This document shows, piece after piece, positions 1 to 64,000 of a stretch of DNA of 64,000 nt (position 1 is the first letter of the stretch; each line of letters begins with the position of its first letter). The notes under the pieces are model-generated. The model ran no database searches. It was not told where the DNA came from and saw only the letters and a program-made list of their open reading frames with translations. The position numbers were made by a program, and so were the translations under genes. Source of the DNA: Haemophilus aegyptius (lineage in GTDB: Bacteria > Pseudomonadota > Gammaproteobacteria > Enterobacterales > Pasteurellaceae); NCBI RefSeq assembly GCF_900475885.1, contig NZ_LS483429.1, positions 1,674,001 through 1,738,000 on the forward strand. Reading direction: 5' to 3'.

Positions 1-63
1 CCTGATCAATTTTACACATTAAATATGCTAAAATAGGCATTATTCAAAACTATCAAAAAACCA

Positions 64-72
64 ACCGCACTT
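64..72 (-). other. DNA uptake signal overlapping the uvrB leader
   Basis: ACCGCACTT is the complement of the 9-base Haemophilus uptake signal core. It ends one base before the uvrB ATG, so uvrB has no clear purine-rich ribosome site. Similar cores occur about every 1.2-1.5 kb across most of the window. Confidence 0.85.
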
Positions 73-73
73 T

Positions 74-2113
74 ATGTCTGAAAAAATCAACACAAAACCA
101 TTCATTCTGCATTCCGACTTTCGTCCCTCTGGCGATCAGCCACAAGCTATCGAAAAATTGGCTGAAAATTTAACGGATGGTTTGGCGCATCAAACTTTAC
201 TCGGGGTAACAGGCTCGGGGAAAACCTTTACTATCGCCAATGTAATCGCTCAATTAAATCGCCCTGCAATGTTACTTGCACCGAATAAAACCCTTGCTGC
301 TCAACTTTATGCAGAAATGAAAGCTTTTTTTCCAGAAAATGCGGTGGAATATTTTGTGTCTTACTATGATTATTATCAGCCAGAAGCCTATGTGCCGAGC
401 AGTGATACATTTATTGAAAAAGATGCGTCTATTAATGATCAAATTGAACAAATGCGACTTTCTGCGACGAAATCTTTTTTAGAACGTCGAGATACCATCG
501 TGGTAGCTTCTGTTTCTGCAATTTATGGTTTGGGCGATCCTGATAGCTATTTACAAATGATGTTGCATTTACAACAAGGTGCCATTATCGATCAACGCCA
601 AATTTTAGCGAAGTTAGCGGAATTGCAATATACCCGAAATGATCAAGCATTTCAGCGTGGAACTTTCCGTGTTCGCGGAGAAATTATTGATATTTTCCCT
701 GCGGAATCTGATGATCGTGCGGTGCGTATTGAATTATTTGATGATGAAATCGAGCGTTTAAGTTTATTTGATCCGCTCACTGGTAGTAGTTTTGGTGCTG
801 TACCACGTTTTACGATCTATCCAAAAACTCACTATGTGACGCCAAGAGAACGTATTTTAGATGCGATAGAAAACATCAAAAAAGAACTGGTATCACGCCG
901 TGAGTACTTCATTAAAGAACATAAACTTTTAGAAGAACAACGTATCAGCCAGCGTACCCAATTTGATATTGAAATGATGAATGAATTGGGCTATTGCTCG
1001 GGCATTGAAAACTACTCTCGCTATTTGTCGGGCAGAAATGAAGGCGAGCCACCACCAACATTGTTTGATTATATGCCCTCTGATGCCATTTTAATTATTG
1101 ATGAATCTCATGTAACTGTGCCTCAAATTGGCGGGATGTATCGTGGCGACCGTTCACGTAAAGAAACCTTAGTCGAATATGGTTTCCGTTTGCCGTCCGC
1201 ATTGGATAATCGTCCGTTACGCTTTGAGGAATTTGAACGCTTAGCTCCGCAAACCATCTATGTTTCCGCAACACCAGGGGCCTATGAATTAGAGAAATCA
1301 GGCAGTGAAATCATCGATCAAGTGGTTCGCCCCACTGGTTTGCTTGATCCGCTTATTGAAATTCGTCCAGTGTCAATTCAAGTGGATGATTTACTTTCCG
1401 AAGCTCGCCAAAGAGCGGATAAAAATGAACGCGTTTTAGTGACGACGCTAACGAAGAAAATGGCTGAAGATTTAACGGATTATTTAGATGAACATGGAAT
1501 TCGTGTGCGTTATCTACATTCTGATATTGATACGGTGGAACGCGTCGAAATTATCCGTGATTTGCGTTTGGGTGAATTTGATGTATTGGTTGGAATTAAC
1601 TTATTGCGTGAAGGTTTAGATATTCCAGAAGTGTCTCTTGTGGCGATTTTAGATGCTGACAAAGAAGGATTTTTACGCTCCGAACGTTCTTTAATTCAAA
1701 CCATCGGCCGAGCTGCACGAAACTTAAATGGTAAAGCGATTTTATATGCGGATAGCATCACAAAATCCATGGAAAAAGCTATTACTGAAACCAATCGTCG
1801 TCGTGAAAAACAAACAAAATACAATGAAGAACATGGCATTGTGCCACAAGCATTGAATAAGAAAGTCGGTGAATTATTAGATATTGGGCAAGGTGCAAAC
1901 CAAAAAGCGAAAGCCAATAAACAACGTGGAAAAATGGCGGCAGAACCAACCGCACTTTATAATGCACCGAAAAATGCCAAAGAATATCAACAACAAATCA
2001 AAAAACTGGAACAACAAATGTATAAATTTGCGCAAGATTTGGAATTTGAAAAAGCCGCGGCTATTCGCGATCAATTACATCAATTACGTGAACAGTTTGT
2101 TTTTGATAACTAA
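74..2113 (+). CDS. uvrB: UvrABC system protein B
   Basis: UvrB is the damage-verifying helicase-like subunit of nucleotide excision repair. It is loaded by UvrA and recruits UvrC for incision. The 679-residue protein has Walker A GVTGSGKT at 44-51, the aromatic beta-hairpin ([12 protein letters not shown], about residues 98-109) that inserts between DNA strands, the DEAD-type motif IIDESH, the C-terminal helicase motifs [10 protein letters not shown] and QTIGRAARN, and a final UVR motif at about 637-672 that contacts UvrC. Length is normal for the family. The ATG follows an uptake signal directly. No LexA box was recognised upstream. A hairpin follows the stop codon. Confidence 0.98.
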
Positions 2114-2117
2114 AAGA

Positions 2118-2139
2118 AACGCCAGCTTAAGCTGGCGTT
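2118..2139. terminator. Bidirectional terminator between uvrB and the sulfatase-like gene
   Basis: A perfect palindrome AACGCCAGCTT/AAGCTGGCGTT lies between two convergent genes. T-rich sequence follows on the plus strand (ctgtctatttatttt), and the stem is preceded by taaaag on the other strand. It probably ends both transcripts. Confidence 0.8.
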
Positions 2140-2143
2140 CTGT

Positions 2144-4069
2144 CTATTTATTTTCACCTGAAGAATACAAGCGATTTTTATATAAATAACTACCTAATAA
2201 AGCGTGAGCCAATGCCTCTTTTTTCATTGCATCAGGCACCTCTTTTGGCGTTAAAGTTTCTGTTGATTTATCATAATGATAACCTTGCGCTGCTTTATTT
2301 GGCATTTGAATCACCACATCATTATTGCCTTTCATCATTGCTTGAGTTTGATCGTATTGCATAAAAGCTCGATCTGGGTTTACATCTTGCGTTAAATCAA
2401 AACCAATCATTGGATAATTGCCACTTACGCCTGCTAAAGAAAGTAATGTAGTTGGCATATCAATTTGGCTCACAAGACGGCTATCACGGCGTGGCGTAAT
2501 GCCATCACCAAGAATCAAGGCTGGAATATGGAAATGCTTAATCGGCACAAGACTTGCTCCGCCTACACGAGAATCGTGATCCGCAACAATTAAGAAAATC
2601 GTATCTTTCCAATAATTAGACTGTTTTGCCATTTTAAAGAAATGACCTAACGCATAATCCGCATATTTTGCTGCGTTATTACGAGTGGCTTTTGGTTGCT
2701 CATAAAGCTCAATCTTGCCATCTGGATATTCAAATGGATCGTGATTGCTTGAGCTAAATACTAAACTAAAAAACGGTTTACCTTCATTTTGTAATTTCGT
2801 GAAAGTTTCATTGGCTTTATCAAATAAATCCTCATCACTCACGCCCCAAGTACCAGTAAATGTTGGATTCTGATAGTCTTGTTGATCCCAAATATCTTTA
2901 AAGCCATTACCGTAGAAAAAGCTCGCCATATTGTCGAAATGCTTTTCACCACCATAAATAAAGGAAGTGTTATAGCCTTGTTTATGTAATAAATCCGCAA
3001 TAGTAAAGAAACCACTTTGGGCATTATTAAGTTTCACCACTGCACGAGCGGGTGTTGGCGTAAAACCTGCGGTTGTTGCTTCAATACCACGTACTGAACG
3101 CGTGCCTGTTGCATAAAGATTTTCAAATAACCACCCTTCTTTTGCGAGCTGATCCACATTTGGAGAAAGTGGTTTGCCACCGAGTGTTCCAATAAACTGA
3201 GCACCGAGACTTTCTTGTAGCAAAATCACGATATTTTTAGGTTTCCCCTGATAAGTTGCGACATTTTTCGTTAAAGTTGGGTATTTATCTGAAATGTAAT
3301 CGCTGTCTGGGCGACCCCGACTTGCTTTAACAATACGAAACATTTCATCTGCATCCATTTTTCCGTACATTTCTGAAGATTTTTCTTCATCTTTAAATTG
3401 CTGTGCCGCATAAATGACGGAATAGCCCGAATTAAGCACCAAAGAATTCACTAACGCATCAGAGGAAAATGCCACCATAGCAGGATTTATACCACGGTGT
3501 TGAAAACTTGAACGTGCCCCAAGGAAGCTCACGACAATCACAAGCAAAGCAATCACAGGGCGAAGTTTCCAACTCATTGAACGTAAATTTTTGACTGCCC
3601 AACCAGAAATTTTCCAATAAATCACGGCAGCTAAAATCGTGAAAACAAGGCTAAAAATTACCGCACTTAAATGCCCTTCAGCAAGCATTGAAAAAACTTC
3701 TTTCGGATAAATCAGATATTCGATAAATAAACGATTTGGTCGGTAATCATAGGTTTCAATAAAGGCAGGTGTGGCAATTTCCATAAAGATAATGAACACG
3801 CTACCAAAGGTTAGCCATAGGCGTAAAATTTTTACCCAAACTTTACTGCTATGGAACAATGTTGTGAGCAATGCTGGTACGCCAAATAAATAACAAAGTG
3901 CCACAACATCCATTCGTACGCCTTGCAAAAATAATTGCAACCAGCCATCTACGGCGGATACACGCTCTGATTGCCATACCGCAAGTCCCAAACGCGATAA
4001 AGAAAGTAGAATAAGATTAATCAACACGAATGTGAAGATGGGGAATAAAGGGAAATACGCTTTTTTCAT
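2144..4069 (-). CDS. LtaS-type sulfatase/phosphotransferase membrane protein
   Basis: An inner-membrane protein of the alkaline phosphatase/sulfatase superfamily, closest in layout to LtaS and MdoB-like phosphoglycerol transferases. About five N-terminal membrane segments (first about 220 residues) precede a periplasmic catalytic domain. That domain has NIVILLQESLGAQF (first metal acidic residue), TRSVRGIEATTAG (the likely catalytic Thr region) and IVADHDSRVGG (metal Asp-His). The substrate is unknown; transfer of a phospho-alcohol group to a surface glycan or lipid is inferred. I chose the ATG giving MKKAYFPLF (641 aa). An upstream ATG at 4099 would add ten residues; neither has a strong ribosome site. 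It corresponds to HI1246 of Rd as I recall. Confidence 0.85.
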   Translation of the reverse strand: MKKAYFPLFPIFTFVLINLILLSLSRLGLAVWQSERVSAVDGWLQLFLQGVRMDVVALCYLFGVPALLTTLFHSSKVWVKILRLWLTFGSVFIIFMEIATPAFIETYDYRPNRLFIEYLIYPKEVFSMLAEGHLSAVIFSLVFTILAAVIYWKISGWAVKNLRSMSWKLRPVIALLVIVVSFLGARSSFQHRGINPAMVAFSSDALVNSLVLNSGYSVIYAAQQFKDEEKSSEMYGKMDADEMFRIVKASRGRPDSDYISDKYPTLTKNVATYQGKPKNIVILLQESLGAQFIGTLGGKPLSPNVDQLAKEGWLFENLYATGTRSVRGIEATTAGFTPTPARAVVKLNNAQSGFFTIADLLHKQGYNTSFIYGGEKHFDNMASFFYGNGFKDIWDQQDYQNPTFTGTWGVSDEDLFDKANETFTKLQNEGKPFFSLVFSSSNHDPFEYPDGKIELYEQPKATRNNAAKYADYALGHFFKMAKQSNYWKDTIFLIVADHDSRVGGASLVPIKHFHIPALILGDGITPRRDSRLVSQIDMPTTLLSLAGVSGNYPMIGFDLTQDVNPDRAFMQYDQTQAMMKGNNDVVIQMPNKAAQGYHYDKSTETLTPKEVPDAMKKEALAHALLGSYLYKNRLYSSGENK

Positions 4070-4275
4070 TGTAAAAACCACTAACACAACGGCATCCAAG
4101 CCGTATTAAATTAAAGAAAGATAGGCAACTGTCTATCAGCTCCTTTTCGACAAAATAAAAGCCTTAAAGTGCGGTAAATTTTCACATAGTTTTACTTAAT
4201 CTCAAATGTAAACAATATGCCAAATTCTGCGTAGCGCAATTTTAGCTAATCACATTCAATAGAATGATAAAAATA

Positions 4276-4299
4276 AAGCCCCGAGAAAAATCGAGGCTT
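4276..4299 (-). terminator. maeB terminator
   Basis: Read on the minus strand, the stem AAGCCTCGA/TCGGGGCTT (one G-U pair) closes a TTTTTC loop and is followed by TATTTTTATC. It lies 40 bases past the maeB stop. The 4100-4338 interval also holds two uptake signals (about 4165 and 4322). Confidence 0.75.
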
Positions 4300-4338
4300 C
4301 ATTAAATAAACGACAGAAATTCACCGCACTTTTTTCGA

Positions 4339-6609
4339 TTACTCTTGTTGTGCTTTCACTGCTGCATAGGCAATCATATTGATAATACGACGAACAGATG
4401 CACCTGGATTAAGAATATGCGCAGATTTATTCATACCCATTAAGATCGGGCCAACAGTAATTGCCGTAGTAGTGCCGCGTAATAAGCTATAACTAATACG
4501 TGATGCACTCAAATCAGGGAACACTAATAAATTTGCGCTTCCTTTCAATGAACTATCAGGCATTAATTCTTTTCTGTGTGCTTCATTCATCGCTAAATCT
4601 CCACGCATTTCCCCATCAATCATTAAATGTGGATTGTGCTCTTTGACGATTTGTAATACTTCGCGCATTTTTGGTGCGCCTAATGAATCAGATGAACCAA
4701 AATTAGAATGAGAAAGCAATGCAACTGCAGGTTCAATACCAAAACGATGAATTTCTTCTGCTGCCATTAAGGTAATTTCAGCTAATTCTTCTGCTGTAGG
4801 ATTACTGTTTACGTGAGTATCTGTTAAGAATACGTTACCAGTCGGTAATACAAGACTATTTAAAGCAGCGGCAGTTTTCACGCCGTCTTTTAAGCCAATA
4901 ATATCTCGAATAGAGGCAAGGTGTTTTCCGTATGAACCAAATAAACCACATACTAAAGCGTCTGCATAACCTAAGCTAAGCAATGTAGAAGCTAATACGG
5001 TAGTGTTAGAACGCACGACACGTTTTGCGATTGCAGGTGTAATGCCTTTACGTTTAGTAAGTTCGTAATAGTGTTTCCAACATTCTTCATAGCGTGGATT
5101 ATCTTCGTTATCCACAATTTCAAAATCCACACCTGCAGTTAAACGTAAACCAAGTTTTTTAATTTTTTCTTCAATCACGCTGCGGCGACCAATTAAAATT
5201 GGATTTGCCAAGCCCATTGAAATCACTTCTTGGGTAGCGTGTAATGCTTTATTTTCTTCCCCTTCCGCTAAAATAACGCGTTGTTTTGCCGCTTTTGCTT
5301 GGCTGAAAATAGGGCGCATAAACAAGCTCGTTTTGTAAACAAACTGAGTTAGTTTTTCAACATAAGCATCCCAATTTTGAATTGGACGAGTTGCCACACC
5401 AGATTCCATTGCAGCTTTTGCTACCGCTGGTGCGATACGCACAATTAAGCGAGGATCAAATGGACGAGGAATCACATAATCCGCACCAAATGTCGCTCCT
5501 TCGCCACCGTAAGCCGAAGTTACCACTTCATTTTGTTCTTCTAATGCAAGGTCAGCAATGGCATAAACTGCCGCACGTTTCATTTCTTCATTAATAGTGG
5601 TTGCGCCCACATCTAATGCACCACGGAAAATAAATGGGAAACAAAGCACGTTATTTACTTGGTTTGGATAATCAGAACGGCCTGTACATACAATCGCATC
5701 AGGACGAACTGCTTTTGCTTCTGGCGGGGTAATTTCAGGATTTGGATTAGCTAAAGCAAGAATAATTGGATGCGCAGCCATACTTTTAACCATATCTTGT
5801 GTAAGCGCACCAGCCGCAGAACAACCTAAGAAAATATCTGCATTTGGAATCGCATCACCAAGTTTACGCCAGCCATTATCTTCAATTGCATACTCTTTTT
5901 TGGTTTGATCCATTTTGTCATCACGGCCTTTATATACCACGCCTTTCGAGTCACAAACCGTGATGTTTTCACGTTTCATACCTAAAGAAAGCAATAAGTT
6001 CAAACACGCAATAGATGCTGCACCCGCACCAGAAGCCACTAAGCGTACATCTTCAATTTTTTTACCTACAATACGAAGAGAATTGATGATCGCAGCAGCA
6101 CTGATGATCGCTGTTCCATGCTGGTCATCATGGAATACAGGAATATTCATTCGCTCACGCAATTTTTGTTCGATATAGAAGCATTCAGGTGCTTTAATAT
6201 CTTCAAGATTTACCCCACCGAAAGTTGGCTCTAACGAGGCAATAATATCCACAAGTTTATCGGGATCATGCTCATTCACTTCAATATCAAATACGTTGAT
6301 GCCCGCAAATTTTTTGAACAATACGCCCTTCCCTTCCATTACGGGTTTGCCGGCAAGCGCGCCAATATTGCCAAGCCCAAGTACCGCTGTACCATTGGAA
6401 ATCACCGCCACTAAATTGCCACGTGCTGTATATTTGTAAGAGGCGGCAGGATCTTTTTCAATTTCTAAACAAGGCTCTGCCACACCTGGTGAATAAGCTA
6501 AAGCAAGATCGCGTTGTGTTGCGAGTGATTTTGTTGGGGTAACTTCGATTTTTCCAGGAATTGGAAATTCGTGGAAATCTAAGGCTGCTTGACGTAATTG
6601 TTCGGTCAT
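4339..6609 (-). CDS. maeB: NADP-dependent malic enzyme (malic enzyme-phosphotransacetylase fusion)
   Basis: It oxidatively decarboxylates malate to pyruvate, producing NADPH. The 756-residue protein has an N-terminal malic enzyme domain (about 1-430): [19 protein letters not shown] and [12 protein letters not shown] are substrate and metal sites, and [16 protein letters not shown] is the Rossmann loop. The C-terminal third (about 430-756) is a phosphate acetyltransferase-like domain seen in MaeB proteins, usually regarded as regulatory. The gene stands alone between a convergent membrane-protein gene and a divergent DUF1919 gene. Length is typical of MaeB. The start MTEQLRQ has no rival nearby. 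Confidence 0.97.
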
Positions 6610-6806
6610 AATAAGTGCTCCATTTTCTTGAAACAGGATTGAAATACTGCGTCGATTATATCTGTTTTTTATTCAAAAAATTGTGACGAACTGCAAACTT
6701 TTACAACTTTATAACAAAATTTTTTTGATGCGAGGCATTAGCTAGACTTTTCATTTTTCAGCAAAAAAGGTAGGATTTTCGCAACAAAAGCATAAAGGAT
6801 GAGAAA

Positions 6807-7427
6807 ATGAATCCATTTCAAAAAATCAAAAGTGCGGTGAATAAATGCCAAAGATTTTTCATTAATCGCACTCTGCAACGTAAACTAACAAATCAAGGTA
6901 TGACTGTCATTTCTGCCAATTGTATGGGTGCTTTTATCTTACATGATTTGCACCAGCCGTTTAATTCCCCTTTTGTGAATCTCTATCTCTCGCCACAGGA
7001 TTTTTTGCGTTATTTACAAAATATGGATTTCTACCGTACTCAACCTCTCACATTCGTACAAACAGAAAAAAGTTATCCAGTGGGAAAACTTGCTGATCTT
7101 GAAATTCATTTTATGCATTATCACAGTGAGCAAGAAGCCAATGAAAAATGGCAACTTCGCACGTCACGAATGAATTTCGATAATCTTTTTATTATGATGA
7201 CAGATCGAGACGGCGTGACCGAAAAAGACATTCAACTTTTTGATCAACTCCCTTTCAAAAATAAAGTGATTTTTACTCACAAGCCCTATCCAGCTTTTAA
7301 ATCGGCTTATTATATAAAAGGCTTCGAGAAGCAAAATCAGGTGGGCGATATTTTTGAATTTTCTGGCTGGAATGGGAAAAAATATTACGATCAATTCGAT
7401 TACGTGAAGTGGTTTAACCACGCTTAA
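6807..7427 (+). CDS. DUF1919 family protein
   Basis: A 206-residue soluble protein with the DUF1919 pattern: an N-terminal ISANCMGAFILHDL segment, LYLSPQDFLRYL, PVGKLADLEIHFMHY, and a central NLFIMMTDRDG. Members are often found near capsule or polysaccharide genes and are sometimes called exopolysaccharide biosynthesis proteins, but the activity is not established. Here it is a single gene preceded by AAAGGATGAG, a good ribosome site. An uptake signal lies inside the coding region near 6831. Its terminator, 3' of the stop, has been split by an insertion sequence. Confidence 0.8.
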   Translation: MNPFQKIKSAVNKCQRFFINRTLQRKLTNQGMTVISANCMGAFILHDLHQPFNSPFVNLYLSPQDFLRYLQNMDFYRTQPLTFVQTEKSYPVGKLADLEIHFMHYHSEQEANEKWQLRTSRMNFDNLFIMMTDRDGVTEKDIQLFDQLPFKNKVIFTHKPYPAFKSAYYIKGFEKQNQVGDIFEFSGWNGKKYYDQFDYVKWFNHA

Positions 7428-7432
7428 TAGAT

Positions 7433-7441
7433 AAAGGCTGC
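7433..7441 (+). terminator. Left half of an IS-split terminator
   Basis: AAAGGCTGC is the 5' arm of a hairpin whose 3' arm GCAGCCTTT followed by TTT lies at 8861-8869, beyond the IS. Without the IS and one copy of the ATT duplication, the arms close a three-base ATT loop followed by a T tract. This would be the terminator of the DUF1919 gene. Confidence 0.8.
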
Positions 7442-7472
7442 ATTTGATCTGACCCCAAAAAGTTAGACTGAT

Positions 7473-8240
7473 TTAGTTCAAGGACTGAGTTCTGTAATTC
7501 ACAGGGCTGAGTCCTTTTAGTTTCCCCTGAATGCGCTCATGGTTGTAATAATGAATATATTCATGGATCGTTTTTTCCAGTTGTTCGAACGTCTCAAATC
7601 GTTTGCCGTAATAACATTCCGTTTTTAATCGCCCAAAGAAGCTTTCCATCGCACTATTATCTAAACAATTCCCCTTCCTTGACATACTTTGTTGAATGCC
7701 ATTCTCCCTGAGTATGTTTTGATAACCTATCATCTGATACTGCCAACCTTGGTCGGAATGTAAAATCGGTTTTGCGCCTTCAAGCCTTGCTACAGCTTGT
7801 TTCATCATTCGGGTAATTTGCTCAAAGTTCGGGCTTCGCGCTAAATCATAAGCAATAATTTCATTGTTAAATAAATCCTTAATTGGGGATAAATAGAGCT
7901 TGCCTTCAGCGCACTTAAATTCGGTAATGTCGGTTGCCCATTTTTCATTAGGCTGTGTTGCCGTAAAATCGCGTTGTAACAGATTATCCGCAATATGCCC
8001 GACTTCACCTTGATAAGAACGATATTTTTGTGTCTTGCATTTTCCCTTAAGCCCCAACCATTGCATAATACGTTGCACTTTTTTATGGTTAATTTTAATG
8101 GTTTCTCTTAGCTTAAACGTCACTCGGCGATAACCGTAGTTTCCGTGATTATCATGATAAATAGTGGCGATTTCTTGTGAGAGTGCTACATTTTTATCGT
8201 TTTTCGTCTTCAAGTGATAGAAGAAAACACTGCGTGCCAA
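7473..8240 (-). CDS. IS3-family transposase OrfB (DDE domain)
   Basis: This is the catalytic part of the transposase. It contains the HTH_21 segment (YGYRRVTFKLRETIKINHKKVQRIM), the rve integrase core with WATDITEFK (first Asp), ILHSDQGWQYQ (second Asp) and DNSAMESFFGRLKTE (Glu), and the C-terminal YYNHERIQGKLKGLSPVNYR typical of IS150 and IS3. The open frame extends upstream of the ATG (KAAIVKALRIHFPLPILLDLIGL...), so the full protein is probably an OrfAB fusion made by -1 frameshifting at the A-rich end of orfA. Confidence 0.93.
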   Translation of the reverse strand: MARSVFFYHLKTKNDKNVALSQEIATIYHDNHGNYGYRRVTFKLRETIKINHKKVQRIMQWLGLKGKCKTQKYRSYQGEVGHIADNLLQRDFTATQPNEKWATDITEFKCAEGKLYLSPIKDLFNNEIIAYDLARSPNFEQITRMMKQAVARLEGAKPILHSDQGWQYQMIGYQNILRENGIQQSMSRKGNCLDNSAMESFFGRLKTECYYGKRFETFEQLEKTIHEYIHYYNHERIQGKLKGLSPVNYRTQSLN

Positions 8241-8290
8241 GCCGATTAAATCTAATAAAATGGGCAGCGGAAAATGAATGCGTAATGCCT

Positions 8291-8800
8291 TTACGATAGC
8301 GGCTTTTTCTGCATTTTTTGTTGGTTGAGCTCTTGCAACTTTTTTAGGATTGCGTTCTCCGCACGTAGTCGGAGATTTTCCAATTCTAGTTCTTCCTCTC
8401 GTGTTTTCGGTTTAGGCGGCATTTTAGGGTATTGGAGTTTCATGGTTGGGCGACCTTTAGGTTTGGGGATTAAGCCGTTTATACCTTGTTTTTCAAAGGC
8501 TTTCAACCATTGGCTAACAACACCTGCATTGGCAATACCAAAATGTAAGCAAGCGGCTTCTGCAGAAAATTTCCCATTTTTAACCGCTTGTATCACGTTA
8601 AGTTTAAATTCAGGTGAGTAATTTCGCTTCTTACCCAGCACCGCTAGCCCATTGATTCCACTATGATTAAATTGGTTAATCCAACGTTCTAATGTTGTTT
8701 CGGCAAGTTGAAAATGCCTGCGGGTAAGTGAACTATTTTTACCATTTTGAAGATAAAATTCGATGACTTGTTGCTTGAAAAGAAAATTGTATTTGGTCAT
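8291..8800 (-). CDS. IS3-family transposase OrfA (helix-turn-helix)
   Basis: A 169-residue DNA-binding subunit. Two helix-turn-helix repeats (about 10-55 and 65-110: LTRRHFQLAETTLERWINQF and SAEAACLHFGIANAGVVSQWL) match InsJ of IS150. A basic linker and a leucine-zipper-like coiled coil (TREEELELENLRLRAENAILKKL) follow. The last codons contain CAGAAAAAGCC, a run suitable for -1 slippage into orfB. The start codon follows the right inverted repeat closely. Confidence 0.93.
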   Translation of the reverse strand: MTKYNFLFKQQVIEFYLQNGKNSSLTRRHFQLAETTLERWINQFNHSGINGLAVLGKKRNYSPEFKLNVIQAVKNGKFSAEAACLHFGIANAGVVSQWLKAFEKQGINGLIPKPKGRPTMKLQYPKMPPKPKTREEELELENLRLRAENAILKKLQELNQQKMQKKPLS

Positions 8801-8860
8801 AAAAAATCTACACCTTAGTGAGTTGGTTGTTTAGTCCAACTTTTGGGGTGCAGATCAATT

Positions 8861-8869
8861 GCAGCCTTT
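8861..8869 (+). terminator. Right half of the IS-split terminator
   Basis: GCAGCCTTT followed by TTTGTTT complements AAAGGCTGC at 7433-7441. The two arms are now 1419 bases apart. Confidence 0.8.
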
Positions 8870-8933
8870 TTTGTTTCGTTCTAAAAGCAAAAACCTGTAA
8901 AATGCCTAGCGAATTTTAATAAGAGAAAACATA

Positions 8934-9632
8934 ATGAGATTAGATAAATTTATTGCTGAAAATACGGGATTAACTCGTTCTCAAGCAACAAAAGCGATCC
9001 GCCAAAGTGCGGTAAAAATTAATGGTGAAATTGTCAAAAGTGGTGCGGTTCAAATTTCACAAGAAGATAAAATCTATTTTGAAGATGAATTATTAACTTG
9101 GGTAGAAGAAGGCCAGTATTTTATGTTGCATAAACCACAAGGCTGTGTTTGTTCTAATGATGACGGCGACTATCCAACAATTTATCAATTTTTTGATTAC
9201 CCTTTAGCTGGAAAATTACATAGCGCGGGTCGCTTAGATGTGGATACGACAGGTCTCGTATTGCTTACCGATGATGGACAATGGTCACATCGCATCACTT
9301 CCCCAAAGCATCATTGTGAAAAAACCTATTTGGTGACATTAGCTGATCCCGTAGAAGAAAATTATGCAGCGGCTTGTTCGGAAGGTATTTTATTACGCGG
9401 AGAAAAAGAGCCCACTAAACCAGCAAAATTAGAAATTTTAGATGACTACAATGTAAATCTGACCATTTCTGAAGGTCGCTATCATCAAGTAAAACGTATG
9501 TTTGCCGCACTTGGGAATAAAGTCGTTGGATTACATCGCTGGAAAATTGGTGATGTAGTGTTGGATGAATCCTTAGAAGAAGGCGAATACCGCCCATTAA
9601 CTCAAAGTGAAATTGAAAAGTTAGTAAAATAA
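8934..9632 (+). CDS. rsuA: 16S rRNA pseudouridine(516) synthase
   Basis: RsuA converts uridine 516 of 16S rRNA to pseudouridine. The 232-residue protein has an N-terminal S4 RNA-binding domain (MRLDKFIAENTGLTRSQATKAI) and the catalytic fold with HSAGRLDVDTTGLVLLTDDG, where the Asp in GRLDVDT is the nucleophile, plus the late EGRYHQVKRMF motif. Length fits RsuA rather than RluB/E/F. It stops one base before bcr begins, so the two are probably co-transcribed, as in E. coli. An uptake signal lies inside the gene near 9005. Confidence 0.95.
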   Translation: MRLDKFIAENTGLTRSQATKAIRQSAVKINGEIVKSGAVQISQEDKIYFEDELLTWVEEGQYFMLHKPQGCVCSNDDGDYPTIYQFFDYPLAGKLHSAGRLDVDTTGLVLLTDDGQWSHRITSPKHHCEKTYLVTLADPVEENYAAACSEGILLRGEKEPTKPAKLEILDDYNVNLTISEGRYHQVKRMFAALGNKVVGLHRWKIGDVVLDESLEEGEYRPLTQSEIEKLVK

Positions 9633-9633
9633 T

Positions 9634-10830
9634 ATGAATCAACAAAAATCGACTTTCATCTTTATTCTTACCCTCGGTATTCTCTCTATGCTACCGCCCT
9701 TTGGCGTGGATATGTATTTGCCGTCTTTTTTAGAAATTGCGAAAGATCTCGGCGTGAGTCCAGAACAAGTACAACACACGCTCACCTCTTTTGCTTATGG
9801 CATGGCGTTTGGTCAGCTTTTTTGGGGGCCTTTTGGTGATAGTTTCGGACGAAAACCGATCATTTTACTCGGTGTTATTGTGGGCGCATTAACAGCTTTA
9901 GTGCTTACCGAAATAAATTCAGTTGGAAATTTTACCGCACTTCGTTTTGTGCAAGGTTTCTTTGGTGCCGCACCTGTTGTACTTTCTGGCGCATTATTGC
10001 GTGATTTATTTAGTAAAGATCAGCTATCCAAAGTGATGTCCACCATCACGTTAGTATTTATGCTTGCACCTTTAGTTGCACCAATCATTGGTGGTTACAT
10101 CGTTAAATTTTTCCATTGGCATGCGATTTTTTACATTATTTCGCTCGTGGGATTATTAGCCGCTGCATTGGTCTTTTTCATCATTCCAGAAACCCATAAA
10201 AAAGAAAATCGCATTCCGCTGCGCTTAAATATTATGGCTCGCAATTTCCTTCTGCTTTGGAAGCAAAAAGAAGTGCTTGGCTACATGTTTGCCGCCTCTT
10301 TTAGCTTTGGCGGGTTGTTTGCTTTTGTGACGGCAGGATCAATTGTATATATCGGCATTTATGGCGTTCCCGTCGATCAGTTCGGTTATTTCTTTATGAT
10401 GAATATCGTTACGATGATCTTTGCCTCCTTTTTGAATAGCCGATTTGCTACTAAAGTGGGCGCAGAAACAATGTTACGGATAGCCCTCGCAATTCAATTC
10501 CTTTCTGGAATGTGGCTAATTTTGACCGCACTTTTAGATCTTGGTTTTTGGCCAATGGCAATTGGCGTCGCCTTTTTCGTCGGTCCAAACCCAGTGATTT
10601 CATCAAATGCAATGGCATCAGCTTTAGAAAAATGTCCTCAAATGGCAGGAACAGCAAATTCTTTGATTGGTAGCGTACGTTTTGCAGTGGGTGCAATTAT
10701 GGGAAGTTTAGTCGCGTCAATGAAAATGGATACTGCCGCACCAATGCTCTTTACTATGGGGGCATGTGTCGTGATTTCCGTGTTGGCGTATTACTTTCTA
10801 ACCAGCCGAAATCTTAAAAGCCGTGGGTAA
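9634..10830 (+). CDS. bcr: Bcr/CflA-family multidrug efflux transporter
   Basis: A 12-helix major facilitator superfamily drug/proton antiporter of 398 residues, related to E. coli Bcr (bicyclomycin, sulfonamide and dipeptide export). It shows the family start LGILSMLPPFGVDMYLPSF, motif A GPFGDSFGRKPIILLG between helices 2 and 3, and RFVQGFFGAAPVVLSGALLRDLF, the motif C region of Bcr/CflA. It starts two bases after the rsuA stop, so translation is likely coupled. Two uptake signals lie inside. The stop codon lies within a small hairpin. Confidence 0.93.
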   Translation: MNQQKSTFIFILTLGILSMLPPFGVDMYLPSFLEIAKDLGVSPEQVQHTLTSFAYGMAFGQLFWGPFGDSFGRKPIILLGVIVGALTALVLTEINSVGNFTALRFVQGFFGAAPVVLSGALLRDLFSKDQLSKVMSTITLVFMLAPLVAPIIGGYIVKFFHWHAIFYIISLVGLLAAALVFFIIPETHKKENRIPLRLNIMARNFLLLWKQKEVLGYMFAASFSFGGLFAFVTAGSIVYIGIYGVPVDQFGYFFMMNIVTMIFASFLNSRFATKVGAETMLRIALAIQFLSGMWLILTALLDLGFWPMAIGVAFFVGPNPVISSNAMASALEKCPQMAGTANSLIGSVRFAVGAIMGSLVASMKMDTAAPMLFTMGACVVISVLAYYFLTSRNLKSRG

Positions 10831-10841
10831 ATTCCCCACGG
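10821..10841. terminator. Hairpin between bcr and the facing membrane-protein gene
   Basis: CCGTGGG and CCCACGG pair around a 7-base loop and overlap the bcr stop codon, with T-rich sequence downstream. It is short, so termination strength is uncertain. Confidence 0.5.
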
Positions 10842-10861
10842 TGCAATGATTGTTTTCTTTA

Positions 10862-11662
10862 TTAAACAAAAACCATCCATAACGGCAAGCAAACAGCAAT
10901 AAATAATAGGATAAATAAACTAGTGGTAGATAATGTCCACTTTTGGAAACTATGCAGAATCAGAATAGCCGCAATCACAAAATGGCAAACAAAATAAATG
11001 ATGTAGGCAAAAACACTCTCAGAATTAACCGCACTTTCCATACCATTTAAAAGTAAAAATAAAAACATTGCCAAAGCATTTAGAGCAAGCAATATAATCA
11101 TGGCTAAGGGCAACAATGCTATAAAACCTTGTAAACGATTTCGTGCAATAACAAGCGCAAGATTTGCTAAAATCACGCCAGATAAAATTGATGCAAAAGG
11201 GTTATATTCAGCAAAATTACTCGCAGGAAGCACGGTAAAAATCATTAAATAACTCAAGCAACCTAAACCCGCAATTAATGCAGCCATCAATAAAAAGCTG
11301 TTACGAATTTTTTCAGTTTTGGGTTGTTTCCAAATAAAATACACGACAGAAAGACCACATACGCTCATCACGTTAGTAAGCGTGTGATTATTTTGTAATA
11401 GGCTTATCAGCAACCACACTGCCCAATAAATAGCAAAAGTCATATTCACTTTGATTAAACGACCACGCTGCCCCGGGCAAATTTCGCCACGATAAAACAC
11501 CAATAACGAAATTAACTGTGCAACCAACACGCCTACACCTAAATGAGGCATTGTTTGCTTTTCAGATTGCAAAGAAAAAATAAATAGATCGATGCCAAGC
11601 ACCATTGAGATCGATAATACCGCAAGCAATGCTGCGATATATTTAGAAGATTGTTCTGACAT
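10862..11662 (-). CDS. Uncharacterised polytopic membrane protein
   Basis: A 266-residue, very hydrophobic protein with about eight predicted membrane segments and short polar loops. I see no transporter or enzyme motif. It lies tail to tail with bcr and head to head with the TRIC-type gene, so it has its own promoter in the 97-base gap. It probably equals HI1241 of Rd. Function unknown. An uptake signal lies near 11030. Confidence 0.75.
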   Translation of the reverse strand: MSEQSSKYIAALLAVLSISMVLGIDLFIFSLQSEKQTMPHLGVGVLVAQLISLLVFYRGEICPGQRGRLIKVNMTFAIYWAVWLLISLLQNNHTLTNVMSVCGLSVVYFIWKQPKTEKIRNSFLLMAALIAGLGCLSYLMIFTVLPASNFAEYNPFASILSGVILANLALVIARNRLQGFIALLPLAMIILLALNALAMFLFLLLNGMESAVNSESVFAYIIYFVCHFVIAAILILHSFQKWTLSTTSLFILLFIAVCLPLWMVFV

Positions 11663-11759
11663 AATTTTGACGTCTGAAAAAATAATGCGCCATTATGCTA
11701 AAAATTCATTAAATTTTAAAGTAGAATGAAACCAATTTTAACCGCACTTAGGTACATGA

Positions 11760-12422
11760 ATGTTACTTAGTATTTTATATATCATCGGTATCACCGCTGA
11801 AGGAATGACAGGCGCACTTGCGGCAGGTCGTGAGAAAATGGATATTTTTGGCGTGATCATTATCGCATCTGTCACTGCCATTGGTGGCGGTTCTGTGCGT
11901 GATGTACTGCTTGGGCATTACCCTCTCGGCTGGGTTAAGCACCCAGAATATTTTTTAATGGTGGCAAGTGCGGCGGTAATTACCGTATATGTTGCACCAT
12001 TTATCAATCATTTTATGCGCTACTTTCGCACTATTTTCTTGGTGCTTGATGCGATGGGCTTAGTGGTGTATTCCATTATTGGCGCACAAATTGCAATGGA
12101 TATGGGACATAGCCTCACTATTGTTTGTATTGCAGGTTGTATTACTGGTGCCTTTGGCGGGGTTCTACGCGATATGCTATGCAATCGAATTCCTCTCGTA
12201 TTCCAAAAAGAACTCTATGCCAGCATTGCGCTATTTGCCACGCTGACTTATTACGCATTAAGCACACTTCAAGTAGAACATACGCTTGCCGTGTTACTCA
12301 CACTTATTAGCAGCTTTACTTTACGCCTTTTAGCTATTCATTTCGAATGGGGGTTGCCGGTGTTTAATTACCAAGAACTCACATCGGAAGAACAAGATAA
12401 GCTGCCAAATAAAAAGAAATAA
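11760..12422 (+). CDS. TRIC-family (YadS/UPF0126) cation channel-like protein
   Basis: A 220-residue membrane protein built of two repeated three-helix units plus a seventh helix. Each repeat carries the signature glycine motif: [13 protein letters not shown] at about 40 and [14 protein letters not shown] at about 130. Prokaryotic TRIC proteins are trimeric potassium or cation channels; the E. coli relative is YadS. The C terminus is charged. It lies 20 bases before proA, but a separate AAGGGA ribosome site suggests independent initiation within a possible operon. Confidence 0.85.
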
Positions 12423-12442
12423 ATACAATAAAGGGAATAACT

Positions 12443-13696
12443 ATGTTAGAACAAATGGGTAAACAAGCCAAAGATGCAGCATTTATCTTGGCTCAACTCA
12501 CCACTGCTGAAAAAAATTGTGCATTATCCATTATTGCAGAACAACTCGAACAACAAGCACCGCTTATCTTAGCCGAAAACGCAAAAGATATTGAACTTGC
12601 CAAACAAAATGGATTATCGGATGCCTTGATTGATCGCCTACTGCTCACACAAGAACGTTTACAAGGCATTGCTAATGATGTACGCCACGTTATTTCTCTA
12701 GCAGATCCCGTGGGGAAAATCATAGACGGCGGTACATTGGATAGCGGACTTAAAATCGAACGCGTACGCACTCCGCTCGGCGTCATTGGTACAATTTATG
12801 AAGCTCGCCCAAATGTGACCATTGATGTGGCAAGTCTTTGCCTTAAAACCGGTAATGCAGTGATTTTACGCGGCGGTAAAGAAACACAATTTTCTAACAA
12901 GATTTTAATCGAAGTTGTGCAAAATGCTTTAGAGCAAGCAGGCTTACCAAAATTTGCGGTGCAAGCCATTACCGATCCAAACCGTGAACTCGTTATGCAA
13001 TTATTAAAACTGGATCGCTATGTGGATATGATTATTCCTCGTGGTGGTTCGGGTTTACATGAATTGTGTAAACAACATTCGACTATTCCTGTTATTGTGG
13101 GTGGTGTGGGTGTTTGTCATACTTTCGTTGAAGAAAGTGCGGATCAAAATAAAGCGGTTTTTGTTATTGATAACGCCAAAACCCAACGTCCAAGCACCTG
13201 TAACACATTGGAAACATTGTTAGTTCAACATTCTATTGCTGAAGAATTTTTACCAAAACTCGTCTCTCACCTTTCCGCTAAAAACGTAAAATATCATGCA
13301 AAATCCACCGCACTTAATATATTGAAACAAGCAGGTGCGAATGTCTGCGAAGTGACAGAAAAAGAATTGCGCGAAGAATGGGGATCATTGGATTTGAATG
13401 TCGTTGTTGTGGAAGATATTCATGCCGCTATTGAGCATATTCGCCAATATGGTACGCAACATTCTGAAAGTATTTTAACTTCCTCACAAAGCCTAGCCCG
13501 TCAATTTATCAATCAAGTTGATGCGGCAGCCGTTTATGTGAATGCAAGCACACGCTTTACTGATGGCGGACAATTTGGATTAGGCGCAGAAGTTGCAGTG
13601 AGCACCCAAAAACTTCACGCTCGTGGCCCAATGGGATTAGAAGCATTAACCAGTTATAAATGGGTTTGTGAAGGCGAATATACTGTCCGCAAATAA
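12443..13696 (+). CDS. proA: Gamma-glutamyl phosphate reductase
   Basis: ProA catalyses the second step of proline synthesis, the NADPH-dependent reduction of gamma-glutamyl phosphate to glutamate semialdehyde. The 417-residue protein has the aldehyde dehydrogenase fold with [25 protein letters not shown], and the catalytic Cys region [18 protein letters not shown]. It ends with the family motif [23 protein letters not shown]. It is not next to proB here, unlike in E. coli. Confidence 0.97.
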
Positions 13697-13738
13697 AACC
13701 TAAAGTGCGGTAATTTTTAGAAGAGATTATTTGCATAT

Positions 13739-13765
13739 AAAAAGTCCGCGAAATGCGGACTTTTT
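13739..13765. terminator. Bidirectional terminator between proA and dnaJ
   Basis: AAAAAGTCCGC and GCGGACTTTTT form an 11-bp perfect stem with loop GAAAT. A-rich and T-rich flanks on both sides allow termination in either direction between two convergent genes. Confidence 0.9.
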
Positions 13766-13773
13766 CACTATCT

Positions 13774-14922
13774 TTATTTGTCAGATTTACCTAAGTTATC
13801 AAAGAATTTTTTCACACCGTCCAAAAATCCTGAAGATTTTGGTGCATGTTTACTTAAATCTTTACCTTGTAAACTTTCCTCAAGTTTGTGGAGTAATTCT
13901 TTTTGCTCGCTGGTTAAATTAACGGGTGTTTCGACCACAATACGGCAAATTAAATCGCCCGCATAGCCACTACGTGTAGAAGCGACACCTTTGCCTCGCA
14001 TACGGAATAATTTTCCCGTTTGCGTTTCAGCTGGGATTTTAAGTTTCACTCTGCCATCTAAAGTTGGCACTTCAATTTCCCCACCTAATGCTGCAATTGC
14101 AAAGCTGATTGGTACTTCACAGTAAAGATTAGAGCCATCACGTTCAAAAATATGATGTTCTCTCACGTGAATCACAACATATAAATCTCCCGCTGGTGCG
14201 CCATTTTCGCCTGCTGCGCCTTTTCCAGCTAAGCGAAGTTGGTTGCCCGTATCTACGCCTGCAGGAATTTTTACTGAAAGATTTTCTTTCTTATGAACTC
14301 GTCCTTCTCCATGACAGCTGCGACAAGGTTTTTCAATTTTCTTACCGCTACCATGACAAGTTGGACAAATACTTTCAGATACAAAGAAACCTTGCTGACG
14401 GCGAATTCGACCAGAGCCGTGGCAATGCGGACAAGTTTCCACTTTAGAACCTTTTTCTGCCCCAGAGCCACCACAGCTATCACAATGTGCAAGAGTATTG
14501 ATTTGAATATCTTTGGTTGTACCTTTTACGGCTTCTTCTAGGCTAATTTCTAAGTCATAACGTAAGTCTTCGCCACAAACAACGCGCTGGCGACCACGTC
14601 CACCACCGCCGAAAATATCGCCAAAAATATCACCGAACATATCACCAAAATCAGCACCGCCAAAGCCGCCACCGAAGCCACCAGTGCCACCACCTTGTTC
14701 AAAGGCTGCGTGACCATATTGATCGTAGGCTGCGCGTTTTTGATCGTCGCCTAATACTTCATAAGCTTCATTAATTTCTTTGAATTTTTCTTCAGCTTCT
14801 TTACTGCCTTGGTTTTTATCGGGGTGATGTTTAGACGCTAAACGTTTATACGCACGTTTGATGTCGTCCTCACTCGCCCCTTTTTGTAGGCCAAGGACTT
14901 CGTAGTAATCTTTTTTTGCCAT
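13774..14922 (-). CDS. dnaJ: Chaperone protein DnaJ
   Basis: The Hsp40 co-chaperone that stimulates DnaK ATP hydrolysis and delivers substrates. From [11 protein letters not shown] it is 382 residues: J domain (about 1-70, with the HPD tripeptide in [10 protein letters not shown]), a Gly/Phe-rich linker with four or more GGG runs, four CxxCxGxG zinc repeats ([32 protein letters not shown]), then two C-terminal beta domains. The longer open frame adds thirteen residues that DnaJ proteins lack. It follows dnaK in the same direction with a hairpin between them. Confidence 0.97.
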
Positions 14923-14960
14923 AGTAATTTTGTAATTTGTTGCTGAAAATAAATACACCA

Positions 14961-14984
14961 AAAGGGCGTGTTTCCACGCCCTTT
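14961..14984 (-). promoter_or_regulatory. Hairpin between dnaK and dnaJ
   Basis: A perfect 10-bp stem AAAGGGCGTG/CACGCCCTTT with a 4-base loop sits between the two chaperone genes. On the transcript it is followed by TTGGTGTATTT, a poor T tract. It is therefore more likely a partial attenuator or RNA-processing and stability element that lowers DnaJ relative to DnaK. Confidence 0.6.
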
Positions 14985-15008
14985 GTTTATGCTAAGAAGA
15001 GCGGTGAA

Positions 15009-16916
15009 TTATTTATTATCTTTCACTTCTTCAAATTCAGCATCTACCACGCCATCATCTTTTGCTGATGATTGTTGTGGTTGCTCGCCACCAGCTTGTT
15101 GAGCTTTTGCTTGCACTGCTTGCATTAATGGTTCAGAGGCTTTAATTACCGCTTCAATTTTTGCTTCAATTTCAGCTTTATCTTCGCCTTTTGCTGCTGT
15201 TTCAAGCTCAGCGACTGCAGCTTCAATTTTCTCTTTGTCTGCGACACTCAATGCATCGCCAGCTTCTGCAATTTGTTTACGTGTTGCGTGAGCAATACCA
15301 TCTGCTTGGTTACGAGCTTGAACAATTTCTTCAAATTTACGGTCTGCATCAGCATTTGCTTCTGCATCACGCACCATTTGTTGAATTTCTTCATCAGATA
15401 AACCAGATGATGCTTGAATACGAATTTGTTGCTCTTTACCCGTATTTTTATCTTTTGCTGATACGTTGATTACGCCGTTTGCATCGATATCAAATGTTAC
15501 TTCGATTTGTGGCATACCACGCGGTGCAGGATTAATACCTTCTAGGTTGAATTGACCTAAAGATTTATTGTCTGCCGCACGTTTACGTTCGCCTTGAAGA
15601 ACATGAATAGTTACCGCACTTTGGTTATCTTCTGCTGTTGAGAATACTTGCGATTTTTTAGTTGGAATCGTGGTATTTTTCTCAATTAAAGTGGTCATCA
15701 CACCGCCCATGGTTTCGATACCTAAAGATAATGGAGTTACGTCTAATAAAAGAACATCTTTCACATCGCCTTTTAATACACCACCTTGAACTGCCGCACC
15801 AATTGCCACCGCTTCATCAGGGTTCACATCTTTACGTGCTTCTTTACCAAAGAATTCAGCAACTTTTTGTTGTACAAGTGGCATACGAGTTTGGCCACCC
15901 ACAAGAATAATATCGTGGATTTCGCTTACACCTTTATCTGCATCTTTTAATACCGCTTTCAAAGACTCAATTGAGCTTGCCACTAAATCTTCTACTAATG
16001 CTTCTAATTTTGCACGAGTGATATTTAATGCTAAGTGTTTAGGGCCTGTCGCATCTGCCGTGATGTAAGGTAAGTTTACTTCGGTAGATTGCGCTGATGA
16101 CAGTTCAATTTTTGCTTTCTCTGCAGCTTCTTTCACACGTTGTAATGCCATTGCATCATTACGTAAATCGATATTTTGTTCTTTTTTGAACTCATCAATA
16201 ATGTAATCAATTACACGGTTATCGAAGTCTTCACCACCTAAGTGAGTGTTACCACCGGTTGCCAATACTTCGAAAGTTTGTTCACCATCAAAGTTATCAA
16301 TTTCGATGATTGAAATATCAAATGTACCACCACCTAAGTCGTAAACAGCGATCACTTGGTTCTCTTTGCTTGAACCTAAACCAAACGCTAACGCAGCCGC
16401 TGTTGGTTCATTAATGATACGTTTTACATCTAAGCCTGCAATTTTACCTGCATCAATCGTTGCTTGACGTTGTGCATCATTAAAGTATGCAGGCACAGTA
16501 ATTACTGCTTCAGTTACCGCTTCACCCAAGAAATCTTCTGCAGTTTTTTTCATTTTTTTCAATACTTCTGCTGAAATTTGCGGTGGGGCTAATTTGTCGC
16601 CTTTCACGTTTACCCACGCATCACCATTGTCAGCACGAGTAATTTCGAAAGGCATAATTTTAATATCGCGTTGAACTTCTTCACTTTCAAAACGACGACC
16701 AATTAAACGTTTAATCGCAAACAATGTATTTTTCGGGTTAGTGATTGCTTGGCGTTTTGCTGGCTGACCTACTAAGGTTTCATTATCTGTATATGCAATG
16801 ATTGACGGAGTAGTACGTGCCCCTTCTGCATTTTCAATAACGCGAGCTTTATCGCCGTCCATTACAGCTACACAAGAGTTTGTTGTACCTAAGTCAATAC
16901 CAATAATTTTTCCCAT
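15009..16916 (-). CDS. dnaK: Chaperone protein DnaK (Hsp70)
   Basis: An ATP-driven chaperone of 635 residues. The ATPase domain shows [16 protein letters not shown] at the N terminus, the phosphate-binding [16 protein letters not shown], and [15 protein letters not shown]. The linker [14 protein letters not shown] leads to the substrate-binding domain and helical lid, ending in the family tail [12 protein letters not shown] sigma-32-type promoter lies upstream at 16984-17011, and dnaJ follows. Length and motifs are standard. Confidence 0.98.
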
Positions 16917-16983
16917 TTTGTACTCCTAGTAAAAATTTTAAAATTCGGGGTAGGGCTTTTGGACCTATTTATTACGAATTGTA

Positions 16984-17011
16984 AGATGTGGATATTCTTT
17001 CGCATTTCAAG
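16984..17011 (-). promoter_or_regulatory. Sigma-32 heat-shock promoter of dnaK
   Basis: On the minus strand, CTTGAAA (17011-17005), a 13-base spacer and CCACATCT (16991-16984) match the heat-shock sigma factor consensus CTTGAAA / CCCCATNT at the -35 and -10 boxes with a suitable spacer. It lies about 70 bases upstream of the dnaK ATG. Confidence 0.8.
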
Positions 17012-17181
17012 AGAAAATTTTAAAAATTTTTTATTTCTTAAAGTGCGGTAATTTCCGTTCTTGCTTTCAAGATAAGTCTCAAATGATGAACTTCAAGGGG
17101 AAAACAAAAATTTTCAGGCAAAAAAAAGGGATTTGTGATAAATTTGGCGAAAACTTTTACTTTAAAATAGGAAAGAAATAA

Positions 17182-18624
17182 ATGAAAAAATCAAAAATTG
17201 CTGCAGGCGTAGTCGTTGCCCTTGCTGCCGTTTGGTGTACAGGTGCATGGTTTACAGGGAAAAAAGCTGAGGAAGAATATTTACATCAACTAAAACAGTT
17301 AAATCAACTATTTGCCAAAACCGATGCATTAGAAGAAAGTAAAATTTTTTATAAAAATATAAAATTTGACAGAGGATTATTTGCGTCTCATATTCAAGAT
17401 CAAATAGAAATCCACAAGGCAAATGAGACGATCATTATTCCTTTATCATCAACACTTTATCACGGGCCTTTGCCGCTTGATCGTGTGGCGAAACTGAATT
17501 TCGTTCCAACCATTTTCTCAAGCCAAACCTTGTTAGAAAAAAATGCAACAACTCAGGCATTCTTTGATATCACAGAATCAGAGAAACCGTTACAACTGAA
17601 TTTCGCAATGAATTATTCATTAAGCGGTAATGCGGAATTAAAACTTGCATCGGGGCAATATCACAATGAGCAATCTAAGACAGATTTTGATTGGTCAAAT
17701 GTCGTATTAAATATTGATTTAAACCAAAATACACCAAATAACTATGTGCTATCTGTCGATACATTTAATTCAAATACCCCTAATCATGCAGTTTCAACCG
17801 CTTCATCAATTAAAATAAAAGATCTTGTCGTACAAGGCTCGTTGCAAAGCACAAAATGGCCATTTATTTATAGTGGAAATATAAATAGTAAAATAGGCTA
17901 TTTTGAGCAAAATACCGAATCTGCAGAGACTGGAGAAAAACTCTCTCTTATTCAGAAAAACAGCCAAGCAAATTTAACTACACAAGTTGAGGGTGATACA
18001 GTAAATATCATCAATAAAACAAATCTGGATGAATTACATATTAACGGTAACAACTTAGGTAAAGTGACCAACAATGTAGAATTCAACCATATTGATGGCA
18101 ACGCATTACAAGAACTTTTAAATATTTTAGTTGCAATAGGCAAAGCCGACTCAGATACGCCTTTATCTAAAGCATTGGTGCAAAAATTACAACAAGCAGG
18201 CATGACCATTGCGAATAATCAGCCTCAAATTAAATTTGCCCCTCTTTCTATTTCTGATGAAAAAGGCAAAGTGACATTGGATCTGAATATTGCTTTGGTG
18301 CCAAATCCTAAATTCGATTTAATGCGCAGCGGCTTATACAAACAATTCAAAGATTTTTCAATCAATTTTGATGTGAATAAAGAAACCGCAATTTCATTGT
18401 TATCTAAATTTGTACCAGAAAATCAAAAACAAGATTTAGTTTACAGAATAGACGAATTAATTGCTGGAGGCGAAGCAAATGGCATTATCGTAAACACGGA
18501 CAAAACCGTAACATTAAGGCTTGCTTTAGAGAATAACGAATTGAAACTAAACGGCAAGCTAATCCCAGAAGAACAACTAAAAATGATCCTCTTTATGCTT
18601 GTAATGGGGGGATTTGGGAGATAA
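17182..18624 (+). CDS. DUF945 family protein (YdgA-like)
   Basis: A 480-residue envelope protein with an N-terminal signal anchor (KIAAGVVVALAAVWCTGAWFTG), followed by the YdgA/YihF pattern: GKKAEEEY near the start, a long beta-rich body, and the closing ELKLNGKLIPEEQL. DUF945 proteins of E. coli are inner-membrane-anchored proteins facing the periplasm with no firm biochemical role. It is a single gene, divergent from dnaK. It probably equals HI1236 of Rd. Confidence 0.85.
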   Translation: MKKSKIAAGVVVALAAVWCTGAWFTGKKAEEEYLHQLKQLNQLFAKTDALEESKIFYKNIKFDRGLFASHIQDQIEIHKANETIIIPLSSTLYHGPLPLDRVAKLNFVPTIFSSQTLLEKNATTQAFFDITESEKPLQLNFAMNYSLSGNAELKLASGQYHNEQSKTDFDWSNVVLNIDLNQNTPNNYVLSVDTFNSNTPNHAVSTASSIKIKDLVVQGSLQSTKWPFIYSGNINSKIGYFEQNTESAETGEKLSLIQKNSQANLTTQVEGDTVNIINKTNLDELHINGNNLGKVTNNVEFNHIDGNALQELLNILVAIGKADSDTPLSKALVQKLQQAGMTIANNQPQIKFAPLSISDEKGKVTLDLNIALVPNPKFDLMRSGLYKQFKDFSINFDVNKETAISLLSKFVPENQKQDLVYRIDELIAGGEANGIIVNTDKTVTLRLALENNELKLNGKLIPEEQLKMILFMLVMGGFGR

Positions 18625-18665
18625 CTGAAACAGTGCGGTAAATTTTGTTCGCGTTTTTCAGTATC

Positions 18666-18736
18666 GTAGGGTGGGCTTCAGCCCACCGTTTTTATTCATT
18701 TTTTATGGTTAATTGGTGGGCTAAAGCCCACCCTAC
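18666..18736. repeat. Paired palindromic repeat, copy 1
   Basis: Two 22-base arms (18666-18687 and 18715-18736) are inverted copies with one mismatch. Each arm is itself a small palindrome around GTGGGC...GCCCAC and carries GTAGGGTGGGC or its complement at the outer end. The 27-base centre is AT-rich. A related, more degraded unit lies at 24152-24210. It resembles REP/MITE-type dispersed repeats and could also end transcription of the flanking convergent genes. Confidence 0.75.
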
Positions 18737-18768
18737 AACTATAAAGTGCGGTAAATTTTCGTTGCAGT

Positions 18769-19227
18769 TTAAGCTAACCGCTCTTTTAAATACCCCTCAT
18801 AATCCGGCACGTCAATTTCAACATCTTGTTCAAATAAAACTGAAGTTAAAAGAAAATCTGCAGAGCTTTGATTAATGGCGACAGGGATATTCCACACTGT
18901 TGCAATACGCATAAGGGCTTTCACATCAGGATCATGTGGTGCAGCATTCATTGGATCCCAAAAGAAGATCATCATGTCGATTTTCTTTTCTGCGATTAAT
19001 CCACCAAGTTGTTGATCGCCGCCCATTGGACCACTTAATAAAGATTGAATGCTTAAACCTGTTTCTCGTTCTAAAATATGCCCTGTTGTACCTGTTGCAT
19101 AAAGTATATGAGGAGCTAGAGCATCTTTGTGTTTTTGCGTCCAATTCAGTAAATTTTTTTTACAACTATCGTGAGCCACAAGTGCAATACGTTTGTGTTG
19201 AGTGAGGGTTCGAGTTGTTGTCTGCAT
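18769..19227 (-). CDS. mgsA: Methylglyoxal synthase
   Basis: MgsA converts dihydroxyacetone phosphate to methylglyoxal and phosphate, a glycolytic bypass. The 152-residue protein shows the family residues: HDSCKK near the N terminus, ATGTTGHIL (phosphate loop), [14 protein letters not shown] (catalytic Asp), and [23 protein letters not shown]. Length matches E. coli MgsA. It is transcribed away from aceE. The 299-base gap to aceE (19228-19526) holds an uptake signal at about 19333, AT-rich leader sequence and no other gene that I can see. Confidence 0.96.
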
Positions 19228-19526
19228 TGCTGAGTCCTTTTTGAAAAAAATCTGAAAAAACTTTAAAACAAAGCCCGATGGAATGCAATATTTGACTGGT
19301 TATTTTAGCGAACAAAAAAACACAAAAAAATTACCGCACTTTCAAATAATTATTTATGGCAAAGCTGATTTGATATGATGATTTGATGAAAATTCACTAT
19401 CTTTATCTCAAAAAATCTTCTAAAATTTACAAGATTTGTTAAATGTTTGTGAAAAGCAAATATTGCCGTATTCGTGTTTAGCCTTGTCTAAACTAATATT
19501 CACTCAAAACAGATTAAGGAAAACCT

Positions 19527-22187
19527 ATGTCTGAGATTTTAAAAAATGACGTTGATCCAATCGAAACACAAGATTGGTTGCAATCATTAGATTCATTAAT
19601 TCGTGAAGAGGGCGTTGAGCGTGCTCAATATATTGTTGAGCAAGTTATTGGTCAAGCACGTACAAGTGGTGTTTCATTGCCAACAGGAGTTACCACTGAT
19701 TACGTGAATACTATTCCTGTGGCTGAGCAACCTGCTTATCCAGGTGATCACGCCATCGAACGTCGTATTCGTTCAGCAGTACGTTGGAATGCGATCGCGA
19801 TGGTTTTACGCAGTCAGAAGAAAGATCTTGATTTAGGTGGGCATATTTCCACTTTCCAATCTGCAGCAACAATGTATGAAGTTTGCTACAACCACTTTTT
19901 TAAAGCCGCAACAGAGAAAAACGGTGGCGACTTAATTTTCTTCCAAGGCCATGCAGCACCAGGTATGTATGCGCGTGCTTTCTTAGAAGGTCGTTTAACT
20001 GAAGAACAAATGGATAACTTCCGTCAAGAAGCCTTTACCGACGGTTTATCTTCATATCCACACCCTAAATTAATGCCTGAATTTTGGCAATTTTCTACGG
20101 TTTCTATGGGTTTAGGCCCTGTGAATGCCATCTACCAAGCGCGTTTCTTAAAATATCTCGATAACCGTGGTTTAAAAGATACCAAAGATCAAAAAGTTTA
20201 TGCGTTCTTAGGCGATGGCGAGATGGATGAAATTGAGTCTAAAGGGGCATTAACTTTTGCGGCTCGTGAGAAGTTAGATAACTTAATCTTCACTATCAGC
20301 TGTAACTTACAACGTTTAGATGGTCCTGTGAATGGTAATGGTAAGATCGTTCAAGAGTTAGAAGGGCTATTTACTGGTGCTGGCTGGGAAGTGATTAAAG
20401 TTTTATGGGGCAGCAATTGGGATAAATTATTCGCGAAAGATACTTCAGGTAAATTAACTCAGTTAATGATGGAAGTGGTTGATGGAGATTATTTAACCTT
20501 TAAATCTAAAGATGGTGCATATATTCGTGAACACTTCTTCGGTCGTTATCCAGAAACTGCTGCATTAGTTGCTGATATGACCGATGATGAAATCTGGGCA
20601 TTACGCCGTGGTGCACACGATAGCGAAAAATTATATGCAGCCTATGCAAAAGCACAAAATGCAACGAAACCAGTTGTGATTTTAGCGCATCAAGTTAAAG
20701 GTTATAAAATTCCTGAAGCGGAAAGCAAAAATACCGCTCACCAATCTAAAAAAATGTCTTACGAAAGCCTTAAAGGTTTCCGTGACTTCTTTGAATTACC
20801 ATTAACCGATGAACAAGTAGAAAAATTAGAATACATTAAATTTGCTGAAGGCACACCTGAGTATGAATACTTACATGGTCACCGTAAAGCATTAAACGGT
20901 CATGTTCCTGCTCGTCGTACTAAATTTGATGTTGAATATAAAGTTCCTGCATTAGAAGAGTTTAAAGCATTATTAGAAGAACAACCTCGTGGTATTTCAA
21001 CCACTATGGCGTTTACTCGTGCATTAAACATCTTATTAAAAGATAAAAACATCGGTAAAACTATCGTTCCAATGATTGCGGATGAAGCGCGTACTTTCGG
21101 TATGGAAGGTTTATTCCGTCAAGTTGGTATTTATAACCCACATGGTCAAAACTATGTACCTTCAGACCGTGATTTAGTGGCTTACTATCGTGAAGCAAAA
21201 GATGGTCAAGTGCTACAAGAAGGTATCAATGAATTAGGTGCAACCGCATCTTGGTTAGCAGCAGCGAACTCGTACTCTGTCAATAACCAACCGATGATTC
21301 CATTCTTCATCTATTACTCAATGTTTGGTTTCCAACGTGTGGGCGATATGATGTGGGCTGCAGGCGACCAATTAGCTCGTGGCTTTATGGTAGGGGGTAC
21401 TTCTGGTCGTACAACCTTAAATGGAGAAGGCTTACAACACGAAGACGGTCACAGCCATATCCAAGCGGGTATCATTCCTAACTGTATCACTTACGATCCA
21501 TCATTTGCATTTGAAGTTGCTGTTATTATGCAAGACGGCATCAACCGTATGTACGGCGAAAAACAAGAAGATGTATTCTATTATATGACTACATTAAATG
21601 AAGTGATGGATCAACCTGCAATGCCTGCTGGTGCGGAAGAAGGTATCCGTAAAGGTTTATATAAATTTGAAACAGTGGAAGGTAAAAAAGGCAAAGGTCA
21701 CGTTCAGTTATTAGGTTCTGGTGCGATTATGCGTCACGTTCGCGAAGCGGCACAAATTCTTGCAAATGACTACGGTGTGACTTCAGATGTATTTTCTGCG
21801 CCTTCATTCAATGAATTAGCACGCGAAGGTCATGATGCAGCACGTTGGAACTTATTACACCCAACAGAGACACAACGCGTACCATACGTTGCTCAAGTAT
21901 TAGCTGATTTACCAACCGTTGCTTCAACTGACTATGTTAAAGCATACGCAGATCAAATCCGTGCATTTGTACCAAGTAAGCACTATCATGTATTAGGTAC
22001 AGACGGTTTCGGTCGTTCAGATAGCCGTGCAAACTTACGTGAACACTTCGAAGTTGATGCACGTTATGTTGTGGTTGCTGCACTTTCTCAATTAGCGAAA
22101 GAAGGTACAGTATCTAACCAAGTGGTTGCAGATGCGATTGCGAAATTCGGTTTGAATGTAGATCGTATCAATCCGCTTTACACGTAA
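19527..22187 (+). CDS. aceE: Pyruvate dehydrogenase E1 component
   Basis: The homodimeric, thiamine-diphosphate-dependent E1 decarboxylates pyruvate and reductively acetylates the lipoyl groups of AceF. The 886-residue protein has the gamma-proteobacterial AceE signature: HISTFQSAATMYEVCYNHFF, the ThDP motif FLGDGEMDEIESKGAL...NLIFTISCNLQRLDGPVNGN, and GLQHEDGHSHIQAGIIPNCITYDPSFAFE in the second half. The ribosome site is AAGGA. It is first in the aceE-aceF-lpdA operon. A strong hairpin separates it from aceF. Confidence 0.98.
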   Translation: MSEILKNDVDPIETQDWLQSLDSLIREEGVERAQYIVEQVIGQARTSGVSLPTGVTTDYVNTIPVAEQPAYPGDHAIERRIRSAVRWNAIAMVLRSQKKDLDLGGHISTFQSAATMYEVCYNHFFKAATEKNGGDLIFFQGHAAPGMYARAFLEGRLTEEQMDNFRQEAFTDGLSSYPHPKLMPEFWQFSTVSMGLGPVNAIYQARFLKYLDNRGLKDTKDQKVYAFLGDGEMDEIESKGALTFAAREKLDNLIFTISCNLQRLDGPVNGNGKIVQELEGLFTGAGWEVIKVLWGSNWDKLFAKDTSGKLTQLMMEVVDGDYLTFKSKDGAYIREHFFGRYPETAALVADMTDDEIWALRRGAHDSEKLYAAYAKAQNATKPVVILAHQVKGYKIPEAESKNTAHQSKKMSYESLKGFRDFFELPLTDEQVEKLEYIKFAEGTPEYEYLHGHRKALNGHVPARRTKFDVEYKVPALEEFKALLEEQPRGISTTMAFTRALNILLKDKNIGKTIVPMIADEARTFGMEGLFRQVGIYNPHGQNYVPSDRDLVAYYREAKDGQVLQEGINELGATASWLAAANSYSVNNQPMIPFFIYYSMFGFQRVGDMMWAAGDQLARGFMVGGTSGRTTLNGEGLQHEDGHSHIQAGIIPNCITYDPSFAFEVAVIMQDGINRMYGEKQEDVFYYMTTLNEVMDQPAMPAGAEEGIRKGLYKFETVEGKKGKGHVQLLGSGAIMRHVREAAQILANDYGVTSDVFSAPSFNELAREGHDAARWNLLHPTETQRVPYVAQVLADLPTVASTDYVKAYADQIRAFVPSKHYHVLGTDGFGRSDSRANLREHFEVDARYVVVAALSQLAKEGTVSNQVVADAIAKFGLNVDRINPLYT

Positions 22188-22198
22188 TTGATGAAAAC

Positions 22199-22231
22199 TG
22201 CGGTCAAAAAACATTGTGTTTTATGACCGCA
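22199..22231 (+). promoter_or_regulatory. Intercistronic hairpin between aceE and aceF
   Basis: TGCGGTCAAAAAACA and TGTTTTATGACCGCA pair over 14 of 15 positions with a 3-base loop. The right arm contains an uptake signal core (ACCGCACTT). The stem ends 18 bases before the aceF start. With only a short T tract after it, partial termination or mRNA protection seems likelier than full termination. Confidence 0.65.
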
Positions 22232-22249
22232 CTTTAAAAGGAACAAAAA

Positions 22250-24148
22250 ATGTCAAAACAAATTCAAATTCCTGATATTGGTAGTGATGAAGTTACCGTA
22301 ACAGAAGTGATGGTAAACGTAGGCGATACCATTTCTGTTGATCAATCTATCATTAACGTTGAAGGCGATAAAGCTTCAATGGAAGTGCCTGCACCAGAAG
22401 CGGGTGTCGTAAAAGAGGTTTTAGTCAAAGTGGGCGATAAAGTTTCAACTGGTACTCCAATGCTTGTATTAGAAGCGGCGGGAGCTGCTCCAGTAGCTGA
22501 TGCGCCTACTGCACCAGTGGTTGCTACCGCACCAACGGCTTCAGCTATTGTAGAAGTAAATGTGCCAGACATTGGATCTGATGAAGTCAATGTTACTGAA
22601 ATTATGGTTAAAGTGGGCGATAGCGTTGAAGTTGATCAATCAATCATCAATGTTGAAGGCGATAAAGCTTCAATGGAAGTTCCAGCACCAATTGCTGGCG
22701 TAGTAAAAGAAATTTTAATTAACGTAGGTGATAAAGTTTCTACTGGTAAATTAATTATGAAATTTGAAACAGCATCAGCTGCTCCAGTTGCTGCAACAGC
22801 ACCTGCTCAAACTGCTGCGCCTGTAGCTGCTACAACATCTGCAATCAAAGATGTAAATGTGCCAGATATTGGTGGCGATGAAGTCAATGTAACCGAAATT
22901 ATGGTTGCAGTTGGCGATACAATCACTGAAGAACAATCTTTAATTACCGTTGAAGGCGATAAAGCTTCAATGGAAGTTCCAGCACCAATTGCTGGCGTAG
23001 TAAAAGAAATTTTAGTGAAATCAGGCGATAAAGTTTCAACTGGTTCATTAATTATGCGTTTTGAAGTAGCGGGTGCAACGCCAGCAGCATCAGCTTCAAC
23101 ATCAGCATCAGCACCACAGGCAGCAGCTCCTGCTACTACTGCACAAGCACCTCAATCAAATAACAACGTATCTGGATTAAGCCAAGAACAAGTAGAAGCA
23201 AGTACAGGATATGCACACGCAACACCAGTAATTCGTCGTTTAGCTCGTGAATTTGGTGTAAATCTAGATAAAGTAAAAGGTACTGGTCGTAAAGGTCGTA
23301 TCGTTAAAGAAGATATTGAAGCTTATGTGAAGACCGCAGTTAAAGCTTATGAAAGCGGTGCAACAGCACAAGCTACTGGCAATAGTGTAGCAAATGGTGC
23401 TGGCTTAGGCTTATTGCCATGGCCAAAAGTTGATTTCAGTAAATTTGGCGAAATTGAAGAAGTTGAATTAAGTCGTATCAACAAAATTTCAGGTGCTAAC
23501 TTACATCGTAACTGGGTAATAATTCCACACGTTACTCACTTCGATAAAGCAGATATCACGGATTTAGAAGCATTCCGTAAAGAACAAAATGCATTAGCAG
23601 AAAAACAAAAACTCGGTGTAAAAATCACGCCAGTTGTGTTCATTATGAAAGCGGTGGCAAAAGCATTAGAAGCGTATCCACGTTTCAACAGCTCAATTAC
23701 CGAAGATGCTCAACGCTTAATCCTGAAAAAATATATTAACATCGGTGTCGCAGTAGATACGCCGAATGGCTTAGTAGTGCCTGTATTCAAAAATGTGAAC
23801 AAGAAAGGCATTATCGAACTTTCACGTGAATTAATGGAAGTATCGAAAAAAGCCCGTGAAGGCAAATTGACTGCATCTGATATGCAAGGTGGCTGTTTCA
23901 CCATTTCAAGTCTTGGTGGTATTGGTACAACGCACTTTGCGCCAATCGTAAATGCGCCAGAAGTTGCCATCCTTGGTGTGTCTAAATCATCGATGGAACC
24001 AGTATGGAATGGTAAAGAATTTGCGCCACGCTTAATTCTTCCAATGTCATTATCATTCGACCACCGTGTCATTGATGGTGCAGATGGCGCTCGTTTCATT
24101 AGCTATCTTGGCTCTGTTTTAGCAGATTTACGTCGTTTAGTAATGTAA
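22250..24148 (+). CDS. aceF: Pyruvate dehydrogenase E2 (dihydrolipoamide acetyltransferase), three lipoyl domains
   Basis: The core acetyltransferase of the pyruvate dehydrogenase complex, 632 residues. Three tandem lipoyl domains each carry [12 protein letters not shown] with the lipoylated Lys at 41, 139 and 238, joined by Ala/Pro-rich mobile linkers. A peripheral-subunit-binding domain follows (about 322-360, [28 protein letters not shown]). The catalytic domain ends with [13 protein letters not shown], His605 being the active-site residue. Domains two and three share 66 identical consecutive bases (22652-22717 and 22949-23014), so domain number could vary by recombination. Confidence 0.97.
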
Positions 24149-24151
24149 TCT

Positions 24152-24210
24152 GTAGGTGGGCTTTAAGCCCACCGATTAATGAAATCTTTGGTGGGCAGAA
24201 ACCCATCCTA
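24152..24210. repeat. Paired palindromic repeat, copy 2 (degraded)
   Basis: The left arm (24152-24173, GTAGGTGGGCTTTAAGCCCA...) and right arm (24190-24210, GGTGGGCAGAAACCCATCC...) are related to the repeat at 18666-18736, but the right arm has mismatches and the centre is only 16 bases. It lies between aceF and lpdA, three bases after the aceF stop. Confidence 0.65.
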
Positions 24211-24261
24211 TAAAGACCGTAAAAGTGCGGTCAATATTTTGAACGTTTTTACGAGGTAAAA

Positions 24262-25686
24262 ATGAGTAAAGAAATTAAAACCCAAGTCGTTGTACTTGGT
24301 GCAGGTCCTGCAGGTTATTCAGCCGCATTCCGTTGTGCGGATTTAGGATTAGAAACTGTTATTGTTGAGCGTTATTCAACCTTAGGTGGGGTGTGTTTAA
24401 ACGTAGGTTGTATTCCATCTAAAGCGTTATTACACGTTGCAAAAGTAATTGAAGAAGCAAAGCATGCTAATAAAAATGGTATTTATTTTAGTGAACCACG
24501 CATTGAGCTAGATGAAGTACGTGCAGGTAAAGAAGCTGTTGTTGCTAAATTAACTGGCGGTTTAGCAGGAATGGCAAAAGCACGTAAAGTGACTGTTGTT
24601 GAAGGTTTAGCGACTTTTACCGATTCTCACACATTAGTTGCGCGTGATCGCGATGGAAACCCAACGACTGTTAAATTCGACAATGCCATTATTGCGGCAG
24701 GTTCTCGTCCAGTTCAATTACCCTTTATCCCACACGAAGATCCTCGTATTTGGGATTCAACAGATGCGCTCAAATTAAAAGAAGTACCGAAAAAACTACT
24801 TATTATGGGCGGTGGTATCATCGGTTTAGAAATGGGTACTGTATACAATGCTTTAGGTTCTGAAGTTGAAGTTGTGGAAATGTTCGACCAAGTGATTCCT
24901 GCAGCAGATAAAGATGTTGTTGGTATTTACACTAAACAAGTTGAGAAAAAATTCAAGTTAATGCTTGAAACCAAAGTGACTGCAGTTGAAGCAAAAGATG
25001 ATGGTATCTACGTTTCAATGGAAGGCAAAGCCTGTAATGACACCAAACGTTATGATGCAGTACTTGTCGCTATCGGTCGTGTGCCAAATGGTAAATTGAT
25101 TGATGCAGGTAAAGCAGGCGTTGAAGTAGATGATCGTGGTTTTATTCACGTTGATAAACAAATGCGTACCAACGTGCCACATATCTACGCAATTGGGGAT
25201 ATTGTAGGTCAGCCAATGTTAGCACATAAAGGTGTTCACGAAGGTCACGTTGCCGCAGAAGTCATTGCGGGACAAAAACACTACTTCGATCCTAAAGTAA
25301 TTCCATCAATCGCTTATACCGAACCAGAAGTGGCGTGGGTAGGTAAAACTGAGAAAGAATGTAAACAAGAAGGCTTAAACTACGAAGTGGCTAAATTCCC
25401 TTGGGCTGCATCAGGCCGCGCGATTGCTTCTGAATGTTCAGAAGGTATGACGAAGTTAATCTTTGATAAAGATACGCATCGTGTACTGGGCGGTGCAATC
25501 GTAGGTTCTAATGGTGGGGAATTATTAGGCGAAATTGGTCTTGCCATTGAAATGGGTTGTGATGCAGAAGATATCGCATTAACTATCCACGCACACCCAA
25601 CGTTACACGAGTCTGTTGGCTTAGCTGCGGAAGTATTTGAAGGCTCAATTACTGACCTTCCAAATGCAAAAGCGAAGAAAAAATAA
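24262..25686 (+). CDS. lpdA: Dihydrolipoyl dehydrogenase (E3)
   Basis: A flavoprotein that reoxidises dihydrolipoamide with NAD+, serving both the pyruvate and the 2-oxoglutarate dehydrogenase complexes. The 474 residues begin with VVVLGAGPAGYSAAFRCADLG (FAD). The redox disulfide lies in GGVCLNVGCIPSK, the NAD-binding fold has LLIMGGGIIGLEMGTVY, and the C-terminal active-site His-Glu is in HAHPTLHESVGLAAE. It is last in the pdh operon. sucA-sucB at 52-56 kb lack their own E3, so this subunit is presumably shared. Confidence 0.98.
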   Translation: MSKEIKTQVVVLGAGPAGYSAAFRCADLGLETVIVERYSTLGGVCLNVGCIPSKALLHVAKVIEEAKHANKNGIYFSEPRIELDEVRAGKEAVVAKLTGGLAGMAKARKVTVVEGLATFTDSHTLVARDRDGNPTTVKFDNAIIAAGSRPVQLPFIPHEDPRIWDSTDALKLKEVPKKLLIMGGGIIGLEMGTVYNALGSEVEVVEMFDQVIPAADKDVVGIYTKQVEKKFKLMLETKVTAVEAKDDGIYVSMEGKACNDTKRYDAVLVAIGRVPNGKLIDAGKAGVEVDDRGFIHVDKQMRTNVPHIYAIGDIVGQPMLAHKGVHEGHVAAEVIAGQKHYFDPKVIPSIAYTEPEVAWVGKTEKECKQEGLNYEVAKFPWAASGRAIASECSEGMTKLIFDKDTHRVLGGAIVGSNGGELLGEIGLAIEMGCDAEDIALTIHAHPTLHESVGLAAEVFEGSITDLPNAKAKKK

Positions 25687-25734
25687 TTCTTATTGAAGAA
25701 TTTTTAATTCTGCTTAGATTAAAAATTCCAGCCT

Positions 25735-25766
25735 AAATAAAAATCCCCAATTGGGGATTTTTATTT
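25735..25766. terminator. lpdA terminator
   Basis: A 32-base perfect palindrome centred on TCCCCAATTGGGGA, with flanking A and T tracts, lies about 50 bases past lpdA. It ends the pdh operon. Confidence 0.92.
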
Positions 25767-25845
25767 TCCTCTCTTTCTATTTTTTTATGATAGAATGCCA
25801 ATCTAAAAACGTTTCTTTTTTTTACCGCACTTTTGAGCATTATTT

Positions 25846-26388
25846 ATGACTACACAACTTGATTTAATCAAATCTTCTATCAAATCAATTCCTAATTATC
25901 CAAAAGAAGGCATTATCTTTCGCGACATTACGACCCTTTTAGAAGTTCCAGCAGCTTTTAAAGCAACAATAGATCTTATTGTGGAACAATATCGCGACAA
26001 AGGAATTACCAAAGTTCTTGGAACTGAATCTCGTGGTTTTATTTTTGGTGCCCCCGTTGCCTTAGCACTAGGTTTACCTTTCGAATTAGTACGTAAACCT
26101 AAAAAATTACCACGTGAGACTATTTCGCAATCTTATCAATTAGAATATGGTCAAGATACTTTGGAAATGCACGTTGATGCAATTTCAGAAGGTGACAATG
26201 TTTTAATTATTGATGATTTATTAGCAACTGGTGGCACAATTGAAGCGACAGTAAAATTAGTGCAACGTTTAGGTGGAGCGGTAAAACACGCTGCATTTGT
26301 GATTAATTTACCTGAATTATGTGGTGAAAAACGCTTAAATAATTTGGGCGTTGATTGCTATACACTCGTCAATTTTGAAGGTCATTAA
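25846..26388 (+). CDS. apt: Adenine phosphoribosyltransferase
   Basis: It salvages adenine to AMP with PRPP. The 180-residue protein shows FRDITTLLE near the N terminus, [16 protein letters not shown], the flexible-loop region [20 protein letters not shown], and the PRPP-binding motif [14 protein letters not shown]. Length is standard. It ends 11 bases before dnaX, repeating the apt-dnaX pairing of E. coli. The 25824 uptake signal precedes the start. Confidence 0.97.
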
Positions 26389-26399
26389 TTAAGGATTCG

Positions 26400-28466
26400 A
26401 TGAGCTATCAAGTCTTAGCCAGAAAGTGGCGACCAAAAACATTTGCTGATGTCGTTGGGCAAGAACATATTATCACAGCATTAGCAAATGGATTAAAAGA
26501 TAATCGACTACATCACGCTTACCTCTTTTCAGGCACGCGTGGTGTAGGAAAAACCTCTATTGCTAGATTATTCGCGAAAGGATTAAATTGTGTTCACGGC
26601 GTAACAGCAACCCCTTGTGGCGAATGTGAAAATTGTAAAGCCATTGAGCAAGGCAATTTTATTGATTTAATTGAAATTGATGCGGCATCACGCACAAAAG
26701 TTGAAGACACGCGTGAATTATTGGATAACGTGCAATATAAACCAGTTGTGGGCAGATTTAAGGTTTACTTAATCGATGAAGTCCATATGCTATCTCGTCA
26801 TTCATTTAATGCGTTGCTCAAGACTTTAGAAGAACCGCCCGAATATGTAAAATTTTTACTCGCAACAACAGATCCACAAAAACTACCTGTAACTATTCTT
26901 TCTCGCTGTTTACAATTTCATCTTAAAGCATTAGATGAAACCCAAATCTCCCAGCATCTTGCCCATATTTTGACGCAAGAAAATATTCCTTTTGAAGATC
27001 CCGCATTAGTTAAACTTGCAAAAGCGGCACAAGGAAGTATTCGTGATAGCTTAAGTTTAACGGATCAAGCCATTGCAATGGGCGACCGACAAGTTACAAA
27101 TAATGTTGTAAGCAATATGTTAGGGTTGCTTGATGATAACTATTCTGTTGATATTTTATACGCCTTACATCAAGGCAATGGCGAACTCTTAATGCGAACA
27201 CTGCAAAGAGTTGCAGATGCGGCAGGCGATTGGGATAAATTACTTGGCGAATGTGCAGAAAAATTACATCAAATTGCGCTTATGCAACTTCTTCCACAAA
27301 AATCTTCAGATAACAATGAACATTTTTCATTTTTAGCCAAACATATCTCTCCAGAAAATGTTCAGTTTTTTTATCAAGTCATTGTTTCTGGTAGAAAAGA
27401 TTTATCAAATGCGCCAAATCGTCGTATTGGCGCAGAGATGACATTATTGAGGGCATTGGCATTCCACCCAAAGTTCCTTACGGCAGTACCAAAGGCTAAT
27501 GCTACAATTACTCCACCGCCATCAACGCCAAGTGCGGTTGAAAATACGGGTAATTATGTCGATGTGCCAGTACTGTCGCAAAGTATCAAATCTGCTTATT
27601 CTCAAGCAAAACCAAATAAAACGGGCATTCCAAATTTGGCAAGCCTTTCGGCTTTAGATGCGCTTGAACATTTAACACAACTGGAAAACCAAGAACGTCA
27701 AGAACACAAAGCTGAATCATTAGCTGTAGTAAGTGAAACCTTACATCACATCCAAGAACTAGACGAAGAAAAATCTCATAAAAAAATGACCGCACTTCCC
27801 GTGCGAGAAATGACTGAGCCGAAGCCCAAGCACATAGAAAAGCCAACATTACCATCAAATGCCGCACAGGCTCCACAAAAAAATAGTACAGAAGAAAATT
27901 CAAGTGATGATAATGTAGAAATTGCTCAAGATGAGCAAGAAATCTTGAGTGCTGACACCTATCGTTGGGAATGGAGCAATCCAGAACTTGCTAAAGCCGA
28001 TACAGGCGTTTGTCCTTCTGATATAAAACAGGCGATTTTAAAAGATATTACGCCTGAATTACGTTTAAAAATCATTACCCAAACTCAACAACAAGATGAG
28101 TGGGCAGATATAGTTGAGCGTTCTGGCGTAACAGGATTTAGCAAAGAATTAGCATTAAATTGTTTCTTACAAAGCAAAACCGATGATGAAATCAATCTTG
28201 GACTACATTCAGAAAAATCCCATTTACGCCAAGACAGAAGTATAAAAAATTTAGCTGAAGCATTAAGCAAATTACAAGGTAAAGATATTCGATTAACAAT
28301 TAATCTTGATGATAGCAATGTCACGACGCCAATTGAATATCGCCGCAATATTTATCAAGCATTGCGGGAAAAAGCTCAAAATGAGTTGCAAAAAGATAGT
28401 AAATTACAAATTCTACTTAATGAGTTTGATGCAAAATTAGATGTAGAGAGTATTCGACCAGTTTAA
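26400..28466 (+). CDS. dnaX: DNA polymerase III subunit tau (possibly also gamma)
   Basis: The clamp-loader ATPase that organises the replicase, 688 residues. The AAA+ domain has Walker A SGTRGVGKTS near 45, the zinc site CVHGVTATPCGECENC, Walker B YLIDEVHML, and the sensor TILSRCLQF. A variable linker (about 370-545) precedes the C-terminal domain that binds DnaB and the polymerase alpha subunit in tau. At codons 460-463 an A7 run (27780-27786) precedes T-G-A: a one-base forward slip gives an immediate stop, and a backward slip gives a stop 11 codons later. Either would yield a gamma-sized protein. Confidence 0.96.
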   Translation: MSYQVLARKWRPKTFADVVGQEHIITALANGLKDNRLHHAYLFSGTRGVGKTSIARLFAKGLNCVHGVTATPCGECENCKAIEQGNFIDLIEIDAASRTKVEDTRELLDNVQYKPVVGRFKVYLIDEVHMLSRHSFNALLKTLEEPPEYVKFLLATTDPQKLPVTILSRCLQFHLKALDETQISQHLAHILTQENIPFEDPALVKLAKAAQGSIRDSLSLTDQAIAMGDRQVTNNVVSNMLGLLDDNYSVDILYALHQGNGELLMRTLQRVADAAGDWDKLLGECAEKLHQIALMQLLPQKSSDNNEHFSFLAKHISPENVQFFYQVIVSGRKDLSNAPNRRIGAEMTLLRALAFHPKFLTAVPKANATITPPPSTPSAVENTGNYVDVPVLSQSIKSAYSQAKPNKTGIPNLASLSALDALEHLTQLENQERQEHKAESLAVVSETLHHIQELDEEKSHKKMTALPVREMTEPKPKHIEKPTLPSNAAQAPQKNSTEENSSDDNVEIAQDEQEILSADTYRWEWSNPELAKADTGVCPSDIKQAILKDITPELRLKIITQTQQQDEWADIVERSGVTGFSKELALNCFLQSKTDDEINLGLHSEKSHLRQDRSIKNLAEALSKLQGKDIRLTINLDDSNVTTPIEYRRNIYQALREKAQNELQKDSKLQILLNEFDAKLDVESIRPV

Positions 28467-28589
28467 AGACAATATTGTATTGAAAACTCCCGTTTCAAGT
28501 CAGAATATTTTTATAAACCTCTACCATTTTGTATTTTTTTAATCTAAAATCCGTCAATTTGTTTTTTAAGAGCCAAAAGGAGAGTAAAA

Positions 28590-29216
28590 ATGAAACTGGT
28601 TGAAGTCAAACACCCACTTGTAAAACACAAACTAGGTGTGATGCGTGAAGCTGAGATTGATACAAAAAAATTCCGTGAACTTGCAACAGAAATCGGTAGC
28701 CTATTAACCTATGAAGCAACCTCTGATTTAGAAACTGAAAAAGTAACGATCAACGGTTGGAATGGGTCAGTAGAAATCGATCGAATTAAAGGTAAAAAAG
28801 TAACGGTTGTGCCAATTTTACGTGCAGGTTTAGGTATGATGGATGGTGTACTTGAACACGTACCAAGCGCACGTATCAGCGTAGTGGGGATCTACCGTAA
28901 TGAAGAAACCCTTGAACCAGTTCCTTACTTCCAAAAATTAGCTAGCGATTTAGAAGAGCGACTTGCAATTGTTGTCGATCCGATGCTTGCAACGGGCGGT
29001 TCTATGATTGCAACCCTTGATCTTTTAAAAGCAAAAGGTTGTAAACATATCAAAGTATTAGTGTTAGTCGCTGCACCAGAAGGAATTAAAGCTCTTGAGG
29101 CTGCGCACCCTGACATTGAACTTTACTGCGCTTCTATTGATAGCCATTTAAATGAACAAGGTTACATTATTCCCGGTCTTGGTGACGCGGGCGATAAAAT
29201 TTTTGGGACAAAATAA
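28590..29216 (+). CDS. upp: Uracil phosphoribosyltransferase
   Basis: It salvages uracil to UMP using PRPP. The 208-residue protein starts [16 protein letters not shown] and has [15 protein letters not shown], the PRPP loop [20 protein letters not shown], and the uracil-binding tail [17 protein letters not shown] strong AAAAGGAGAG ribosome site precedes it. uraA follows, so uptake and salvage of uracil are paired, although a terminator separates the two. Confidence 0.98.
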
Positions 29217-29226
29217 TCCCCAAAAC

Positions 29227-29252
29227 AAGACGGCATTTAAGCCGTCTTTTTT
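29227..29252 (+). terminator. upp terminator
   Basis: AAGACGGC/GCCGTCTT stem with a 6-base loop, followed by TTTT, lies 10 bases past the upp stop. Read-through into uraA may still occur. Confidence 0.88.
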
Positions 29253-29319
29253 CCGTGCGTGAAACACAAGAAAAACTGACCGCACTTTTAAGTTAATTCA
29301 AACAGAGAGTTGAAACTAA

Positions 29320-30564
29320 ATGACAAACCAAATCCCTCCTTCCCTAGCGGAAAATCAAAGCAAATTAAAACAATCTTTCGTTGGTCTACAAATGCTTTTT
29401 GTTGCATTTGGTGCGCTAGTACTCGTGCCATTAATTACAGGCCTTGATTCCAATACGGCATTATTAACCGCTGGCGTTGGCACCCTACTCTTCCAATTTT
29501 GCACAGGCAAACAAGTGCCTATTTTCTTGGCATCATCTTTTGCCTTTATCGCGCCCATTCAATATGGCGTACAAACTTGGGGAATTGCGACTACGATGGG
29601 TGGTTTAGCGTTCACTGGTCTTGTTTATTTCGCCTTGAGCACTTTAGTAAAATTACGGGGTGCAGAAGCATTACAACGTTTTTTCCCACCAGTGGTTGTT
29701 GGGCCAGTAATTATTATCATTGGCATGGGGCTTGCACCTATTGCTGTGGATATGTCCTTAGGCAAAAACAGTGCCTATGCTTATAACGACGCAATATTAG
29801 TTTCAATGGTAACGCTTCTTACCACTTTATCTGTGGCAGTATTTGCCAAAGGATTGATGAAGCTTATTCCAATAATGTTCGGTATTACCGCAGGCTATAT
29901 TTTGTGTTTATTTCTAGGTTTAATTAATTTCCAACCAGTGATTGATGCGCCTTGGTTCAGTTTGCCCAAATTAACGACACCTGAATTTAACCTAGAAGCC
30001 ATTCTTTATATGTTACCAATTGCTATTGCCCCCGCCGTAGAACACGTGGGCGGTATTATGGCAATCAGCTCTGTAACAGGTAAAGACTTTTTAAAAAAAC
30101 CAGGATTACACCGCACTTTATTAGGCGATGGCGTCGCTACCGCTGCTGCCTCTTTAGTTGGAGGCCCGCCTAATACGACTTATGCGGAAGTTACTGGTGC
30201 TGTGATGCTAACACGCAACTTTAACCCAAATATTATGACTTGGGCTGCAGTTTGGGCTATTGCGATTTCATTCTGTGGAAAAGTAGGCGCATTCCTATCA
30301 ACCATTCCAACGATTGTAATGGGTGGAATTATGATGCTTGTTTTCGGTTCAATCGCAGTTGTGGGCATGAGTACCTTAATTCGCGGAAAAGTTGATGTTA
30401 CCAAAGCTCGTAATCTTTGTATTATTTCTGTCGTAATGACATTTGGTATCGGCAATATGTTTGTAGATGTGGGTAACGTATCACTAAAAGGTATCAGCTT
30501 GTGTGCGATTGTTGCTATCATCTTAAACCTTGTTTTACCGAAAGCAAAAAATGAAGTAGAATAA
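29320..30564 (+). CDS. uraA: Uracil permease (NCS2 family)
   Basis: A proton-coupled uracil importer of the inner membrane, 414 residues with about 14 membrane spans. NCS2 marks include [20 protein letters not shown] at the start, [21 protein letters not shown] (the substrate/proton Glu in helix 8), and [26 protein letters not shown] in helix 10. It sits downstream of upp, as in E. coli. An uptake signal lies at about 29280 in the gap. Confidence 0.96.
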
Positions 30565-30572
30565 GCCATTTC

Positions 30573-30600
30573 AAAGGGTTAAATTATCATTTAGCCCTTT
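30573..30600 (+). terminator. uraA terminator
   Basis: AAAGGGTTAAAT/ATTTAGCCCTTT (one G-U pair) with loop TATC ends 12 bases before the hda start. The stem is AT-rich and the T tract is short (cttactt), so some read-through into hda is possible. Confidence 0.65.
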
Positions 30601-30612
30601 CTTACTTAATCT

Positions 30613-31323
30613 GTGCTACATAAACATTTGAATAAGCAACTCCCCTTACCTATTCATCAAATTGATGATGCTACATTAGAGAACTTTTACGGCGATAATA
30701 ATCTTTTATTGCTCGATTCTTTACGCAAAAATTCATCTGAATTAAAACAACCGTTTTTCTATATTTGGGGAAATAAAGGCTCTGGTAAAACCCATTTACT
30801 TAGAGCATTCAGTAACGAATATTTAATCAATCAACGTACTGCTATTTATGTACCCCTTAGCAAATCTCAATATTTTTCTACCGCAGTTCTTGAAAATTTA
30901 GAGCAACAAGAATTAGTATGCTTAGATGATTTACAAAATGTAATCGGAAATGATGAATGGGAATTAGCTATTTTCGATCTGTTTAATCGAATTAAAGCAA
31001 GTGGGAAAACGCTTTTACTAATTAGTGCAGATAAATCGCCTTCCGCACTTTCTGTCAAATTACCTGATTTAAACTCTCGCTTAACTTGGGGGGAAATTTA
31101 TCAATTAAATTCATTAACAGACGAACAAAAAATCAAAGTACTACAACTCGCAGCTTACCAACGAGGATTCCAATTATCTGACGAAACTGCAAATTTTTTA
31201 ATTACACGACTAGCACGAGATATGCATACTTTATTTGAAGCACTTGATCTACTAGATAAAGCATCATTACAAGCTCAACGAAATCTTACGATTCCTTTCG
31301 TCAAAGAAATTTTGAATCTCTAA
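30613..31323 (+). CDS. hda: DnaA-homologous regulator of replication initiation
   Basis: Hda binds the sliding clamp and makes DnaA hydrolyse ATP after initiation. The 236-residue protein opens with a clamp-binding motif KQLPLPI (residues 8-14), then a DnaA-like AAA+ core with IWGNKGSGKTHLLRA (Walker A), LVCLDDLQNV (Walker B) and LPDLNSRLTWG (box VII arginine). The start is GTG at 30613. The close fit of the clamp motif to the N terminus supports it. It follows uraA, as in E. coli. Confidence 0.95.
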   Translation: MLHKHLNKQLPLPIHQIDDATLENFYGDNNLLLLDSLRKNSSELKQPFFYIWGNKGSGKTHLLRAFSNEYLINQRTAIYVPLSKSQYFSTAVLENLEQQELVCLDDLQNVIGNDEWELAIFDLFNRIKASGKTLLLISADKSPSALSVKLPDLNSRLTWGEIYQLNSLTDEQKIKVLQLAAYQRGFQLSDETANFLITRLARDMHTLFEALDLLDKASLQAQRNLTIPFVKEILNL

Positions 31324-31325
31324 CA

Positions 31326-31349
31326 AAAAAGGCGCTAATGCGCCTTTTT
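31326..31349. terminator. Bidirectional terminator between hda and yciH
   Basis: AAAAAGGCGC and GCGCCTTTTT form a perfect 10-bp stem with loop TAAT between convergent genes. Confidence 0.92.
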
Positions 31350-31351
31350 AA

Positions 31352-31672
31352 TCATCCACCTGATAATTTAACTTTAAACCCTTTTTGCTCTAATAATTGC
31401 TTGAGCAAATCTCGTTTTTCCCCTTGAATTTCAATAATACCATTTTTAACTGCTCCACCACATCCACAACGTTTTTTTAATTCAGCCGCTAATTTTTTCA
31501 ATTCCTCATCAGATAAATCTAAACCAGTTATAACTGATACGCCAGCACCTTTTCTACCACTCGTTTGTTTTTGGATACGTACAACACCGTCTCCTTTTGG
31601 GCGAGCTACAGAAGCCTTTTCCTCTTTAATTCGACCTACATCTGTAGAATACACTAAAACAGAATCTGACAT
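31352..31672 (-). CDS. yciH: SUI1/eIF1-like translation factor YciH
   Basis: A 106-residue homologue of eukaryotic initiation factor 1. The SUI1 domain fills the C-terminal two thirds: GAGVSVITGLDLSDEELKKLAAELKKRCGCGGAVKNGIIEIQG, ending DLLKQLLEQKGFKVKLSGG. In E. coli YciH affects start-codon fidelity and stress translation. It begins 6 bases after the pyrF stop, so it is the distal gene of a lapA-lapB-pyrF-yciH operon matching the E. coli order. Confidence 0.95.
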   Translation of the reverse strand: MSDSVLVYSTDVGRIKEEKASVARPKGDGVVRIQKQTSGRKGAGVSVITGLDLSDEELKKLAAELKKRCGCGGAVKNGIIEIQGEKRDLLKQLLEQKGFKVKLSGG

Positions 31673-31678
31673 TTATGA

Positions 31679-32371
31679 TTACCCAATAGATACATTAATA
31701 GAACGGAGAACCTCCGCAGGATTATCCGCTTGAGTTATTGGGCGTCCAATAACTAAATAATCTGAACCTGCACGAATTGCTGCGGTAGGTGTCATTACAC
31801 GTCTTTGATCGCCAAAATCAGTTCCTATTGGACGAATCCCTGGGGTCACTAATTTAAAGTCTTCTCCACAAGCATTACGTAAAATTTCAACTTCTTGCGG
31901 AGAGCAAACCACACCATCCAAACCTGCCCGTTGGGTTAAATGAGCTAAGCGTAAAACTTGTTCCATTGGCGATGCATTAATCCCAATTTGTAATAAATCC
32001 AAGTCTTCCATACTGGTTAATACCGTCACAGCAATAAGCAATGGCGCATCTTTCCCATAAGGTTCAAGAATTTTCTTCGCGTCTTCCATCATACGCAAGC
32101 CACCACTTGCGTGTAAATCCACCATCCATACGCCTAAATCAGCAGCAGAACGAACTGCTCTTGCTACCGTATTTGGAATATCGTGATATTTCAGATCCAA
32201 AAAAACATCAAAATTACGTTGATGTAATTGCTTTATAAAATTAATACCAAGTGTGGTAAACATTTCTTTACCCACTTTTAATCGACACAAACTTGGATCA
32301 ATTTGATCAACTAAAGCAAGAGCCTCTGCTTCTTTCTCGAAATCCAATGCCACAATAATTTTACTTGTCAT
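31679..32371 (-). CDS. pyrF: Orotidine 5'-phosphate decarboxylase
   Basis: The last step of UMP synthesis. The 230-residue TIM barrel has [13 protein letters not shown], the catalytic [13 protein letters not shown] (Lys and two Asp), MVDLHASGG, and the phosphate loop LVTPGIRP...[12 protein letters not shown]. Length is standard. It follows lapB closely and precedes yciH in the same direction. Confidence 0.97.
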
Positions 32372-32394
32372 AATGTTACCTCACTGAGTGTCAA

Positions 32395-33585
32395 TTAATT
32401 ATGTTCTTGATTTGAAACCGGTTTAATACTTTCCCATTGACGGCAAGATGGGCAATTCCACAATAGCTTATGGATTTGATAACCACAATTTGTACAACGA
32501 TAAGGCGATGTTTGCTTAATCCTTTCGCCAACCATTTTATGTAATAAAATTAGACTTTCTTTTCCACGCCCGTCTTCTGCATCATCAATTTGATACTGCA
32601 TAAAACGATGGAAAATTAAAGTACTTGGCTTTTTCGTGAGTTGCTGATAAAGCTTAGCTTGAGCAGCAGACTTGCCATCTTTTTCTTCAATTAATTTAGC
32701 TAGTGCCAGCTCTACTTCATCATTATTAATAATTTGACCTGCACGAATTAAAAATAACTCAAAATTATCTAACTGATTTAATTCTTCGTAACAATGTTTT
32801 AAAGGTAACAAAATTTCACCCGTATAATCTGGATTTTGCTCCAAAACATTTTCTAATATTTTTACTGCTTGTTGATATTGACCGTCAAGCATTGCTAAAT
32901 TTGCAAGCAATAAAGAAGCGCGAACACAAGTCGGAGAAACCGACAAAGCCTTTTGTAAAACACTGCGTTTTTCAACCGCACTTTCAGGCTCTAAACTTTG
33001 TGAATATTCACAATAACATTGCGCAAGTTCAATATTATTCTCTTGTGGCTTTATTTTAGCGAGTTTTTCAGCAATATTGACTGCTTTTTTCCATTCTTTT
33101 GTCTTTTGATAAATCACTAAAAGTTGCTGTAAAGCATTTTCTGCAAACTCAGGTTCATCTACTAGTAAAATATAAAGATTCTCAGCTCGGTCAAAAAAAC
33201 CAACCACCATAAAATCTCGAGCAAGCTGTTGTTTTGCAAGTAATTTTTGTTCAAAAGTATAATTAGGACTAAGATCTAAAGCTTGATGAATGCGCAATGC
33301 ACGATCAACTTCGCCTCGAGAACGAAACAGATTGCCAAGTGTAAGTTCTGCTTCAAATTGGGAGTGACTTTCGATTTCATTTTCGATTTCTTGCTTTTGC
33401 AACATATCTAAAAACAAATCTACAGCTTTATCAGTTTGATTGGAAAGTAAAAAATTCACTCCCGCAACATAATCTCGGGAGAGTTTATTGCTTATGTCAT
33501 CTTGATCTTTCTTCGCACTACGCCGCCCCATATACCAACCATAGGCAGCAGCAATAGGCAATAATAGAAAGAGTAATTCTATCAT
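32395..33585 (-). CDS. lapB: Lipopolysaccharide assembly protein B
   Basis: LapB (YciM) is an inner-membrane adaptor that controls FtsH-dependent turnover of LpxC and so balances LPS and phospholipid synthesis. The 396-residue protein has an N-terminal membrane anchor (IELLFLLLPIAAAYGWYMGRRSAKKD), the body of TPR repeats, and a C-terminal rubredoxin-like zinc site, CTNCGYQIHKLLWNCPSC. Its first base coincides with the end of the lapA stop, indicating translational coupling. Confidence 0.96.
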   Translation of the reverse strand: MIELLFLLLPIAAAYGWYMGRRSAKKDQDDISNKLSRDYVAGVNFLLSNQTDKAVDLFLDMLQKQEIENEIESHSQFEAELTLGNLFRSRGEVDRALRIHQALDLSPNYTFEQKLLAKQQLARDFMVVGFFDRAENLYILLVDEPEFAENALQQLLVIYQKTKEWKKAVNIAEKLAKIKPQENNIELAQCYCEYSQSLEPESAVEKRSVLQKALSVSPTCVRASLLLANLAMLDGQYQQAVKILENVLEQNPDYTGEILLPLKHCYEELNQLDNFELFLIRAGQIINNDEVELALAKLIEEKDGKSAAQAKLYQQLTKKPSTLIFHRFMQYQIDDAEDGRGKESLILLHKMVGERIKQTSPYRCTNCGYQIHKLLWNCPSCRQWESIKPVSNQEHN

Positions 33586-33878
33586 TAAACGACCTTATCG
33601 CGCGTAGTCGTCAATTCATTGATTTGTAAAGTCTGACGTTTCACTTGACGAGCTAGTGCCATATTTTTTAATTTTAACTTTATATAGAAAAAAGCAGCAA
33701 TTAGCCAACCAAGAATTAAACCTAACCCAAATAAAATAGCAACGAGGCTTGAAAGCTGAAACTGACTTTCTGCCACAATATAATTAAATGTAATAATCTG
33801 ATCGTTATTCGCACCAATGGTAATTGCAACTAACACAATAGCAATAAAGATCACAATACCTAAAATATATTTAATCAT
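33585..33878 (-). CDS. lapA: Lipopolysaccharide assembly protein A
   Basis: A small inner-membrane partner of LapB, 97 residues from the ATG at 33878. It has two membrane segments (about 1-25 and 40-65), with NNDQIITFNYIVAESQFQLSSLVAILFGLGLILGWL matching the DUF1049/YciS pattern, and a charged coiled C terminus. The longer open frame adds sixteen residues; I reject them because AAAGGAA precedes this ATG and the family starts here. It overlaps lapB. Confidence 0.93.
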   Translation of the reverse strand: MIKYILGIVIFIAIVLVAITIGANNDQIITFNYIVAESQFQLSSLVAILFGLGLILGWLIAAFFYIKLKLKNMALARQVKRQTLQINELTTTRDKVV

Positions 33879-33952
33879 TTCATTTCCTTTAAAATATTTG
33901 TAACCCAAAATAAACTTTTTAATCAAAAATATTTTAATTAAATTTTAATCAA

Positions 33953-34237
33953 TTAAGCCTGAACATCCACCCGAGCTTTTAATTCTTTACCCGCTTTAAA
34001 ATATGGAACAGACTTAGCTGATAAGTTTACTGAATCGCCTGTTTTCGGATTTCTTCCCAAACGTGGTTGCCGATGATGTAAAGAAAAGCTACCAAAACCT
34101 CGAACTTCAACACGATCACCCTTTTCAAGAGATTGAGAAATAAACTCTAAAATATCTTTTACCATATTTTCAATTTCTTTTGCAGGTAAAGTTGGCTGTT
34201 TTGCTGACAATTTTTCCATAAGTTCTGACTTAGTCAT
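33953..34237 (-). CDS. ihfB: Integration host factor subunit beta
   Basis: A DNA-bending protein, 94 residues. It has the HU/IHF fold with the beta-arm signature [31 protein letters not shown], whose Pro intercalates DNA. The N-terminal helices begin [10 protein letters not shown]. It lies downstream of rpsA, as in E. coli, separated by a terminator. Confidence 0.97.
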
Positions 34238-34318
34238 CCTCTATACTTCCTTAATATTACTTAAATTAAGATCTATTGATAATAAATTACACAAATATAT
34301 TAGCAATAACTCCTAACA

Positions 34319-34348
34319 AATAAGGCTGGACATCAGCCCAGCCTTATT
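34319..34348 (-). terminator. rpsA terminator
   Basis: AATAAGGCTGG/CCAGCCTTATT (11 bp) with an 8-base loop lies 11 bases past the rpsA stop, followed by TTGTTAGG on the transcript. It is strong in stem but weak in T tract, and separates rpsA from ihfB. Confidence 0.8.
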
Positions 34349-34359
34349 ACGTGAATTAA

Positions 34360-36009
34360 TTATTCACCTTTAGCTGCTTTAAATGCTTCAGCCATTGCAT
34401 TTGGAATAACAATATCTTCTTGTTTGTTATTTACACTTGCAACTGCCGCAGCTTCTTCAGCTTGATCTTTTGCTTTCACTGATAAGTGAACAATACGAGA
34501 TTTACGATCTACTCCAGTGTATTTCGCTTCAACGACATCGCCAACAGCTACTTCACTTGTTAAATCAGCAGAACGGATATAACCTTCAACACCACCTGCT
34601 AATTCAACTTTAGCACCTTTAGCATCTGCTTCAACAACAGTTGCAGATACTACCGCACCTTTTTTATTGATTGCGACAAAGTTATTGAATGGATCTTCTT
34701 CAAGTTGTTTAATACCTAAAGAGATACGTTCTTTTACTGCATCAACAGCTAATACAACAGCTGACACTTCGTCACCTTTTTTGTATTGACGAACAACTTC
34801 TTCGCCTGAAATACTCCAAGAAATATCAGATAAATGAACTAAACCATCGATACCACCTTCAAGACCGATGAAGATACCGAAATCAGTGATAGACTTGATT
34901 TTACCCGTTACTTTATCGCCTTTGTTGTGAGTATCAGCAAACTGAGTCCAAGGGTTAGCTTTACATTGTTTTAAGCCTAAAGAAATACGACGACGTTCTT
35001 CATCAATTTCTAATACCATTACTTCTACAGTATCGCCTAAGCTAACCACTTTAGATGGGTGGATATTTTTATTAGTCCAATCCATTTCAGAAACGTGAAC
35101 TAAACCTTCAACGCCATCTAAGATTTCAACGAAACAGCCATAGTCAGTTAAGTTAGTTACTTTACCTGTTAATTTGCTGTTTACTGGATGATTTTCAGCA
35201 ATTGCTGCCCATGGATCTTGACCTAATTGTTTTAAGCCTAAAGATACACGAGTACGATCTTTATCGAATTTTAATACTTTAACAGTAACTTCATCGCCAA
35301 CATTTACGATTTCACTTGGGTGTTTAACACGTTTCCAAGCCATATCTGTGATGTGTAATAAACCATCAACACCACCAAGATCAACGAATGCACCGTACTC
35401 AGTTAAGTTTTTAACGACACCTTTAACTTCTGAACCTTCCACAAGATTTTCTAATACTTGTTCACGTTCTTGGCTGTTTTCAGATTCAATTACTGCACGA
35501 CGAGAAACAACAACGTTGTTACGTTTTTGATCTAATTTGATTACTTTGAATTCTAATTCTTTGCCAAGTAAGTGATCTGCTTCACGCGCTGGACGAGTAT
35601 CAACTAAAGAACCTGGTAAGAATGCACGAACACCGTTTAACTCAACTGTGAAGCCACCTTTCACTTTGCCGTTGATTAAACCGATAACGGTCGCTTTTTC
35701 TTCGTAAGCTTTTTCTAATTCAATCCAAGATTCGTGACGAACCGCTTTCTCACGAGAAAGTTTAGTTTCGCCGAAACCATCTTCAACTGCATCTAATGCA
35801 ACATTTACAGTATCGCCAACTTGGATTTCAAGTTCGCCTTGTGCATTTAAGAATTCAGCAACTGGAATTGCAGACTCAGATTTTAAACCTGCATCAACAA
35901 GCACAAAGCCTTTTTGGATAGCTACTACAGTACCGCTAACGATTGAACCTTGACGAGTTTCAAGGACTTTTAATGATTCTTCAAAAAGTTGAGCAAAAGA
36001 TTCTGACAT
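34360..36009 (-). CDS. rpsA: 30S ribosomal protein S1
   Basis: The mRNA-binding ribosomal protein, 549 residues, with six S1 OB-fold repeats. The four C-terminal repeats are recognisable by [80 protein letters not shown], and a diverged last one. The N-terminal ribosome-anchoring helix is [21 protein letters not shown]. It lies after cmk, the usual gamma-proteobacterial order cmk-rpsA-ihfB. E. coli S1 represses its own translation; no obvious leader structure was identified here. Confidence 0.98.
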
Positions 36010-36105
36010 ATAAATAATCTTCTTAATTTAAGTTAATAACATCCACATTAAAATCCATAAAATGCGGGGTTGAGGATAAATGCTTATTCTTCCTTGAACA
36101 AACAG

Positions 36106-36783
36106 TTAAATCAAAACTGATACCTTTTCTTGAATATAAGCTAACGCCTGATCAATAACTTCATCGATACTCAAGGTTGTGCTATCCAATAATAAAGCAT
36201 CATCTGCTGGTTTTAGCGGCGCAACTTCACGATTTCTATCACGAAAATCACGCTCTTTTATCTTGGCTAAAATCTGTGCAAAGTTACCATTTATTCCTTT
36301 ATTTTGCAACTGTTTATAGCGTCTTTTTGCACGTTCTTCAGCACTTGCATCTAAAAATAATTTTACTTGTGCATTTGGGAATACAACCGTTCCCATATCT
36401 CTGCCATCCGCAATTAATCCATCATTTTTCGCAAAATCTTGCTGAAGTTGTAATAAAGCTGACCGCACTTTTTGAAAGACTGCTACTTTTGACGCAGCAT
36501 CTGCCACTTCTTGCGTGCGAATTAAACGGCTCACATCCATTCCTGCAAGCAAAATGTTTACCTCGCCATTTTGAGGAATAAATTGAATATCTAAATGACG
36601 TGCTAATTCTGCTAAATCTGTTTCATTTGTTAGATCAGTTTTATGTTGCAACGCTGCCAATGCAGTAACGCGATAAATTGCTCCACTATCCAATAACGCA
36701 TAACCTAGCTTTTCTGCCAACGCATAACAAAGCGTCCCTTTCCCAGCACCACTAGGACCATCAACAGTAATAATCATTCCCAT
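36106..36783 (-). CDS. cmk: Cytidylate kinase
   Basis: It phosphorylates CMP and dCMP. From the ATG at 36783 it is 225 residues: [27 protein letters not shown] (P-loop), [16 protein letters not shown], the CMP-binding [12 protein letters not shown], and the lid [16 protein letters not shown]. The longer open frame adds 41 residues with no similarity to the family, and AAAGGA precedes the chosen ATG. As I recall, Rd carries two cmk copies (HI1219 next to rpsA, HI1646 next to pdxS). Here one gene abuts both neighbours, so this may be a recombination joint. Confidence 0.95.
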
Positions 36784-37174
36784 ACAAATTATCCTTTCCT
36801 TCTCAAAATTTTGCGCATTATAGAGACAATTGCCCCTCATTACCATCCTAGAGATTATTACTAGCTTCCATATTTTGTATGGCTTATCTAATAAAGTTAA
36901 TTTCACAAGCTCTAGGAAAGCGTAAACTCCCTTTCAAGCTTTTTCTTAAATTTCAGAAAATCTAACCACATAGAAAAAGGTTTTTAAAAACATTTCAAGG
37001 TTTTTTTAATAACTATTGTGGCACTTAAGGACGAAATTCTTTCAGCTAAAGTAGCTCTTTTTTCTATTATTAAATTGGACAATCCTTCTGACGTTCTACA
37101 CTTCGTTTATACAAAAAACTGAAATTAAGCACGCTAGACATTATGCCTTTTAATATATACGCATTTTTTCAAAC
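36784..37174. other. Non-coding AT-rich region between cmk and pdxST
   Basis: About 390 bases upstream of the divergent cmk and pdxS genes. No open frame or uptake signal is visible. It presumably holds the cmk promoter and any regulator sites for pdxST, such as a MocR-type PdxR operator, but I could not identify one. Confidence 0.5.
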
Positions 37175-37203
37175 TTGTTCTAAAGACTTTTCTACATTAC
37201 AAT
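37175..37203 (+). promoter_or_regulatory. Probable sigma-70 promoter of pdxST
   Basis: TTGTTC (37175-37180), a 17-base spacer and TACAAT (37198-37203) give a good -35/-10 pair. Transcription would begin near 37210, about 15 bases before the octanucleotide repeat, which would then lie in the untranslated leader. Confidence 0.65.
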
Positions 37204-37224
37204 AAAAAACGTAGCTATCAATAC

Positions 37225-37271
37225 AAATAATCAAATAATCAAATAATCAAATAATCAAATAATCAAATAAT
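37225..37271 (+). repeat. Octanucleotide tandem repeat AAATAATC in the pdxS leader
   Basis: Five perfect AAATAATC units plus a sixth missing its last base. The block ends next to the ribosome site GAGGA (37272-37276), 12 bases before the pdxS ATG. Short tandem repeats of this kind change length by slipped-strand pairing in H. influenzae. Confidence 0.95.
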
Positions 37272-37283
37272 GAGGACAAAGAA

Positions 37284-38159
37284 ATGGCTGAAAATCGTTA
37301 TGAACTAAATAAAAACTTAGCACAGATGCTCAAAGGTGGTGTTATCATGGATGTTCAAAACCCTGAACAAGCTCGCATTGCAGAAGCTGCTGGTGCAGCT
37401 GCAGTGATGGCTTTGGAACGAATTCCTGCAGATATTCGTGCTGTTGGAGGTGTCTCTCGAATGAGCGATCCTAAGATGATCAGGGAAATCCAAGGATCAG
37501 TTAGCATTCCAGTTATGGCAAAAGTTAGAATTGGACATTTCGTTGAGGCTCAGATTTTGGAAGCTATTGAAATTGACTATATCGATGAGAGTGAAGTGCT
37601 TTCTCCAGCTGACAACCGTTTCCATGTGGACAAGAAAGAATTCCAAGTACCTTTTGTATGTGGTGCCAAGGATTTGGGCGAGGCCTTACGTCGTATCGCT
37701 GAAGGGGCTTCAATGATTCGTACAAAAGGAGAACCAGGAACAGGAGATATCGTCCAGGCTGTTCGCCATATGCGCATGATGAGTCAAGAAATTCGTCGCA
37801 TTCAAAATTTACGTGAGGACGAGCTCTATGTTGCGGCCAAAGATTTACAAGTTCCTGTAGAATTGGTTCAATACGTCCATAAGCATGGGAAATTGCCAGT
37901 TGTCAACTTCGCAGCTGGAGGAATTGCAACTCCAGCAGATGCGGCCTTGATGATGCAACTTGGCGCAGAGGGTGTCTTTGTTGGTTCCGGTATTTTTAAG
38001 TCAGGAGATCCTGTAAAACGTGCGAGCGCTATTGTCAAAGCTGTAACTAACTATCGAAATCCACAAATCCTAGCACAAATCTCCGAAGATTTAGGTGAAG
38101 CCATGGTTGGTATCAATGAAAATGAAATCCAAATTCTCATGGCTGAGCGAGGAAAATAA
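37284..38159 (+). CDS. pdxS: Pyridoxal 5'-phosphate synthase subunit PdxS
   Basis: The synthase barrel of the DXP-independent vitamin B6 pathway. It joins ribose 5-phosphate, glyceraldehyde 3-phosphate and ammonia from PdxT into PLP. The 291-residue protein has Asp23 (GGVIMDVQ), Lys80 ([10 protein letters not shown]) and Lys148 ([12 protein letters not shown]), all expected catalytic residues. The sequence is strikingly close to the Streptococcus pneumoniae protein as I remember it. Codon choice (AAG, GAG, GGA, TTG) is unlike neighbouring genes, and there is no uptake signal. Together these suggest transfer from a Gram-positive source. It abuts pdxT with no gap. Confidence 0.97.
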
Positions 38160-38738
38160 ATGAAAATCGGAATATTAGCTCTACAAGGTGCCTTTGCGGA
38201 ACATGCACAAATGCTAGAAAAATTAGGAATTGAAAGTGTCGAACTGAGAAATTTAAAAAATTTTCAACAACATTACAGTGATTTATCAGGTTTGATTCTA
38301 CCTGGCGGTGAGTCCACCGCCATAGGAAAACTTTTAAGAGAGCTGTATATGCTGGAACCGATAAAACAAGCTATCTCTTCTGGCTTTCCTGTCTTTGGAA
38401 CTTGTGCTGGTTTGATTCTGTTGGCTAAAGAGATTACTTCTCAGAAAGAGAGTCATTTTGGAACAATGGACATTGTGGTTGAGAGGAATGCCTATGGACG
38501 CCAATTGGGAAGTTTCTATACAGAAGCAGATTGCAAAGGGGTTGGTAAAATTCCTATGACTTTTATCAGAGGACCTATCATCAGTAGTGTTGGTAAAAAA
38601 GTCAATATTCTTGCAACGGTAAATAATAAAATCGTTGCAGCCCAAGAAAAGAATATGCTGGTAACATCATTTCATCCTGAATTAACAAATAACTTGAGTT
38701 TGCATAAGTACTTTATCGATATATGTAAAGTAGCATAA
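38160..38738 (+). CDS. pdxT: Pyridoxal 5'-phosphate synthase glutaminase subunit PdxT
   Basis: The class I glutaminase that feeds ammonia to PdxS. The 192-residue protein has the SNO-family motifs [21 protein letters not shown], the nucleophile Cys82 in [17 protein letters not shown], and His172/Glu174 in SFHPEL. Its ATG directly follows the pdxS stop, so the two are translated from one mRNA. Like PdxS it resembles the streptococcal protein and carries no uptake signal. Confidence 0.96.
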
Positions 38739-38861
38739 ACCATTATCTGCATATCTGCCCTCCCTAGGAAACAAACCATATTGTAGCAATGAGAGCAGAT
38801 AATTTTCATCAAAAAACCGAACAGTTACTAGACTTAAAACCGAATGCAAGGTAGGATAAGG

Positions 38862-39155
38862 ATGAACAAAAACAAAATTTCTTGTTGTATTGTCGAGAGC
38901 AAACGCCACTTCGTAATTGGGCTTTCCCCAAAACGAACCAAAATCAACAATCCTAAAGACATTACACACCATTGAGTATTTACAAGGTTTCAATGCGGAC
39001 TGAATCATCTAGAAAGCACCGACGGCTTGGATCTTACGATTGCCAAAATATTATATCAAGCAGCCTTTTTCGTGCTCATTGCCAATCCACGACAAATCAA
39101 TCACTTTACAATGTCACATTTAGTAACCAACAATTACTGTACAAGTGTAGACTGA
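38862..39155 (+). pseudogene. Relic of an IS110-family transposase (N-terminal part)
   Basis: Translation from ATG 38862 gives MNKNKISCCIVESKRHFVIG..., an in-frame TGA at 38973, then ...HLESTDGLDLTIAKILYQ followed by AAFFVLIANPRQINHF and a stop at 39153. Order and spacing match the start of IS110 transposases (GIDVSK..., LESTGG..., VLIANPRQ...). The first acidic catalytic residue appears lost (CCIVESK for GIDVSK) and the C-terminal two thirds is absent. It is a dead remnant. The identification rests on motif recall. Confidence 0.65.
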
Positions 39156-39243
39156 AATAAGTCAAATAATTTTGCGGTAAACATCAGATAATTTGCTGAC
39201 CTTATTTTGATGAGTTGGCTCTATCTAAGAAGAGGAAATAATA

Positions 39244-39272
39244 AACAAGCGGTCACATTTGACATCTTGTTT
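39244..39272 (-). terminator. Possible dld terminator containing an Actinobacillus-type uptake signal
   Basis: AAACAAG and CTTGTTT can pair around a 15-base loop, 14 bases past the dld stop. ACAAGCGGTC at 39245-39254, continuing ACATTT, is the uptake signal of the Actinobacillus pleuropneumoniae subclade, not the H. influenzae type. Confidence 0.5.
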
Positions 39273-39285
39273 GCATTTTAGAGGT

Positions 39286-40980
39286 TTATTCCGCCCAGTA
39301 TTTTTTCCTCGTCGTTTTACCAATACCTGGATTAAAGCTATTGGTTGGATCCAACTCTTTATAGAATTTTCTCAAGGTTGGTTTAGCCTCGTATAAATGC
39401 CCTACATTGTGTTCGGCTGGGTATTGCGCACCACGCTTGTCAAGTAATTTCAACATTTCGTATTCTAGTTCTTCATAATCATAACCTTTTTTTACAATGT
39501 AATCTTGGTGAAAGACATGGCACATAAAATGTCCGTAGTAAAGTTTAGAGATAATTCTGTTATCAATTTCTGGCGGTAACACTTCAAACCAATCTTGATC
39601 ATTGCGACGTAATGCAACATCTAAAGCAACTATTTCTTCTACTTCTTTTTCGTGAATTGCACGATAACGAATTGCAGCACTTGCAACAGCGAAACGATGA
39701 AGCATTGCTGCTTGGGTTTCGATTGCATTACATTCAAAATAGCCACCTTTTGAGCCATCTGCAATGTAGGATTCCAAATATTCACGGGCTTCTTGAATGC
39801 CTTTTCCACCCATTTTGATAATTAAGTGATGCTCGTATTTGTTGCGATAATCCCATAAGCTTTGTGGAAGATGTTCTGGGATGAATTTAGACACAGTTTG
39901 CATAAATTTATCGCTTAAATGTTGTGGTAAAAAGAAGAATTTTTTGCCGATGCGATCCACGTTTGATTTTAAGGAAAAGAGTTTTGGTAGCCAATGTGTA
40001 CCAAACTTTTTAATGACCCAAAAGGTATCTTTGCCATATTTTGCTGCGATGTCAAATGCATCACGATGGATATATTCACCTGAAATGGGTAGCACTTCGA
40101 AGTTTACTAACATGTGGCGACGAATATCGCTCAAGACAGAAGTTTGATTGGTGCCGATATAGAAAACAGCCGTCTCTTTTTCAAGCGGAAAGGTGTCTAA
40201 ACGAACCGCAAAGACAGCAAGTTTTCCTGCACAGCCTGAGGCTTCATAGTGGCGAGCTGGGTCGGCATTAAAACGAGCAGGGGAGCCTTCATCAACTTGA
40301 CGAACATAGTTGCAGTAGTAATGGTCGTGACCATGTCCGCAATCTTGTCGAATATCTTTAACCTGATAACGTTTTTCTTGTAGATTAGTTAAAATTTCTT
40401 CAGGAGTTTCTCCTAAATCAATGCCTAAATGATTTTTTAGTTCTAATTCACCTTTTTCATTAAGTTGAGCGTAAAGTGCCATTTCTGTATAGGCTGGTCC
40501 ACGTTGAACTAATGCTCCACCTGAATTGTTACAAATCCCACCAATAACTGATGCGCCAATGCAAGATGAGCCAATAACAGAGTGGGGTTCACGACCAAAC
40601 GGTTTAAGTTGATTTTCTAATTCATTGAGTGTAGAGCCTGGTAAGCAAATAACTTGGGAAGCGTTATTGATGAGTTGGATTCCGTCAATTCGCATTGTAT
40701 TGATGACGACAATATCGCGATCATAATCATTGCCATCTGGTGTAGAGCCACCAGTTAAACCTGTATTCGCCGCTTGGTTTATAACAATAACATCATGTTC
40801 AACGCAAACTTTTACAATGTTCCAAAACTCAAGTAGAGTGGCAGGGCGAACAACAGCTAGGGCGTTTCCTGTTCCAAATCGATAACCACTTCGATAAGCT
40901 TCTGTTTTAGTTGGCTCAGTAATAATATAACGAGATCCAACAATATCGGTCAGTCGTGAAATGAGTTGTTGAACAGACAT
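39286..40980 (-). CDS. dld: D-lactate dehydrogenase, FAD-binding, quinone-dependent
   Basis: A peripheral inner-membrane flavoenzyme that oxidises D-lactate to pyruvate and passes electrons to quinone. From the ATG at 40980 it is 564 residues. FAD-binding motifs are NTGLTGGSTPDGNDYDRDIVVINT and GSSCIGASVIGGICNNSGGALVQRGPAY, and the C terminus is YPAEHNVGHLY...DPTNSFNPGIGKT. The longer frame begins with TTG and adds seven residues; AGAGGA precedes the chosen ATG. It is flanked by relics on both sides. It corresponds to HI1649 of Rd as I recall. Confidence 0.95.
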   Translation of the reverse strand: MSVQQLISRLTDIVGSRYIITEPTKTEAYRSGYRFGTGNALAVVRPATLLEFWNIVKVCVEHDVIVINQAANTGLTGGSTPDGNDYDRDIVVINTMRIDGIQLINNASQVICLPGSTLNELENQLKPFGREPHSVIGSSCIGASVIGGICNNSGGALVQRGPAYTEMALYAQLNEKGELELKNHLGIDLGETPEEILTNLQEKRYQVKDIRQDCGHGHDHYYCNYVRQVDEGSPARFNADPARHYEASGCAGKLAVFAVRLDTFPLEKETAVFYIGTNQTSVLSDIRRHMLVNFEVLPISGEYIHRDAFDIAAKYGKDTFWVIKKFGTHWLPKLFSLKSNVDRIGKKFFFLPQHLSDKFMQTVSKFIPEHLPQSLWDYRNKYEHHLIIKMGGKGIQEAREYLESYIADGSKGGYFECNAIETQAAMLHRFAVASAAIRYRAIHEKEVEEIVALDVALRRNDQDWFEVLPPEIDNRIISKLYYGHFMCHVFHQDYIVKKGYDYEELEYEMLKLLDKRGAQYPAEHNVGHLYEAKPTLRKFYKELDPTNSFNPGIGKTTRKKYWAE

Positions 40981-41132
40981 TTTATTATCCTCTTGTAACA
41001 AGAATTAATAGTACTATAACAGAATAATTCCCATTTGGATAAGGATATTTTAGGCTTTAATCGGTGTTTTTGGAACTGCTCTGCATATAAAGAAAATTCT
41101 CTCTTTATGATAGGTTCAGTGCTGTATGGGTA

Positions 41133-41451
41133 TTTCAATCACTCAATATCAGCAATGCAAAATCCGTTGAAACCTTTAAAGATAAAGAAAAATATTATTT
41201 AACAAACGAAACTTTTACTGAAATACAACTTATTGATATGCCAAACGAACGTAATATTCAAAATTATCACTCGACTTACAACAACATTCGAGATTGGCTT
41301 GGTTATCAAAAAGCTGGCGAGGAAAAAGCAAAGTCGACCATCAATTAGGAATTGGGATGAGGTAGTTTTTGAAGTGAATTTTAAGCACAATAAAAAAACA
41401 TCAGAATTTTTAGCCGCACTTTCTAAAGTATCCGCTAATTTACATAAATGA
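41133..41451 (+). pseudogene. Relic resembling the C-terminal region of a type I restriction enzyme subunit
   Basis: Frame 41133-41348 reads FQSLNISNAKSVETFKDKEK and on through NYHSTYNNIRDWLGYQKAGEEKAKSTIN, then stops. A neighbouring frame (within 41233-41451) continues WDEVVFEVNFKHNKKTSEF... This order resembles the end of HsdR proteins as I remember it (YNDIRDW...KAGEEK...IDWDDVVFEV...HNKKTKDK), with at least one frameshift and an internal deletion. No other hsd gene remains nearby. Family assignment is tentative. Confidence 0.5.
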
Positions 41452-41462
41452 TTTAACCCTAC

Positions 41463-41549
41463 CTATGCTGCTACTCTTTTAATTTTATGAACAGTATTTT
41501 CTGTTTCTTTCATATTATCTTTTGATAATTGAGTAAGATAATTAGGCAT
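41463..41549 (-). pseudogene. Possible truncated C-terminal gene fragment
   Basis: A 28-codon frame MPNYLTQLSKDNMKETENTV... ending TAG, open further upstream into the IS remnant. I do not recognise it. It may be the tail of a gene cut by the old IS insertion, or chance. Confidence 0.25.
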
Positions 41550-41582
41550 GGTTTGTTTGAATAAAGATAAATTTTTTAAAAT

Positions 41583-41832
41583 TTACATTCCGACCAAGGT
41601 TAGCAATATCAGATGATAGATTATCAACACATACTCAGGGAGAATGGCATTCAAAGTATGTCAAGGAAGGGAAATTGTTTAGATAACAGTAGAATGGAAA
41701 GCTTCTTTAGATGTTTTAATAACTGGAAAAAAAGCTCCATGAGCGTATTCAGAAGAGGCTAAAGACTGAGCCCTGTGAATGGCAGAACTCAGTCCTTGAG
41801 CTAAATAAGTCTAACTTTTTGGGGTCAGATCA
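41583..41832 (+). pseudogene. Decayed 3' end of an IS3-family element (same IS as at 7445)
   Basis: The sequence from TTACATTCCGACCAAGG to the terminal GGGGTCAGATCA matches the orfB end of the intact element in inverted orientation. It has many point changes, a 3-base gap near 41657 and a deletion of roughly 55-60 bases after TTTAGATG. One terminal repeat survives at 41808-41832. It cannot encode a transposase. Confidence 0.85.
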
Positions 41833-41886
41833 TTTATCAATAAACTGATCAAAAAAACCGAACTTAATGTTCGCTTTTCTTTTTCA

Positions 41887-42438
41887 TTACATAATACGAC
41901 GCGATTGAGTGTAGGTTCTAGCCCAATATTTTTCATTAAGGGAACTTATTGTCACGCCTTGCCTTGTACTTGCATGCATAAATTGGTTATTACCAATATA
42001 AATACCAACGTGATTATTTTTACGGAAGAAAACTAAATCGCCTTTTTTAAGTTCTGATTTATTAATTTTTCTACCTAAATGACGCTGTTCAGCCGTAGAA
42101 CGAGGCAATTCAATACCAAAAACTTCAGAAAAAGTAGTTTGCATAAATGCTGAACAATCAATACCACGTTTAGTCGTACCGCCCATACGATAGCGAGTGC
42201 CAACCCATTCATTATAAACACTGGCTAGAGCCTTATCGCCCATCAAAGCAGAGGAACGGTTTGTTCTCACTTTGTGAAAAATGCCTGTTCGATTATCTTT
42301 TTCTAAATTATTAATTAAACCAGTTAATTGAATATCATCATTTTCTGAAATAACCTGATGACTTACCGTTCGTGGTGCATTAGAACAAGCGGTTGCTAAT
42401 ACAGCTAAACCAATAATAACTAAAATTCTTTTCAACAT
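41887..42438 (-). CDS. mepS: Murein DD-endopeptidase MepS-like lipoprotein
   Basis: An NlpC/P60 hydrolase that cuts D-Ala-mDAP cross-links to allow peptidoglycan growth. The 183-residue precursor has a lipoprotein signal ending LATA-Cys18. The catalytic domain has Cys95 in [15 protein letters not shown] and a His in [25 protein letters not shown] and SSLNEKYW closely match E. coli MepS rather than NlpC. In E. coli MepS is degraded by Prc with NlpI; prc lies at 60.6 kb in this window. Confidence 0.92.
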
Positions 42439-42553
42439 AATTTCAAATAATTAAAAGAAATAAAATTTTGCAGAGACTATCAAAATTTGAATAAAATTGC
42501 CAGTAAAAATCCAATTCTAATGGAATTTTTGTGATCTTTTACACAAATTTGAC

Positions 42554-44002
42554 TTAATTTGTTCCACCAACAGTAATTTCATCAATTTTTAGTGCTGGCT
42601 GTCCTACGCCAACAGGTACACTTTGCCCCTCTTTACCACAAACTCCGATACCTAAATCAAGCTCTGATTTATCTGCAACCATAGAAATTTTTTGCATCAC
42701 TTCAATGCCACTGCCAATTAAAGTTGCACCCTTAACTGGTTTCGTGATTTTTCCTTTTTCAATTAAATAAGCTTCTGAAGTGGAAAATACAAATTTACCA
42801 GAGGTAATATCCACTTGCCCTCCACCAAAGTGCGGTGCATAAATGCCCTGTTTTACAGAAGCAATCAAATCATCAAACTGACTTTGTCCAGCAAGCATAT
42901 AGGTGTTAGTCATTCGAGGCATTGGTAAATGGGCGTAAGACTCACGTCGTCCATTCCCCGTAGGTGCTACGCCCATTAAACGGGCATTCATTTTATCTTG
43001 CATGTAACCTTGCAAAATCCCGTCTTTGATGAGTACATTGCACTGGCTTGGCACACCTTCATCATCAATAGTTAGTGAACCTCGACGATTTTCAATCGTG
43101 CCATCATCCACAATCGTACATAACGGTGAAGTCACTTGCTCACCAATCTTGCCTGTAAAAAGTGAACTTTCTTTACGGTTAAAATCGCCTTCTAAACCGT
43201 GACCTACCGCTTCGTGTAGCAACACGCCCGGCCAACCCGCACCTAATACAACAGGCATTAATCCTGCGGGTGCTGCAACTGCACTAAGGTTTACTAAGGC
43301 TTGACGAACCGCTTCTTTAGCAAAAAGTACTGCTCTAATATCGCCATCAACAACTTCAAAGAACCAATCTAAACCGAAACGCCCACCAGAACCACAACTT
43401 CCTCGTTCACGTTTTCGATTTTCCTCTACTAACACAGAAATAGATAAGCGAACTAAAGGACGAATATCTGCGGCTAATGTGCCATCTGTCGCCATAATTA
43501 ATACTTCTTCATAAACGGAACTGAGGCTTGCTGAAACCTTGGTTACACGATGATCTTCTGCGCGCGCTGTACGATCAACCAAATGTAATAGCTCAATTTT
43601 TTTCTCTTTAGTCAAACTTTCCAAAGGATTAATCGCCGCATAACGAGCAATAGGATTTACAACATTAAAAGCGGATGGCGAAATCAAATTCCCCTGTTTG
43701 ACTTGCGCGATCCCCTTTACCGCCTCCGCACATTGCTGCAAAGAAGCAAGATTAATTTGATCGGCATAAGCAAACCCCGTTTTCTCGCCAGAAACAGCCC
43801 GAACGCCAACGCCACGATCAATATGAAAACCGCCTTCTTTTATAATGCCGTCTTCTAATACCCAACTTTCATCTTGGCTAAGTTGAAAATACAGATCGGC
43901 ATAATCAATATTGCGATGCGACATAATGTCAAAAATATTGAGTAATGTTTGAGTTGAAAGATTACTTGGTGTCAGTAATGTATTTGAAACTTGGTTTAAC
44001 AT
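42554..44002 (-). CDS. tldD: Metalloprotease TldD
   Basis: TldD pairs with TldE/PmbA to form a zinc protease that trims peptides and acts on CcdA and microcin B17 in E. coli. The 482-residue protein shows [18 protein letters not shown], the zinc motif [11 protein letters not shown] (HExxxH), and the tail [41 protein letters not shown]. Length is standard. It lies between mepS and rsmI in the same direction; an uptake signal lies inside near 42828 and another in the gap at 44083. Confidence 0.97.
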
Positions 44003-44103
44003 ATTTTTTCCAGTCTAAAGTAAATATCTTGTGAGTGCTTGTATCCGTTTAATACAACAGCACAGATTAAAATCGGATTAATAAAGTGCGGTTGATTTTG
44101 AGG

Positions 44104-44955
44104 TTATTTTTCCAAATGCGCTAATCCAAATTGATACAAAGCATTCTTCTTATAACCATACAACTCAGCAACTATAGCTGCTGCTTTTTTAAGTGGCAAT
44201 TCTTCTGCAATTAACTCAAGTGCCTTTACCGCTTGCGGCGAAATTTTATCGTTATTGTCAGACTTTGGTTTGCCTTCCACAATCAAAACCATCTCGCCTT
44301 TTGTACGATTGGGATCTTCTAAAAGCCATTCGCGTAAATTTTTAATCGTATTCCCCGTAATCGTTTCCCAAGTTTTAGTCATTTCACGGGCTAACACAAT
44401 GTATCGTTCTTCCCCTAGCACCGCTTGCATATCTTCTAGTGTATCTAAAATACGGTGAGTGGATTCATAAAAAATCAAAGTGCGGTCTTCTTCTGCGATA
44501 TTTTCTAATTTATCTTTGCGCGCTTTACTTTTCGCGGGTAAAAAACCCTCAAAACAAAATCTATCAGAAGCAATCCCCGATGCACAAAGAGCGGTAATTG
44601 CCGCACAAGCTCCTGGCAAAGGCACAACTCGAATGCCAGCTTCACGGCATTGGCGTACTAAATGAAAACCAGGGTCACTGATTAATGGCGTCCCCGCATC
44701 AGAAATCAAGGCAATATTACTCCCCTGCTTGAGCTTTTCCACCAAAATATGGGCTTTTTCTTGTTCGTTATGATCGTGCAAAGCAAAAAATGGCTTCTTA
44801 ATGCCGTAATGGCCCAATAAAAGTCCACTATGGCGAGTATCTTCTGCTGCAATTAAATCCACTTGAGCAAAAGTCTCTAAAGCACGCTGGGTAATATCCT
44901 GTAAATTGCCAATGGGTGTGGCAACAATGTATAAAATTCCGGTTAAATCAGTCAT
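44104..44955 (-). CDS. rsmI: 16S rRNA (cytidine(1402)-2'-O)-methyltransferase
   Basis: It methylates the ribose of C1402 in 16S rRNA. The 283-residue protein has the tetrapyrrole-methylase fold: [59 protein letters not shown], and [16 protein letters not shown]. The C-terminal HTH-like tail is present. It is divergent from lpoA, repeating the E. coli yraL-yraM arrangement. Confidence 0.97.
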
Positions 44956-45026
44956 TTTTGTTTGCTTTTAAGTTATGAGATAAGTAAGATTTGCTACAAC
45001 TATTGTCTGTTTATGATGGAGCAAAG

Positions 45027-46754
45027 ATGTCTATTCTATTACAAGGCGAACGTTTTAAAAAACGTTTAATGCCAATTTTATTGTCAATGGCTTTAGCTGG
45101 CTGTTCAAATCTACTTGGTAGCAATTTCACGCAAACCTTACAAAAAGATGCAAATGCAAGTTCTGAATTTTATATAAACAAATTAGGGCAAACGCAAGAA
45201 CTTGAAGATCAACAAACCTATAAATTGCTCGCGGCTCGAGTGTTAATCCGTGAAAATAAGGTTAAACAATCGGCAGCGTTATTGAGGGAATTAGGCGAAT
45301 TAAATAATGCGCAAAAATTAGATCGTGCATTAATTGAAGCGAGAATTTCTGCTGCAAAAAATGCCAATGAAGTCGCGCAAAATCAATTACGTGCATTGGA
45401 TTTAAATAAACTAAGCCCGTCACAAAAATCTCGTTATTACGAAACCTTAGCTATTGTTGCCGAAAACCGTAAAGACATGATTGAAGCGGTAAAAGCGCGG
45501 ATAGAAATGGATAAGAATTTAACAGATGTACAACGTCGTCAAGATAATATTGATAAAACTTGGGCTTTATTGCGTTCAGCGAATACTGGCGTTATTAATA
45601 ATGCCTCTGATGAAGGTAATGCAGCTTTAGGCGGTTGGCTAACATTAATCAAAGCCTACAACGATTATATTCGTCAGCCTGTACAATTAAGCCAAGCCTT
45701 ACAAAGTTGGAAAAATGCTTATCCAAATCATGCAGCCGCAACGCTGTTCCCAAAAGAATTGCTTACATTGCTTAATTTTCAACAAACGAATGTGTCACAA
45801 ATTGGTTTACTCTTGCCATTAAGTGGTGACGGACAAATTCTTGGCATAACCATTCAATCGGGTTTCAACGACGCGAAAGGTAACTCAACCATTCCAGTGC
45901 AAGTGTTTGATACCTCAATGAATTCTGTACAAGATATCATTGCGCAAGCAAAACAAGCGGGGATTAAAACCTTAGTTGGCCCATTACTAAAACAAAATCT
46001 TGATGTGATTTTAGCGGATCCTGCTCAAATTCAAGGTATGGATGTGCTTGCATTAAATGCCACACCACATTCTCGTGCGATTCCTCAACTTTGTTATTAC
46101 GGACTTTCGCCAGAAGATGAAGCTGAATCTGCCGCCAATAAAATGTGGAACGATGGCGTGCGTAATCCACTTGTCGCAATGCCGCAAAATGATTTAGGAC
46201 AACGCGTAGGCAATGCCTTTAATGTACGTTGGCAGCAATTAGCAGGTACTGATGCGAATATCCGTTACTACAATTTGCCTGCGGATGTGACCTATTTCGT
46301 TCAAGAAAATAACTCAAATACAACCGCACTTTATACCGTAGCAAGTCCAACTGAACTGGCAGAAATGAAAGGTTATTTAACAAATATCGTACCTAATTTA
46401 GCGATTTATGCCAGTTCTCGAGCAAGCGCAAGTGCGACAAACACTAATGCTGACTTCATCGCACAGATGAACGGTGTACAGTTTAGTGATATTCCATTTT
46501 TTAAAGATACCAATTCTCCACAATATCAGAAGTTAGCAAAATCCACGGGGGGCGAATATCAATTGATGCGTTTATATGCAATGGGTGCGGATGCGTGGTT
46601 GCTCATTAATCAATTTAATGAATTACGCCAAGTGCCAGGCTATCGCTTGAGTGGCTTAACGGGGATTTTAAGTGCTGATACCAACTGTAATGTTGAACGC
46701 GATATGACTTGGTATCAATATCAAGATGGTGCAATTGTACCAGTTGCAAACTAA
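45027..46754 (+). CDS. lpoA: Penicillin-binding protein activator LpoA
   Basis: An outer-membrane lipoprotein that reaches through the periplasm to activate PBP1a. From the ATG at 45027 it is 575 residues, the length I recall for HI1655. It has a signal ending ALAG-Cys26, an N-terminal TPR-like domain (about 35-255), and a C-terminal periplasmic-binding-protein-like domain beginning [15 protein letters not shown]. The longer frame adds twelve residues before [21 protein letters not shown] precedes the chosen start. Its stop codon overlaps the yraN start. Confidence 0.95.
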
Positions 46755-47113
46755 TGTTTTCTTTAAAACGTCAGCAAGGGGCGAGCTTTGAGCATCAAGC
46801 TCGCCTTTTTTTAGAATCAAAAGGCTTAACATTTATTGCGGCTAATCAAAATTTCAAATGTGGTGAACTTGATCTAATAATGAATGACAAAGAAACTATC
46901 GTCTTTGTTGAAGTTCGCCAACGAAGTCATTCCGCCTATGGTTCTGCTATAGAAAGCGTAGATTGGCGAAAACAACAAAAATGGTTAGATGCCGCAAATT
47001 TATGGCTTGCAAAACAAAATATGAGCTTAGAAGATGCTAATTGCCGCTTTGATTTAATCGCTTTTGGCAAAACACCTCAAGATATTCAATGGATTCCTAA
47101 TTTTCTCGATTAA
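46754..47113 (+). CDS. yraN: UPF0102 family protein YraN
   Basis: A 119-residue protein with a restriction-endonuclease-like fold. It shows [40 protein letters not shown] and RFDLIAF, the conserved GE.DL...FVEV..R pattern of UPF0102. Biochemical role is unsettled. The ATG uses the last A of the lpoA stop codon, so translation is coupled; I reject the earlier start inside lpoA. Confidence 0.93.
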
Positions 47114-47125
47114 TGGCTTTTTATA

Positions 47126-47710
47126 ATGTTACAAAAAGTAAAAGATATTTATAGCGAAAGTATTCAAATTCAAATTGCAGCATCAAATATGCTTTCTGAA
47201 AATATTACCAACGCCACACAAATGGTAATGCAATGTTTATTAGGCGGTAATAAGGTTATCGCCTGTGGCGTCTCGCGTTCTTATGCTAATGCACAGTTTC
47301 TCGTCTCAAACTTACTTAATCGATATGATTTAGTTAGACCGAGCTTCCCGTCTGTGTTATTGAGCTTAGAAAGTGCGGTGGGTTCTTCACTTGTTTTTGA
47401 ACAATCGCCTGAAGAATTGTATTGTCATCAATTTAATGCCATTGCAAAATCGGGCGACTTACTTATTGCTTTTGCACCTTTGGGGACAGAAAAAATCGTG
47501 CTAAATACTATTTCCCACGCTGTCAGCAAAGAAGTTAATGTTATTGTGCTAACTGGCTCTAACAACGATGCCATTCAAGGAATTTTAGCAGATAAGGATC
47601 TAGAAATATCAATCCCAGCCACCAAAGAAAGTCGTATCTTAGAGAACCATCTTTTTGTGATTAATGCACTTTGTGAATTGGTTGATCAGACTTTATTCCC
47701 AAGTGCTTGA
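47126..47710 (+). CDS. diaA: DnaA initiator-associating protein DiaA
   Basis: A SIS-domain tetramer of 194 residues. In E. coli, DiaA binds several DnaA molecules and promotes initiation at oriC. The protein has the phosphosugar-isomerase-like core (GNKVIACGVSRSYANAQFLVSNLLNR, LLIAFAPLGTE, VIVLTGSNNDAIQG) and ends in helical DQTLFPSA. It is related to GmhA, but the operon position between yraN and dolP matches DiaA. Confidence 0.93.
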   Translation: MLQKVKDIYSESIQIQIAASNMLSENITNATQMVMQCLLGGNKVIACGVSRSYANAQFLVSNLLNRYDLVRPSFPSVLLSLESAVGSSLVFEQSPEELYCHQFNAIAKSGDLLIAFAPLGTEKIVLNTISHAVSKEVNVIVLTGSNNDAIQGILADKDLEISIPATKESRILENHLFVINALCELVDQTLFPSA

Positions 47711-47766
47711 CAGGAAAATAAATCACTTTCAAACTAATAGTAATTTAATCTAAAAAGGAGTTAATT

Positions 47767-48348
47767 ATGACATTATCCCCGTTAAAAAAACTCGCTATCC
47801 TGCTTGGAGCGACTATTTTTCTACAAGGCTGTGTTGCAGCTGTGATTGGAGGTGGTGCTGTAGCAGCTAAAGTAGCTACCGATCCCCGAACGACAGGGAC
47901 ACAAATTGATGATGAAACCTTCGAATTTAAAGTAGAAAATGCTGTAGAAAAAGATGCCCAAATTAAGGCTGAAGGCCGTGTAAATGCAGTGTCTTACAAT
48001 GGCCGAGTACTTTTAATAGGTCAAGTTCCTAATAGTGATGTAAAAGACACTGCCACAGCTCTTGCAAAGGGTGTTAAAGGTGTCAATGAAGTTTATAATG
48101 AACTAACTGTTAGCCCAAAAATCTCTTTTGCACAAATCAGTAAAGATAGTTGGCTCACAACGCAAGTCAAATCTAAGATGTTCGTTGATGGTCGAGTTAA
48201 AGCCACAGATGTCAAAGTGATTAGTGAAAATGGAGAAGTATTTTTACTGGGTAACGTCACACAATCTCAAGCCAATGCGGCAGCCGACATTGCCAGCAAA
48301 ATCAGCGGCGTGAAAAAAGTAATTAAAGTATTCAAATACCTAGACTAA
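47767..48348 (+). CDS. dolP: Outer-membrane lipoprotein DolP (two BON domains)
   Basis: DolP (YraP) is a division-site lipoprotein that supports outer-membrane integrity and BAM function. The 193-residue precursor has a signal ending LQG-Cys22, a Gly/Ala-rich segment, then two BON domains (about 48-115 and 125-193) with VNAVSYNGRVLLIGQVPN and VKVISENGEVFLLGNVTQSQA. AAAAGGAG precedes the start. It is last in the lpoA-yraN-diaA-dolP cluster. Confidence 0.95.
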   Translation: MTLSPLKKLAILLGATIFLQGCVAAVIGGGAVAAKVATDPRTTGTQIDDETFEFKVENAVEKDAQIKAEGRVNAVSYNGRVLLIGQVPNSDVKDTATALAKGVKGVNEVYNELTVSPKISFAQISKDSWLTTQVKSKMFVDGRVKATDVKVISENGEVFLLGNVTQSQANAAADIASKISGVKKVIKVFKYLD

Positions 48349-48354
48349 TCCTTC

Positions 48355-48399
48355 AAAGTGCGGTGAAAAATTCAACAAATTTTTACCGCACTTTTTCTT
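48355..48399. terminator. Terminator made of paired uptake signals after dolP
   Basis: AAAGTGCGGT and ACCGCACTTT are inverted around about 20 bases, followed by TTTCTTATTTTT. The pair forms a stem downstream of dolP; such USS pairs often act as terminators in H. influenzae. Confidence 0.85.
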
Positions 48400-48515
48400 A
48401 TTTTTCTAAATAAAAAATTTTAATTTTTATTCTCACAAAAACCATTTATTTTTAAATAAGTTATCTATTGTCAAGAATCAAATCAAAAAATTTATTACTT
48501 GCGATCTTTTCTCAA

Positions 48516-48531
48516 ACACATTATCTTGTGC
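48516..48531 (+). promoter_or_regulatory. NrdR box 1 upstream of nrdA
   Basis: ACACATTATCTTGTGC is a partial palindrome close to the NrdR box consensus (acaCwAtATaTwGtgt). It lies 31 bases, three helical turns, before box 2, the usual paired spacing. Confidence 0.8.
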
Positions 48532-48546
48532 ATCGTTTTCATAAAA

Positions 48547-48562
48547 ACACTATATCTTGTGT
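48547..48562 (+). promoter_or_regulatory. NrdR box 2 upstream of nrdA
   Basis: ACACTATATCTTGTGT matches the NrdR consensus nearly throughout. It starts 56 bases before the nrdA ATG. Binding of the NrdR repressor here would couple nrdAB expression to the dATP/ATP level. Confidence 0.85.
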
Positions 48563-48602
48563 TTTAAATCCTGTTTTAAATAACAACAAGAAGGCTAATA
48601 CA

Positions 48603-50873
48603 ATGAATAAAAGTTTAATGGTTACAAAGCGTGACGGTACGCAAGAACAAATCAATCTTGATAAAATCCATCGTGTGATTACGTGGGCTGCTGAAGGACT
48701 AGACAATGTTTCTGTTTCTCAAGTAGAACTTCGTTCACATATTCAATTTTATGAAGGCATTCGCACTTCAGACATCCACGAAACCATTATTAAAGCAGCC
48801 GCAGATTTAATCAGCAAAGATTCGCCAGATTATCAATATTTAGCTGCTCGTTTAGCGATTTTCCATTTACGTAAAAAAGCCTATGGTCATTTCGATCCCC
48901 CTCGTTTATACGATCACGTCAAAAAACTAGTACGTATGGAAAAATATGATCAAGCGTTATTAGATGATTATACTCGTGAAGAATGGGACGCAATGGACGG
49001 CTTCATCGATCATTGGCGTGATATGACGTTTTCTTATGCTGCAGTGAAGCAATTGGAGGGTAAATATTTAGTACAAAACCGTGTGACTGGAGAAATCTAC
49101 GAGTCTGCACAATTCTTATATTTGCTGGTTTCCGCAAGTCTATTCTCTAAATATCCAAAAGAAACACGTTTGGATTATGTAAAACGTTTCTACGATGCCA
49201 CATCGACTTTCAAAATTTCCTTACCTACACCAATTATGGCGGGTGTGCGTACACCAACTCGTCAGTTCAGCTCTTGCGTATTAATTGAATGTGATGACAG
49301 TTTAGATTCAATCAATGCAACAGCATCAGCTATTGTAAAATATGTTTCACAACGTGCAGGGATTGGTATTAATGCAGGGGCTATTCGTGCATTAGGTAGC
49401 GAAATTCGTGGTGGAGAAGCATTCCATACAGGTTGTATTCCATTCTATAAATATTTCCAAACTGCAGTTAAATCTTGCTCACAAGGTGGCGTTCGTGGCG
49501 GTGCAGCAACACTTTATTACCCAATTTGGCACTTAGAAGCAGAAAACTTGCTCGTATTAAAAAATAACCGTGGTGTAGAAGACAACCGTGTTCGTCATAT
49601 GGATTATGGCGTCCAGTTAAACAAATTAATGTATCAACGTTTAATTAAAGGTGGCGAGATTACTTTATTTAGTCCATCAGATGTACCTGGACTTTATGAA
49701 GCATTCTTTGCGGATCAAGACAAATTTGAAGAACTTTACGTAAAATACGAACAAGATCCAACTATCCGTAAGCGTACTGTTAAAGCAGTTGAAATCTTTT
49801 CTTTATTAATGCAAGAACGGGCATCAACGGGTCGAATTTACATTCAAAACGTGGATCACTGTAATACCCACTCTCCGTTTGATCCACAAGTGGCTCCAGT
49901 TCGTCAATCTAACTTATGCTTAGAAATTGCATTACCAACTAAACCGCTTCAGCACATTAACGATGAAAATGGGGAAATTGCACTTTGTACACTTTCCGCT
50001 TTTAACTTAGGTAAAATTGAAAACTTAGATGAATTAGAAGAACTTGCGGATCTTGCGGTTCGTTCTCTTGATGCCTTATTAGACTATCAAGATTACCCTG
50101 TTGTGGCAGCAAAACGTAGCTCACTTGCACGCCGTTCACTCGGTATTGGGGTCATTAACTATGCGTATTACCTTGCGAAAAATGGTGTTCGCTATTCTGA
50201 TGGTTCAGCCAACGATTTAACACACCGCACTTTTGAAGCCATTCAATATTATTTATTGAAAGCCTCTATGAACTTAGCAAAAGAGCAAGGTGCGTGTGAA
50301 TACTTCAATGAAACCACTTATGCAAAAGGCATTTTACCGATTGATACCTATAAGAAAGATTTAGATTCCTTAACACAAGAGCCTCTACATTATGATTGGG
50401 AAAGTTTACGTAAAGATATTCAAGAATTTGGTTTACGTAACTCAACATTAACTGCCTTAATGCCATCAGAAACATCATCGCAGATTTCCAATGCGACTAA
50501 TGGTATTGAGCCACCACGCGGTCACGTAAGTATTAAAGCATCAAAAGATGGTATCTTAAAACAAGTTGTACCTGAATATGAAAATTTAATGGATAACTAT
50601 GAATTACTTTGGGATATTCCAAGTAATGACGGCTACTTACACTTAGTCGGTATTATGCAAAAATTCGTGGATCAAGCGATCTCTGCAAACACAAACTATG
50701 ATCCAAAACGTTTTGAAGACGGCAAAGTACCAATGAAAGTGTTGTTAAAAGATTTATTAACCGCTTACAAATACGGTTTAAAAACCCTTTACTATCAAAA
50801 TACCCGCGACGGTGCCGAAGATGTTCAAGAAGATCTTGATGACGGCTGTGCTGGTGGTGCTTGCAAAATTTAA
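48603..50873 (+). CDS. nrdA: Ribonucleoside-diphosphate reductase class Ia, alpha subunit
   Basis: The catalytic subunit that reduces ribonucleoside diphosphates to deoxy forms. From the ATG at 48603 it is 756 residues: an ATP-cone at 1-95 (LMVTKRDGTQEQINLDKIHRVI), the catalytic barrel with RQFSSCVLIECDD (first redox Cys), QSNLCLEIALPT (finger-loop Cys and Glu), and the mobile C-terminal tail GCAGGACKI. The longer frame adds 45 residues that overlap the NrdR boxes; I reject it because AGAAGG precedes the chosen ATG and the cone starts there. Confidence 0.97.
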   Translation: MNKSLMVTKRDGTQEQINLDKIHRVITWAAEGLDNVSVSQVELRSHIQFYEGIRTSDIHETIIKAAADLISKDSPDYQYLAARLAIFHLRKKAYGHFDPPRLYDHVKKLVRMEKYDQALLDDYTREEWDAMDGFIDHWRDMTFSYAAVKQLEGKYLVQNRVTGEIYESAQFLYLLVSASLFSKYPKETRLDYVKRFYDATSTFKISLPTPIMAGVRTPTRQFSSCVLIECDDSLDSINATASAIVKYVSQRAGIGINAGAIRALGSEIRGGEAFHTGCIPFYKYFQTAVKSCSQGGVRGGAATLYYPIWHLEAENLLVLKNNRGVEDNRVRHMDYGVQLNKLMYQRLIKGGEITLFSPSDVPGLYEAFFADQDKFEELYVKYEQDPTIRKRTVKAVEIFSLLMQERASTGRIYIQNVDHCNTHSPFDPQVAPVRQSNLCLEIALPTKPLQHINDENGEIALCTLSAFNLGKIENLDELEELADLAVRSLDALLDYQDYPVVAAKRSSLARRSLGIGVINYAYYLAKNGVRYSDGSANDLTHRTFEAIQYYLLKASMNLAKEQGACEYFNETTYAKGILPIDTYKKDLDSLTQEPLHYDWESLRKDIQEFGLRNSTLTALMPSETSSQISNATNGIEPPRGHVSIKASKDGILKQVVPEYENLMDNYELLWDIPSNDGYLHLVGIMQKFVDQAISANTNYDPKRFEDGKVPMKVLLKDLLTAYKYGLKTLYYQNTRDGAEDVQEDLDDGCAGGACKI

Positions 50874-50888
50874 ACGCCCCTATTGTCT

Positions 50889-50907
50889 TCCCCAACTTAT
50901 GGGGAAA
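50889..50907 (+). promoter_or_regulatory. Hairpin in the nrdA-nrdB gap
   Basis: A TTCCCC/GGGGAA stem around a short loop lies 15 bases past nrdA. A second small TTTCCC/GGGAAA hairpin lies near 50955-50975. Neither has a T tract. They may shape the relative levels of the two subunits. Confidence 0.4.
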
Positions 50908-51015
50908 ATAGCACGACATAACGAATTAGGATACATTCCTCAGTCTTTGATAGTTTCCCCTGATAAACAGGGAAAGCTAAATAAATGATAACTTCTATTT
51001 AAAAGGATAAATAAA

Positions 51016-52146
51016 ATGGCATACACCACTTTTTCCCAAAATAAAAACGATCAATTAAAAGAACCAATGTTCTTTGGTCAAAACGTTAATGTTGCACGTT
51101 ACGATCAACAAAAATACGAGACGTTTGAGAAGCTGATTGAAAAACAACTTTCTTTTTTCTGGCGTCCAGAAGAAGTAGATGTATCGCAAGACCGTATCGA
51201 CTACGCAGCATTGCCTGAACACGAAAAACACATTTTCATCAGCAACTTAAAATATCAAACCTTATTGGATTCTATTCAAGGTCGTAGCCCGAACGTGGCA
51301 TTATTGCCTTTAGTGTCTATTCCTGAATTAGAAACTTGGATTGAAACTTGGACATTCTCTGAAACCATCCACTCTCGCTCTTACACACATATTATTCGTA
51401 ATATTGTGAACGATCCCTCTATCGTATTTGATGACATTGTAACTAACGAAGAAATCATCAAACGTGCACAAGATATTTCATCTTACTACGATGATTTAAT
51501 CCGTGATAGCCAACTTTATGGCTTATACGGCGAAGGCACTTATACCGTAGATGGCAAAGAATGCGTCGTAACTTTACGTAGTTTGAAAAAACAACTTTAC
51601 CTTTGCCTAATGAGCGTGAATGCACTTGAAGCAATTCGTTTCTACGTTTCTTTCGCTTGTTCATTTGCTTTTGCAGAACGTCGTTTAATGGAAGGGAATG
51701 CAAAAATTATTAAATTTATCGCACGTGATGAAGCCTTGCATTTAACAGGTACACAGCATATTTTAAATATTATGGCTGCAGGCCAAGACGATCCTGAAAT
51801 GGCAGAAATTGCGGAAGAATGTAAACAAGAAGCCTATGACTTATTTGTTGCAGCGGCAGAACAAGAAAAAGCGTGGGCTGATTATCTATTTAAAGACGGT
51901 TCTATGATCGGCCTCAACAGAGATATTTTAGTTCAATACGTAGAATATATTACTAATATCCGTATGCAAGCTGTTGGATTGCCACTACCATTCCAAACAC
52001 GTTCAAATCCAATTCCTTGGATTAACGCTTGGTTAGTGTCAGATAACGTACAGGTTGCACCACAAGAAGTAGAAGTAAGCTCTTATCTTGTCGGTCAAAT
52101 TGACTCAAAAGTCGATACGAATGATTTTGACGATTTTTCTCTCTAA
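51016..52146 (+). CDS. nrdB: Ribonucleoside-diphosphate reductase class Ia, beta subunit
   Basis: It supplies the tyrosyl radical through a di-iron centre. The 376-residue protein starts [12 protein letters not shown] and has [25 protein letters not shown], the metal-ligand segments [17 protein letters not shown] and [14 protein letters not shown], and a C-terminal peptide ending NDFDDFSL that docks into NrdA. AAAAGGA precedes it. It forms an operon with nrdA. Confidence 0.98.
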
Positions 52147-52166
52147 TTAAAAACACATAAAAAAAC

Positions 52167-52212
52167 TAACCGCACTTTGGAATATTCTTTTTAAATATTT
52201 AAAGTGCGGTTA
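52167..52212. terminator. USS-pair terminator after nrdB
   Basis: TAACCGCACTTT and AAAGTGCGGTTA are perfect inverted arms 22 bases apart, followed by ATTTTTTG on the plus strand. It probably terminates nrdAB. Confidence 0.88.
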
Positions 52213-52228
52213 ATTTTTTGTTCATTTT

Positions 52229-52257
52229 AAAAGGCTTTCTAACACAGAAAGCCTTTT
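52229..52257. terminator. Second terminator between nrdB and sucB
   Basis: AAAAGGCTTTC/GAAAGCCTTTT, 11-bp perfect stem with a 7-base loop, lies 5 bases from the sucB stop. With A and T tracts on both sides it can serve sucB on the minus strand as well as nrdB. Confidence 0.88.
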
Positions 52258-52262
52258 ATTTC

Positions 52263-53492
52263 TTAGATTTCTAATAACAATCTTGTTGGATCTTCCAATA
52301 ATTCTTTAATCGTTACCAAGAAACCAACAGATTCACGGCCGTCAATTAAACGATGATCGTAAGATAAAGCAAGGTACATCATAGGACGAATCACAACTTG
52401 ACCATTAAGTGCAATCGGGCGTTCTTTAATAGCGTGCATTCCTAAAATCGCACTTTGTGGTGGATTGATAATTGGAGTGGACATAAGAGAACCGAACACG
52501 CCACCATTTGTGATGGTAAAATTGCCGCCAGTAAGATCTTCTACTGTTAATTTGCCATCACGACCTTTTTCAGCTAATGCTTTAATTTGTTTTTCGATCT
52601 CTGCCATACTGAGCTTATCGCAATCACGAAGCACTGGTGTGACTAATCCACGAGGAGTCGAAACCGCAATACTAATATCAAAATAGTTATGGTAAACAAC
52701 ATCATCCCCATCAATAGAAGCATTCACTTCAGGATAACGTTTTAATGCTTCCACAACCGCTTTAATATAAAAAGACATAAATCCTAAACGTACTGAATGT
52801 TGTTTTTCAAATTTTTCGCCGTAGGTTTTACGCAGAGTCATTATCGGCTGCATATCCACTTCATTGAAAGTGGTAAGAATCGCCGTACTATTTTTGGCTT
52901 CAAGTAAACGTTCAGCAATACGTTTACGCAAACGGGTCATTGGCACACGTTTTTCAGAACGTGCGCTATAAGCCACCGTACTAATTGTATTTTGCTCAGT
53001 GGCAGCTTCTTGTTTCACTTGCTGTGCTTGTCGTTTTGCAATTTCACGTTCAATATCTTCACGTGTTAAACGCCCCCCCACACCCGAACCTTGAATTTGA
53101 TCTGCTTGTAAATCATGTTCTGCTAATAAACGACGAATTGCAGGGCTCTGATCCGCATTATGATTATGACTATTTTCAATCGCTGCATTTTGACGATCTG
53201 ATGGTGTGGGTTCATTCGTTGCTTTTAACGTCGCTGAACTGACATCTCCTTCTTGAGCCGTAGAAATTTTTCCTAGCAACTGTTTACTCACCACTGTTTC
53301 GCCCTCAGCTTGAACAACTTCAGCCAGTACACCATCAGAAAGTGCGGGAACTTCTAGCACAACTTTATCCGTTTCAATTTCCACAATAACTTCATCACGT
53401 TTCACTGTATCGCCCAGTTTTTTATGCCAAGTAGCAACAGTTGCATCAGCAACTGATTCAGGTAGGTCTGGAACAAGAATTTCGATTGTCAT
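52263..53492 (-). CDS. sucB: 2-oxoglutarate dehydrogenase E2 (dihydrolipoamide succinyltransferase)
   Basis: The core of the 2-oxoglutarate dehydrogenase complex, 409 residues. A single lipoyl domain has Lys43 in [11 protein letters not shown], the E1/E3-binding domain is at about 115-150 ([27 protein letters not shown]), and the acyltransferase domain ends [18 protein letters not shown] with the active-site His. It follows sucA, with about 100 bases between. Confidence 0.97.
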
Positions 53493-53596
53493 TTTATTTT
53501 TCCTTTTCTTCTTTTTTACTATATATCTTAATTATCTTGGCTCCCTATTTACAGAGGAAAGCAAAGATGTAAAACCTTTATTAAATTAACCGCACT

Positions 53597-56404
53597 TTAA
53601 AAACTCAACGCATCTTCCACTAACTGCTTTTGCTGCTTAGTATGAAGCGACATATAACCCACAGCTGGCGAAGCTGAAGCTGGACGCCCTGCATATTTGA
53701 GTTTAACGGATTCTGGAATTGCTGATTCAAAATTATGTTTGCTGCAATACCAAGCCCCTTGGTTAAGTGGTTCTTCTTGGCACCATACATAATCCGTGAC
53801 ATGCGCATAAGGCTCAAGCGCTTTCTTCACATCCTCATGCGGGAATGGATAAAGCTGCTCAATACGAATAATCGCCACATCTTTCTGATTATTCGCACGA
53901 CGTTGTTCAAGTAAATCGTAATAAACTTTACCTGAACACATTACCACACGTTTTACATCTTTAGGATCAAGCTCATCAATTTCTCCGATTACCGTTTGGA
54001 AAGCTCCATTAATCAACTCGTCTAAACTGGACACTGCCAATGGATGACGTAGTAAAGATTTTGGGGAAATGGCAATCAATGGACGGCGCATTTTACGTAA
54101 AGACTGACGGCGCAACATGTGATACACCTGTGCTGGCGTTGATGGCACGCAAACTTGCATATTTTGTTCTGCGCAAAGTTGCAAATAACGTTCAAGACGT
54201 GCGGAAGAATGTTCAGGGCCTTGTCCCTCATAGCCATGAGGCAATAACATAACTAAACCACACATTCTGCCCCATTTTTGTTCGCCAGAGCTAATAAATT
54301 GGTCGATAACAATTTGCGCACCATTAGCAAAATCGCCAAATTGCGCTTCCCAAATGGTTAAAGTTTTTGGATCTGTTGTTGCGTAGCCATATTCAAAAGC
54401 AAGAACAGATTCTTCAGAAAGTACCGAATCCCATACTTCAAAACGACCTTGATTGGCGTGTAAATGTGTTAATGGTACATACCCCGTACCATCATTTTGA
54501 TTATGCACAACGGCATGACGATGGAAAAAGGTTCCACGCCCCGCATCTTCACCTGATAAACGAACATTAACACCTTCATCAAGTAAGGTTGCATAAGCCA
54601 TGGTTTCAGCCATACCCCAGTCGAGCAATTTTTCGCCTTGATACATTGCTTTACGATCATTATAGATTTTTTCTACGCGAGGATGCGCACGTAAACTTTC
54701 TGGATATTCACATACACGTTTAGCAAGCGTTAAAAAACGTTCCTGTGAAAATTTGCTTTCATACGGTGCAGTCCAATCATAATTGAGATATTGCAACCAA
54801 TCCATTTTTGCCGTATCCATTTCTCGCCATTCAGATACCACGCGATCGCCATTATCTAGCGCATCGCGATAATCATTCGCCATCTCGGTAACTTGTTCTT
54901 CAGTCATCACGCCTTCTGAAACTAAGCGATCTGCATAAACTTTACGCGGTGTAGGATGTTTTTTGATGATGCTATACATCATTGGTTGAGTGGCTAATGG
55001 TTCATCTGCCTCGTTATGACCATGGCGACGATAAGAAATTAAATCAATAAAAATATCTCGTTTGAATAAATTACGATATTCCACCGCCATACGCGCAGCA
55101 AAAGCAACCGCTTCAGGATCATCGCCATTAACATGAATAATCGGTGCTTGAATCATTTTCGCAATATCGGTGCAATATTCTGTAGAGCGCGTATCATTAG
55201 GATTGGATGTCGTAAAACCAATTTGGTTATTAATCACGATGCGAATAGTACCGCCCACACTATAACCACGGGCATTTGACATATTCAATGTTTCTTGAAC
55301 AACCCCCTGTCCTGCCACAGCTGAATCTCCGTGAACAGTAATAGCAAGCACTTTGCTATGTTCTGTATCATTCATACGAGTTTGTCGAGATCGAACAGAA
55401 CCAATCACAACAGGGCTTACGATTTCCAAATGAGATGGATTAAATGCCAACGTTAAGTGGACTCTCTTATCATCCACGGCAAAATCAGAAGAAAAACCTT
55501 GATGATATTTCACATCCCCCGTACGTTCACTGGAATGTTTACCTGCAAATTCATCGAATAAATTTTCAGGCTTTTTACCTAATACATTCACAAGCATATT
55601 CAAACGCCCACGGTGTGCCATTCCCATTACCACATCATTTACCCCTTGACGACTAGCATGGCGAATAATTTCTTTCATCAATGGAATAAACGCATCACTT
55701 CCTTCTAAAGAAAAGCGTTTCGCCCCAGGGAATTTCGCACCAAGATAACGTTCTAAACCGTCTGCTGCCGTAAGTTCACGAAGAAAATTGACACGTTCTT
55801 CAGATGTAAAAATCGGTTTATCTAACAGGCTTTCCATTTTACTCTGAAGCCATATTTTCTGCTCCATATCCTGCACGTGCATAAACTCCAAGCCAATTGA
55901 GCCACAATATGTTTCTTTCAACATTTGAGCTAATTCGCCAAGTTTAATGGTATCGCGTTTATAAACGTAATGATTTATATTGAAAGTTTCGTTGAGATCT
56001 TGTTCAGTAAAACCGTGATGGCGATAATCTAATTCAGGGACAGAAGATACTTTCCAACGATAATAATTGAGAGGATCAAGATTAGCCTCTAAATGGCCAC
56101 GAAAACGATAGGCATTGATAAATTGTAGAACTTTCACTAATTTTGCACCAGCAGCAGGATCTATCACTGTCACCGCTTCATTATGGTTTTCTCGCGCTAA
56201 GCGACGAAAATAATCTCGCACTGGAGTATGGGGCTGTTCAAGTGCGGTGGTTTTTGGCAAAGAATCAAAGGTTTTTCGCCAGCTTTCCTCCACCGACTGT
56301 GGATCACTCAAATAGCTTTCATAAAGTTCTTCTATATAGGATTGATTTGCACCGCCTAATGCTGTGCTGGCTAACCAATCATCAAACGCCTTGTTCTGCT
56401 GCAT
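53597..56404 (-). CDS. sucA: 2-oxoglutarate dehydrogenase E1 component
   Basis: The thiamine-diphosphate enzyme that decarboxylates 2-oxoglutarate, 935 residues from the ATG at 56404. It starts QQNKAFDDWLASTALGGANQSYIEELYESYLSDP, has GMAHRGRLNMLVNVLGK, HGDSAVAGQGVVQETLNMS and INNQIGFTTSNPNDTRST (ThDP motif), and RRHGHNEADEPLATQP. AGAGG precedes this ATG; the longer frame adds fifteen unrelated residues. sucCD do not follow, so succinyl-CoA use is encoded elsewhere or differs. Confidence 0.97.
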   Translation of the reverse strand: MQQNKAFDDWLASTALGGANQSYIEELYESYLSDPQSVEESWRKTFDSLPKTTALEQPHTPVRDYFRRLARENHNEAVTVIDPAAGAKLVKVLQFINAYRFRGHLEANLDPLNYYRWKVSSVPELDYRHHGFTEQDLNETFNINHYVYKRDTIKLGELAQMLKETYCGSIGLEFMHVQDMEQKIWLQSKMESLLDKPIFTSEERVNFLRELTAADGLERYLGAKFPGAKRFSLEGSDAFIPLMKEIIRHASRQGVNDVVMGMAHRGRLNMLVNVLGKKPENLFDEFAGKHSSERTGDVKYHQGFSSDFAVDDKRVHLTLAFNPSHLEIVSPVVIGSVRSRQTRMNDTEHSKVLAITVHGDSAVAGQGVVQETLNMSNARGYSVGGTIRIVINNQIGFTTSNPNDTRSTEYCTDIAKMIQAPIIHVNGDDPEAVAFAARMAVEYRNLFKRDIFIDLISYRRHGHNEADEPLATQPMMYSIIKKHPTPRKVYADRLVSEGVMTEEQVTEMANDYRDALDNGDRVVSEWREMDTAKMDWLQYLNYDWTAPYESKFSQERFLTLAKRVCEYPESLRAHPRVEKIYNDRKAMYQGEKLLDWGMAETMAYATLLDEGVNVRLSGEDAGRGTFFHRHAVVHNQNDGTGYVPLTHLHANQGRFEVWDSVLSEESVLAFEYGYATTDPKTLTIWEAQFGDFANGAQIVIDQFISSGEQKWGRMCGLVMLLPHGYEGQGPEHSSARLERYLQLCAEQNMQVCVPSTPAQVYHMLRRQSLRKMRRPLIAISPKSLLRHPLAVSSLDELINGAFQTVIGEIDELDPKDVKRVVMCSGKVYYDLLEQRRANNQKDVAIIRIEQLYPFPHEDVKKALEPYAHVTDYVWCQEEPLNQGAWYCSKHNFESAIPESVKLKYAGRPASASPAVGYMSLHTKQQKQLVEDALSF

Positions 56405-56551
56405 AATTACCTCTTTATTATGATATTTGAAGCAATATTTTCGCTCCATTTTTTACGCATTATACATAGGATTGCAACGGAAATAAGCCTCTTATCAGAA
56501 ATTGTTACAAATTTGTGATCTAGTTCAAACTCTTTGTATTTCAAATAATAA

Positions 56552-56587
56552 AAACCGCACTTCATCTCTTAAACAAAGTGCGGTTAT
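56552..56587. terminator. USS pair in the sucA upstream region
   Basis: AAAACCGCACTT and AAGTGCGGTTATTTTT are inverted around a 17-base spacer. It lies downstream of the small broken gene at 56618-56847 on the minus strand and may be its terminator. Confidence 0.75.
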
Positions 56588-56617
56588 TTTTACCTGTGTT
56601 TTTAAAACTTCAAAGTA

Positions 56618-56847
56618 TTACCACATAAATCCTACGCTTGCTCCACCGCCAGAATAACCACTTGATGAAAGAGCTGCGTTTTGCCTTTTTCTAACTTTTT
56701 CACTCTGCATCACCATTCGCTTTACCATAGGCAGGCTTCCACGTAGGAGTTGCAGCAAAAGGTTGAACAGAATAAAAAGAAGTGGGAATAAGTAGACTGA
56801 TTAAAGAAAGGCGGATTAGACTATTTTGCTTGCTTAATGATTTTCAT
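56618..56847 (-). pseudogene. Small exported-protein gene broken by frameshifts
   Basis: A strong ribosome site (AAAGGAG) precedes ATG 56847. The frame reads MKIIKQAK and stops. Removing one A from an A4 run restores MKIIKQANSLIRLSLISLLI, followed by PTSFYSVQPFAA, a clear signal peptide, then TPTWKPAYGKANGDAE. A second shift is needed to reach QSEKVRKRQNAALSSSGYSG and GGASVGFMW. I do not recognise the family. The intact product would be about 75 residues. The rest of the 56450-57033 gap holds uptake signals and no other gene. Confidence 0.55.
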
Positions 56848-57033
56848 TGTTTTGCTCCTTTGTCAAGAAAATAATTGAGGGCGTTGGTTGTAACAGAAAA
56901 TAATTTCAAAAATGTGAGCTACTTCACATTTTGGAAATTAAATAAAAAACGTGGAAAAAATTTACCGCACTTTTAGGCTAATTGATCATTTATTTTGCAC
57001 TTGGTTGATCAATAACCTCCAAGAATTTAGGAT

Positions 57034-57672
57034 TTAAGATTTAGGATTTAAAAATGGATTGCTCCGCTTTTCTTGCCCAATGGTTGTGTAAGATCCGTGT
57101 CCAGCGATAATAATAAGATCGTCATTCAATGGTAATAGTTTTGTTCGAATTGAAGAAATCAATGTTTCATAATCCCCGCGAGGGAAATCGGTGCGACCAA
57201 TTCCGCCTTGAAATAATACATCGCCTGTAAATGCCACTTTTTTCTCATGTTCAATGAAACCAATATGCCCAGGTGTATGCCCTGGTAAATGTAAAATCTC
57301 GAAATTAAAGCCATCTAATTTTAAAATTTCACCTTCTTGATTAAACCAACGATCAGGCAAAAAAGCGTCAATATTTGGCAAGCCAAAACGTTGGGCTTGC
57401 TCGGGTAAACTCTCAAATAAAAATTTATCTTTTTCATTAGAACCCCAAATTTCAACGCCAAAATGTTGTTTTAATTGCATTGCAGCACCAACGTGATCTA
57501 AATGACCATGGGTAATCAAAATCACTTTGAGATTTAAATCCAGTTCTTCAATGCGTTGAATTAGGCGTTCGGCTTCGCCACCTGGGTCAATAATTGCGGC
57601 ATTTTTTTCATCATCCCAAATCAAAGAACAATTTTGTTGGAATGCGGTAACAGGGATAATTTCGATATTCAT
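57034..57672 (-). CDS. Glyoxalase II-like metallo-beta-lactamase-fold hydrolase (YcbL type)
   Basis: A 212-residue thioesterase-like hydrolase. Metal motifs are ILITHGHLDHVGAAMQL (HxHxDH), LPGHTPGHIGF, FTGDVLFQGGIGRTD and IIAGHGSYTT. It is shorter than GloB and matches E. coli YcbL, a type II glyoxalase acting on lactoylglutathione in related species. It is the first of a run of minus-strand genes (this gene, TatD-like, mepK, ldtD) that mirrors the E. coli ycbB-ycbK-ycbL cluster. Confidence 0.92.
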   Translation of the reverse strand: MNIEIIPVTAFQQNCSLIWDDEKNAAIIDPGGEAERLIQRIEELDLNLKVILITHGHLDHVGAAMQLKQHFGVEIWGSNEKDKFLFESLPEQAQRFGLPNIDAFLPDRWFNQEGEILKLDGFNFEILHLPGHTPGHIGFIEHEKKVAFTGDVLFQGGIGRTDFPRGDYETLISSIRTKLLPLNDDLIIIAGHGSYTTIGQEKRSNPFLNPKS

Positions 57673-57681
57673 TTTTACTCC

Positions 57682-58437
57682 TTATAATCGATAAAACTGT
57701 TGAGTATTCAAAAGGATTTGCTTTTGAACAGAATGTAATGGCAAAGACTTTAATTCAGCTACTTTCTTCGCTACTGCAAATAATTGCTCAGAAATTACCG
57801 CACTTTCAAATCCTTCGTGTTGCCAAGGGCTATCCGTTTCAATCATCAAGCGATTTAAGGGTAAATGTTGTGCGACATATTGGGTTTTAGGGTTCCATAA
57901 AATATCAGGGGTTAGGCTTGCAAAATAGGGGGTAGAGAAAAATTTCTGAAAAGATTTTTCATCTGTCTTAAACCAGTGAAAGTGAGCCCGCTGAATTTTG
58001 TGTTTCTGCAATAATTCAAGGGCAATTTCTACATCGTTATGTACAATATGCAAATTTAACGGTAAATCCCATTTTTTCGCTATCAGAATAAAGCGTTCAA
58101 GTAATTCAATGTAAGGCACGTAATCTAAATTCGGATTTTCTCGTTTAGAATAATGTGGCAAGCCCACCTCGCCAATGGCAGAAATCGATGAATAATGTTC
58201 GTCAATCCATTGAAATAATTCTTTTTGTTCTTCTAAACTAGGTAATTGCTGTTCAGGATGAAAACCAGCTGCAATATAAAGTTTCTTTGGGTAAGTCTGT
58301 TTTAAATTCAGCAGTTTTTTGGCACTGTTGAGATTAGTACTCACCGCAAGCATACCTATAATCTTTGAATGAGCAAGTGTTTGCTGAATATTCTCATCAG
58401 AGAGTTGGTCTAAATGAAGATGGCTGTCAAATAACAT
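57682..58437 (-). CDS. TatD-family metal-dependent hydrolase
   Basis: A 251-residue TIM-barrel hydrolase from the ATG at 58437. It shows LFDSHLHLDQL (HxH), AAGFHPEQQ, SAIGEVGLPHY (metal Glu), LNLHIVHNDVEIALELL, RAHFHWF and MIETDSPW (Asp). TatD proteins act as DNases or peptidases; the substrate here is unknown. The longer frame adds eight residues encoded in an uptake-signal hairpin. It is inserted between mepK and the YcbL-type gene, unlike in E. coli. Confidence 0.9.
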   Translation of the reverse strand: MLFDSHLHLDQLSDENIQQTLAHSKIIGMLAVSTNLNSAKKLLNLKQTYPKKLYIAAGFHPEQQLPSLEEQKELFQWIDEHYSSISAIGEVGLPHYSKRENPNLDYVPYIELLERFILIAKKWDLPLNLHIVHNDVEIALELLQKHKIQRAHFHWFKTDEKSFQKFFSTPYFASLTPDILWNPKTQYVAQHLPLNRLMIETDSPWQHEGFESAVISEQLFAVAKKVAELKSLPLHSVQKQILLNTQQFYRL

Positions 58438-58453
58438 ATCTTTTCCAATGAAA

Positions 58454-58473
58454 AACCGCACAAAAGTGCGGTT
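58454..58473 (-). terminator. USS hairpin between mepK and the TatD gene
   Basis: AACCGCAC/GTGCGGTT with an AAAA/TTTT loop, followed on the transcript by TTTC. It lies 15 bases past mepK and 16 bases before the TatD start, so it may limit transcription into the next gene. Confidence 0.65.
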
Positions 58474-58488
58474 AATTTTACATTTGTT

Positions 58489-59049
58489 TTACACGCCTTT
58501 CCAAGTTCTCACAGGACCTGTATCTACGTGAATGAAATTACTAGTTGGATAATAACCCACTCCACCATTTCGCAGACTTTCCGCAGAAGATTTCACTTTA
58601 ATCAAAGGCACACCCGCAATACGAAAATCAATGGCTTTTCCTTTAATGTGATAACTATTTTTCGCTACGCCACGACTTTGGCGACGACGCATTGCATTAG
58701 TAGCGACTGAACGATAACCACAAATTACTTCAATTTCAGCATTGCGTAAGCCTAAATTAGTTTGGATATTATAAAATTTATGGAATAAATTTGGATCCAT
58801 TTTATGCACTTGATTTGTCCTTTTATCACGCATTAAATAATCCAATTTTTTTAACATCGCAGGCGAAAAACCTTTTGCTAAAGAAAACTCGCCACTTAAT
58901 CTTTCGCCCGTATTAATGTTGCGGAAAGTTAAAATACGAGGTTTAGGTGCTGAAACCATTGCTAATACAGAATTTGGTAAAATAGATATTCCTAACGCAA
59001 TACCGCCCAGCGATAACCATTTTCGTTTATTCTGATCCACATAATTCAT
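58489..59049 (-). CDS. mepK: Murein endopeptidase MepK-like protein (DUF882)
   Basis: A zinc peptidase of the M15/DUF882 family that cuts mDAP-mDAP (3-3) cross-links in E. coli. The 186-residue precursor has an N-terminal signal (KWLSLGGIALGISILPNSVLA) and the domain motifs EVICGYRSVATNAMRR, SYHIKGKAIDFRIAG (metal His/Asp) and NFIHVDTGPVRTW. It is directly upstream of the TatD gene and 15 bases after ldtD, so a 3-3 cutting enzyme is co-encoded with a 3-3 forming enzyme. Confidence 0.92.
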   Translation of the reverse strand: MNYVDQNKRKWLSLGGIALGISILPNSVLAMVSAPKPRILTFRNINTGERLSGEFSLAKGFSPAMLKKLDYLMRDKRTNQVHKMDPNLFHKFYNIQTNLGLRNAEIEVICGYRSVATNAMRRRQSRGVAKNSYHIKGKAIDFRIAGVPLIKVKSSAESLRNGGVGYYPTSNFIHVDTGPVRTWKGV

Positions 59050-59064
59050 TATAGCTCCCTTATT

Positions 59065-60534
59065 TTATTGAAGATATTTTTTTACGAGATCCCAATTAAT
59101 CTCAGCAAGATTAATCTGACGATCATAACCATAAATATCAGGTAAATTTACAATATTTCCGTTTTCAATCCACGCTGTAACATAATATAAAAAAACAGGA
59201 TTATCCGAGCGTATCGGCGCAGAAGTGGTTTTTTTACTTGCTAATACTGTATTTTTTCGAGTTTCTGTCCAACCTGCTTCTTTTAATAAAATACTTGCCA
59301 ATTGATCAGATTTTTCAACACGCACACAACCAGAACTTAACGCTCGATTTTTACGATTAAACAATCCGCGATTTGGCGTATCGTGTAAATAAATTGCATC
59401 AGAACTTGGCATATTAAATTTATAATTACCTAACGCACTATCGCCAGCCGCTTGTCGAACTCGATAAGGAAATTTATTACCAATAGATTCCCAATCAATA
59501 GAAGCAGGATCAACAACATTGCCTTGATTATCTAAAATTGAATAATTATGCTCCGTAATATAATTTGGATCGGCTTTCATTTTTGGCAATAAATCTTCAT
59601 TAATTAAGCGAATTGGCGCATTCCAAGGTGGATTTACAACCACATTACTTAATTTGCTATACATTACAGGTGTCCTGCGCGAATCTGTGCCAACAATTAC
59701 CCGAGATTCTAAAATTAAATCGCCATCACGATAATACTGTAATTTATAGCTTGGAATATTCACAAAAATTCCATTATGAAAATCAGGAATCACACGTAAA
59801 CGCTGTGCATTCATTGCCAATTTTTGAGCAATATTTGATTCTTTAGAAGTCGGAATAAACATCGGCAATGATTGAACTGTTTGGCGATATAAATGATTTT
59901 CTCCCGCTAAACTTTGTATGAAATCAAGAAGTTGATTATTTTCCACCGCACTTAACCAGCGTTGAATATGATCATTTTCAGGCTGTTGTGCTTGATACTG
60001 AGCAGATGAATACAACCAATTAGATGCTTGAGAACGAACATTTTGTGTGTAATATAAGTAATCTAACAAAATATCACTTAATAACACATCATAAACCAAT
60101 CCGCCTTGTTGTTCTACCAATGCCAATGTTTCTAGTGAAGTTGCCGACGATTTTGAAATACCGCTTGCCACCATTGCCGCATAATCACGTAACAATTGAC
60201 GAGCTGCCGCATTGTCAGTCCATAACGGGGCATATTTACGAGATGCATATAAACGCGCGAGTAAAGGCTTAAATTGTAACTTATGATCGCCTATTTCGTG
60301 TGTTAGCGTCATATTAAGCAATGTTTGTTTTTCTTCCGTTAAACGTTGCTGATCCGCATAAATAGCTTCTTCAAGCTCTTTTCTTTCTGCGAGTGACAAA
60401 TGGGAAAGATTAATGCCGTACAATGATTTAGATTGGTCATTTTTGCTCAAACCTACTAAAACACAACCCGACATCATCATAGATAATGATAAGGCGAATA
60501 ATGATAACTTTAAGGTGCTTTTAAACACTACCAT
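59065..60534 (-). CDS. ldtD: L,D-transpeptidase LdtD (YcbB type)
   Basis: It forms 3-3 cross-links in peptidoglycan. The 489-residue protein has an N-terminal scaffold, a PG-binding-like region, and a YkuD catalytic domain with IYLHDTPNRGLFNRKNRALSSGCVRVE, Cys being the nucleophile and His the base. The N terminus reads LSLFALSLSMMMSGC, a plausible lipobox with Cys24, which the E. coli protein lacks. If lipidated, the enzyme would be membrane-tethered. It lies immediately upstream of mepK. Confidence 0.93.
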   Translation of the reverse strand: MVVFKSTLKLSLFALSLSMMMSGCVLVGLSKNDQSKSLYGINLSHLSLAERKELEEAIYADQQRLTEEKQTLLNMTLTHEIGDHKLQFKPLLARLYASRKYAPLWTDNAAARQLLRDYAAMVASGISKSSATSLETLALVEQQGGLVYDVLLSDILLDYLYYTQNVRSQASNWLYSSAQYQAQQPENDHIQRWLSAVENNQLLDFIQSLAGENHLYRQTVQSLPMFIPTSKESNIAQKLAMNAQRLRVIPDFHNGIFVNIPSYKLQYYRDGDLILESRVIVGTDSRRTPVMYSKLSNVVVNPPWNAPIRLINEDLLPKMKADPNYITEHNYSILDNQGNVVDPASIDWESIGNKFPYRVRQAAGDSALGNYKFNMPSSDAIYLHDTPNRGLFNRKNRALSSGCVRVEKSDQLASILLKEAGWTETRKNTVLASKKTTSAPIRSDNPVFLYYVTAWIENGNIVNLPDIYGYDRQINLAEINWDLVKKYLQ

Positions 60535-60556
60535 TTCCTAAACCTTTATTAAAATC

Positions 60557-60591
60557 ACCGCACTTGTTGCTTTTCTCAAACAAAGTGCGGT
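60557..60591. terminator. USS-pair terminator between prc and ldtD
   Basis: ACCGCACTT and AAGTGCGGT are inverted around 17 bases, 16 bases past the prc stop, with TCAAAACC and AAAAT tracts either side. It probably ends the prc transcript. Confidence 0.75.
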
Positions 60592-60607
60592 CAAAACCAT
60601 TTAGTAT

Positions 60608-62695
60608 TTATTTTTTACTTTCCGTTTTTGCTTCGGATAGGCCGTTTGCTTGATTAATTTTCTGATCTGAATTAAAAATAACGAAATCAGCTGCTATTTT
60701 TTCAGCTTCTTTTAAGAAGAAATCTGGTGCTTCGTAATCTTTCGGCAAATCATCAATATCTTTCAATGCTTTCTTACCCTCACGTTTAAAACGTTCGTTC
60801 AAATCTTTTAAACGTCTTGCATCATCTTTATCATTCTCTGCTTTACGCATTTTATAATTCAATGATAGAAATTTTCGATCTCGGCGTTCATTTCGCACTT
60901 TCAATTCTTCATTCAATGCAACAAATTCAGGATCTTTAGCAATACGAGAAAGATGTTTTTCATTTAGAATATTTACTGCATTATCAATATAATCGATATT
61001 TCCTACTTCCATATAACTCGCTGATGGGATTTTATCCCAAGCAAGCGCATTATCTTCTTTATCTTCCCCATATTCTTTCGCATCTATAATTTCAGGAAAA
61101 TTAATATCTGCTGCAACACCTTTTAATTGGGTTGAACCACCATTAACGCGATAAAATTTTTGAATAGTATATTGCAAAACACCCAACGGACTCTGATCTA
61201 AATCATAGATAAAATTTAACGAACGACTCTGTTGCACCGTACCTTTACCAAAAGTATTTTGCCCGATGATAATACCTCGACGATAATCTTGCATTGCTGC
61301 AGCAAAAATTTCTGATGCGGAAGCACTGTAACGATTAATCATCACAAATAATAACCCCTTATATTGTTGCGTAGCATCATCATCTTCATGAACACGAATA
61401 CGCTGATAAGCATCGCGAACCTGCACAACAGGGCCATCGGCAATAAATAAACCACTTAACGCCACCGCTTCCGTTAATGCACCACCGCCATTTTCACGTA
61501 AATCAACAATAAGAGCCTCAGCTTTTTGATTTTCTAATTTAACCAGTAGTTTTTTGACATCTTCGGTTAATCCAATATAAAAACTTGGAATTTTTATTAC
61601 CGCAATGTTTTTTCCTGACACTTTTTCAAAGGTTAGTTTAGCCGCTTGATCTTCAATACGGACTTTATCACGAACCAAAGTAATAATACGTGATTTTCCC
61701 CCTTTAGCAGGCTCAATTTCTAAGCGAACTTTAGTGCCTTTTTTCCCTTTAATTTTTTCTACCAAATCTTCTAAACGCCAACCAACAACGTCTTCAATAT
61801 CGCCTGTTGCTTGCCCAACACCAATGATTTTATCCCCAGGATGCAGCTTTTTACTACGTTCCGCTGGCGCACCAGGTACAAGAGATTTGATGCTAATTTC
61901 ATCATCTTCTGATTGTAAAGTAGTCCCAATGCCTTCCAAAGAAAGATTTATACTTTCATTAAAACTTTTTGCTGTTCTTGGGGAAAGATAACTGGTGTGA
62001 GGATCAATTTCACGTGCAAAAGCATTCAAATAAATTTGAACAATATCGTCTGCTTTTGTTTGCGTTAAACGACGAATGGCTAAATTATAGCGTTTTGTAA
62101 GCTTTGCTTTGATTTCTGACCATTTTTTATCTTTTAATTTAAGATTAATAATGTCATTTTTTACGCGAGCATCCCAAAGTTTATTCGCATCAGCTTCAGT
62201 TTGTGGCGCAGCCGCTTTTTCACGATCAATTTCAATTTGATCTTGACCATTTAAATCAGGCTCTTTATCTAATAAAGATAACGCATAAGTATAACGTTCA
62301 TAGCGACGTTTCATCATTACATCATAAATGTCAAACGCCGCAGAAAGATCGCCTTGATTCAATTGTTCATCTAACTTAGTACCATATTTTTGACGAAGTT
62401 CGTCTATATCAGACTGCAAAAAAGTATTGTGGCTAAAATCTAAATTTTTAATATAACGATCAAAAATTTTCTCGGAAAAATCATCATCTAATTTAATCTT
62501 ACGATAATGGGATTGAGTTAATCTTGTCGTTGCACGCTTAGTTGCCAACTGGCTTTCTTCACTTATCGCTGGAATACTAATGTCACTTGGTTTTAATGTA
62601 GGTTGTACAGCAAATGCAGGAATTGCTCCGCTCAAACACACCGATAACCACGCATAACAAATCACATTTTTTGACATTTTAAATTTCATAACCAT
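60608..62695 (-). CDS. prc: Tail-specific protease Prc
   Basis: A periplasmic S41 serine protease, 695 residues. After a signal peptide (about 1-30, ending AIPAFA), a helical N domain precedes a PDZ domain (LEGIGTTLQSEDDEISIKSLVPGAPAERS). The catalytic Ser lies in INRYSASASEIFAAAM and the Lys in QNTFGKGTVQQSRSL. In E. coli, Prc with NlpI degrades MepS and matures FtsI. It follows proQ with a 21-base gap, the same order as E. coli. Confidence 0.97.
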   Translation of the reverse strand: MVMKFKMSKNVICYAWLSVCLSGAIPAFAVQPTLKPSDISIPAISEESQLATKRATTRLTQSHYRKIKLDDDFSEKIFDRYIKNLDFSHNTFLQSDIDELRQKYGTKLDEQLNQGDLSAAFDIYDVMMKRRYERYTYALSLLDKEPDLNGQDQIEIDREKAAAPQTEADANKLWDARVKNDIINLKLKDKKWSEIKAKLTKRYNLAIRRLTQTKADDIVQIYLNAFAREIDPHTSYLSPRTAKSFNESINLSLEGIGTTLQSEDDEISIKSLVPGAPAERSKKLHPGDKIIGVGQATGDIEDVVGWRLEDLVEKIKGKKGTKVRLEIEPAKGGKSRIITLVRDKVRIEDQAAKLTFEKVSGKNIAVIKIPSFYIGLTEDVKKLLVKLENQKAEALIVDLRENGGGALTEAVALSGLFIADGPVVQVRDAYQRIRVHEDDDATQQYKGLLFVMINRYSASASEIFAAAMQDYRRGIIIGQNTFGKGTVQQSRSLNFIYDLDQSPLGVLQYTIQKFYRVNGGSTQLKGVAADINFPEIIDAKEYGEDKEDNALAWDKIPSASYMEVGNIDYIDNAVNILNEKHLSRIAKDPEFVALNEELKVRNERRDRKFLSLNYKMRKAENDKDDARRLKDLNERFKREGKKALKDIDDLPKDYEAPDFFLKEAEKIAADFVIFNSDQKINQANGLSEAKTESKK

Positions 62696-62716
62696 TTCCG
62701 AGTCAATTTTTATTTA

Positions 62717-63355
62717 TTAAGCAAATAAACGATCTGCAGCAACGTTCATAATCAAACCATTTTCCAGTTCAACACGTGCTGAATCTTTTAATACTTCTAC
62801 CACTATTGCTTTTTTAGCATTATCTCCAGCTTTAACTTTCACAACAGAACCAACAGAAATTTGTGAAAAATCAACCGCACTTAGTGATAATTTACTCTCT
62901 TTTTTAAGGTTTTTATTCGCAGGTTTACGCAGATGCTTTTTTTGTTGTGCTTTTTTAGCTGCAGCTTCTGCTTTACGTTTTTCCGCAAAACGCGCTTTCG
63001 CTTCAGCAAGTTGCTGTGCAGCGTGAGCAACGTGTTCTGCATCTAATACACCCGCAGGATTACCCTGTAAATCAACACGCACTGCACCTTCACGACAGCC
63101 ATATAAATAACGCCAATTTGATGTGTATTGGCGAAGAGCCTGACGCAATTGGGTTTTACTTACGCGTTCATCATCTTGTAATGCTTCAGCTAAATCTTGA
63201 AATAAACCTATTTTTAATGGTTTTGCTTCGCCCTCTAAAACAAAGCAAAGAGGAAATTTTTCTGCTAAATAAGTAATGATAGCTTTTGCGTTGGTTAATT
63301 TTTGCACTTCCGTTTGCACATCTGTAACTTGAGATGATAATTGTATGTCAGTCAT
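62717..63355 (-). CDS. proQ: RNA chaperone ProQ
   Basis: A FinO-domain RNA-binding protein that stabilises small RNAs and mRNA 3' ends. The 212 residues comprise the FinO domain (about 10-125: AIITYLAEKFPLCFVLEGEAKPLKIGLFQDL, SNWRYLYGCREGAVRVDLQG), a Lys/Ala-rich linker (about 130-165), and a C-terminal Tudor-like domain VGSVVKVKAGDNAKKAIVVEVLKDSARVELENGLIMNV. It is divergent from pqiA, in the same order as E. coli pqi-proQ-prc orthologues only in part. Confidence 0.96.
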   Translation of the reverse strand: MTDIQLSSQVTDVQTEVQKLTNAKAIITYLAEKFPLCFVLEGEAKPLKIGLFQDLAEALQDDERVSKTQLRQALRQYTSNWRYLYGCREGAVRVDLQGNPAGVLDAEHVAHAAQQLAEAKARFAEKRKAEAAAKKAQQKKHLRKPANKNLKKESKLSLSAVDFSQISVGSVVKVKAGDNAKKAIVVEVLKDSARVELENGLIMNVAADRLFA

Positions 63356-63539
63356 AGTTATATCCTTGAGGCTATTAATAAAATAAAGATTTGCTTAGTT
63401 TATCGCACTTTTTACAAAATTAACAACGGATCCCGTTATGCTGAATAAATTTCACACAAAAATAACGCCAAGACTTCACAAATACGTTAAAACAACGATA
63501 GAATGGCGCGTTTTTGATTTATAAAGAAAGACCACAAGC

Positions 63540-64000
63540 GTGCCTAAAACAAAGCTAACTTCGCCTCCATTTAAAATTTTAAAATGCACAGAATGTGATG
63601 CTTGCATTAACGTGCCTTCTATTCTTCAATCAAATGAACAAGCCGAATGCCCACGTTGTCATCATCTATTAGAAAGTAGTACGAGGTGGTCATTACATCG
63701 TTGTGCAATGATTGCATTATCTATTTTGATATTAATGCCTTTTTCCTTGAATTACCCCTTATTAAGTTTACATTTATTGGGTATTAAAATTGATGCCTCT
63801 ATTTGGGATGGCATTTGGAAAATGGCAGTGGGTGGTTATGAATACACTGCGTTTATGATCTTTATTTGTGCAGTAGTAATGCCGATTACGTTTGCACTTT
63901 TAGTGATTATGCTTTGGCTGGCTAAGATTTTTCAGATAAAACCTCGTAGTGTTTTACTATTTCTTGGTTACATTAAAGCTTGGGTAATGTTTGATGTTTA
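63540..64000 (+). CDS. pqiA: Paraquat-inducible protein A (5' part, runs off the window)
   Basis: About 153 codons are visible from a GTG start with AAAGAAAG upstream. The protein begins VPKTKLTSPPFKILKCTECD and has two Cys pairs, CTECDAC and CPRCHH, a zinc-ribbon-like start typical of PqiA/YebS. Membrane segments follow (SILILMPFSLNYPLLSL, AFMIFICAVVMPITFALLVIM). PqiA works with the MCE protein PqiB in envelope lipid transport. The frame is still open at the last base. Confidence 0.88.
   Translation, partial: MPKTKLTSPPFKILKCTECDACINVPSILQSNEQAECPRCHHLLESSTRWSLHRCAMIALSILILMPFSLNYPLLSLHLLGIKIDASIWDGIWKMAVGGYEYTAFMIFICAVVMPITFALLVIMLWLAKIFQIKPRSVLLFLGYIKAWVMFDV

Follow-up and report, generated by a model that had tools for sequence, protein, structure and literature searches.

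The leader of the pdxST operon of Haemophilus aegyptius carries six octanucleotide units in tandem, an array that has probably grown by slippage in a leader of apparently streptococcal derivation and is probably tolerated there with at most a graded effect on expression, and not as an on/off switch. It was studied in a window of 64,000 nucleotides (contig NZ_LS483429.1, positions 1,674,001 to 1,738,000), whose own numbering is used throughout; the genome that contains it is referred to as G000. The repeat itself has been known since 2009, when Power et al. described an octanucleotide ATTATTTG between cmkB (HI1646) and pdxS (HI1647), and its function is left open in the parts of that paper available to us (PMC2651432). 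ATTATTTG is the reverse complement of the unit in our array. The streptococcal affinity of the operon and its leader, the history of the octamer slot and the alleles presented below are new as far as our literature searches reach. These searches found no report of pdxS or pdxT transfer into Haemophilus, and HI1647 was not found among the best 20 of 2,056 matching papers. The available text of PMC3309571 and PMC6156194 does not contain the string "pdx", and that of PMC8812261 lists pdxS among the genes used for species validation, with no mention there of the repeat.

The octanucleotide array in the pdxS leader

The features of the operon and its leader are as follows.

37175 to 37203, forward strand: putative core promoter, TTGTTC (37175-37180), 17 bp, TACAAT (37198-37203); found by eye and by alignment with streptococcal leaders
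37224 to 37271, forward strand: octanucleotide array, six perfect CAAATAAT units; found by reading, TRF, genome pattern search and resampling
37272 to 37276, forward strand: GAGGA, putative Shine-Dalgarno sequence (SD) of pdxS, directly abutting the array; found in the sequence, the motif being common to seven aligned streptococcal leaders
37284 to 38159, forward strand: pdxS, pyridoxal 5'-phosphate synthase lyase subunit (NCBIfam TIGR00343, 514 bits, over cut-off)
38160 to 38738, forward strand: pdxT, pyridoxal 5'-phosphate synthase glutaminase subunit (NCBIfam TIGR03800, 258 bits, over cut-off)

Direct reading and TRF agree on six perfect units at 37224-37271 (period 8, 6.0 copies, 100% matches, score 96), and this is the top-scoring of the 10 TRF rows in the window, the other nine scoring 40-67. 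The sole other row at 100% matches is a 14-bp tandem repeat, ATTTAGGATTTAAG, present in 1.9 copies at 57025-57051. The array is 48 bp long and its 3' end abuts the GAGGA ribosome site, which leaves 12 bp between array and the pdxS ATG at 37284. The original prediction had described five AAATAATC units plus a partial AAATAAT running up to GAGGA, which is correct in that register. The interval that it gave, 37175-37283, does contain the array but spans the whole promoter-leader stretch, whereas the array occupies only 48 bp of it. The position between promoter and ribosome site is also supported, with a promoter that is itself putative, as is the placement of the repeat outside the coding frame. 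The NCBIfam matches confirm the gene names pdxS and pdxT that had been proposed from the sequence. By family, both products are enzymes of vitamin B6 synthesis and not host-interface products, and they are located in the cytoplasm.

The array is far beyond chance. Its longest run of period-8 matches is 40, whereas 2000 first-order Markov resamples of the 498-bp intergenic region gave at most 11 and 60 resamples of the whole window at most 12. A three-unit pattern searched in the organism's own genome gave four overlapping matches, all within this single array. With six uninterrupted units, it counts as a simple sequence repeat (SSR) in H. influenzae, for which the threshold for 8-bp repeats was set at a minimum of three uninterrupted units (Table 2 of PMC2651432). 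The TTGTTC-17-TACAAT stretch is the putative promoter of pdxS; a promoter consensus scan found 0 promoters here (shuffles, mean 2.6), and no transcription start map of H. influenzae was among the 10 of 18 titles listed in the literature search.

Streptococcal affinity of pdxST and its surroundings

Among the best 80 relatives of the genome scan, PdxS is 95-97% identical to its counterparts in 23 mitis-group streptococci, and the next relative after these, at 89%, comes from a Leptotrichiaceae MAG. A search of the organism's own family gave a PdxS match in 45 of 140 Pasteurellaceae genomes, four of them Haemophilus; the other 41 carry a PdxS that is 61-79% identical, in one genome as two pieces (61 and 74%). 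The protein tree comprised 26 of the best 80 PdxS relatives, 29 Haemophilus or other Pasteurellaceae loci and the window, and it placed 26 other Pasteurellaceae rows across a branch from Haemophilus, among which the ungrouped rows may also lie. The operon thus shows the marks of an acquisition: its closest relatives are streptococcal, its own family is distant and pdxST is patchy in the genus, with pdxS present in four of 10 Haemophilus genomes. Elsewhere in the family, G041 (L096) and G093 (L097) stand out with a PdxS at 78-79%, compared with 61-66% in the rest of the family's main matches, and these two may represent further separate acquisitions.

The similarity to streptococci extends beyond the coding sequences, and the flanking DNA has a different distribution.

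36695 to 36831, no strand assigned: 137-bp stretch (5' end of cmk) whose second copy, inverted, lies at G000:C1:1270797-1270933; it marks the break in a strain-specific gene order, found by genome comparison
36832 to 37162, no strand assigned: intergenic stretch of 331 bp, 31% GC, present in all four pdxST-bearing Haemophilus genomes and lying outside both the Haemophilus and the streptococcal homology
about 37163 to 38730, forward strand: similarity to DNA of the Streptococcus mitis group, covering promoter core, leader, pdxS and pdxT; found by blastn, MAFFT alignment and trees

When 23 Streptococcus loci were compared by blastn, similarity ran from 37256-37269 to 38726-38730 in all 23, and a separate promoter piece at about 37163-37226 was similar in eight; the similarity stops near the end of pdxT. 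With MAFFT, the promoter core and the leader aligned with all seven of the streptococci given. Just before the ribosome site, the streptococcal leaders hold an octamer slot, filled by CAACTATT in 8 of the 23, CAAATGAT in 7, TAAATGAT in 3 and CAAATAAT in 2; two further forms were each seen in a single leader, and one leader departed from the pattern. No exact tandem octamer was found in the last 60 bases of any of the 23 leaders. Because the slot holds a single octamer and none in tandem, the Haemophilus array appears to be one leader segment multiplied, and we infer that this happened by slippage.

The direction of transfer is less clear from the trees than from the distribution. In the DNA tree, Haemophilus lies with S. 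peroris/infantis on one side and the S. mitis/oralis group on the other (support 82/100 and 87/99, with the bootstrap not settled). A streptococcal clade appears in only 11% of 200 bootstrap trees, which is likewise not fully settled, and the AU test does not reject such a clade (p 0.346), so that a nesting of Haemophilus pdxST inside the streptococci is suggested but not proven. Since the AU test leaves the streptococcal clade unrejected, it is the distribution that points from Streptococcus to Haemophilus, pdxST being general in the mitis-group matches and patchy in Haemophilus. Third codon positions are only 59-69% identical; the transfer is therefore old or the true donor unsampled.

The operon seems to work here without the regulator PdxR, which activates pdxST in S. 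pneumoniae (PMC5320631). A TGTACCC..ACA(A/G) element lies upstream of the promoter in 20 of the 23 streptococcal regions, and the other three differ from it by one base when the pattern is loosened; taking the element for the PdxR site is a guess. Its best match in the Haemophilus intergenic region has four mismatches, whereas 310 of 500 shuffles reach three or fewer. The presence of a PdxR was judged by a GntR-domain search, MocR regulators being GntR domains fused to an aminotransferase. In the window's genome, this search gave one match over the cut-off, in an open frame that at 245 aa is too small to encode a MocR protein, and two weak matches below the cut-off in frames of 274 and 252 aa; by this domain search, the genome thus yielded no MocR regulator of the kind that a PdxR-regulated operon would call for. 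It is the combination of a missing MocR-sized GntR protein and a missing streptococcal element that suggests PdxR-independent expression.

On the upstream side, the six Haemophilus genomes that lack pdxST are homologous up to 36829-36831, and the stretch that follows (36832-37162) occurs only alongside pdxST among the 10 Haemophilus genomes; it had no plasmid match and no streptococcal match in the loci compared. The gene order around it varies. G000 and G006 have rpsA-cmk-pdxST-dld, G005 has fbp-pdxST-dld with cmk elsewhere, beside lctP, and G007 has cmk-pdxST followed by an apparent lctP instead of dld (L142 5105-6800), which would be a different insertion context and perhaps the older one. 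Of these genes, fbp was identified by NCBIfam; rpsA, lctP and dld are tentative assignments, made for lctP in G007 only through a matching antisense frame. The two 137-bp copies are 93% identical and inverted relative to each other, with a separation of about 440 kb in G000 and 421 kb in G006; a second copy was not found in G007. On both flanks, G000/G006 and G005 differ in gene order in the way that an inversion of ~420-440 kb would produce. This arrangement would fit an insertion next to cmk that was followed by a move and by an inversion between the two copies, in an order of events that we infer. About 450 bp separate the breakpoint from pdxS, and promoter and array are untouched by it. 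The lctP-like frame of G005 (L138, 429-2026) is split into two overlapping ORFs, a possible frameshift. The 9-mer AAGTGCGGT, which we take to be the Haemophilus DNA-uptake sequence, occurs once in 36001-40000, at 36462 within cmk, and not in pdxST or its leader.

Copy-number alleles and their possible effect

Repeat number is not the same everywhere, so that the invariance that would have told against the original prediction is not seen. It differs across strains, with six units in the leader of G000 and two each in G005, G006 and G007, the first of the two in G006 being mutated at two bases. Power et al. reported one, four or six copies in a four-genome study, and in a further twelve genomes found seven with four copies (three strains) or six (four strains); their Table 3 lists one octanucleotide SSR of at least three units in each of three complete genomes and none in the fourth, Rd KW20, according to the available parts of the paper (PMC2651432). 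In the pdxST DNA tree (29 rows), G007 branches outermost, then G005, then G000 with G006 (98/96 and 98/87), and because of this branching order two units would be the simplest ancestral state and six a derived one in the G000 lineage.

Natural leaders were folded from an assumed 5' end near 37210. The leader measures 74 nt with six units and 42-43 with two, and all four Haemophilus alleles fold weakly (-5.6 to -7.5 kcal/mol). The SD is predicted to be unpaired at a fraction of 0.63-0.65 in these alleles and of 0.56-0.75 in four streptococcal leaders. In each Haemophilus allele, weak pairing is predicted between the last unit and early coding sequence, around the ribosome site, and in the six-unit allele the other units are predicted to be open. 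Masking of the SD by folding was considered and rejected, as copy number was without effect on predicted exposure. Because the units contain no G and most are predicted to be unpaired, extra copies would lengthen the A/U-rich leader without hiding the ribosome site. Lengthening of this stretch would be the main consequence of copy number, and its likeliest effect is none at all, or a graded one on translation or mRNA stability.

Phase variation of B6 synthesis, as the original prediction proposed, would require octamer slippage to switch or strongly change pdxST expression, so that subpopulations with different B6 synthesis arise. The differences in copy number between strains and the location of the array between putative promoter and ribosome site would both suit it, and since modulation of expression is ascribed to the repeats upstream of hmwA in this species (PMC2651432), copy number may have a regulatory effect. 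However, known allele states are few, the four Haemophilus alleles here and one, four or six copies in print comparing with 14 distinct lengths of licA across 16 strains (Table 5 of PMC2651432), and the 2009 survey called the significance of the repeat uncertain, its range and length being unlike those of a classical phase-variable locus. Three of the four alleles also have two or fewer intact units, which are probably too short for fast slippage. As known allele states are few, the target is metabolic and predicted ribosome-site exposure is the same across copy numbers, a switch is quite unlikely, and the array is more probably a length variant of mild or no effect.

It could also be that the length alleles set constant pdxST levels and are kept by selection, perhaps in replacement of the donor's PdxR control, with standby binding, binding of S1 or attack of the leader by RNase as conceivable routes. 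Such tuning would be consistent with an A/U-rich, weakly folded leader, with a genome whose only GntR-domain match over the cut-off is the 245-aa frame, and with an upstream element that is found in 23 of 23 streptococcal regions (exact or with one base changed) and is here no better than in shuffles. Yet six units in several strains (PMC2651432) may come from descent, drift or recombination, and the regulatory role of the streptococcal element is guesswork, which leaves this reading improbable. Its stronger form, in which the octamer expanded into a heritable length dial for B6 synthesis, a repeat rheostat replacing the PdxR that did not come along in the transfer, is doubtful indeed. Finally, the array might be a regulator binding site or a secondary structure with each unit as one module, as the identical units at 8-bp spacing could suggest. 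One or two units are, however, the state in other strains and in streptococci, no stable structure is predicted and a spacing of 8 bp would not keep the units on one face of the helix, and there is very little chance that this explanation holds.

The likeliest reading is a slippage-grown and tolerated array. In this scheme, pdxST and its leader would have been transferred from a mitis-group-like Streptococcus, the high similarity being evident and the direction presumed. The ancestral leader would have had one octamer slot adjoining the ribosome site, replication slippage would have produced two units in the Haemophilus lineage and six in some lineages, including this one, and the extra copies would be tolerated, with at most a graded shift in translation or mRNA stability. 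H. influenzae and mitis-group streptococci are both naturally competent inhabitants of the human throat. What this adds is a history, in which the repeat goes back to a slot with a single octamer in a leader shared with streptococci, and hence a simple repeat for which the initial sequence is legible. The operon appears to have moved together with its core promoter, apparently without its regulator, and any effect of the length alleles is directly testable with natural leaders.

Comparison with known systems

The nearest counterpart is pdxST of mitis-group streptococci, with a PdxS 95-97% identical and a promoter core, leader and ribosome site that can be aligned with those of Haemophilus; it differs in its single octamer slot and in the TGTACCC..ACA-like element upstream of the promoter, which is absent in Haemophilus. 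In other Pasteurellaceae, for example Actinobacillus pleuropneumoniae (PMC5407770), pdxST encodes the same enzyme and pathway, but PdxS is only 61-79% identical (41 genomes) and stands apart from Haemophilus in the protein tree. The SSR of Power et al. (PMC2651432) is the same repeat, as reverse complement, in the same position, with 12 bp between it and the B6 gene; a streptococcal origin is not mentioned in the available parts of that paper, and the two-unit and interrupted alleles are added here. The SSRs of hmw1A and hmw2A in H. influenzae, with units of 7, 8 and 9 bp, are likewise non-tetranucleotide repeats upstream of a gene and outside its coding frame, but they belong to adhesin genes and have 12-38 copies in the available passages, whereas pdxST is a metabolic operon with 1-6 copies (PMC2651432).
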